The notes beneath the pieces are model-generated. The model had not been told where the DNA came from. It saw only the letters and a list, made by a program, of their open reading frames with translations, and did not search any database. This document shows positions 1-46,526 of a stretch of 46,526 bases of DNA, piece after piece. The stretch is from assembly GCF_000701525.1 (NCBI RefSeq), contig NZ_JNJC01000006.1, positions 1 to 46,526 of the forward strand, read 5' to 3'. How positions within the stretch are numbered: the first letter of the stretch is position 1; every line of letters begins with the position of its first letter. Source of the stretch: Mesoplasma grammopterae ATCC 49580 (GTDB lineage Bacteria > Bacillota_I > Bacilli_A > Mycoplasmatales > Mycoplasmataceae). Position numbers and translations under genes: made by a program.

Positions 1-509
1 GGTACAAAAGAAGAGGCTCAAGCAGCAATTCAAAATGTTTTATTAAGTGATGCTTGAAAAGATCAAGTTACTGGAGTTGTTTCAACTACTGGTGATGCTT
101 CAGAAACTGAAGTTGTTGAAGGTACATATTCAGTTGTTTTAACAGCAAAAGAAGGACACCAATTAAGTGGTGAAAAAACTATTACAGGAACTTTTGATTT
201 AACTCAACAAGAAAAAAAATAAAATTAGACGAATTAAATTTAGTTACAAACATCACAGTTCTTGATATTAATTCTGAAACTATAATAGATGATATATTAG
301 ATGGTGTAATTGACCAAAATTCTTCAGCTATTTTAGATAGAACACAATTAACTGTTAGACAAGAAAATAATGATTTCTTTTTAGAACCTAATAATGATCA
401 ATCTAAATATTCTGGAAGTATTAAATTAAATGTAACAGAAGCAGATCAAGAAACTAATAAACTTTCTATCTTCTCATATTCAATAATTTCAGATAAATAT
501 TCTAACTAA
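1..509 (+). pseudogene. C-terminal part of a frameshifted surface/lipoprotein-like gene
   Basis: The window opens inside a gene whose first frame runs to a TAA at 220-222 (about 73 residues, including one TGA-encoded Trp). An open frame of the same style continues in frame 3 from about 213 to TAA 507-509. The two join if one A is added to the A8 run at 212-219. Both halves are Thr/Ser/Asn/Asp-rich, with beta-strand-like repeats ending in short Gly-Thr or Gly-Ser strands, as in the repeated extracellular domains of Mesoplasma and Mycoplasma lipoproteins. The N-terminus, where a lipobox would be, lies outside the window. It could be a decayed gene, a phase-variable gene now out of frame, or a sequencing error in the homopolymer. 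The family is inferred from composition only. Confidence 0.55.
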
Positions 510-537
510 TTAGTTAACTATTTATTAATAATAAGTA

Positions 538-563
538 AAAGAACTCAATCGAGTTCTTTTTTA
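538..563 (+). terminator. Rho-independent terminator
   Basis: Hairpin AAGAACTC-AATC-GAGTTCTT followed by a T run, 30 bases after the stop of the frameshifted surface-protein gene. Confidence 0.8.
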
Positions 564-634
564 TTTATTCAGACTAAACAGTAAACAATTTATGTTAAAA
601 TATTATAATTTATTAAATTAAAAAAGGAGTATAT

Positions 635-1402
635 ATGATTAACAAATTACATTTTAAAAGTCTTAAAGACTTAATTGATAACTTAAAACAAAACAAAAAC
701 ATTATTGGGATTATTCAATGTGGAAGTAGAGACTATTTAAATCAAGATGATAATCAACAAGGTGATTATGATTTAACAATTGTTTTAAATAAACCTATTA
801 CACCAAATATTACAGGTATTCATTTTTATGTTAATGATATTCCTGTTGATTGCATGATTAAAACAATTGATCAGTTTTATTTACAAACTAATAATGTTTT
901 TGATTTAATGCATTTAAATGGAGTTATTATTCATGATACTAATAATGAAGTTAATAAAGCATTAGATTATTTTATTAAACATCATAATAAAGTTATTAAT
1001 AATCAATTATTAATAGATAAATATCGTTATAAGTTTACACATTTAAAATACAAGTTATTTAAAAGATTAAATACTAATGATTTAACTATTAAGTATTTAT
1101 TTAAGGTTAGCTTTATTACATTTACAGACTTTTATATCTTAACTAGAAACATACAACAAGGTAAATTTAATCTTTCATTTAAGATAATGCAAGAAAAAGA
1201 TAATAAGTTATTTAAGCTTATACAAGAATATGAAAATACTACTGATGAAAAACTAATGTATGAATTAATTGATCAGATCTTTTCATATATGTTAGAACCT
1301 TATAATGGTTATTGAAAACAAGATGAAATTTTATTTAGAAAAGATATTAATACTAAAAAAGAAGATGAAGAGATGTTAATTAACTATATTTTTAATAAAT
1401 AA
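635..1402 (+). CDS. Nucleotidyltransferase-fold protein (Pol-beta / aminoglycoside adenylyltransferase-like)
   Basis: The gene encodes 255 residues when the TGA at 1313-1315 is read as Trp. RBS AAAGGAG lies 7 bases before the ATG. The N-terminal part looks like a minimal nucleotidyltransferase core: Gly30-Ser31, then Asp44-Tyr-Asp46 in a hydrophobic strand, and a third candidate acidic residue at Asp72 in a following strand. The C-terminal half is predicted helical with many Lys and Tyr, like the substrate-binding helical domain of aminoglycoside nucleotidyltransferases. Proteins of this fold move nucleoside monophosphates onto small molecules or macromolecules; the substrate here cannot be read. 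The gene stands alone between a terminator and a weak promoter region. The fold call is moderately secure, a resistance role is not. Confidence 0.6.
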
Positions 1403-1469
1403 TTATTTTTATTATTAATTTTTTAATTTTATTTTGTAATAACAATATGAAGTTAGAAAAGAGGTAATT

Positions 1470-1862
1470 ATGCAAAAACTAAAAGTTGATGAATTAAAAG
1501 ATATAAAAGGTGGAGCTGCTTCAGGAGCGTTGTTAAATGGAATAGGTTCTATTATTGGTAAAACAGGTGATTTTATTATTGATGTAGCAATGTTACCATT
1601 TGCTTATATAGAAGCTGCTAAAGGGCATGATAAAGCAAAGTTTAAATTAGGTAATTCTAGTTTTGAATTTGATGACACAACTTCTCTTAAGTTAAATGCT
1701 AATAGTAATATTTCAGATAATATAGTTAAACTAGAAACTATGAGATCATTTGATAATAATTTAATTAATCAAAATAATAATTTAGAAATGTCACAACGTA
1801 TTAACACAACTTTAGATGCTAATATAGGTAAAGAAAAAGTTTTTAATAAGTATTTTGGTTAA
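1470..1862 (+). CDS. Small protein with double-glycine (bacteriocin-type) leader
   Basis: A 130-residue protein with RBS AGAGGT 7 bases before the ATG. The first 15 residues, MQKLKVDELKDIKGG, fit the class II bacteriocin / peptide-pheromone leader pattern (L-x3-E-L-x2-I-x-G-G) cut by C39-peptidase ABC exporters after Gly-Gly. The next 35 residues are rich in Gly, Ala and Ile and could form an amphipathic or membrane-active helix, with a GxxxG-like GALLNGIGS stretch. The rest is hydrophilic and Asn-rich, with no Cys. At about 115 residues the predicted mature product is long for a class II bacteriocin. No C39 exporter or immunity gene is adjacent. The leader is seen in sequence; secretion and antibacterial action are inference. 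Confidence 0.55.
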   Translation: MQKLKVDELKDIKGGAASGALLNGIGSIIGKTGDFIIDVAMLPFAYIEAAKGHDKAKFKLGNSSFEFDDTTSLKLNANSNISDNIVKLETMRSFDNNLINQNNNLEMSQRINTTLDANIGKEKVFNKYFG

Positions 1863-1898
1863 AAACAAGTAAATATATTAAGTAGTTAATCTCTTTAG

Positions 1899-1927
1899 TT
1901 GAATTATAAATTGGTTTGTAGTATCAT
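1899..1927 (+). promoter_or_regulatory. Promoter of the rplU operon
   Basis: TTGAAT at 1899-1904 and TATCAT at 1922-1927 with a 17-base spacer. The expected transcript start, near 1934, falls at the first base of a perfect hairpin in the L21 leader. Confidence 0.6.
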
Positions 1928-1933
1928 TTAAAT

Positions 1934-2020
1934 GTTGAAATCAAGTTTCAACCGCTCTTAACTAATACGTACATAAGTAGATTTATATCTCACGTATAAA
2001 GGCGAGTCTAGACTGGAGGA
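1934..2020 (+). promoter_or_regulatory. Ribosomal protein L21 leader RNA
   Basis: The leader lies directly before rplU. It opens with a perfect 7-bp hairpin (GTTGAAA-TCAAG-TTTCAAC, 1934-1952), has a second pairing TACGT/ACGTA around 1966-1997, and ends with AGGCGAGTCTAGA just before the ribosome binding site. This order of elements, including the AGGCGAGTC block, matches the L21 leader known upstream of rplU in Bacillota, thought to mediate autogenous control by a ribosomal protein. The assignment rests on position plus the conserved block; a covariance search with the Rfam L21_leader model would settle it. Confidence 0.65.
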
Positions 2021-2025
2021 TAAAT

Positions 2026-2325
2026 ATGTTCGCAATTATAAAAACAGGTGGAAAACAAATTAAAGTTGAAGCTGGAATGGAAATCTTTATCGAAAAATTA
2101 GAAGGTGAATTAAACAGTGAAGTTACTTTCGAAGAGGTTTTAATGGTTGATGGAAAATTTGGTAGCCCATTAGTACAAGGTGCTAAAGTTACTGGTACAA
2201 TCGTTAAACAAGGTAAAGGTAAAAAAATTCGTGTAGTTAGATACCACCCTAAGAAAAACGTTAATAAAGTTTATGGTCACAGACAACCATATACAAAAGT
2301 AAAAATTGAAAAAATTGAAGCTTAA
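2026..2325 (+). CDS. rplU: 50S ribosomal protein L21
   Basis: A 99-residue protein of normal L21 length. The N-terminus [17 protein letters not shown] is the family signature, and the C-terminal block with [13 protein letters not shown] followed by [10 protein letters not shown] is the rRNA-binding end. L21 binds 23S rRNA and L20 in the large subunit. RBS TGGAGG sits 6 bases before the ATG. It is first of three tightly packed genes, 2 bases ahead of prp, and is expected to be controlled by the leader RNA upstream. Confidence 0.97.
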
Positions 2326-2327
2326 TT

Positions 2328-2642
2328 ATGATTAAAGTCAAAATTAAAAATGAAGGTGAATTGTTAAAACAATTTGAAATATCAGGACATGCTGAATCTG
2401 GACCTTACGGACAAGATCTTGTATGTGCAGCTGTTTCAGGAATTACATTTGGAGCATTGAATGCTTTAGATATTCACTTTTCAAAAGAAGTTGATTTAAA
2501 AGTTTTAGAAAATAAAATTGTTATTACAAATAACAATATAGAAAATCAATCTTTACAAACAATGTTGAAAATGTTGAAAATACAATTATCAACAATACAA
2601 ACACAATACAAACAGTTTATAGAAATTATGGAGGTATACTAA
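2328..2642 (+). CDS. prp: Ribosomal-processing cysteine protease Prp
   Basis: A 104-residue YsxB/Prp-family protein. The catalytic dyad can be read as His21 in [12 protein letters not shown] and Cys33 in DLVCAAVS, with the glycine loop between them. Prp removes the N-terminal extension of L27 in bacteria that lack the mature-form start, which is essential in Staphylococcus. The next gene encodes L27 with exactly such an extension, so enzyme and substrate are neighbours. The gene starts 2 bases after rplU and ends one base before the rpmA ATG, so the three are certainly co-transcribed. Older annotations call this family a hypothetical ribosomal protein. Confidence 0.92.
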
Positions 2643-2643
2643 T

Positions 2644-2931
2644 ATGCGTTTTATATTAAATTTACAATTCTTCGCTTCTAAAAAAGGAGTAGGGTCAACT
2701 AAAAACGGTCGTGACTCAGAATCAAAACGTTTAGGAGCTAAAAAAGCTGATGGACAATTCGCAAACGCAGGTTCAATCATCTTTAGACAAAGAGGTACAA
2801 AAATTCACCCAGGTCAAAATGTTGGACGTGGTGGAGATGATACTTTATTTGCATTAGTATCAGGAATCGTTAAATATGAAAAATTTGGAAAAGGTCGTAC
2901 AAGAGTTAAAGTTGTAGCTCCTGCTGAATAA
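2644..2931 (+). CDS. rpmA: 50S ribosomal protein L27 with cleavable N-terminal extension
   Basis: A 95-residue L27. The sequence begins [19 protein letters not shown]. The known Prp site in Bacillota falls after the two Phe, so cutting between Phe10 and Ala11 would expose the N-terminal ASKKG arm that reaches the peptidyl transferase centre. The body has the usual [14 protein letters not shown] and [20 protein letters not shown] blocks (each quoted in part). It uses RBS GGAGGT, which lies inside the end of prp. A strong terminator follows. Confidence 0.97.
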
Positions 2932-2946
2932 TTATTCATAAAAATC

Positions 2947-2976
2947 AATTAGTCGATTACTCGACTAATTTTTTTT
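2947..2976 (+). terminator. Rho-independent terminator after rpmA
   Basis: Ten-bp perfect stem AATTAGTCGA/TCGACTAATT with loop TTAC, followed by T6. It closes the rplU-prp-rpmA operon. Confidence 0.9.
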
Positions 2977-3018
2977 GTTTATTTTGTTAAAATAATATAA
3001 ACACTAAAGAGGTATAAA

Positions 3019-3921
3019 ATGGTAAAAATGTTAATTATTATACTTTGTATAATCATAGCTTTATTTATTATTGGTTCTATAACATTTTTATTTACGTTTA
3101 AAAAGAATCGGATTGATTCACCAGACGCTCAAATAAAGAAAAATGAAGAGCTATTAAGCACTAATCGCAAGGTATGAATGAGAAATACTAAAAGAACTGT
3201 TTTAGTATCAAAATATGACTATTATGAAAGTTTTGAAGAATTTCCTTTTAATTCAGAGTTTAATAGTACAAAAGAATATTTATTAAAAAATAATTTTTCA
3301 TTCACAACAACAAATGATGTAATTAAAGAATTAAATAAAGCACAATCAAAAATATTAAATTTTTGATTAGTTGAACAAAGAAAACTATTAAAAGCATTTG
3401 ATCAAACTGGTTTAGAAGATAATTATCAAAATCGAAACTTTTTAATGAAATTTTATAATGAATCTTTAAATATATATATGAAAGTAGTTACTCAAGGTTT
3501 TGTACCAAGAATATTAAAAGCTAAAATAGATTTCTTAAAAGGAGATGCGTTATTAGATATTGATAAAGAAGTCAATTTAATGCATTCATGATTTACAAAA
3601 GCTATTGATGATTTAATTAATGAATTATATAAACAATCTGGAGTTTATCAACAATCAGAAACATTCAATAATCAATATCAACAATATACATATCAACAAC
3701 AAAAACAATCAAAAATGTCAGATCAGTTCAGTGATATTAATTGAGCTTATCAAACACTTGGTGTTAATGAAAAATCAACAAGTGATGAAATTAAAAAACA
3801 ATATCGTAAATTAGCAATGACTTATCACCCAGATAAAAATAAAACAGCAGAAGCAAAAGATAAAATGGTTGAGATAAATCGAGCTTATCAATTTTTAAAA
3901 TCAATTAACAAAGTTAATTAA
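3019..3921 (+). CDS. Membrane-anchored protein with C-terminal J domain (DnaJ-like)
   Basis: A 300-residue protein once the TGA codons, for example at 3175-3177 and 3364-3366, are read as Trp. Residues 4-28 form one strongly hydrophobic segment followed by KKNR, so the protein is probably anchored with its bulk in the cytoplasm. The middle (about 50-210) is helical with no recognised domain, followed by a Gln/Tyr-rich linker. A J domain occupies about 235-300, with the HPD motif at 270-272 in TYHPDKN; this motif stimulates DnaK. It lacks the Gly/Phe and zinc-finger regions of true DnaJ, which is encoded at 30890. Likely a DnaK co-chaperone at the membrane; the client is unknown. RBS GAGGT is 5 bases before the ATG. 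Confidence 0.8.
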
Positions 3922-3931
3922 GGAGAATATT

Positions 3932-5284
3932 ATGGAAATTAACAACAAATTATTATTAGATAAATATTTTACAGAAGCTTTAGAAAAAACTAAAGAATTA
4001 ATTAGAATACCTTCAGTATTAGCAGATTCAATTGGAAATATGCCTTTTGGAAAAGGGGTTAATGATGCATTAGACTATATTTTAAATTTAGGTAATGAAT
4101 TAGGTTTTGAAACATATCGTGATGAAACTAATAAATATGGATTTTTAGAATATGGTGAAGGAAAAGAATTATATGTAATCTTATGTCATTTAGATGTAGT
4201 TCCAGCTGGAGGTATGTCAGAATGAGTTACTAATCCTTTTGAACCAATTGAAAAAGATGGTAAATTAATTGGACGTGGTTCTATTGATGATAAAGGTCCA
4301 ACAATGATGAATCTATATGCACTTAAATACTTAAAAGATCATAATTGAAAATCAGATACTTATAAAATTAGAATGATTTTTGGATTAAGTGAAGAAACAA
4401 CATGAGAATGTATGGAAAAATATGTAGCAGATCATGGTATTGCTTCAGCTGGTTATGTGCCTGATGGTTTATTCCCTTGTGTATATGCAGAGAAGTGAAT
4501 TAATAACATGGATGTTATTGCTAATGTGCCTTGTGATTTTGAAATTAAAGGTGGAGAAGCTTACAACATGATTTGTGATAAGGTTTCATATAAAGGACCT
4601 AGAATTGATGAGATTAAAGCTAAATTAGATACAATGAAAGATATTCATACTTCAATTAATAATGATGAATTAATTGTTAAAGGAAAACCTGGTCATGCTT
4701 CTACTCCTCATGTTGGAGTTAATGCTGTATCTCATTTAGCATTTGCTATGAATGAATTAGGTATTAAACACCCTTTAATTCAATTTATTGCAAAAGAAGC
4801 TCACTTGAACTTTAATATGTCTAATATTTTTGATAATATTGCTGATGAAACTGGAGATTTAACTCAAAACATTGGAATCATTGATATTAAAGATGGAAAA
4901 GGAATGTTTACATTTAACTTTAGAATACCTGTTTTATCAGAACCTAAAGTTAAATTCTTCCCAATCATTGAAGCAGCATTTAATAAATATGGTTTAGATC
5001 ATACTAAACAAAGAATTGAAGATGCAGTATACTTTCCAAAAGATGGTGAAGTTGTTAAAAACATTATGCAAGTTTATCAAGAAATTACTGGAGATATGGT
5101 TAGTCAACCTCAAGCAATGGGTGGAGGAACTTATGCTAAAACAATGCCTAATTTAATTGCGTTTGGAGCTGTTATGAGTTTAGAAGATTCACCTATGCAT
5201 GACTATAATGAATTTGCTACTATTGAAGAGTTACAAAAAATGATTAAAATATATGCTAAAGCAATAACAAAGTTAGCGAAGTAA
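3932..5284 (+). CDS. pepV: Dipeptidase PepV (M20 family metallopeptidase)
   Basis: A 450-residue M20 dipeptidase, typical PepV length. Zinc ligands and catalytic residues can be placed: His86 and Asp88 in CHLDVVPAGG, Asp119-Asp120 in GRGSIDDKGP, Glu154-Glu155 in LSEETTWE, and the late His423 in MHDYNE after the GGGTYAKTMPN block. The usual first motif is GHxD; here the Gly is Cys. PepV cleaves dipeptides with broad specificity in the cytoplasm and supplies amino acids, fitting an organism that imports peptides. Several TGA-Trp codons split it in the standard code. RBS AAGGAG lies 7 bases upstream, and the gene follows the J-domain gene by 10 bases. Confidence 0.93.
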
Positions 5285-5290
5285 GAAAAA

Positions 5291-5482
5291 ATGCTAGTTT
5301 GTTCAAAATGTAAAAATGATATTTTACCTACACATAAATATATTCAAAATAGTGCAGGAACATATCATTTAGATTGTTACAAGAAAAATAGTAGAGTGAT
5401 AGCATGAATGTTAGCAATATTCATAATAATAACTGTTATAGCATCAATAATAGTACCAATAATAACATTGTCATTATCTTAA
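5291..5482 (+). CDS. Small zinc-ribbon-like single-pass membrane protein
   Basis: A 63-residue protein starting 6 bases after pepV. The N-terminal half has Cys4-x2-Cys7 and, 24 residues later, His-x2-Cys (HLDC), a LIM- or zinc-ribbon-like set of four metal ligands. The C-terminal half, from about residue 38, is one hydrophobic helix rich in Ile, preceded by KKNSR. This suggests a cytoplasmic zinc knuckle tethered to the membrane. No function is recognised. The RBS is weak (GTAAGAA), so translation may be coupled to pepV. It contains one TGA-Trp. Confidence 0.65.
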
Positions 5483-5489
5483 AGTAAAA

Positions 5490-5517
5490 AACCAAATTAA
5501 TTTGTTTGGTTTTTTTA
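5490..5517 (+). terminator. Rho-independent terminator
   Basis: Stem AACCAAA/TTTGGTT followed by T7, after the small zinc-ribbon gene. Confidence 0.85.
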
Positions 5518-5539
5518 TTTGTGATATCATAAATCTAAT

Positions 5540-6178
5540 ATGAAAAAAGTGTTAATAAATTTTAAAGCTGAAATATTAACTTGAAAGTTTTTATTTTATG
5601 CAATGTATATTTTATTTTTTATATATTCAATCACTTTAAAGTTTTTCTTTACTGAATTTTTTTATGCTTTATTTTCTGCAAATTTAGCAATGTTCTTTTT
5701 TGTACATATGATAAAGTCTTTTAAAGCTATTTATAATAGAGAAAAATTAGAGTTTAGTTTAATGGATACATTAGTTAGAATATTATGAACATCATTATTG
5801 ATACGTGAATTAGTTCAAATAATTATTCATAATAATATAAATCAATTTACTGCTTTATATTGAAATAACTTTATGTTTTCTATTTCATTTATAGCAAGTA
5901 TATTTTTCTTTCTTATTTTCTTTTTTAATGTAAGCGTTATTAAATTACTTAATGACTATAAGTTGAAAATGACTTTTATTAAATTTTTTATCTTCATAAA
6001 AGAATTTATTAAAAATGATATAAATGTTCTTGTAAAAATAATCACAAAATCAATTTATCGAATTAAATCTTTGATATTTAAATTTCAATTTATGTTAATT
6101 TTATTATTAAATAAAATTTTGCTTATTAATAATATGATGAGTGTAAACCCTCCTGCTAAAAACCTTCTAATAATTTAA
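5540..6178 (+). CDS. Polytopic membrane protein of unknown function, possibly leaderless
   Basis: A 212-residue very hydrophobic protein. About four membrane segments can be seen (roughly 16-40, 45-62, 80-95 and 112-135), followed by a basic, helical C-terminal region. No family motif was recognised. There is no ribosome binding site: a TATCAT / CATAAA -10-like sequence ends only about 8 bases before the ATG, so the transcript may begin at or near the start codon. It is 18 bases upstream of an ABC transporter ATPase and may be transcribed with it, suggesting an accessory membrane partner, but this is inference. Two TGA-Trp codons (at 5582 and 5786) interrupt it in the standard code. Confidence 0.6.
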
Positions 6179-6196
6179 TTAATAAGGAGGAAAAAT

Positions 6197-7096
6197 ATGA
6201 AAGAATTAATTAAAATAAATAATTTAACAAAAGAGTTTAAAAATGGTCATGGAATATATGACATTAGTCTTTCTATAAGAGAAGGTGAAGTTTTTGGTTA
6301 TTTAGGTCCAAACGGGGCAGGTAAATCAACAACTATTAGACATATACTAGGTTTTATGAAACCACAAAAAGGTCAAATATCTGTAGATGGAATTGACGCT
6401 TGAAAAGAATCAAGTAAAGTAAATGCTATTTTAGGGTATGTCCCAGGAGAAATAGCAATGCCTGAATTTATGACAGGTATTGAATTTATAAAATATATAT
6501 TTCAAATTAGAAAATTAAAAGACTGAAATTATGTAGAAGAATTAATTGAATTTTGAGAATTTGACCCAAAAGTTAAAATTAAAAGAATGTCAAAAGGAAT
6601 GAAACAAAAAGTAAGTTTAATTTGTGCATTTATGCATAAACCAAAAGTTTTAGTTTTAGATGAACCAACATCAGGCTTAGATCCTTTAATGCAACAAAAG
6701 TTTATTAACTTAATTAAAGAAGTTAAAGCTGAAGGTAGAACTGTTATTTTAAGTTCTCACATTTTTCAAGAAATTGAAAAAACATGCGATAGAGTAGCTA
6801 TTGTAAAAAATGGAAGAATTGTTTCAAATATTGATATGGATGAAATTAAATATAATGAAAACAAAAAATTCGAAATTGTATTTAAAAAAGAAAGTGATTT
6901 AAAATCATTTACTCAAGAATATAAAAACATTGATGTAATGGATAAAAATAAAGTAGTGATTAATTTAAAACAAAAAGAAATGAAAAAATTAATGCAAATA
7001 ATTTCTAAATTTGATACAGAAATATTTAAAGAGATACCTTTCACTTTAGAAGAATACTTTATGGACTTTTACAAGTTTAAAAAGGATGGTGAATAG
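6197..7096 (+). CDS. ABC transporter ATP-binding protein (ABC-2 type)
   Basis: A 299-residue ATPase of the DRA/CcmA-like family. Walker A is GPNGAGKST at 37-45. The signature motif is degenerate, MSKGMKQK at about 131-138 instead of LSGGQ, which is common in this family. Walker B VLVLDEPTSGLD is at about 150-161, and the H-loop lies in SSHIFQEIEKTCDR. The last 80 residues are the extra C-terminal domain usual for ABC-2 exporters. RBS AAGGAGG precedes the ATG. The permease gene follows after 1 base, so the two form one exporter. Substrate unknown. Confidence 0.9.
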
Positions 7097-7097
7097 T

Positions 7098-7874
7098 ATG
7101 ATAAACAAATCAATAATAAAACAACATTTTAAATCAAATTTTATACTTTGATTAATATTAATAATAATGCCCGCTATTTTTGTTAATTTAATTGTTCCAT
7201 TAACAATTAATCAATTTGCAGGACAAGAAGGATTGCCTCCAATTGCAAATCTTTTACAATTAGCAGTTTTTACTTCAATAGGTTTTGAAATACCATTAAT
7301 CTTTGTAATAATTGCTTCTAATAAAATAATGGTTGGAGAAGTTCAAACAGGAAGAATAACTTACGTTGTAGCTTCACCTTTAAAAAGAACAACTATTATA
7401 AATACTAAAATCATATTTATGACATTAACTTTATTTGTTGGATTTATTTTAAATGTTATTTTAACAGCACCAGTTATAATAATGAATGCAAGTAAGATTG
7501 ATATAACATTTGGTGCATACGTAACTTCTTTAGCTGGTATGTTCTTATTATTATTTATGATTAGCGGAATAACTTTCTTAGCTTCAACTTACTTTAATAA
7601 AGCAGTTTGATCATATGTAGTTGGAGCAGGTCTACCAATACTATTTTTTATAGTTTCAATGTTGTCATCAAGTGTTGAAGCACTAGAACCTTTAAAATAT
7701 ATAACTTTAAATAGTTTATATAATAGAACAAATGTTTTTGAAATAGAAAATGGAACAAATACATTAGCATCTGCTAATCATTGAATTGGACAATATTTAA
7801 CAATGTTTATAATAGGTGTTGGATTATATGTAACATCATCATATGTATTTAAAACAAAAGATTTATTATTATAA
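7098..7874 (+). CDS. ABC-2 type transporter permease
   Basis: A 258-residue membrane protein with about six hydrophobic segments (around 15-35, 55-80, 105-130, 135-165, 168-190 and 232-252), the ABC-2 topology. The loop SNKIMVGEVQTGRITYVVASPLKR (described in part) with its conserved Glu, Gly and basic residues is the typical coupling region after the second membrane segment. It begins 1 base after the ATPase stop. A terminator follows directly. The partner ATPase is the gene before it; the transported substrate cannot be told. Confidence 0.85.
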
Positions 7875-7880
7875 TTATAA

Positions 7881-7907
7881 AAACCAAATCTATTGATTTG
7901 GTTTTAT
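7881..7907 (+). terminator. Rho-independent terminator
   Basis: Ten-bp stem AAACCAAATC/GATTTGGTTT with loop TATT, then T-rich sequence. It closes the ABC-2 transporter operon. Confidence 0.88.
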
Positions 7908-7976
7908 TTTGTTTAGATTAAATTGTATAATCATAGTTAAGAGGTGATTTATATCTTACTAGCATCAGGTTTATCA

Positions 7977-8459
7977 ATGTGAGGGGCAAATATGTTTTCA
8001 TTTTTATGAACAATTATAGCCGTTTTTATTATTTGAGTAATTTTATTAATATTTTCAAGTTTTAATCGCCATTGAAAAATGAAAAATTTAGCTGAAAAGC
8101 AAACTGTTTATTTAGAATACGTAAAAAATGAAAGAAAAGATCGCTATATAAAGTTAAACTGAACTTTATTTATTTCACTAATGTTTGGAATCTTTTTCAT
8201 GATGATTCAATTAAACTTAACTCCTATTATTGTTTGTGAAGTATTTCCTATTCATAATTTAGATTTATATATTGGATGAGGATTGTATGGAACTTGAGTT
8301 TTCTTAACTATAATAGCCATTTTAAATATTTTATATTCAGGTAGAAATATATGTAATGCAAATATGAAAATGAAAGATTCTATGAATGAAGAAGAATTTA
8401 AATTTTATGTAAGTAATTATATTAATAAAGTAAAAGTAAAAGACTTAATTCAAGATTAA
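7977..8459 (+). CDS. Small multi-pass membrane protein, unknown; start codon uncertain
   Basis: An open frame with about 160 residues from the ATG at 7977. Three membrane segments are visible (about 7-26, 62-83 and 100-118), and the C-terminal 40 residues are hydrophilic. Family not recognised. The start is unclear. A promoter (TATAAT at 7926-7931) and a good GAGGTGAT Shine-Dalgarno at 7941-7948 point to a start near 7953-7956, where this frame has ATC and TTA, not ATG. The ATG at 7977 is about 30 bases from that site. The ATG at 7992 has its own GAGGGG. The frame stays open back through 7950. Many TGA-Trp codons are present. Confidence 0.6.
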
Positions 8460-8480
8460 TTAGTAAAGGAAAATTGAAAA

Positions 8481-9233
8481 ATGAATTCAATATACAAAAA
8501 AGTTGATAACTTAAGTAGAGATAATAGAGAAACAACTTTTAAACTAATTGCTCAACAAATACTTAAAGATTTTTCAAAGGGCTTGTTTAGAGCACAAGAC
8601 GAGTTAGCTAAAAAATGTTTTGTAAGTAAGTCAACAATTACACAATTCGCTAAAATAGTTGAGTGTACAGGATTTCGTGAGTTGCAAGTTAGATTGAAAA
8701 TTGAATATGAAAATAATTTCACAGAAAAAAATGCAAATTACTCAAAACATTTAACAGTTAGAGAATATTATATTTCATTTGAAAAATGAATTTCAGAAAA
8801 TTATGATTTTTTAGTGGACTTTGCAAATGATATAAGGAAAAATGAAGAAGTATTTTTATTTCCTAGTTTTCAAACACAATATGCATCAACTTTTTTGATT
8901 GATGTTTTAGAAAAACATGATTATCAAGCTAACATTTTTAACTTAGAAAAAGATTTCAATAAATTAAAAAAAATAGAGTGAGAAAATAAGATTGTTTTAT
9001 TGATTTTAACTGGAAGAGATAACCAAAGTTTGAAATTAATTTATGAATACTTAACAAGTATGGGATCTAAAGTTTATATAATTTGTTCAACAAATTGAAA
9101 ATTTGATAATAACAATACTAAACCTATGTATTTTGATAATAAGCTTTGTCAAAGAAATTATGTTGACAGAAATTTTTGATTGATTAACTTATTTAAATTA
9201 TTAGAAGAATTATTGATGACAAAAGAATACTAA
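8481..9233 (+). CDS. MurR/RpiR family transcriptional regulator
   Basis: A 250-residue protein. The N-terminal 80 residues match the RpiR helix-turn-helix: an LIAQQILKDF helix, then LAKKCFVSKSTITQFAKIVE with the conserved S-x-S-T-I-x-x-F-A/S-K core, and GFRELQVRLKIE. The C-terminal 150 residues occupy the place of the SIS sugar-isomerase domain and contain alternating strands (EEVFLFPS, KIVLLILTGRD) but are divergent. These regulators sense sugar phosphates. It lies directly before a PTS permease and a phospho-beta-glucosidase, and so is the likely regulator of that sugar locus, probably sensing a phosphorylated beta-glucoside. Confidence 0.82.
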
Positions 9234-9326
9234 ACTAGTTTATTTTTTAAAAACTAATTTAGTATTTTATTTTTACTTTAATATTTTTATAAAAAATGAG
9301 TTGAAATATATACAAAGGAGAATTTT

Positions 9327-10854
9327 ATGAAATTTACAAAAGAAAATGTTACATTTCTTCTAGAAAATATCGGTGGATCTGAAAATATTGAAAAAGTAAG
9401 CCACTGTATTTCTAGAATGAGATTTAAGCTTGTAGATATTACAAAAGCTAACACTGAAGAAATTAAAAAACAAAAATGATGTAAAGGTGTTTTAATTGTT
9501 GGTGGTGAATATCAAGTTGTTATAGGAACAAAAATAGAAACATTTTATAAATTGTTTTTAAAAACAACAGGAATAAACGAGAACACAAATGATGAGTTAA
9601 AAACTAAAAAACAAAAAATGACTTTTATCATGTTTGTTTCATCAATTTTTAGTCCAATTATGATTTTACTTGTTGTATATGGAATGTGAGAAATGGTAAG
9701 AACACCTTTCTTCTTATCTTCTAATTCAACAGAAATTCCAACATTAATTGAAATTAATAGTTTTATGGAATTAATTTCAAAGGGATTAAGTTGATTTATT
9801 GTTATGGCTGTTTGTTGAAGCACTTTTAGAGTAATGGGGGGGACACCAATTATAGGTTTAGCAATTGGTGCGATTCTTATTAGTCCAATGTTAACACCTC
9901 TTTCAGCACTTGATCTTGATGGCGGTAAAACAATAATCCAAGCAATGAATGAGCATGGTTGAAAAATATTTGGAAACATTGTTTTTCCATGAAAAGTTTC
10001 ATTTGAAGGTTTAGTAATACCAATGATTTTTGTTGGGCTACTGGGAGTTTTCATTGAAAGAGGAATGAATAAAGTTAATTTAGGTGGAGCTAGAATGCTT
10101 ATTCAACCAATGGTTGTTATTGCTGGAACAGTTGTTGTAACTATGTTTACAATTGCTCCAGCAGGATTAATAATAACAAATTATATGTCTATATCATTTA
10201 ACTTTTTAATGACACACAATATAACAAAATATATATTCACACCATTAATAGGAATGCTATATGCACCAATGGTAGTATTTGGATTGCATAGAACTATAAC
10301 ACCTATATTAATGCAAGATATATTAAAATTTAATGGTAGTTTTATAATGGGATTACTGATTATTTCTAATATTTGTTTAGCTGTAGGTTGTTTAACATTT
10401 GGAAGATTAAACAAAAATTGTAAAGAAGTTAAAAATATTGCATATTCTAACGGTATTTCTGCATTTGTTGCAGGAGTGACTGAACCTGCTATTTATTCAA
10501 TTTCATTAAAGTATCTTTTTCCATTAATAGCTTCTGCTATAGGAACATATTTTGGGTGTTTATTGTATACTTCAAGTGGGGTTTGAACAAATGCTGCACC
10601 TTTTGGTATTTTAGGAATAATTGGTTTTGCTTCAACTGTACCACAAGGTATAAATGTAGAACAATGAGCTGGTGGTTCTATTGTTTGAGGAACACTAAGT
10701 GTAATTTTGGGAATATCAATAACAATATTGATGACAATAAGTTTAAGTAAGTTAAATTATTTTAAAGAAAGAACAAATAAAATACTTTTTGATGAATATG
10801 GATTTACTCCTGAATTAAAACAAAAAAGTATATTTATATTTAAAGGTAACAAAA

Positions 10855-10871
<17 letters not shown>
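9327..10871 (+). CDS. PTS sugar transporter subunit EIIBC, beta-glucoside-type
   Basis: A 514-residue PTS permease. The EIIB domain occupies about 1-80 with the phosphorylated Cys27 in SHCISRMRF, the hallmark of the glucose/beta-glucoside (bgl/suc/tre) class. The EIIC domain from about 95 to 480 has around ten membrane segments and the conserved GVTEPAIY motif at about 385-392. No EIIA domain is attached, so phosphate must come from a separate EIIA. It imports and phosphorylates a sugar at the membrane. The next gene, overlapping by 17 bases, is a GH1 phospho-beta-glucosidase, so a beta-glucoside is the likely substrate. RBS AAAGGAG. Confidence 0.9.
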
Positions 10872-12294
<1,423 letters not shown>

Positions 12295-12297
<3 letters not shown>

Positions 12298-12318
12298 AAA
12301 CCTTTTAAGGGTTTTTTT
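12295..12318 (+). terminator. Rho-independent terminator after bglA
   Basis: Hairpin AAAACC-TTTTAA-GGGTTTT followed by T-rich sequence, overlapping the bglA stop codon. Confidence 0.75.
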
Positions 12319-12333
12319 ATTTTGTGTAAAGAA

Positions 12334-12669
12334 ATGAAGAATTTGGTACTATGGAAGAAGTGGAAATTCTTATATCTGAAGCAAAGAAAAGAAATTGTTA
12401 ATAATTTAGTTCAGAATATTGAAAATAATTTAATAAATGGAGAAGAAGTTATAATTGAGAACTTTGGTAAATTAATTAAAGTTGAAAAACCAGTAAAGCA
12501 AACAATTAATCCATCAAATGGAGAAACTGTAGAAGTACCTGCAACAACAATAATTAAATTTAAACCTTCATGTAATTTAAAATTAATTATGTCAGATACA
12601 AAATGAACTGGAATTAAATACAATAAAAAAACTATTGAAACAATAACAATTGAAGAAGAACAAAAATAA
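12334..12669 (+). CDS. Divergent HU-like DNA-binding protein, N-terminus possibly frameshifted
   Basis: From about 12391 to the stop the frame encodes the HU/IHF core: a helix IVNNLVQNIENNLINGEEV, the IENFGKL turn (GFGTF in HU), a DNA-arm with INPSNGETVEVPA (HU: RNPKTGEEIEIPA) and IIKFKPSCNLK (HU: AFKPGKALK). A basic tail of about 20 residues follows. The N-terminus in this frame carries two TGG codons, rare here, and no RBS. A better HU-like N-terminus, MEEVEILISEAKKR from ATG 12351, lies in another frame and would join through a shift in the AAGAAAAG run near 12384-12392. It may be a pseudogene, or it may start at a rare codon (TTA 12370, 7 bases after AGAAGTGG). HU proteins bind and bend DNA. 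Confidence 0.5.
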
Positions 12670-12691
12670 GTCCTTAATATTTGAGAAGCAG

Positions 12692-12725
12692 TCTGCATTT
12701 GTGAAAAGAAATGCAGATTTTATTT
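12692..12725 (+). terminator. Rho-independent terminator
   Basis: Nine-bp stem TCTGCATTT/AAATGCAGA with loop GTGAAAAG, then TTTTATTT, after the HU-like gene. Confidence 0.85.
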
Positions 12726-12759
12726 ATAAATAATTAGCATAGTAACAGAAAAAATAGAA

Positions 12760-12878
12760 GTTGGCGAGCAATAAGAATTAAAAGTGCTGAAAAAACTATA
12801 TTTCTTACAAGCAAAAATATTTAAAAATTGCTCACAAGACCTCTATTATTTCAGTGGTCTTGTTTTTTTTTTTTTTTT
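12760..12878 (+). ncRNA. Candidate structured small RNA ending in terminator with T16
   Basis: No ORF fits the 243 bases between the HU-like gene and the exported-protein gene. Nested pairing is visible: GAGCAAT (12766-12772) with ATTGCTC (12827-12833), enclosing AAGAA (12773-12777) with TTCTT (12802-12806). Six bases on comes AAGACC/GGTCTT (12836-12861), followed at once by G and sixteen T. That last hairpin is a strong intrinsic terminator with no gene ending before it. The arrangement fits a free-standing small RNA of about 110 bases. It does not match 4.5S, 6S, RNase P or tmRNA as I know them. The ncRNA call is inference from folding alone. Confidence 0.35.
12836..12878 (+). terminator. 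Hairpin plus T16 tract, possibly also a promoter spacer
   Basis: AAGACC/GGTCTT stem with a 14-base loop, then G and T16 at 12863-12878. The T tract also lies between TTGTTT (12860-12865) and TAGTATAAA (12881-12889), the likely -35 and -10 of the next gene. Confidence 0.6.
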
Positions 12879-12912
12879 GATAGTATAAATCTAAACACAT
12901 AAAGGAGTAAAA

Positions 12913-14418
12913 ATGAAAAAACTAGTCCAATTATTAGGAGTAATAACATTAACTGGAACATCTGTTATAACTGCTGTCTCAATTCAATCTTATAATTCTA
13001 CTCTTGACAAAGAACCTCAAGCTCAGATAGTTAAAAAAGAAACTATTGAAAACATCCTACAAGAATCTGTTTCTGAATTAAGTTTGAGCGAAGAAGAAAT
13101 TATTAATAATCTAGAAAATGCGTTAAATGATATTCCTGGAATTGAAAAAACTGAAATAAAATTAGAAGAATCTTTTAGTACTATAGAACAAGAATTTAAC
13201 GTTAAAGTTAGTTTAGCTAAAAATTTTAAATGAAATCAAGAAAATTTTGAAGGTATTTTCAAAGTAAAAGCGTCATTTGATGATACAAGCAAAATCCTTA
13301 ATCATTTGGAGAATGTTAAACAAAAAATAATTATTTGATTTGCAGAAAAATATTTTGATGCAAGAAAATGAGTTGGTACTTATCCTAATGATGCATCATT
13401 ATCTAAATCTAAATACACCTTTGAACTTTATGACTATTTAGAAATTGAAGATGATAGTTATATAAAAGATATTGAGCATTTTTCATCTTCTATTGAACAA
13501 GCAAATAATTCAAATCAATTTGATGATAATTCAATTTATAATATCGTAATTATTCCAGAAGATACAGTTGATAAAAGTAATAATAGCTTTGATGAAGTTT
13601 TAAAACCCTTTGCAATAAATTTTAATAAACAAACTATTGAAGATGCATTAGAAAATAAAACTATAGAAGTTAATACATTTATAGGAAAAAACGATAAAGA
13701 ACTTATAACTGAGATAGAAAATATTTTAAAGAAAAATAATGAAAATATTAAGTGAGATATTATTGATTTTTCCTTAGATATTAATAAATATCCTTATATT
13801 ATACATTTAACTCCTTCAAATAAAGAAACATTCTTTTATAAACCCGATCCAATTAAGCTAGAAGTATCTTATTTAGAAATACCCGCAATAACAAATAATT
13901 TAAAATTTGTTGAAGTTAAAAATCGAAAAATTGATAATGAATCAAAATTATTAATTGAAATTAAACAAACTTTAATTGACATTGACGAAAGACTTAATGA
14001 TGATAATGTTGAAATAATTTTGACTTGTGGTATAGAGACTATACAAGAAGTTCAAACTGAAGTTTTTACAAATTTTGAAGTAAAGGCTTTACAAAATTCA
14101 AAATTGAAAGGTTCTAAAACTTTTGATATAATTGATCAGAGAAAATCAATTGATGTAGTTCTTTCAAATTTAAATGAAGTTGAAGTTAATGATATTTCTA
14201 TTGCAGCTCATACTACTAATCTAAACAAAGTTAGAGATGCAATTTCTCAAATTGATTCAGATTTAACTAAAGATGATCAAGTCGAGTTAGTGATGATACA
14301 AGGAACTGTAGATGGTAACCTAATTTGCAAAGCAGTTAAAGTTAGAGCTAAACCTAATTCTAAAAAATATATATCTGAACATTTAGTTAAATTAGTTTTA
14401 ACTAATAATTTAAATTAA
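12913..14418 (+). CDS. Exported surface protein of unknown function, no lipobox cysteine
   Basis: A 501-residue protein with TGA-Trp codons. The N-terminus (MKK, then a hydrophobic stretch to about residue 25) is a signal peptide like those of Mesoplasma lipoproteins, but no Cys follows, so it is either released or stays anchored by the uncleaved signal. The rest is rich in Glu, Asn, Ile and Lys. A loosely repeated unit (helix of 'I-E-x-L/I', then paired strands ending KVK-A or FEVKA) appears at about 45-115, 240-330 and 335-420. No catalytic motif was recognised. RBS AAAGGAG, 7 bases before the ATG. A terminator follows. Its promoter has a T16 homopolymer between -35 and -10. Confidence 0.65.
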
Positions 14419-14442
14419 ATTCCTGATAATTTAAAACTTATA

Positions 14443-14470
14443 AAGAACAGGTTCAAGCCTGTCTTTTTAT
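14443..14470 (+). terminator. Rho-independent terminator
   Basis: Stem AGAACAGG/CCTGTCT-like (core ACAGG-TTCAAG-CCTGT) followed by T5, downstream of the exported-protein gene. Confidence 0.82.
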
Positions 14471-14514
14471 TATAAATTTATAAAAAATCTTTATTTTAAC
14501 TAAAAAATAAATAA

Positions 14515-14640
14515 AGACAATATAATGATTGAATTATTTTAAAAATTAAAATAGTACTATAAAAGTAGGTGAGTTTTATACCTTAGAATAATAAGGAAAG
14601 TGAGCCAAAGGTGACAGTCTGTGCTTATTCTAGATTCTTA
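14515..14640 (+). promoter_or_regulatory. Promoter and structured 5' leader of the DUF2130-HEPN pair
   Basis: This 258-base intergenic region holds no ORF. A TATAAT is at 14521-14526, and a second promoter-like pair, TTGAAT 14529 and TAGTAC/TACTAT near 14552-14560, follows. Beyond it the sequence becomes G-richer than its surroundings and folds: AGGT/ACCT (14567-14583), CCTTA-GAATAA-TAAGG (14581-14596), and a competing 8-bp pairing TAGAATAA (14584-14591) with TTATTCTA (14625-14632). The last two pairings exclude each other, as in a switch. There is no T run after it and the RBS AAGGAGGAT lies 30 bases on, so any control would be on translation. It matches no riboswitch class I can name. Confidence 0.4.
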
Positions 14641-14676
14641 AAATAAAATCAAAATTAAATAAAGGAGGATATATCT

Positions 14677-16116
14677 ATGAGTGATATACTTTTTCGTTGC
14701 CCCAAATGTGGCGAAGAAATTACAAGAGATTCGTTTAAGGATCATAATTCAAACTGAACAGTTATTGAAAACTATCTAGTTGAATTGAAACAAAAACAAG
14801 AAAATGAAATTCGTATACAACTTAAAAATGAATTAATAGCACAAATGAATGATAAGCAAATTGCTGAGATTAATTTAGTTAAACAAGAAATGCTAAATAA
14901 TTTTAATAAGCAATTAGAAGTTTTAAATATTTCAATTAATGAAAAAGATAATTTAATTAATAAATTAAATGAACAAAAAACATTAGAAATAGATAAAGAA
15001 AGAAATGCTGTTATTAATGAATTCAATGAAAAAATTCAAACATACGAATTAAATATTCAAAAACAACAAAATATTATTGATCAATTAAATCAACAAAAGA
15101 TTGCAGAATTGAATGAAGCAAAAAGTAATTTATTAAATGAGTTTAATAATGTTAAAAATTCATTAGAAATTAAACTTGCAAATAAGGAAGTTCAAATTAA
15201 AGCTTTAGATGAAAAACTAAATCTTGAAATTGAGAAAAATAAAGAAGTTTTAATTAACCAATTTAGTCAAGAAATAAATAATTTAAAACTAGAGTTAAAT
15301 AATAAAAGAATTGAATTAGAAAATTTAGTAATTCAAAAAGAAGCAGAATCAAAAACTAAAGAATTAACTTTAATAAATGACTATGATAAAAGGATAGCTG
15401 ATTTAGTGCAGGCTAACCGTGAATTTAAAATTATTAACTCAAAACGTAAAGGTGAAAACTTTGAGCACGAAGTATATGAAGATTTAGTTAAAGCATTTTC
15501 ATTATTTGATGGAATTGAAAAAATTACAACTGGTGAAAAAAAAGCTGACTACCTACAAACTATTAAAAATCATAAACGTCAAGAAATCGGAAAAATTGTT
15601 TATGAAGTTAAGAATGCTGAGTGAAGTAATACTTGAATTCCTAAACTGTCAACTGATGCAGCAAGCAATAATACTAAATATGGAATATTAATTGCAACGA
15701 GTTTTAATGATAAATATCCAGGATTACCGTTTGTAAGAAGTGATGAATATGAAAATATTTGAATAACAGATTCAGAAAGTTTTATTTTTGTTGGGCAAAT
15801 TGTAAGAAGACTAGTTGAATTTGAAAATGAATACAATCAAAAAATTAAAACTGTTACAAATTCTTCAGATAATCAGTTATTTAAAGAACTAGAAAAACAA
15901 AAGGCTGAGTTAAATGAGTATTGAACAATCCAATTTCCAACAGCATATAAGAAAATGCAAAAAGAATTAGAGGATCTTGATAAAGTGGCTGATAGTTTGG
16001 AAAGAAACTCATCGAGAATTAAAAAATCAATTAATGTTATTAATCAACAATTCTTTAATAAAGTACAAAAAGGATTATCTAGTATACTTGGAGAAATGAA
16101 AGCACAAGACAAGTAA
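14677..16116 (+). CDS. DUF2130 family protein: zinc knuckle, long coiled coil, PD-(D/E)xK nuclease-like domain
   Basis: A 479-residue protein. It starts with a CxxC knuckle (Cys8, Cys11 in CPKCGEE) and a nearby Phe-x-x-His, then a coiled coil from about 35 to 245 rich in Lys, Glu, Asn, Leu and Ile. From about 255 to 400 lies the DUF2130 domain, with the nuclease-fold residues Glu260/Glu263 in KGENFEHE, Asp291 in KADYLQ, and Glu310-x-Lys312 in YEVKN followed by WSNTWIPKL. A second short helical region closes it. DUF2130 belongs to the restriction-endonuclease-like fold; its role is not established. RBS AAGGAGGAT. It overlaps the next gene by 1 base, so both are translated together. A structured leader precedes it. 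Confidence 0.75.
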
Positions 16117-16949
16117 TGAGCGCAAAGAAGAAAAAATTGCCAAGTGGTTTTTCCTACAGTCAATTTTGAATAACAGAAAATTTAAAATTTAAATTGAATT
16201 TCTTTCTTAAAAGTAATTATTTAAAAGAAGAAAAAGATTATTACTATATTTTTAAAAAAGAAATATATATGGATTTTATCCTAACGTTTAATTGTAAACC
16301 ACCTAAATGATTGATACATGATGAACAAGAGTTAAAATTGGACGAAAAATCAGGAAAATTTTGTTCATGATATAAAATTTTCAAAGAAGATTACAAAATT
16401 ATAGTTAACGAAATAGAATCTAAGTTCGGAGTAAACAATTTCGTTGAAATTTATCAAAATAAATTAAAAGAAATGAATATACCAAATAGTCTATTTGATT
16501 CAAATAATAATTTAAAAAAATATTATTTAGATATATCTGAATGAATTTCATGATTAAGTATTTTTAATTATGTAAGCACAGAATTAAAAATAAAAAAAAT
16601 TAAATTTTCTACAAAAAATTACAAAATATATAAAAAAGATTTTAAAAATTTTGAAAAATTTTCTGACTATGAATTTTTTGAAAAAATAGATACATTTAGC
16701 GAAATTAAAATTAAAAATTTTTTGAATAATGTAAAACATTTAAGAGACTATTTTTCACACTTTTGAAATTTTAAATTTAAAGAAGATGATTTTATTGAAT
16801 ATAAGACTATTAAATTTTATACAAAATTAAATTTACTTGCTATTTTAATTGAAATAAATGATGAAAGAGATTTTTATATATTACATCTTGTAAATTTTAC
16901 TGACATAATAAATGCAGTTGAATCAAAAACAAATAGTATTATAAATTAG
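16116..16949 (+). CDS. HEPN/Abi-like protein with R-x4-H motif
   Basis: A 277-residue protein, visible only when its seven TGA codons are read as Trp. The ATG overlaps the TAA of the DUF2130 gene. The protein is rich in Lys, Phe, Tyr and Asn. At 204-230 it has VKHLRDYFSHFWNF, placing Arg210 and His215 in the R-x4-6-H arrangement of HEPN ribonucleases. The following helix (YTKLNLLAILIEI) matches the layout of the Abi_2 (AbiD/AbiF-like) family, where an RN-x-x-x-H motif is followed by a Leu-rich helix. Overall similarity to Abi_2 is limited, so the family call rests on this motif and its place. HEPN proteins of this kind often cut RNA to stop phage or act as toxins. A terminator follows. Confidence 0.5.
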
Positions 16950-16953
16950 AATA

Positions 16954-16979
16954 AAAAGCTGCACTTGCAGCTTTTATTT
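16954..16979 (+). terminator. Rho-independent terminator
   Basis: Ten-bp perfect stem AAAAGCTGCA/TGCAGCTTTT with loop CT, then ATTTAT. It closes the DUF2130-HEPN unit. Confidence 0.88.
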
Positions 16980-17004
16980 ATATTACAATCATAAGTAGAA
17001 AAGA

Positions 17005-17130
17005 CTTTTTTAGTAATTTAACTAAAACAAACTTTCATAAATCAGAAGCTTAATATTTCATTAATAATGAAACTGGGTTAATCTAACTATCTGTTTGTGA
17101 TATTTAAAATGCCAATCAAAAATATCACAT
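17005..17130 (+). other. Gene-free interval with three successive hairpins
   Basis: Between the HEPN-like gene and the regulator at 17246 there is no ORF. Three perfect inverted repeats follow one another: TTTTAGT/ACTAAAA (17008-17027), TTTCATT/AATGAAA (17056-17072, loop AAT) and TGTGATATTT/AAATATCACA (17096-17129, 10 bp, 14-base loop). They could belong to a small RNA or be protein-binding sites. Nothing in the sequence decides which. Confidence 0.35.
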
Positions 17131-17203
17131 TTATTTATGCCTTTTCTACAATGTTTTTATATAAAAAAAATTACATATTTTATTATCTATAAGAAATATA
17201 TGT

Positions 17204-17231
17204 AAGTACTTAAAAATTTTTGAAAGTACTT
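17204..17231 (+). promoter_or_regulatory. Paired AAGTACTT palindromes, possible operator
   Basis: Two copies of the palindrome AAGTACTT, at 17204-17211 and 17224-17231, are 20 bases apart centre to centre, about two helical turns. The second ends 1 base before the AAGGAG ribosome binding site of the RpiR-type gene. The spacing suits a dimeric repressor acting on its own gene. Confidence 0.4.
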
Positions 17232-17245
17232 TAAGGAGAAAATAA

Positions 17246-17995
17246 ATGTTTAAGAGTATAAGAGAAAAATTAAATTTAATTTATGAAAGCAATGAAACTG
17301 TTTCTCACAAGTTAATTGCTAAGTATTTAATAGATTGTTTAGATAAAGGTTCTATACCAACTAGTAAAGAATGTTCACAAGTTTGTTTTGTTTCAGAATC
17401 AACACTTACTGCATTTTCTAAAAAATATGGTTATGAAGGCTTTAGAGAAATAATAATAAGAATAAAAGTTGAAAGAGAACTTTATAAGCCATTTGAAAAA
17501 ACTAAACTAAAAACTAAAGATACAAATGTGAGAAAATTATTTTTGAAATATATGGATCAAATTGATGCACAAGATCCTCAAGTAAATAAATTAATTGAAG
17601 AAATCAAAAATGCTAGAAAAGTTTTTATTTTCAGTTCCTATGAACAAAATGAAAATGTTGAATTATTTGCCAGTCAACTTCAATTTATGGATATTGAGTC
17701 ATATTTTAATTCAAAAAGAAGACTACACGACATGTGAATTGATAAAAGCAATGAAAGTGATTTATGTTTATTTATAGTGTCTGGATTGGATAATCAAAAT
17801 TTAGTAAGTCTATATAAACAAGCATGTGATATGAATAAAAAAACGTTTGTTGTGACATCGTCATCTCAAAGTCATAAATTTATTAATAATAAGAATTTGA
17901 TAGTCCTACAACAAGAGTCTAATATGGAAATATATTTATCTATAAGAAACATTATTTTAAATTACTTATTTACAAAAATAATAATAAAACTTTAA
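17246..17995 (+). CDS. MurR/RpiR family transcriptional regulator
   Basis: A 249-residue homologue of the regulator at 8481, of nearly the same length. The helix-turn-helix region has KLIAKYLIDCLDKG and then CFVSESTLTAFSKKYGYEGFREI, the RpiR core. The C-terminal part has the strand pattern of a SIS domain (RKVFIFSSYEQNEN, then DLCLFIVSGLDNQN) but is degenerate. No sugar gene is next to it: upstream is the HEPN-like gene, downstream are two ABC exporters after a weak terminator. Its target is therefore unknown; it may control itself through the two palindromes before it, or the exporters. One TGA-Trp at 17735. Confidence 0.8.
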
Positions 17996-18000
17996 AGAAA

Positions 18001-18026
18001 AGAAATGTGAAAGCATTTTTTTTATT
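18001..18026 (+). terminator. Weak Rho-independent terminator
   Basis: Short stem AAATG/CATTT with loop TGAAAG followed by T8, just after the regulator gene. Confidence 0.5.
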
Positions 18027-18112
18027 TTTTAGAAAATGATATTTTAATCTATCTAATTTCAAAACTAAATGGTATTATTTATATATTGAAAAAATACTTA
18101 AGAAAGGACTTT

Positions 18113-19957
18113 ATGAAGACAAATAAAAAAACATCACAAAATGCAGAATTCTTTAAAATAATTTCTAAGTATTATTTAAAATACTGATGAATAACAGTTA
18201 TTCTAGCATTAACTATATTATCTTTTTGTTTAACTAGAGCCTCAATACCACTTTTAACACAACAAATTACATTGGCTATTAAAAGCGAAAACGGGGTTGA
18301 TTTAAACAAAGCAGAACAAGCTCTTTTTTGAGGTTGAAGCTCTACAACCATTATTATTGTTGCTGTAGTTATGATTTTAATTGATGCAATTGGAACTTTT
18401 ATCTTTAACTATTTTTCATATATCTTAGGAAGAAAAATTGAAATTGATTTAAGAAATAAAATTCTTGAAAAATTGGTAAGACAAGATATTTCATATTACT
18501 CAGATAAAAAAATTGGAGAAATCTTAACAAGTGTTGTTGCTGATACTCAAAACTTAGGTGATGGTGCGGTTAGAATTCCTACAAATATTGGAATCTCATT
18601 ATCACAATTTGTTGTAGCATTTATTATGACATTTATACTTGCATGAAAAATTGCAATTTTTGGATCAATTATTTACTTTTCACTATTAGTTTTATATTTT
18701 ATTTTCTATATTCAAACTGTTAAAAAATATGCAGTTGTTAGAGAAGTGTATGAAGAAGTTAATGGTAATGTTACTGATAGAGTTGGAACAATTAGATTGA
18801 TTAAATCAACTGGAACAGAAGATTATGAAAAAGCTTATTTAGAAAAACAACAAGATATTAACTATAAAGCACATAAACCAGCTATTTTAAACTTGTCATT
18901 TTTAATGACTACAGTTTATGCAGGATCAATGATTTTACAATTTGCTATTCCAATCATTGCAGGAATTATTTACTCAATTAAAGGAGATACAGCAGCATCT
19001 GCTACATTCTTCTCAGTAACTTTCCCAGCTTATATGATTAATCAAGCAAGTTTAATTGCAACATATAGTAGTTTAATGGGGATTACATTCTCATTAGCTG
19101 TAGCTGGAGTTGCTAGTGTAAAAGTATCAAACTTATTAAAAGATGAATCAAGACTAGATCCACATTACACTGATGGAATTATAGTTGATGACATTAAAGG
19201 TGATATTGTATTTAAAGATATTGAATTTAGATATCCAGAAAAACCAGAGAAATTAATTTTACCTAAATTCAACTTTACATTTGAAGAAGGTAAGTCATAT
19301 GCCTTTGTTGGTGAGACTGGTTCAGGTAAATCAACAATTGCTCGTTTATTATTAAGATTCTATGATCCAAGTAATGGTGATATTATTATTAATAAAAACC
19401 AAAACTTAAAAGACTTAAACTTATCAAGTTATTTAAGACATGTTGGTTATGTAGAACAAGAACCGCAAATCTTATTTGGTGATGTTTATGAAAACGTTAA
19501 ATATGGAAGATTTGATGCAACTAATGAAGAAGTTATTGAAGCATGTAAAAAAGCTGAAATACATAAATTAATTAGTTCATGACCAGAAGGATATAACACA
19601 ATTCTTGGTGAAAGAGGATTCATGTTATCTGGTGGACAAAAACAAAGACTAGTTATTGCTAGAATGATTTTAAAAAATCCACAAATATTAATTTTAGATG
19701 AAGCTACATCAGCTTTAGATAATATTGTAGAAAAAGAAATTCAAGCAAAATTAAATGAATTGATGAAAGGCAGAACAAGTTTTACTATTGCTCATAGACT
19801 TTCAACAATTAAAAACGTTGATCACATTATTGTTTTAGGTGGAAACGCTAAAGGAATAGTTCAACAAGGAACATTTAAAGAGTTAGTTAAAGTGGATGGA
19901 CACTTTAAGAACTTATATGAAGCAGGTTTATTAGAAGAACAACAACAAAATCACTAA
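18113..19957 (+). CDS. ABC exporter, first half of a probable heterodimer
   Basis: A 614-residue fused TMD-NBD exporter. Six membrane segments occupy about 20-330, with the coupling-helix region [19 protein letters not shown]. The ATPase domain has Walker [10 protein letters not shown] at about 400-408, [11 protein letters not shown], the signature LSGGQKQR at 505-512, Walker [13 protein letters not shown] at about 525-536 and the H-loop IAHRLS. No C39 peptidase domain is present, so it is not a double-glycine bacteriocin processor. It is 10 bases upstream of a close paralogue, the usual arrangement of heterodimeric multidrug or lipid exporters in Bacillota. RBS AAAGGA. Many TGA-Trp codons. 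Substrate unknown. Confidence 0.9.
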
Positions 19958-19967
19958 GGAGGTAATT

Positions 19968-21800
19968 ATGAAAAAGAAAAAAGAAATTTCTAATAGTCGA
20001 GCATTTTTATATTTATTTTTTAAATATTATAAACAAGACTTTAAGAAAAACTGATGAGTAATTCCTAACTTTATATTTTGAGCTTCTATGTTGTTCTTAG
20101 CACCATTGCTGACAAACCAAATAAACTTAGCTTTAAGTTTAACTGATGCACAAAAAGCTGCTTCAAGTGGATTTTGATTAGTTAGATTTTGAGGTTTAGA
20201 GACAACAGAATTAATTATTATTTCAGTAGCTTTATTATTCTTTAACTTATTTAACTCATTTTTATTTAATTGATGATCAAATACGTTTGCAAAACAAATT
20301 GAAACTCACTTAAGAAATGAAATTTTAGAAAAGTTAATTAGACAAGATATTTCATATTATTCAGATAAGAAAATTGGAGAGTTATTAACTAATGTTATTT
20401 CTGATGCTCAAGTGGTAGGAAATCAAGCTGTTGATATCCCAATGAATGTTGCTAGTGCATTTATTCAATCACTTATAGGATTATCCTTAACTTTTATTCT
20501 TGAATGAAGAATTGCTTTAGTTGGATTTGTAATTTTTTTACTAATTCTAATTGCATTTTTTGGATGTTATATTGCATTAGTAATAAAATGAGAAAGAGTG
20601 AGATTAACATTAGAAAAGACAAATGGTAATGTTATTGATCGTGTTATCTCAATTAGATTAATTAAATCTTCAGGAACAGAAGATTATGAAACACAATATT
20701 TCAAAGATAAACATGTTGATTATTTTGATCAAGGTAAACCAATTGGTAAATGATTAAGTTTATTCTCAGTTATTGTTTTCGCAGGAGACTTCTTATTATT
20801 ATTTACAGCTCCTGTATTTGCTGCAGTTTTCTTTGGCGGAGATTCAGATACTACTAGAATGCAAGCTTTCTTCCAAATCTTCCCAGCCTTTGTTATGGCA
20901 CAAGGAATGCTGACTGGACCTATTATTACTTTATTTGTAATATCTGGTGGTGCTGCTATGGCAGGAGTTTCTTCTTCAAGAATTCTTAAAACATTAAATG
21001 CTGAATCAATTTTAGATTTCCATTATCATGAAGGAAAAGAAATTGAAAACTTAAAAGGTGATATTGTTTTTAAAGATGTTAAGTTTAGATATCCAGAAAA
21101 ACCTGAAAACTTAATCTTACCTAATTTTAACTTTACTTTGCAATATGGTAAGTCATATGCGTTTGTTGGTGAAACTGGTTCTGGTAAGTCAACAATTGCT
21201 AAATTATTATTAAGATTTTATGATCCAACTGAAGGACAAATATTAATTAATAATAAAGATGATTTAAAAGATTTAAATTTATCACATTATTTAGACCATG
21301 TTGGTTATGTAGAACAAGAACCACAAATTCTTTTTGGAACTGTTTTAGAAAACATTAAATATGGTAAATTTGATGCAACTGATGATGATGCTATTGAAGC
21401 ATGTAAAAAAGCTGAACTGCATGCATTAGTTATGAGTTGACCTGAAGGTTATCAAACTGTTCTAGGTGAGCGTGGATTTATGTTATCTGGTGGGCAAAAA
21501 CAAAGATTAGTTATTGCTAGAATGATTTTAAAAAATCCTGAGCTATTAATTTTAGATGAGGCTACTTCTGCTTTAGATAATATTGTAGAAAAAGAAATTC
21601 AAAATAAATTGAATCAATTAATGAAAGGTAGAACAAGTGTTACTATCGCTCATAAACTTTCAACTATTAAAAATGTAGATCATATTATAGTACTTGGTGC
21701 TAGTGGTGCTGGTATTGTACAAGAAGGCACATTTAATGAATTAACTAAAAAAGAAGGTCATTTTAAGAACTTATATGAAGCAGGAAAAATAGACAAATAA
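19968..21800 (+). CDS. ABC exporter, second half of a probable heterodimer
   Basis: A 610-residue fused TMD-NBD exporter, a tandem paralogue of the preceding gene, with near-identical stretches such as [19 protein letters not shown] and [19 protein letters not shown]. Walker A is GETGSGKST at about 402-410, signature LSGGQ at 506-510, Walker [13 protein letters not shown] follows, and the H-loop reads IAHKLS. Both ATPase domains keep the Glu after Walker B, so both sites look competent, unlike heterodimers with one dead site. It starts 10 bases after its partner with RBS AAGGAGG, and a terminator follows. The pair arose by duplication. Substrate unknown. Confidence 0.9.
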
Positions 21801-21832
21801 AAAAATCAAGCAATATAAAGTCTTGATTTTTT
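21800..21832 (+). terminator. Rho-independent terminator after the ABC exporters
   Basis: Stem AAAAATCAAG/CTTGATTTTT with a roughly 11-base loop, then a T-rich tail. Confidence 0.82.
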
Positions 21833-21954
21833 ATTATATTTAAATATATTTTTTAACTTTATTAAAATGTGTATATATAAAATCGTATCATTTTAATAGT
21901 ATTTTTATTTAAAATAAAGTTATTAATTTTTCAATAGTTTAGTGTAAAAATATA

Positions 21955-21999
21955 TTTATAGGTAAATTATTTTTTTAATATAAATAATTTACCTATAAA
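21955..21999 (+). repeat. Perfect 18-bp inverted repeat upstream of the broken exported-protein gene
   Basis: Arms 21955-21972 and 21982-21999 are perfect reverse complements (arm begins TTTATAGGTAAATT), with a 9-base loop. It ends 7 bases before the AAGGAG ribosome binding site of the next gene. The rest of the gene-free interval from 21833 holds only AT-rich sequence with promoter-like TATA stretches. Confidence 0.85.
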
Positions 22000-22020
22000 A
22001 GAAATAAGGAGAAAACTTAT

Positions 22021-22652
22021 ATGATTAAAACACTTGCAATTGCATCAGCAGCCACTATATTTGGTTCTTCAAATAGCCAAGTAGTAACAGCGTCATCAAA
22101 TTTATATAAAACTGAATTAAGCGTTATCAATACTTATGCGAAGATCAAATTTTAACATTAGCGGATAATGGTAAATTTGATTATCATTATAATTCTGAAA
22201 CAGGAGCTGATTATGAAGCTAGATTTTGACTTTGAAGTTTAAGTTCAATTGGTATCTGAAATAATACTCAATTACTGGAAAGATATTCAAAATTAGTTCC
22301 AACTAATGGAAGTGAATTGGTTTTCCCAACAACATATATTAATAATGAAAAATGGAGTGCAACCAATATTCAAACAGATTTAACAGCATTTAATTTAAAT
22401 AATGTAAAAGATACACAAATAACATCTGTTGATGAATTTAAAGAAAATGCAACATGATTATGAGAAACTGAATATCAACAAGAAAATTTAAACAAAGTAA
22501 AGTGAGGTATTTCTATTTCAACATATAGAGATGAACAAAATAATTTTGTTTTACAATTTACTACAGGTTTTGATTTACAAATTAAAGATAAATTAGATTT
22601 TAATTTTGGTGGACAAATTTCACCATACTTTAAAATGGTAGGTAAAAACTAA
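22021..22652 (+). pseudogene. Frameshifted exported protein gene, unknown family
   Basis: The first frame starts at ATG 22021 (RBS AAGGAG) and gives a signal-like N-terminus, MIKTLAIASAATIFGSS, then stops at 22153-22155 after 44 residues. A long open frame continues in frame 3 from about 22140 to TAA 22650-22652 (about 170 residues, six TGA-Trp codons). One base is missing around 22135-22142 relative to a joined product of about 210 residues. The second part is rich in Asn, Thr and aromatic residues, without Cys, ending in strands like a surface beta-domain. No lipobox. It may be a true pseudogene or a sequence error. Family not recognised. Confidence 0.55.
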
Positions 22653-22670
22653 TAATTTTAATAAAAAAAC

Positions 22671-22703
22671 AAAACTACTTCAAATTTGGGGTGGTTTTTT
22701 ATT
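22671..22703 (+). terminator. Rho-independent terminator
   Basis: Stem AAAACTAC/GTGGTTTT (one G-T pair) with a 12-base loop, then T-rich sequence, 20 bases after the pseudogene stop. Confidence 0.7.
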
Positions 22704-22734
22704 TTTTCTTTAATAACTATATGAGGTGAAAAGA

Positions 22735-23283
22735 ATGAAGGATTATTTAATATGTGATATTAACTCATTTGATGATAATTATTTATATGTTGAGTATCAG
22801 AATAAGGGAGAGTACTTTTCTTATTTATTAAAAGATAATTTTAAAAATGAAAAAAACATTAAATTATTTATTGTTGATCATAATACTGAATTTGAAAATG
22901 TTGAAATAGCTTTCAGATCAAGAGATGAAAGAAACCTTTTTAAAGAATTGGTGAAAATTAAAACAGTAGGGCTTAAAACTTCTTTTTATTTATTAAATAA
23001 TTTTTCATTCGAAGAATTTATAAAAATCATTGAAGAATATGATATTGAGAAATTAGCTAAATTAAAAGGGATTGGCAATTATACAGCTAAACTAATAATT
23101 GAAGAATTACAAAAACATTTTTTCAAAAACAAAATAACTCAGAAAAAAGAAAAAATAATAACATCACTTGTTAAGTTGGGATTTTCTTATAAAACAATAA
23201 TGAAAAATATTGCTAATGTTGATAATTCACTTTCAGTGGATGAAATAACTAAAATAGTTATGGATCAAATTAGTTATGAGTAA
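22735..23283 (+). CDS. ruvA: Holliday junction branch migration protein RuvA
   Basis: A 182-residue RuvA. The N-terminal OB-fold is divergent. The two helix-hairpin-helix motifs are clear: LVKIKTVGLKTSFYLL at about 85-100 and LAKLKGIGNYTAKLIIEEL at about 111-129. The C-terminal helical domain (KIITSLVKLGFSYKTI) contacts RuvB. The ATG at 22735 is preferred over an upstream GTG (22726) because the latter forms part of the AGGTG ribosome binding site. RuvA binds the four-way junction and loads RuvB. It overlaps ruvB by 8 bases. Confidence 0.92.
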   Translation: MKDYLICDINSFDDNYLYVEYQNKGEYFSYLLKDNFKNEKNIKLFIVDHNTEFENVEIAFRSRDERNLFKELVKIKTVGLKTSFYLLNNFSFEEFIKIIEEYDIEKLAKLKGIGNYTAKLIIEELQKHFFKNKITQKKEKIITSLVKLGFSYKTIMKNIANVDNSLSVDEITKIVMDQISYE

Positions 23284-24223
23284 TGATTTTAGACCTAGTA
23301 AGTGGAGTGAATACATTGGACAAGAAAAGGTTATTAAGAATTTAAAAATATGTATAGAATCATCAATCAAACAAAATAAAGTTTTAGATCCAATAATTTT
23401 CTCAGGGCCAAGTGGAATGGGTAAAACAAGCCTAGCTTATTTATTAAGCAAAATATTAAAAACTAAAATTCATATCGTAAATGGCCCTAGTTTACAAAGA
23501 CCAAGTGATTTAATTTCAGTTCTAACAAGTATAAAAGAAAACCAAATTCTTTTTATTGATGAAGTTCATTCAGTTAGCAAAGACATCATGGAAGTGTTAT
23601 ATCCGGTTTTAGAAGAAAATAAACTTAGCATTATTATTGGAAAAGAATATAATTCTAAAATTGTTAATATAAAGTTACCAAACTTCACTATCATAACTGC
23701 AACAACAGAAATAAATAAATTACCATTTCCTTTTTTAAATAGATTTCCAATACAATTTGAATTAGAAGGTTACAATCATGATGATTTAACAAAAATCATA
23801 ATTAATACGTTTAATAAATTAGAATACAAAATAGAAATTGAACAAGCAAAGATTATTGCTAAATTTTCTCGATTAGTCCCAAGAGTTGCTATAAATTTGG
23901 TAAAAAGAATTTATGATTTTTTGATAACAGAAAAAATAAAAGATTTATCAGAAAAAAATTTAATATGAGTTTTTAAACAAATGGGACTTTATGAATATGG
24001 TTTGAATGAAAAAGATTTAGACTACTTATTTACACTATTAGAAAATAATACATTGTCATTAGATAGCTTAGCGCAAATTATAAATGTACCTAATCAAACA
24101 ATTTTAAATAATATGGAGCCAATCTTTTTAAAAGAAAGATTAATTATAAAAACAGGCCGTGGTAGACAATTAACTAACAAAGGAAAAATATATTTAGAAA
24201 AAAATAAAAATCAACATATTTAA
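23276..24223 (+). CDS. ruvB: Holliday junction branch migration helicase RuvB
   Basis: A 315-residue AAA+ motor. It begins FRPSKWSEYIGQ (RuvB: LRPxxLxEYIGQ). Walker A is GPSGMGKTS at 44-52, Walker B LFIDEVHS with Asp95-Glu96, sensor 1 ATTE, and the arginine finger is in PFLNRF. A winged-helix domain closes the protein, with TGRGRQLTNKG as the wing (RuvB: TPRGRxxT). One TGA-Trp (23966) splits it in the standard code. It drives branch migration of Holliday junctions with RuvA. No ruvC is seen, as is usual for Mollicutes. Confidence 0.95.
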
Positions 24224-24281
24224 AAAAGAAAATTAATAATTTTAGAATTATAATCTTTACATTGAAATAAGGAGATTGTAT

Positions 24282-25148
24282 ATGAAACAATATTTAGAAT
24301 TAGTTAATGAAATTTTAAAAGATGGAGAAAAAAGAGAAGATCGTACAAACACAGGAACAATATCTAAGTTTGGTGTACAAAAAAGATATGATTTACGTGA
24401 AGGTTTTCCATTACTAACAACTAAAAAAGTTTTTTATAAAGCAATCTTTCATGAAATGCTATGGTTTATAAAAGGTGATACTAATATTAAATACTTGGTT
24501 GACAATAATGTAAAAATTTGAAATGAATGACCATATGACAATTTTAAAAAATCATCTAAATTTAATAATGAAACTTTACAAGAGTTTGTTGAAAGATTAA
24601 AGAATGATAATGAGTTCTGTAATAAATGAGGAGATTTAGGACCTGTTTATGGAAAACAATGAAGAGACTTTGGTGGAATTGATCAATTTGCAAAACTAAT
24701 TAATGATATTAAGAAAAATCCATTTTCAAGAAGACATATTGTTTCATCATGAAATCCAGCTGAAGTTGATAACATGTTGTTACCACCATGTCATTCTTTT
24801 TGACAAGTTTATGTTTCAAAAGACGGTTGATTAGATTTACAACTATACCAAAGAAGTGGTGATGTGTTTTTAGGAGTGCCATTTAATATAGCATCGTATG
24901 CGTTATTAATGGAACTAATCGCAAAAGAATGTAACTTAAAAGCAAGATACTTTGTTCATACAATTGGGGATGCTCATATTTATTTAAACCATCTAGAACA
25001 AATTGATGAGCAATTAAAAAGAAAACCATTGCCATTATGTAAAATTAAGATTAATTCTGAGAAATCAATTTTTGATATTGTATTTGAGGACATTGAAATT
25101 GAAGGTTATGAAAGTCATGCCAAAATAACAGGAGAAGTTGCTGTTTAG
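24282..25148 (+). CDS. thyA: Thymidylate synthase ThyA
   Basis: A 288-residue ThyA of normal length. It makes dTMP from dUMP using methylene-tetrahydrofolate. The nucleophile is Cys170 in LPPCHSFWQVY. The phosphate-binding [11 protein letters not shown] block, the [21 protein letters not shown] block (quoted in part) and the [12 protein letters not shown] motif are all present. The start at ATG 24282 has RBS AAGGAG 6 bases upstream; an in-frame TTG at 24276 overlaps that spacing and is unlikely. No dihydrofolate reductase gene follows, where it often would. Several TGA-Trp codons. Confidence 0.96.
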
Positions 25149-25171
25149 TAACTTTTTCTTTATTTTAAGAT

Positions 25172-25198
25172 TTAGCACTCTACTATTGACTTTGCTAA
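25172..25198 (+). promoter_or_regulatory. CIRCE operator overlapping the clpB promoter
   Basis: TTAGCACTC (25172-25180), 9 bases, CTTTGCTAA (25190-25198). The left arm is a perfect CIRCE half; the right arm matches the consensus GAGTGCTAA at six of nine positions. A TTGACT -35 element lies inside the operator at 25186-25191, and a TATTAAT -10 follows near 25206. HrcA, encoded at 27451, binds CIRCE. Confidence 0.85.
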
Positions 25199-25260
25199 AA
25201 TTATGTATTAATATATTTACAAACCTAAGAAAAAGGTTTTTATCAAGGAGGAAATTTATT

Positions 25261-27396
25261 ATGGAATTTCAGCAAAAAGGTGAAGAAATTAACGCATTAG
25301 AAAAGTACACACGTGATTTAACTCAAACTGCTAAGGATGGAAAAATTGATCCTATTATTGGTAGAGAAGAAGAAATATTGAGAGTTATTAGAATTCTTTC
25401 AAGAAAAACAAAAAACAATCCTGTTTTAATTGGAGAACCCGGAGTTGGTAAAACTGCAGTAGTTGAAGGATTAACTCAGAGAATAGTTAAAGGTGATGTA
25501 CCTTCAATTTTAAAAGGAAAAAGAATTTTAGAATTAGATATGGGAAGTTTAATGGCTGGTGCTATGTACCTTGGGGATTATGAGTCTAGAGTAAAAGCAA
25601 TTGTAAATGAAATTAAAAAATCAGAAGGTGAAATAATTTTATTTATTGATGAACTTCATTTAATAGTTGGTGCTGGTAAAACAGGCAATGGTGGAGGAAT
25701 GGATGTTTCAAACCTTCTAAAGCCAGCTCTTGCAAGAGGAGAGTTAAAAGCTATTGGAGCTACAACTTTAAAAGAATATAGAGAATACATTGAAAAAGAT
25801 TCTGCATTAGAAAGAAGATTTCAAAGAGTAATGGTAGAAGAACCAACTGTTGATCAAACTATTTCTATTCTTAGAGGATTAAAAGAAAGATTTGAAACTT
25901 ATCATGGAGTTAGAATTCATGATAATGCAATTGTAAGTGCTGCAAATTTATCAAATAGATATATAGCTGATAGATTCTTACCAGATAAAGCAATTGATTT
26001 AATTGATGAAGCATCTTCTACAATTAAAACTGAATTAGCAAGTGTACCTACTGAACTAGATCAAGTTAATCGTAAAGTTATGCAACTTGAAATTGAAAAA
26101 AGTGCACTTTCAAAAGAAAAAGACGATAAATCAAAAGAACGTTTAGCTGAAGCTGTTAAAGAACTTGAAAAAACAAAAATTGAACAAGATAAATTAGCAG
26201 GCGAATGAAATAAACAAAAATCTCAGTTAGAAAAAATAAATGGTTTTAAAACAACTATTGAAAACTTAAGAAATGAATTAGAAATTTCACAGAATGAAGG
26301 TAATTATAAACGTGCTGGAGAAATACAATATTCATTATTACCGAGTTTAGAAAAGCAATTAAGTGAAGCTGAAAAAGATACTCGTGAAACATTAGTTAGT
26401 GAAGAAGTTACTGAAAAAGATGTTGCTGAAATTGTTGCTAAATGAACAGGTATTCCAGTTGATAGACTAGTTGAATCTGAAAAAACAAAATTGCTTGAGT
26501 TAGAAAAAACTTTAGAGGAAAGAGTAAAAGGACAAAATCAAGCAATCGAAGCTGTTTCTCAGGCTATCTTGAGAAGTAGAAGTGGTATTAAAGATCCCAA
26601 TAAACCAATTGGTTCATTCTTATTCTTAGGTCCAACAGGTGTTGGTAAAACTGAAGTTGCAAGAAGTTTAGCTGATATATTATTTAACTCAAATAAAAAA
26701 ATGGTAAGAATAGATATGAGTGAATACATGGAAAAGCACAGCGTATCTAAATTAATTGGTTCTCCCCCAGGTTATGTTGGGTATGAAGAAGGTGGAAGAT
26801 TAACTGAAGCTGTTAGAAGAAGTCCGTACTCAATTGTTCTATTTGATGAAATTGAAAAAGCTCACCCTGATGTATTTAACATTTTATTGCAAGTTTTAGA
26901 TGAAGGAAGAATTACAGATTCACTAGGTAAAACAGTAGACTTCAAAAACACAATTATCATATTAACTTCAAATCTAGGTAGTGAATATATTTTAAAAAAT
27001 GGTTCAACATCAGAAGAAAGTAAAATTGCTATTCAAGCAGAACTGCTAAAACATTTTAGACCTGAATTTTTAAATAGAATTGATAATGTTGTTATATTTA
27101 ATCCATTGTCAAAAGAAAATGTTTCTGAAATAGTAACAAAAGAACTAAATACTTTATCAGCAAGATTAGAAAATGATAAAAATTTCTTTTTAACATTTGA
27201 TTTAAAAGCAAAGAATAAAATAATTGATGAAGGATATGACTCTCAATTTGGAGCAAGACCAATAAAAAGATATATTGAAAAAAATATTGAAACATTGTTA
27301 GCTCAAAAAATAATTTCTGGTGAAATAGAAGAAAACATTAGATATACAATAACAGTTGAAAATGATAACTTTGAATTATCAAAAATTAGAAATTAA
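25261..27396 (+). CDS. clpB: ATP-dependent chaperone ClpB lacking the N-terminal domain
   Basis: A 711-residue disaggregase. It begins at [20 protein letters not shown] with RBS AAGGAGG, so the roughly 145-residue Clp-N domain of full ClpB is absent, as in other Mollicutes. AAA1 has Walker A GEPGVGKT at 58-65 and LFIDELH. The middle coiled coil spans about 270-400. AAA2 has Walker A GPTGVGKT at 457-464, [12 protein letters not shown] and LFDEIEKAH. The C-terminal domain ends the protein. It threads aggregated proteins out in co-operation with DnaK/DnaJ/GrpE. The CIRCE site upstream places it under HrcA. The open frame extends upstream without a usable start or RBS. Confidence 0.95.
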
Positions 27397-27404
27397 GAAA
27401 AAAA

Positions 27405-27431
27405 GTAGCAATCTAATGCATAGAGTGCTAA
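27405..27431 (+). promoter_or_regulatory. CIRCE operator of the hrcA-grpE-dnaK operon
   Basis: GTAGCAATC (27405-27413), 9-base spacer, GAGTGCTAA (27423-27431). The right arm is perfect and the left matches TTAGCACTC at seven of nine positions. It lies between clpB and hrcA, 19 bases before the hrcA start. Confidence 0.87.
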
Positions 27432-27450
27432 AATAAAAACAGGTGATCAA

Positions 27451-28479
27451 ATGTTAAGCGAAAGACAAGCTAAAATTTTAAAAGTAATTGTTTCAGAATA
27501 TATTAAGACTAACCAAGCTGTTAGTTCTAAAAGAATTCAAGAGTTACTTAATATAAAAGTTTCAAGTGCAACTATCAGAAATGATTCTGCAACACTTGAA
27601 GAAATGAATTTTTTAGAGAAGCAGCACACATCATCTGGGAGAGTTCCTTCAACAAAGGGATACAGATATTATGTTGATCACTTAATGGAATTTGATGATT
27701 ATAATGAAAGTTTAAAAGAAAACTTAAAATCAATTTTATTTCAACGCGGAACAAAAATTGAAAATGTTTTAGAACAAGCAAGTCAAATAATTAGTGAAAT
27801 GACTAAAATGACAGCAATTGTGACAAAGCAAAACTTAAATAGTGAACTAATGGTTAAAAAAATAGACCTAATTTCATTATCAGAAACTATGGCATCAGTT
27901 ATTTTTATTCTTTCAAATGGAGAAATGCAAAATCAATTATTCAATCTAAAAGATATTTCTTTGTCAGACTTATCAATATCAATAAAAATATTTTCAGATT
28001 GTTTAGTTGATACTCCGGTTAGAGAAATTGAAAATAACATATCACTTATCAGACCTAACTTAGAAACAACTGTTAAAAACTATGATTTAATTTTAGAAAC
28101 TTTTATGTTAAATATTTTACAAACGAAAGAATCTAAAAAAGAAATTGTTGGAATGAAAAACATGTTAGAAAATCCAGAATTTAATGATACAGATAAACTT
28201 AGAAAAGTTATCAACATCATGGAAAACATGTCACCGTTTGATTGATTTGATGTAAGTTATAGTTCAAATCAAAAAATGATTCAAATAAGAACAAAAATAG
28301 GTGAAGAAATTTCAGAAGATTTAAGTGATATTTCAATTGTTGAAACTGCAATTAAAACAGAACAGGGTTCAACAATGTTAACTTTGGTTGGACCTAAAAG
28401 AGTTGATTATTCTCAAGCCAATCAATTAATTAACTTGATAGTAGAAATAATAAATGGAGATGATCATAAAAATGAATAG
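27451..28479 (+). CDS. hrcA: Heat-inducible transcription repressor HrcA
   Basis: A 342-residue repressor. The winged-helix N-terminus has MLSERQAKILKVIVSEYIKT, SSKRIQEL, and SSATIRNDSATLEEMNFLEK (HrcA: SPATIRNxMAxLExxGyL), then the HTSSGRVPSTKGYRYYVD block. The GAF-like domain fills the rest, ending with LVGPKRVDYSQ. HrcA dimers bind CIRCE and are kept active by GroE in Bacillus; many Mollicutes lack GroE, and none is in this window. RBS AGGTGAT. The gene is under a CIRCE site, so it represses itself, and probably clpB and lon. It overlaps grpE by 8 bases. One TGA-Trp at 28243. Confidence 0.95.
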
Positions 28480-29035
28480 CGAAAAAGAATTAAAAAAAGA
28501 AGAAACTTCAGTTGAGAATAAAGAGAAAAAAGTTACAACTGAAGAAATCAAAAAAGAGAAAAAAGATTATAAAAAAATAATTCAAGATCTTGAAAAGCAA
28601 ATTGAGAGCTATCAAAAAGAAATTGAATTTCAAAAAAGTTTGAGAAATGCTGATATTGCAAATCTTACAAAAAAAAGAAATGAACAAGAAGCTTTAGTTA
28701 GAAAATATGGTTCAAGCAATTTAGCTGAGGACTTAATAAAACCAATTGAATTACTAAAAAAAGTGGTTGACACACCTACAGATATTCCAGAGTTACAAAA
28801 TTATTTAATGGGATTTAAAATGATCATTAGTCAAATTGAAAATGCATTTGAAACTAATGGAATAAAAGCAATGGCTGTAAAAGCGGGGGATGAATTTGAT
28901 TCAAGCTTTCATGAAGCAAACGAATCACTGGAAAACAGTGGAATGGAATCAAATAAGATAGTATCTGTAATATCAGATGGATATATGATTCACGATAGAG
29001 TATTAATTCACGCAATTGTAAAAGTAGCAAAATAG
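28472..29035 (+). CDS. grpE: Nucleotide exchange factor GrpE
   Basis: A 187-residue GrpE. A long charged Lys/Glu coiled coil fills residues 5-70, then NADIANLTKKRNEQEALVRKYG, a four-helix region, and the C-terminal beta domain with AVKAGDEFDSSFHEA (GrpE: PxGxxFDPxxHEA) and VISDGYMIHDRVLIHAIVKV. ATG 28472 is chosen because GGAGATGAT stands 7 bases before it; the in-frame ATG at 28454 has no such site. GrpE dimers release ADP from DnaK. It overlaps hrcA, and dnaK follows. Confidence 0.93.
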   Translation: MNSEKELKKEETSVENKEKKVTTEEIKKEKKDYKKIIQDLEKQIESYQKEIEFQKSLRNADIANLTKKRNEQEALVRKYGSSNLAEDLIKPIELLKKVVDTPTDIPELQNYLMGFKMIISQIENAFETNGIKAMAVKAGDEFDSSFHEANESLENSGMESNKIVSVISDGYMIHDRVLIHAIVKVAK

Positions 29036-29053
29036 TATTAAGAGGAGAAATAA

Positions 29054-30835
<1,782 letters not shown>

Positions 30836-30845
30836 ACCAAATTTA

Positions 30846-30873
30846 AAAACTAACAATTGTTAGTTTTATTTTT
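30846..30873 (+). terminator. Terminator or attenuator between dnaK and dnaJ
   Basis: Nine-bp stem AAAACTAAC/GTTAGTTTT with loop AATT, then ATTTTTT. It would reduce read-through from dnaK into dnaJ; no obvious separate promoter lies in the short gap after it. Confidence 0.8.
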
Positions 30874-30889
30874 TAAAAAGGAAAAGAAC

Positions 30890-32014
30890 ATGGCAAAAAG
30901 AGATTATTATGAAGTTTTAGGTGTTTCTAAAACTTCAACAGAACAAGAAATAAAAAGCGCATACAGAAAACTTGCTAAAAAGTATCACCCTGATATGAAT
31001 AAAGAGAGCGGTGCTGAAGAAAAATTTAAAGAAGTTAATGAAGCTGCAAGCGTTTTACTTGATGCTGATAAAAAAGCTAAATATGATCAATTTGGTCATG
31101 CAGCTTTTGATGGTAGTTCAGGCTTTGGTGGATCAGGCTTTGGTGGATTTGAAGATTTCTTCTCAAACATGGGTGGAGGAATGGACTTTGGTGACATATT
31201 CTCTGATTTATTTGGTGGAGGAAGAAGCGGGCGTTCTTCTAGACGAGGACCTTCAAAAGGTCAAGACATTGGCTTAGAAGCAACACTAACTTTTAAAGAA
31301 TTAGTTTTTGGAGTAAACAAAAAAACAATTTTAAATTTAGTTAAAACTTGTGCAAAATGTGATGGTGCAGGTGCTGAAAACCCTTCTGATGTTCATACTT
31401 GTACAAAATGTAATGGTGCTGGACAAATTATTGTTAATAAACAAATGGGACCTTTCCAAGTTCAAAACCAAGTTACTTGTGATAAATGTAATGGAGTTGG
31501 AAAAGAATTTAAAAGCAAATGTAAAAGTTGTCATGGTAAAGGTGTTGAATCTAAAAGAGAAGAAGTTGAAATACCTCTTCCAAAAGGTTTATGACCTGGT
31601 CAACAATTTGTTATGCGAGGAAAAGGACATGCATCACTAGAAGGTGGAATTCCAGGTGATCTTTACATAACTATAGGTATTGTGAAAAGCGATGTATTTG
31701 AATTGATTCCAAATTCAAATGATTTAATAATGAATTATAATATTTCATACCTTGATGCTATTTTAGGAAATGAAGTTATCATTAAAACATTAGATGGACC
31801 TGTAAGATTAAAAATACCAAAAGGTGTTCATTCTGGTCAACTAATAAAAGTACATGATAAAGGATTATATAAAAATCAAACTTCTGATAAGCGTGGAGAT
31901 TTATTAATTAAAATAAGTATTTCTGTTCCAACATCAGTTTCTAAAGAAGAGAAAAAAATACTTAAAGAGTTAGAAGAACTTTCTAATTTTGAACCAAAAA
32001 ATATTATTGATTAA
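30890..32014 (+). CDS. dnaJ: Chaperone protein DnaJ
   Basis: A 374-residue full-length DnaJ. J domain 1-70 with HPD in KYHPDMNK; Gly/Phe-rich region about 77-125; zinc domain with four CxxCxGxG repeats ([32 protein letters not shown]) at about 155-220; then the two substrate-binding beta domains. It delivers clients to DnaK and triggers ATP hydrolysis. The ATG at 30890 has RBS AAAAGGA; upstream in-frame codons fall in the terminator hairpin and can be left out. One TGA-Trp at 31592. Confidence 0.97.
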
Positions 32015-32046
32015 ACTAACTTAAAATAAAAGTTAGTTTTTTTATT
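32012..32046 (+). terminator. Rho-independent terminator after dnaJ
   Basis: Stem AAACTAACTT/AAGTTAGTTT-like with loop AAAATA, then a long T run. It overlaps the dnaJ stop. Confidence 0.85.
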
Positions 32047-32096
32047 TGAATATTGGCTATTTTTTATATAAAATCGTTAAGTATAAAATGAATATG

Positions 32097-32164
32097 AAAA
32101 CTTGTATAATCCTTCATATCGGGAAGGAGTCTCTACCTAACACCAATGTTAGATTATGAGTTTT
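32097..32164 (+). promoter_or_regulatory. Purine riboswitch, predicted adenine-sensing
   Basis: All parts of the purine aptamer are present. P1 is AAAACTTG (32097-32104) with TGAGTTTT (32157-32164). J1/2 is TATAATC, P2 CCTT/AAGG, J2/3 GTCTCTACC, P3 CTAAC/GTTAG with loop ACCAAT, and J3/1 is GATTATG. In the numbering of the Bacillus xpt aptamer, positions 47 and 51 are T as expected, and position 74 is T, not C, which in known members means adenine. Loop 2 has GG and loop 3 CC for the kissing contact, but both loops differ from the consensus. It lies 97 bases before a purine permease gene. Confidence 0.85.
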
Positions 32165-32167
32165 ATG

Positions 32168-32215
32168 GTTTTCGCTATGCGTATTTTTTACGTAACGAAA
32201 ACTTTTTTATTTTTT
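32168..32215 (+). terminator. Expression-platform terminator of the purine riboswitch
   Basis: GTTTTCG (32168-32174) pairs with CGAAAAC (32196-32202), with an inner CGTA/TACG pairing, followed by T6 and another T run. The 3' arm AAAACT could instead pair with AGTTTT of aptamer P1, so ligand binding can plausibly decide whether the terminator forms. Confidence 0.75.
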
Positions 32216-32260
32216 TGCTGAGTTCTTCATTGAATTTTATACATAGAAAGAATAGGCAAA

Positions 32261-33793
32261 ATGGATAATAAAAGTCTAAAACAGACTCAAGTTGAGAATG
32301 AGTCTGAATTATTTATAAATGAAACACCTGAGCAAACGGCTCAGAGAAATAAGGAAGCTTTTGTCTTCAGCAACAATAAAGCTATCCGATCAATTGAAAA
32401 GTACTTTAAGTTTGATATTTTAGGTGCAATTATGAAAAAAGAAATCATTGGTGGTATTACAACATTTTTAGCACTAATGTACATACTTACAATAAACCCT
32501 GGATTAGTTTCAGGAACACCTTCAATTAATACTGGTGCTGGAAATATGAATTACTTTGGTATATTTTTTGCAACAGCATTGGTTTCTGGTATATGTTGTA
32601 TAATTATGGGTTTATTTGCTAATATACCTGTAGCAATGTCAACATCAATGGGAATGAATGCATTGGTTAGTGTAAACATTGGAATTAGTGGTGGTTTAGG
32701 TTTTGAAGGTGCAATGATTGTTACAATGTTATCATCTGTTGTGTTTGTAACAGTTTCACTTACACCTTTAAGATCATTTATTATTAAATCAATACCAAAA
32801 GGAATCGTATTAGCTATTGGTGTTGGTATTGGTCTATTTATAGCTTATGTAGGTATTTCAAGCATGGGATGATTAGCTCAAGAAAATGGAATACCAATTG
32901 CTTCAGTAGCTACATTAAAAGATAATTACTTACCAATAATATTAGGTTCAATAACTTTATTATTAATTTTATTTTTAGCATTTAAAAAAATACCTGGAGC
33001 TGTAGCGATTGCTATTTTATCAATGTCAGTTATTGCAATTATATTAGCATCTACACTTCCTAGTGATTCAAAAGCTATTTCATTATTAGGCTCAGCTGAC
33101 TTAAGAAAATGAGAAGGATGAAACTATGATTTTGATGGTTTTGCATGAAACTGAACTTCTACATTTAAAGCATTTGGTAATGCAAAAATTTGAACTTCAC
33201 CAGTAACATATATTTCAATATTTGTTGTTATGTTAATTAATTTCTTTGATGCAACAGGAACAATGGCTGCATTTACACATCAATTAGATCAAAAAACAAA
33301 TCAACATAAAGAAATAAGTCAAAAAGCTTTAGTTATTGATTCAATGGGAACAATGATGGCTTCAGTAACTGGAACAACGCCTTTAGGAGTTTTTGCTGAA
33401 TCAGCAGCAGGTATAGAACAAGGTGCTAAAACAGGATTAGCAGCAGTTGTTAATGGAATTCTATTCTTATTGGCAATTATAATGTTCCCAATATTTAAAT
33501 TAATTCCTCAACCAATTACAAGTGCTGCTTGTGTGTATATTGGAATTATGATGATTAAAGAAGCTGCTCATGTTGAATGAGATAAACCTGAATTTTTAGT
33601 TCCTACATTCTTATCAATTTTATTTATGATTGCAACTTATGAAATTGCAAATGGTGTTGCCATGGCATTTATAGGATATTCATTCATGATGATGATAACA
33701 GGGAAAGCTAAAAAAGTTCATCCAGCAGTTTATTGCTTATCTGTATTATTTGTAATATATTTTATTGCTTTTGCTTTCATACAAGTTAAGTAA
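32261..33793 (+). CDS. AzgA-family purine (adenine/guanine/hypoxanthine) permease
   Basis: A 510-residue permease. After a hydrophilic 60-residue N-terminal extension there are about 12-13 membrane segments. Family marks are KKEIIGGITTFLALMYILTIN, the AMSTSMGMNALVS motif, NFFDATGTM (AzgA: FxDxxGT) and SVTGTTPLGVFAESAAGI (TTSPVTTYIESAAGI in relatives). It imports purine bases by proton symport; Mollicutes cannot make purines and depend on this. The purine riboswitch upstream supports the substrate. The RBS is weak (AGAAAGAATAGG). Several TGA-Trp codons. Whether it prefers adenine over guanine or hypoxanthine is not visible. Confidence 0.9.
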
Positions 33794-33821
33794 TTGAAAT
33801 AAATTAAAATATGTTAAAATT

Positions 33822-33848
33822 AAATTACTCATTTGAGTAATTTTTTTG
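33822..33848 (+). terminator. Rho-independent terminator after the purine permease
   Basis: Stem AATTACTCA/TGAGTAATT followed by T7, 30 bases after the stop. Confidence 0.88.
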
Positions 33849-33853
33849 TTTAA

Positions 33854-34987
<1,134 letters not shown>

Positions 34988-35044
34988 TTTTAGAAAAAAT
35001 AATTTATAATAATAAAGAAATTAAAAAGAAGGAATGATATTTTT

Positions 35045-35662
35045 ATGGGTAATAGTGCAGGATTAATAATTCTTTTAGTTATGCTTGTTGTTGTTGTAGG
35101 TTTTGTAATCATTACAACAATTACTGGTAAAAAAGCAGCTAAAAAAGAAAAAGAACAAAGGTATAAAGCAGTTAGAAATGAAATCAAAGCATTTTTAGCT
35201 AAATCAGATAACAGAAAAAACATTAGAGTTGAATTTGAAAAGGTTTATTCAAGAAAAGGTCCTGAATATAAATATCGTGACGTATTTGATGTTGTTGTTG
35301 AATTAATTGAACCTAAAACTCAAAAGTCAATCGAAAGAAGAGCTTATGAAGTTGAAGGTATAACAACTAAAATTGATAAAAAGAACTATGCAACAAAATG
35401 AGTTGTTAATACAATTTTAGATTTAAATGAAACAGAGCAAAGAATTGCGATTGGTCAAAAAGAAGTTAAATTGACTAAAGAAGAAAGAAAAGCAATTAAA
35501 AAATCTGATCGTATAAAAGAAAAAGAGTTAGCTCAAATTGAAAAAGCTGAAATTAAAAAAATCAGAGCTGAAGCTAAAGAAAACAAAAAAAATCCAGTTA
35601 TCCAAAGAACAACTGAAAATAAAGAAAAATTTGTTCCTGTTAGAAGTAGAGAAAAAAACTAA
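35045..35662 (+). CDS. Membrane-anchored basic protein, unknown function
   Basis: A 205-residue protein. Residues 6-27 form one hydrophobic helix, followed by KKAAKKEK, so it is probably anchored with the rest in the cytoplasm. Residues 40-130 look like a compact alpha/beta domain with aromatic strands. The last 65 residues are a Lys/Glu/Arg-rich helix. No family was recognised; similar small anchored proteins occur in Mollicutes. One TGA-Trp at 35399. RBS AGAAGGAATGAT. A good terminator follows. Confidence 0.7.
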
Positions 35663-35669
35663 TATTATC

Positions 35670-35710
35670 AATAACTTGCAATTATGTTTATAAATGCAAG
35701 TTATTTTTTA
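35670..35710 (+). terminator. Rho-independent terminator
   Basis: Eleven-bp perfect stem AATAACTTGCA/TGCAAGTTATT with a 14-base loop, followed by TTTTTA. Confidence 0.88.
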
Positions 35711-35770
35711 ATAACCACATTTAAAGTTGATAAAATATTAATAATAAAAAGTTTTATAAGGAGATTAACC

Positions 35771-37900
35771 ATGTTTAAATTAAAAGCTAAAGTTAATAAA
35801 GAAACATTTAAATTATCCATGAAAGAATGTGTTAAAAAAGCATGAATATGAGATAACAAAGAAAATTTTGCAAGTGCTGTTAATTGAAAAAAAGACAGAA
35901 TACTTGAGATTGATGCTGATGCTAATTTTGATGATGAAAATGAATTTTCTGATTCAGCAGAATCAATTGATATATTTTCTGCATATTTAAACATTGAGTC
36001 ACTTAATGAAAGTGAAAAAGAAGAGTTTCTTAAAAAATGAAATTCTGCATGAGATTCTGAAACTGGTTTTGACCCTGAATTATTTGCTGGAGAAACTATT
36101 GAAGATGGTAATGCATTTGGTGAAAAAGTTAGAGAATATTTTGACATGAAAAATATTATTGCTAATGATAAAAGAAGCGAAAAAAAATTAACAGCAAATC
36201 TTGATGAATTAAAATTTTTTGAAGCAGAGAAAAAAACAAAAGAATTACTTGAAGAAAATAAGTGTGAATATATTTATGAAGCAGCTTTTAGTTTTGATGA
36301 CGAAAAGATAAGAACAAGATGTGACGTTTTAAAAATTAAAGATAATAAACATGTTGAAATAATAGAAGCTAAAGCAACAACAAAAGTTAAAGCTGAACAC
36401 TTTTTTGACTTAATGTATCAAGTTTTTGTTTTAGAAAAATGTGGTTTTATAGTAGATGATATTTGTATTGCTAAAATAAATTCTGATTATGTAATGAATT
36501 CTGACTTAATAATAACTGAAAAAACATTTGGAGACCAAGCTAAAGAATTTATAAACAAACTTGGAAAAATTAAGTATGAAGAAATTAAAGATTTTGTAAA
36601 AAGCGATTTTACTGTTGAATATGATAATGAACCTATTGAAGTTGATTTAAATAAACTAATTTATCTTGACTATTTGACTTATGGTAAAAATGCCAAAAGA
36701 CCAACTTTAAAGGATGATTTAAAAGCTTTTAGAGAAAAGTTTGATTTAGATCAAATATTTATGAATCTATCAAACCATTTAAATATGAAATTTGAAAATG
36801 GTGAAATACCAGAATTTTTACATAATAAAAAATGTACATTAAATTACAATAAAGATCGTGCTGGGAATTGAGATCATGGTTTTAATCATGATGAATATGA
36901 TAATTGCTTTCATGTGATGAATTGATTTGATAAAGATGAACCAGGTTTTTGAAATATAGGAAAATTTAAACGTGCATTTAAATCACATGTTATAAGAAAT
37001 TCAAAATCTCCTTACTTTAAAGACTATGAAAGTTTATTTGAACCAAGTATTGTTTTAAACAAAAAAGGAGAATCTTTTTTTCAAACAAACAGAATAGCTA
37101 AAAGAATGTTTGAAGTCTATAACCTTAAAAAACAATATCCAGAAGATGAATCAAAATGAAGAGTTATTGATTTAGATAATCTTGAATGAATAAACAGTTT
37201 ATTAAGTGTTTATGAAAATTATCCTATTTATATGTATGATTTTGAAACTTCTAAATGAGCTATTCCAAGATTTAATTTAGTTAACACATACTATCAAACA
37301 CCATTTCAATATTCTATTGATGTAATTGTAGATAATAACTATGATTACAATAAACCTGAAACAATGAAACACTACAGCTTTTTAAGCAGTGAACAAGATA
37401 CAGATCCAAGAATTAAATTTATTGAAAACTTTATTAAAGATTCTTTTAAACATGGTCCTGGTGTTTATGTAGCTTATAATAAAAGTTTTGAACAAGGTGT
37501 ATTGAGAAAACTGGCAATGATGTTTCCAAAGTATGCAAAACCATTAGCGTACATAATTCAAAATACAGTTGATTTAATGGACTTTTTTACAAGTGATACT
37601 AAAGGAACAGGAAGACCAGCATTTTTAATTTATCATCCTTACTTTAAAGGAAGTTATTCAATCAAAAAAACACAACCAAGTTTAGACCCAAGTTTTTCAT
37701 ATAATGATTTAGTTATTAATAAGGGTGATAAGGCAAGTGAAACATTTAGAAAATTTGTGGATGGTAGAATCCCAAAAGCAGCATGAGATTTAAAAGTAAA
37801 AGAAGGAATGCTTAAATATTGTGATAGAGATACTCTTGCAATGGTAGTTATTCTTAAAAAAGTGAAAGAATTAGTGGAGGCACATAATGGAAAAAATTAA
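35771..37900 (+). CDS. DUF2779 protein: RecB-like PD-(D/E)xK nuclease fused to DEDD exonuclease-like domain
   Basis: A 709-residue protein seen whole only with TGA as Trp. The N-terminal part (about 1-340) has the RecB/Cas4-like nuclease pattern: Asp185 in RCDVLKI, Glu199-x-Lys201 in IIEAKATT, then a Tyr-Gln motif in LMYQVF. The C-terminal DUF2779 part (about 480-709) is RNase H-like: Asp490-Phe-Glu492 in YDFETSKWAIP, YNKSFEQGVL, NTVDLMDFF, GSYSIKKTQP and CDRDTLAMV, giving the acidic set of DEDD exonucleases. Both nuclease centres look intact. Known members are poorly characterised; DNA or RNA processing is inferred. RBS AAGGAG. It overlaps fmt by 14 bases. Confidence 0.85.
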
Positions 37901-38828
37901 AGTTATATTTTGTGGCACTCCACAAATTGGGGCTGACATTTTAACAACATTAACTGAAATGAAAAATGTTGAAGTAGTATTAGTTATTTCTCAACCTGAC
38001 AGACCTGTTGGCAGAAAAAAAGAATTAAAGCCAACTCCTGTTAAAGAAATTGCTTTAAAAAATAATTTAAAAATAATTCAACCAGTTAAAATTTCTGAAG
38101 CCTATGAAGAAATTGCTCAAATCGAAACTGATTTTATTGTTACATGTGCTTATGGTCAATTTGTACCAACAAAAATATTAGATTTACCAAAAATTGATTC
38201 AATTAATGTTCATGGAAGTTTATTACCAAAATATCGTGGTGGTGCACCTATTCAGTATGCTATTAAAAATGGTGATTCTAAAACTGGTATATCAATTATG
38301 AAAATGGTTAAAAAGATGGATGCAGGTGATTATTATATTCAAGAATCAATTAATATTGAAGAAACTGATGATACAGGAAGCATGTTTGAAAAATTAGCTA
38401 AACTAGGTCAAAAAATGATTAAAGAAAATTTATTAAAAATTTATAATAATGAATTATCACCAATTGCCCAAAATGAAGATGAAGTAACTTTTTCAAAAAA
38501 TATTTCAACAGAAGAAGAAAAAATTAATTGAAATGATTTATCAGTTAATGTTTGAAATCATATCAGAAGTTTATCACCATGACCAATAGCTCATACATTC
38601 AAAGGCGAAGAAAGATACAAAATTCAAAAAGTACAAATTTTAAATAATAATGTAGAAGCAAAACCAGGAACAATAGTTAATATTAGTGAAAATGGAATAG
38701 ACGTTCAAACAAATGATGGTCAAGTTCAAATTCTACTTATTCAAAAACCAGGTAAAAAAATGATGGAAGCAAGTTCATACAAACTGAACAATCTTTCTGA
38801 TTTAAAAGTTGGTGATTATTTTGAGTAA
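37887..38828 (+). CDS. fmt: Methionyl-tRNA formyltransferase
   Basis: A 313-residue Fmt. It formylates Met-tRNAi for initiation using N10-formyl-tetrahydrofolate. The N-terminal part begins KVIFCGTPQIGADIL and has the NVHGSLLPKYRGGAPIQYAI motif (quoted in part), with catalytic His109 and the Asn before it, and MKMVKKMDAGDYY. The C-terminal domain has WNHIRSLSPWPIAHTF. Start at ATG 37887 with RBS GTGGAGG, inside the end of the DUF2779 gene. Several TGA-Trp codons. The next gene overlaps its end by 8 bases. Confidence 0.96.
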
Positions 38829-39339
38829 AAGATGAACAATTAAATATATATGTTTAATTGGAATGCTAACGGCGTTGCTTGTAACTTTATCATTAGTAAC
38901 TATGTTATTTACTGCTGATGGTATTGCTATTCAATTTACAACAGGAGTTTATTTAACATTCTGTTATTTAGTACCAGGATATGGAATGTTAGTTTCTGGA
39001 ATTGTGTATGGAGCAATAATGGATTTAGCTTTAAATTCTGTTATTACAATGGGTATAACTATTGCAATAAATATTTTAATGTTTTTAATTATGAAGTTTG
39101 GTTCAAAAATATTTACTAAACATATTGCAGTAATTTTAGCGGCTAGCTTAGTATTTTTATATATACCATTTTTATATTATGTTGTTTGAAATACACTACA
39201 AATTTCAACAAGAAATGGTCTAGCTGTAAAAGAAGCTATTGTTGATAGTATTCAATGAATTATTTCAATTATAGTTTTTGAAGTAATGTTTTTAACTTTA
39301 TCAAAAACAAAACTAAATGAAAAACTTTCAAACTTTTAG
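38821..39339 (+). CDS. ECF transporter S-component-like membrane protein, TTG start
   Basis: A 172-residue protein with five or six membrane segments, the topology of S components of energy-coupling factor vitamin transporters. After the first membrane helix it has an FTTGVYLTFCYLVPGYGMLVSGIVYG-like region (given in part) resembling the glycine-rich ligand loop and the small-residue helix that docks to EcfT. The start is best placed at TTG 38821 (MSKRWTIKY), 8 bases inside fmt, with GGTGAT upstream; the next ATG is 42 bases on, inside the first helix. Substrate not recognised. Family call is moderate. No EcfA/T genes are in this window. Confidence 0.55.
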
Positions 39340-39346
39340 GTTAAAT

Positions 39347-39353
39347 GCTATAA
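39347..39353 (+). promoter_or_regulatory. Extended -10 promoter of the efp operon
   Basis: TGCTATAAT (TG-C-TATAAT) around 39347-39353, about 45 bases before the efp start, directly after the preceding gene's stop. Confidence 0.55.
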
Positions 39354-39400
39354 TTTACTATGATTAAAATCAAAATCTTAAAAAGAAAGAAGGAAAACAA

Positions 39401-39958
39401 ATGTCAGTAAATGATTTACGTCCTGGAACAACATTTATATACGAAGGTAATTTATTTGTTGTTATTGAACAGTCTTTCTCAAAATCAGGAAGACAACAAG
39501 GAAAAGTTAGTGTAAAAGCTAAAAACTTAAGAACTGGATCAAGAGTTGAAATAACTTTCACTGGTGGAGAAAAAGTTGAAAAAGCAATGATTGAAAGAAA
39601 AGATATGCAATATTTATACAATGATGGTACAGATGCATACTTAATGGATACAGATACTTATGAACAAATTCAAATACCAATGACTAGATTAGAATGAGAA
39701 AGTAAATTCTTAACAGATGGATTAATGATTAAAATGACTGAATATGATGGAGAAGTTTTAGGAATTTCTTTACCAGATAAAGTTGAATTAGAAGTTACTG
39801 AAGCTGAAGCTGCAGTTAAAGGTGATACAACAAGTGGAGCATTAAAAAAAGCTGTTGTTGAAACTGGATTAGATATTATGGTTCCATTATTTGTTAATGT
39901 AGGAACAAGAGTTATTATTTCTACAACAGATGGAAAATACAGCGGTAGAGCTCAATAA
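39401..39958 (+). CDS. efp: Elongation factor P, with Arg at the loop tip
   Basis: A 185-residue EF-P with the three beta domains. It relieves ribosome stalling at Pro-Pro. Domain I starts NDLRPGTTFIYEGN. The tip of the loop that reaches the peptidyl centre reads SKSGRQQGK: aligned with E. coli KPGKGQAF the modified Lys34 is replaced by Arg31, and the Pro by Ser. Domain II has MQYLYNDGTDAYLMDT and domain III ends TVDTRSGEY-like ISTTDGKYSGRAQ. One TGA-Trp at 39695. RBS AGAAGGA. The next two genes, YqhY-like and tig, follow closely, so an operon is likely. Confidence 0.95.
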
Positions 39959-39988
39959 TAATAAAATAAGAAAAAGAGGTGTAAGAAT

Positions 39989-40288
39989 ATGTATATTTCA
40001 ATAGAAAGAAATAATCGTGGAGCATTAGAGATTGAAGTTAATGCTTTAAATAAGTTAATTCAAAATACAATCTTAATGCGTTCAAATTCAGATTTGAATA
40101 ATGTAGACAATATTGAAGTATTAACAGACTTATACCACGATAACTTACTTTACGTTTTAATTAAAATTGATTTAAAAAACAAAAAACAAATGTTAGAAGA
40201 AAATCAGATTAATAAAATTGTTGAAGAAATAATTGTAAAAACATTAAGCATAAAGCCTAAAAATATAGCTGTTGCTTATAAGAGATAG
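39989..40288 (+). CDS. Small protein, possibly YqhY/Asp23-like
   Basis: A 99-residue protein with no membrane segment. The N-terminal strand and helix (MYISIERNNRGALEIEVNAL) and the alternating beta-alpha layout after it recall the Asp23/YqhY family, which in Bacillus is encoded directly downstream of efp. Sequence similarity is weak, so the call leans on gene order. RBS AGAGGTG is 9 bases before the ATG. It lies 30 bases after efp and 19 before tig. Confidence 0.45.
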   Translation: MYISIERNNRGALEIEVNALNKLIQNTILMRSNSDLNNVDNIEVLTDLYHDNLLYVLIKIDLKNKKQMLEENQINKIVEEIIVKTLSIKPKNIAVAYKR

Positions 40289-40307
40289 AATAAACGAGGA
40301 ATAGAAA

Positions 40308-41588
40308 ATGAAATTCACAGAATTAAAAATTATCGAACAAGGTCAAGGTAAATGAACTGTTACTATTGATGGAACAGAATGAACAGAAACTTTAAAAAAA
40401 GCAAAAAACAGAGTTCTTGCTAACTTAGAAGTTCCTGGATTTAGAAAAGGAAAAATTCCTGCTGCTCAAGCTGAAAAATATGTAACTCCTTCAAAAATTT
40501 ATAATGAAGCTTATAGAATGATGGTTTCACCTGCTTTTGATTTTGCTAGAGCTCAAGAAGTTAAAGTTGAACCAATGAACTCACCAGAACCAATTCCAGC
40601 AAAAGTAAGTGAAAAAGAATTAGTTATTGAATTCTTATTTGACTTAAAACCTGAAATTAAATTAGGTGATTACAAAAACATTAAAACAGTTAAAAAAGAA
40701 ACTGTTGAAGTTACAAAAGAAGAAATTGAAGCAGTTATTGATCAATACTGTGAACAATTCATTATGGAAAAACCAAAAGCTGCTGATGCAAAAATTGAAA
40801 AAGGTGACATTGTTACTTTTGACTTTAAAGGATTTATGGATGGAGAAGCTTTCAAAGGTGGAGAAGCTAAAGGACATAAATTAGTTATTGGTTCAAACCA
40901 ATTCATTCCTGGATTTGAAGATTCAATGATCGGTTTAGGACTTGGAGAAGCTAAAATTGATGTAACTTTCCCAGAAGGTTATACTCCAGAATTAGCAAAC
41001 AAACCTGCAACTTTTGAATTAAACATTACTGAAGTTAAAGCAAGAGAATTACCTAAAAAAGATGATGAACTTGTTAAAGATTTAAATTTACCTAATGTTG
41101 AAACTTTTGCTCAATTTGAAGCAAAAGTAAAAGAAGACATTACAAAACAAAAATTACAAAATGTTAAAAATCAATTCGTTAATGATTTAATTACTGAAAT
41201 AATTAAAAACTCAACAATCGAATTACCTAAATCAGCAATTGAAAATCAAACAGCAGATTTAAGAAAAGAATTTGAAGCTCAATTAAAACAACAAGGATTA
41301 GATATTAAAAAATATAAAAAAGTTACTGGTTTATCAGATGAAGCTATTAAAGCTGAATTAACAGCTGATGCTAAAAATAAATTAGAAACTTACTTAGTTA
41401 CATCTGAAATTAGAAGTAAAGAAAAATTTGAAATTACTGAAGAAGCAATCAATGCTAAATTCGAAAACTTAGCAGCACAATTTGGAATTCCTGCTGATCA
41501 AATTAAAACTATGGTAAATCCTGAGATGTTAAAATCAGAAATTGTTAACGATTTATTAGTTGATTTCTTATATTCAAATAACGGATAA
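40308..41588 (+). CDS. tig: Trigger factor
   Basis: A 426-residue chaperone that sits on the ribosome exit by L23. The signature loop GFRKGK is at 44-49. The PPIase (FKBP-like) domain spans about 150-235 with IEKGDIVTFDFKGFMDGEAF (in part), IPGFEDSMIGLGLGE and VTFPEGYTPELANKPATF. The C-terminal helical domain forms the rest. Two TGA-Trp codons near the start hide the true N-terminus in the standard code; ATG 40308 with RBS CGAGGAA fits. Follows the YqhY-like gene in the efp unit. A terminator closes it. Confidence 0.95.
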
Positions 41589-41603
41589 TTATAAAATAAA
41601 ACA

Positions 41604-41628
41604 AACCTTATAAAGGTTTTTTTATTTT
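41604..41628 (+). terminator. Rho-independent terminator after tig
   Basis: Stem AACCTT/AAGGTT with loop ATA, then T7, lying immediately before the CIRCE site of lon. Confidence 0.82.
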
Positions 41629-41654
41629 TAGCACTCTACTATTGTAATTGCTAA
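41628..41654 (+). promoter_or_regulatory. CIRCE operator of lon
   Basis: TTAGCACTC (41628-41636), 9 bases, AATTGCTAA (41646-41654). The left arm is perfect and the right arm keeps TGCTAA. Left arm plus spacer start (TTAGCACTCTACTATTG) are identical to the clpB site. A TGATAATAT -10-like sequence follows. Confidence 0.85.
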
Positions 41655-41697
41655 TCAATATGATAATATATACTTAACCACATAGGAGGTTAACAAA

Positions 41698-44061
41698 ATG
41701 AGTAAAAAAATAAAACTACCTATTTTCCAAATAAGAGGTTCATTTATTGTTCCTGGAATCAAAGAAAATTTAGAAGTTGGAAGAAAAAACACATTAGCGA
41801 GCGTTAATTATGCGATTAAAAATTCAAATAATCAAATGATCGCAATACCACAGATTGATGCATCTGTTGAAAAACCTGAATTTTCAGATTTGCATGAATT
41901 TGGAATTTTAATTGATTTTGAAGTAATCAAAGAATGAAAAGATAATTCATTAACTATTAGTACAAACCCTATTCAAAGATGTAAAGTAATTAGCTTTTTT
42001 GAAAATGAAGATCAAGTGCAATATGCAGAAGTTGAATTAATTGAATCAATTAATGATTTTAGTGATGAAGAGTTAAAAGAACTAATTGAAAAAATTTCAG
42101 AAGCTATCAAAACTAAAGCTAGTTTAGTTACAAAACAAATTAAGCAGTTAATATCAGGTGAATCTGATGATTTAAGCTTAGCTTTTGATTCAATTATGTT
42201 TAAACTGGCTCCATCAAAAATATTGACAAACCCAGAATACATAACATCTCCATCATTAAAAACAAGATGATCAATTATTGAAAAAATAATTTTTGCTGAA
42301 GATGGAATCATAACAAGAAATGCAGAATCAATTGATGCAGCAAGACAAAAGAATGAAATTGAACAAGAACTAAACCATAAATTAAAAGAAAAAATGGATA
42401 AACAACAAAAAGAATATTATCTAAGAGAAAAAATGAGAATTATCAAAGATGAATTAGAAGATGAAGATGATTCTGATGATAGTTCATTAGAAAAATATAA
42501 AGAACGTTTAGCTAAAGAACCATTCCCTGAAGAAGTTAAAAGAAAAATTATGGCTTCTATCAAAAGAGTTGAAGCACTTCAATCAGGAACTCCTGAATGA
42601 AATACTGAGAAAAATTACATTGATTGAATGATGAGTATTCCTTGATGGGAAGAAACTGAAGATTTAACTGATTTAAAATATGCTAAAGAAGTTTTAGACA
42701 AACATCATTATGGTATGAAAAAAGTTAAAGAAAGAATTATTGAATACTTAGCTGTTAAAACTAAAACAAAATCACTAAAAGCACCAATTATTACATTAGT
42801 TGGTCCCCCAGGTGTAGGTAAAACAAGTTTAGCAAAATCAATTGCAGAAGCAGTTGGAAAAAACTTTGTTAAAGTAAGTTTAGGTGGAGTTAAAGATGAA
42901 TCAGAAATTCGCGGGCATAGAAAAACTTATGTTGGTTCAATGCCAGGAAGAATTATTCAAACAATGAAAAGAGCAAAAGTAAAAAACCCATTATTCTTGC
43001 TTGATGAAATTGATAAAATGGCATCTGATCACAGAGGTGATCCAGCAAGTGCAATGTTAGAGGTTCTTGACCCAGAACAAAACAAAGAGTTTTCAGATCA
43101 TTATATTGAAGAACCATATGATCTAAGCCAAGTTATGTTTATAGCAACAGCTAACTATCCTGAAGATATTCCTGAAGCCTTATATGACCGCATGGAAATC
43201 ATAAATTTATCTAGCTATACTGAAATTGAAAAAGTTAAGATAGCACAAGATTATTTAGTTCCAAAAGCAATAGAACAACATGAATTAACTTCAGAAGAAA
43301 TTTCATTTACTGAAGGTGCAATTAATGAAATTATTAAATATTACACTAGAGAAGCTGGTGTTCGTCAATTAGAAAGACATATTAATTCTATTATTAGAAA
43401 ATATATTGTTAAAAATCTAAATGGTGAAATGGATAAAATTGTTATTGATGAAAAACAAGTAAATGATTTATTAGGTAAAAGAATTTTTGATCACACTGAA
43501 AAACAAGAAGAATCTCAAATTGGTGTGGTTACAGGTTTAGCATATACACAATTTGGTGGAGATATTTTACCAATTGAAGTAAGTTTATACCCTGGTAAAG
43601 GAAATTTAATTCTTACAGGTAAACTTGGTGAAGTTATGAAAGAATCTGCAACAATTGCGTTAACTTATGTTAAATCAAACTTTGAAAAATTCGGAGTAGA
43701 TAAAAAAGTATTTGAAGAAAATGATATTCATATGCACGTTCCTGAAGGAGCTGTTCCAAAAGACGGACCAAGTGCTGGTATCACAATTACAACTGCTTTA
43801 ATTTCTACACTTTCAGATAAACCAGTTTCAAAAGAAATTGGAATGACTGGTGAAATTACACTAAGAGGAAATGTATTACCAATTGGTGGATTAAGAGAAA
43901 AATCAATTTCTGCTTCAAGAAGTGGATTGAAAACAATCATTATTCCAAAGAAAAATGAAAGAGACTTAGACGAAATTCCAGATGAAGTAAAAGCAAAACT
44001 AAAAATTATACCTGCTGAAAAATATGAAGAGGTATTTGCAATAGTTTTTAAAACAAAATAA
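41698..44061 (+). CDS. lon: ATP-dependent protease Lon
   Basis: A 787-residue LonA. The N-terminal substrate domain (1-320) includes QKEYYLREKMRIIKDELE (in part). The AAA+ module has Walker A GPPGVGKTS at 369-377 and LFLLDEIDKM. The protease domain has the Ser692-Lys735 dyad in KDGPSAGIT and GGLREKS, with the usual 43-residue spacing. Mollicutes of this group lack ClpXP, and in Mesoplasma florum Lon is known to degrade tmRNA-tagged proteins, so it is likely the main cytoplasmic protease here. RBS TAGGAGGT. The CIRCE site places it under HrcA. Several TGA-Trp codons. Confidence 0.97.
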
Positions 44062-44070
44062 GAGTAAAAT

Positions 44071-44099
44071 AATAACTAGTAAAAACTAGTTATTTTTTA
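44071..44099 (+). terminator. Rho-independent terminator after lon
   Basis: Ten-bp perfect stem AATAACTAGT/ACTAGTTATT with loop AAAA, followed by T5. Confidence 0.9.
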
Positions 44100-44112
44100 T
44101 TAAGGAGGAATT

Positions 44113-45345
44113 ATGAATACACCATTAGCATATTTATTAAGACCAAAGACAACATCTGAAATTATAGGTCAAGAGAATCTATTAAAAGAAGATGGTTTGA
44201 TTAAAAAAATGATTAGTAACAATTTTTGTAGATCATTAATCTTTTATGGACCAAGTGGGGTTGGTAAAACTTCATTTGCTATAGCATTAGCTAATGATCT
44301 TAATATTGAATATGATTTGTTTAATGCAAGTTATGATAAAAAAGAAAATCTAACTAAAATTATTGATAAAGCTATAAATAAAGAAAGATTTATTTTAATA
44401 ATTGATGAAATACATAGATTAAACCGTGACAAACAAGATATACTTTTGAACTTTATGGAGAGTGGGAATGTCTATTTATTTGCAACAACTACAGAAAATC
44501 CATTTTTTACAATTAATCCTGCTATTAGAAGTAGGGCCACAATATTAGAATTAAAAAGAGTAAGTCATGATGAATCTTTTGCTTTTGTAAACAAATTAAT
44601 TAAAGATAAAAAAGTAGATATTAATATTAAACCTGAATCACTTAAATACTTATGTGAATTAAATAGTGGAGATATTAGAAGTCTTTTAAATAATATTGAA
44701 CTATTTCATAATTTATATAAAGGTGAAGAAATTACAATTGATTTAATTTCTTCAATTATTTCTCAAGGGAAAAATCCAAGTGGAGCTACTGGAGATGATT
44801 TTCATGATTTAAAATCAGCATTACAAAAATCAGTTAGAGGTAGTGATGTTGATGCTAGCTTACATTATTTTAGTAGATTATTATCTATTGGAGATTATGA
44901 AACTTTAATGCGAAGAATGGTTATTATGGCATATGAAGATATAGGATTAGCAAATCCAAGTTTACCACCAAGAGTTATGCAAGCATGTGATGCATTTAGA
45001 CAAATTGGAATGCCTGAAGGAATTATTCCATTAGGTTTAGTTATTATAGAAATGGCTTTAAGTCAAAAATCAAACTCTGCTTTAATGGCAAGTGGAAAAG
45101 CTTTTGAAGATGTTAAAAATGGAATGGCATATGAAGTCCCACTTCATTTAAAGGATAATCATTATAAATCAGCTGTTAAATTAAATAGAGGTGTTAACTA
45201 TTTATACCCACATGTTGAAGAAAAAGGTTGAGTTGCTCAACAATATTTACCTAATGAGATAAAAAATATTAAATATTTCAAACCAAAAACAAACTCTGCT
45301 TATGAAAGAAAACTTTGATCTTTATATGAGGAGATGAAAAAATAA
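44113..45345 (+). CDS. rarA: Replication-associated recombination protein RarA (MgsA)
   Basis: A 410-residue AAA+ ATPase. N-terminal PLAYLLRPKTTSEIIGQE matches RarA. Walker A is GPSGVGKTS at 46-54, Walker B IIDEIHRLN with Asp98-Glu99, then sensor FATTTENPFF and the arginine-finger region NPAIRSRATILEL. The C-terminal tetramer domain has SVRGSDVDASLHYFSRLL and RRMVIMAYEDIGLANP. RarA acts at stalled replication forks and single-strand gaps. RBS AAGGAGG. Two TGA-Trp codons near the end (45230 and 45317) add the true C-terminus. Confidence 0.95.
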
Positions 45346-45367
45346 TACTAAAAGAGGAGTTATTAAA

Positions 45368-46048
45368 ATGAAAAAGATACTTATTGTATTAACTAATACA
45401 AACCAATATGGTAATTACAATGAAAAAACTGGATTGTGGCTTGGTGAAGCAACCGAATTTATCATTTTTTTAAAAAAGACTGATATTAAATTTGAATTTA
45501 CTTTCATTAGCCCTAAGGGAGGAAAAGTTCCTGTAGATCCAAGAAGCTTAAAATTTGCAAGTGAGGAAGATATTAAACTTTATAAAGATAAATGATTTGT
45601 TGATAAAGCGTTAACTAATTCATTAAAACCAAGTGATATAAAAGATGAGGAATATGATTGTATATATTTCACAGGTGGTCACGGAGTAATGTGAGATTTT
45701 ACAAATAACAAAGAAATTCACGACATAGCTTTAAAAATTTATGAAAAAAATAAAATAGTATCTTCAGTTTGCCATGGAATCGCAGGTTTACTTTATTTAA
45801 AGGATAAGAATAATAAGTTTATTATTGAAAGTAAAAATATTACAGGATTTACAGCGACAGAAGAAATTTTAAGTGGTAAATATAGGAAGGTACCTTTTCT
45901 TAATAAAAAAATAGCAATTAAAAATAATGCTAATTTTAAAAGCAAAAGATTTTATAAGCCATACGCGTTAAAGGACGGAAATTTAATTACAGGACAAAAC
46001 CCCTTTTCTGTAAATAAAGTAGCTAAATTGGTTTATGAAAATATTTAA
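45368..46048 (+). CDS. DJ-1/PfpI family protein (Hsp31-like, class I glutamine amidotransferase fold)
   Basis: A 226-residue protein. The nucleophile elbow is SVCHGIAGLL with Cys135-His136. A conserved Glu27 follows the first strand (LWLGEATEF), as in Hsp31/GATase1-like members, and the GGHGVMWDF motif with its Gly-His-Gly turn is present. The ISPKGGKVPVDP loop is typical of the Hsp31 branch. Relatives act as glyoxalases III / deglycases or holding chaperones; which applies here is not visible. RBS AGAGGAG. Two or more TGA-Trp codons. It lies 22 bases after rarA and is probably in the same transcript. Confidence 0.85.
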
Positions 46049-46059
46049 TTAAATACAAA

Positions 46060-46164
46060 GAATAATAAATTTTTAATTTTTTTTTAAAGAGTTTTTTAAT
46101 TTTTTCATTTTTTGGAAAAAATTTTCAAAATTTGTTGCAACTTGATAAAAACTTATGCTATTAT
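46060..46164 (+). promoter_or_regulatory. rRNA operon promoter with AT-rich upstream region
   Basis: TTGCAA (46135-46140), 18 bases, TATTAT (46159-46164) with an extended TG-C before it. Upstream, 46075-46130 is made of phased A and T tracts such as would serve as an UP element. Transcription would start near 46171. Confidence 0.6.
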
Positions 46165-46170
46165 TAAAAA

Positions 46171-46297
46171 GTCCCTGATTGGGAAATGATCTTTGAAAAC
46201 TAAATAGAACAACAATTGTACAATCCTGTAACAATTTCAAATTGAGTACAGAATAATATACAAAAAAATATAATAGTCAGAATCAAAACAATAATTT
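46171..46297 (+). promoter_or_regulatory. 16S rRNA leader with boxA-like antitermination site
   Basis: A short hairpin TCCC-TGATT-GGGA (46172-46184) is followed by TGATCTTTGAAAACTAAAT (46187-46205), like the boxA-type sequence in rRNA leaders and spacers of Bacillota. The rest would hold the 5' half of the RNase III processing stem of 16S rRNA, whose partner is outside the window. Confidence 0.5.
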
Positions 46298-46526
46298 AAA
46301 ATGAGAGTTTGATCCTGGCTCAGGATAAACGCTGGCGGCATGCCTAATACATGCAAGTCGAACGGAGGTGCTTGCACCTCAGTGGCGAACGGGTGAGTAA
46401 CACGTATCTAATCTACCTTCTAGCGGGGGATAACTTTTGGAAACGAAAGGTAATACCGCATGTGGATGTTATTATCGCATGAGAAAACATTCAAAGATCC
46501 GTTTGGATCACTAGAAGATGAGGATG
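46297..46526 (+). rRNA. rrs: 16S ribosomal RNA, 5' part
   Basis: The universal 5' element AGAGTTTGATCCTGGCTCAG starts at 46304, placing the mature end about 7 bases upstream. Conserved stretches follow, including GGATAAACGCTGGCGGCATG, TACATGCAAGTCGAACGG and GGGTGAGTAACACGTA. The variable V1-V2 region is of the mycoides/Mesoplasma kind. The gene runs off the window end. Confidence 0.97.

Follow-up and report, generated by a model that had tools for sequence, protein, structure and literature searches.

Mycoplasmas that live in vertebrates are known to phase-vary genes by way of homopolymers in promoters; in Mycoplasma hyorhinis, the vlp promoters carry a poly-A tract that varies by slipped-strand replication. 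Mesoplasma is a genus of insect- and plant-associated bacteria. In another mollicute, M. gallisepticum, repeat number also controls a lipoprotein promoter, that of vlhA, but the repeat is a GAA trinucleotide located upstream of the promoter and there is no spacer homopolymer (PMC5138195, PMC6258824). In Helicobacter pylori, the available portions of two reports describe promoter poly-T tracts of 13–19 bases at sabA, which vary within strains (PMC2715451, PMC4081817).

The locus considered here lies in a window of 46,526 nucleotides (the whole stretch of DNA analysed) from Mesoplasma grammopterae ATCC 49580, a mollicute using genetic code 4 with a genome of 806,944 bp. The original prediction was that a T16 tract forms the promoter spacer of an exported protein gene starting at 12913 and that it resembles the vlp tracts. 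On re-reading of the sequence, the tract proved to be exactly as described, and it is the longest homopolymer in the window, where the runner-up has only 9 bases (Table 1). The last three T of the −35-like TTGTTT form the first part of the tract, and an uninterrupted homopolymer lies between the −35-like and −10-like elements, both in the window and in the wider class of tracts described below.

Table 1. Sequence features of the T16 promoter region and of a related locus in the same genome (window positions unless a locus is named).
Feature	Position	Strand	Remarks
Terminator-like hairpin closing the HU-like gene	12690..12719	+	Separate from the hairpin at 12834
Perfect 8-bp inverted repeat ACAAGACC/GGTCTTGT	12834-12841/12856-12863	+	3′ arm directly abuts T16
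TTGTTT, −35-like element	12860..12865	+	5′ edge of T16
T16 homopolymer	12863..12878	+	Coding strand; putative length-variable promoter spacer
TAGTAT, −10-like element	12881..12886	+	2 bp 3′ of T16; spacer to TTGTTT 15 bp
TATAAA, alternative −10	12884..12889	+	Spacer from TTGTTT 18 bp
AGGAG ribosome-binding site	12903..12907	+	Read from sequence; ATG at 12913
Predicted exported protein, 501 aa	12913..14418	+	Genetic code 4
Cytosine-5 DNA methylase	L076:3064-4431		Same genome; TTGC-A16-GA-TAGAAT promoter; candidate phase-variable

We consider it probable, judging from sequence comparison, that the T16 tract is a length-variable promoter spacer giving a slipped-strand switch of the 12913 gene. 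RNA polymerase would use TTGTTT as the −35 element and TAGTAT as the −10 element, and slipped-strand replication within a population would add or remove a T, changing the spacing from 15 to 14 or 16 bp. The altered spacing would raise or lower transcription and would produce reversible switching of the surface protein. The tract belongs to a class that is conserved in Mesoplasma and in related Mycoplasmataceae and that would control genes for lipoproteins, for ABC and PTS transporters and for DNA methylases.

Could a run of this length simply belong to the tail of the ordinary run-length distribution? The genome contains 12 A/T tracts of at least 12 bases, all of which are 15–19 bases long and none 12–14, and the original prediction mentioned neither that the window's tract is one of these 12 nor that a hairpin abuts it. 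In 111 kb of the genome, we counted 138 A/T runs of 7 bases, 29 of 8, one of 9, one of 10 and none of 11–14; because this sample was drawn around the tracts, the gap in run lengths is meaningful and the density is not. Under a generous geometric extrapolation, one would expect 0.04 A/T runs of at least 15 bases per window and 0.7 per genome, compared with the 12 present. The gap indicates that long homopolymers are avoided in this genome except for a second population of 15–19 bases, which raises the question of why homopolymers are purged elsewhere and yet held at 16 in tract promoters. The coding-strand base is T in nine of the 12 tracts and A in three, and the genes downstream encode lipoproteins or exported proteins, an ABC transporter (PF00005), a PTS permease (PF00358, PF02378, PF00367) and a 5mC methylase (PF00145).

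Tracts of this kind were present in all six Mesoplasma relatives searched, at 3–11 per genome, and reach up to 44 per genome in the family. Altogether, 132 distinct tracts were collected, comprising 95 T-class tracts, 17 A-class tracts and 20 misfits (10 inside ORFs and 10 unassigned); sampling beyond the genus followed availability, and the promoters are predictions from sequence. The T-class lengths peak sharply, with one tract of 14 bases, 15 of 15, 47 of 16, 24 of 17, seven of 18 and one of 19, so that 86 of the 95 fall within 15–17. The base preceding a T-class tract is G or C in 89 of 95 cases, and the base following it is G in 65. A TTG lies at −3 in 30 of these 95 promoters and at −4 in 22, whereas other positions mostly hold 0–2; after removal of near-duplicates, TTG occurs at −3/−4 in 39 of the 73 remaining promoters against a background of 1.5 per position.

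At the other edge, 35 of the 73 promoters have a −10-like box no more than 6 bp from the tract, compared with 17.1 ± 3.7 in shuffled sequences (0 of 1000 shuffles reached the observed count), and there is no enrichment farther out. For the A-class, such a box within 6 bp was found in 14 of 17 tracts against 4.9 expected, again with 0 of 1000 shuffles. The spacer in tract promoters is most often 15–16 bp, and the predicted window promoter (TTGTTT, 15-bp spacer, TAGTAT) represents the commonest form of the class. Furthermore, a search of 248 genomes of the order for the composite pattern TTG-T14+-gap-TANNAT produced 76 matches in 45 genomes, compared with 10 matches for a backward control, and the TTGACA-A version produced 10 matches compared with none. 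As separate observations, L135 (G003:C1 ~470877-470912) consists of a T15 followed directly by an A17, an inverted pair that was not placed as a promoter spacer, and L086 holds a T15-A15 pair resembling it.

Several points count against the spacer explanation. Mapped M. florum promoters have a TAWAAT box with a TGN extension and no conserved −35 box (PMC7745072). TAGTAT in the window differs from this consensus. Since ordinary M. florum promoters show no conserved −35 box, the tract promoters would be unusual in having a −35 element, and the −35 role of the TTG depends on their being exceptional in this respect. About half of the tract promoters are without an obvious −10 box within 6 bp, and in the PTS group and some lipoprotein groups, the nearest one lies 8–34 bp from the tract.

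Such a distant −10 box fits a sabA-type rheostat better than it fits a change of spacer length. In a rheostat, tract length would alter the shape of the DNA or the contacts of the polymerase upstream of the core promoter and give a graded output; the available portions of the sabA reports describe a promoter poly-T of 13–19 that varies in clones (PMC2715451) and a multiphasic output (PMC4081817). The two systems share an intergenic poly-T of 13–19 bases at a surface protein gene, with control by the tract described for sabA in those portions (PMC2715451, PMC4081817). According to the same portions, however, the sabA tract lies beside the −35 element, outside the spacer, and no hairpin is reported for it, whereas the commonest form here has TTG on the 5′ edge and a −10 box on the 3′ edge, which places the tract within the presumed spacer, both elements being predicted. 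We regard a rheostat as unlikely.

At orthologous tract sites whose flanks are at least 80% identical, the tract length differed in 16 of 42 pairs; the same species recur among these pairs, which cannot be taken as independent, each species is represented by one genome, and assembled homopolymer lengths may be off by one. The drift between orthologous promoters amounts to 1–4 bases, while the tract itself is kept. Similarly, the 40 bases upstream of the tract are identical in the paralogues L205 and L208, which have T16 and T17, respectively, and in G020, five promoters belonging to a single lipoprotein family carry T16, T17 or T18. At these loci, which are other than the window's, tract length thus varies between close copies, across species or paralogues, while the flanks stay constant.

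These differences bear on whether the tract might be a fixed poly-T promoter element, kept by purifying selection and involved in no switch. The ABC transporter group has T16 in all seven Mesoplasma copies despite flank identities of 75–96%, which argues against switching and could mean that 16 is a fixed functional length, and the narrow peak of tract lengths points the same way. On the other hand, length differs in the orthologue pairs and in the paralogues with identical flanks just described, the M. seiffertii ABC orthologue (68% identical) has CTTG-T20-ATACAAT in the same place, and outside these tracts, the genome avoids long uninterrupted homopolymers. We regard a fixed element as quite unlikely and continue to prefer the length-variable spacer.

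The 5mC methylase gene offers the most telling comparison. Its tract is A16 in the window species and in G007 and T16 in M. seiffertii, whose protein is 54% identical, and in all three species, the promoter consists of TTG or TTGC, 16 tract bases, 2 bp and a −10-like box, with a spacing of 15–16 bp. The exchange of A for T leaves length and spacing intact, which favours a spacer as the main function over a U-tract or a site that depends on the base; it seems, from these comparisons, to be the length of the tract rather than its base that matters. The predicted role of the window's T16 as a promoter spacer therefore receives strong comparative support from the TTG at the 5′ edge, the −10 box at the 3′ edge, the length peak at 16, the conservation of orthologous tracts with drift and the interchange of A16 and T16. 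The prediction as a whole is partly supported, being limited by the single genome per species, by the T in place of the poly-A of vlp and by the lack of a conserved −35 box in mapped M. florum promoters.

The inverted repeat in front of the T16 tract would form a hairpin (12834..12863) of −12.3 kcal/mol (z −4.5), as good as which none of 200 shuffled sequences was. A stable, GC-containing hairpin followed directly by a T run is the shape of an intrinsic terminator, and an ordinary terminator whose T run happened to be exceptionally long, near a promoter by coincidence, would have this anatomy. The T run is, however, twice the usual length and located at a promoter, and in some relatives, it is replaced by A16. 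Many tracts are without any hairpin, a U-tract is incompatible with the A-class and with the interchange of A16 and T16 at the methylase gene, the TTG and the −10 box occupy fixed places on either side of the tract, and start codons follow closely on the tracts (95 T-class vs 17 A-class). An ordinary terminator is, on this evidence, a very improbable explanation.

What, then, could the hairpin contribute to a promoter spacer? The 3′ arm of a hairpin abuts the tract in 19 of 38 Mesoplasma T tracts (p ≤ 0.05), compared with 11 of 57 elsewhere; stem sequences vary among loci, while the pairing beside the tract is retained, and most cases are found close behind an upstream co-directional gene, within ~75 bp of its stop codon. 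Most tract hairpins would accordingly be terminators of those upstream genes, and the best reading is that the tract may often double as the U-tract of an insulating terminator. Combining the two roles extends the spacer explanation, as the hairpin and T16 would block read-through and a mis-spaced gene would be truly silent. The abutting hairpins, the pairing kept despite divergent stems, the proximity to stop codons and the stability of the window stem all speak for this combination. Against it, the low frequency outside Mesoplasma means that the hairpin is not needed by the tract; the HU-like gene upstream in the window already has its own terminator-like hairpin and does not need the one at 12834; and at L070, where the upstream gene is divergent, the hairpin-T16 has no gene to end. 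We consider the combined role plausible but somewhat doubtful.

More tentatively, switchable promoters of this kind could be spread over the genomes of Mesoplasma and its relatives as one set, with T16 serving as both an insulating-terminator U-tract and a spacer and leaving the off state truly off; by including methylases, the set could act as a phasevarion as well as a surface switch. Were this so, a phasevarion and a surface switch would operate together in organisms not regarded as antigen-varying pathogens. As for other RNA elements at the locus, a search for a conserved RNA upstream of the hairpin (12720-12834) gave no convincing homologue in 60 genomes, and Rfam returned no family at the tract, the top match being the GibS sRNA with an E of 8.6, far under the gathering score.

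How close is the resemblance to vlp? It is right in kind, as genes for surface proteins are preceded by a homopolymer of about 16–17 bases that has a −35-like element on one side and a −10-like element on the other, and the relatives G016 and G020 have paralogous lipoprotein gene arrays in which each gene has its own tract. It departs in that the coding-strand base is mostly T, as in the window, whereas the original prediction itself gave the vlp tract as poly-A; moreover, the tracts are scattered over the genome, also precede transporter, PTS and methylase genes, are often fused to a hairpin and are known here from sequence. The smaller A-class in the same genomes is a closer match to vlp than the T-class is. 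The window protein, too, is no vlp: vlp proteins form a multigene family with a lipobox cysteine, and here there is no such cysteine, relatives were found in the genus only, and the match to NF038029 is below the cutoff. One array in G016, L203-L210 (G016:C1:203900-249900), resembles a vlp locus: its paralogous lipoprotein genes are spaced by a few kb, and almost every one has a T16–T17 tract of its own.

In the literature that we searched, we found no report of homopolymer phase variation in Mesoplasma or Spiroplasma, an absence that is no proof, and no earlier report of a conserved tract-promoter set in Mesoplasma. In M. florum L1, a near-minimal model organism, the set comprises only four loci, with tracts at 44,577-44,592 (+), 284,203-284,218 (+), 437,602-437,617 (−) and 548,682-548,697 (−); TAGAAT follows the second of these at 284,224-284,229, and the two minus-strand loci have TACAAT and GACAAT as their putative −10 boxes. 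If the switch works, copies of a chassis strain would drift in the expression of transporters, PTS and surface proteins.

Among the neighbouring genes, the window also encodes a DUF2130 protein (14677-16113) with an almost gapless 3′ neighbour (16116-16946, 277 aa, no Pfam or NCBIfam match). The HU-like gene (12334-12669) matches PF00216 with an E of 9.8e-18, the first 17 profile positions being unmatched; reading from an ATG at 12351 in a different frame yields MEEVEILISEAKKRN up to a stop, and this could be the start that the HU-like gene lacks, so that a frameshift, real or due to sequencing error, is possible.

The 501-aa protein downstream of T16 appears truncated at 106 aa when the same ORF is read under code 11. 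The prediction of an exported or surface protein agrees with its lipoprotein-type N-terminus (NF038029 over residues 1–23, E 0.0012), although the lipobox cysteine is missing. A sequence search of the PDB gave no match for this protein, and its AlphaFold model was unusable (mean pLDDT 39.5). In G003, the gene for a 590-aa relative (61%) follows a second gene, which in turn has a T16 tract upstream. This relative (L033:1495-3264 (−)) contains a duplicated segment of ~90 residues near its N-terminus, which is single in the window protein.
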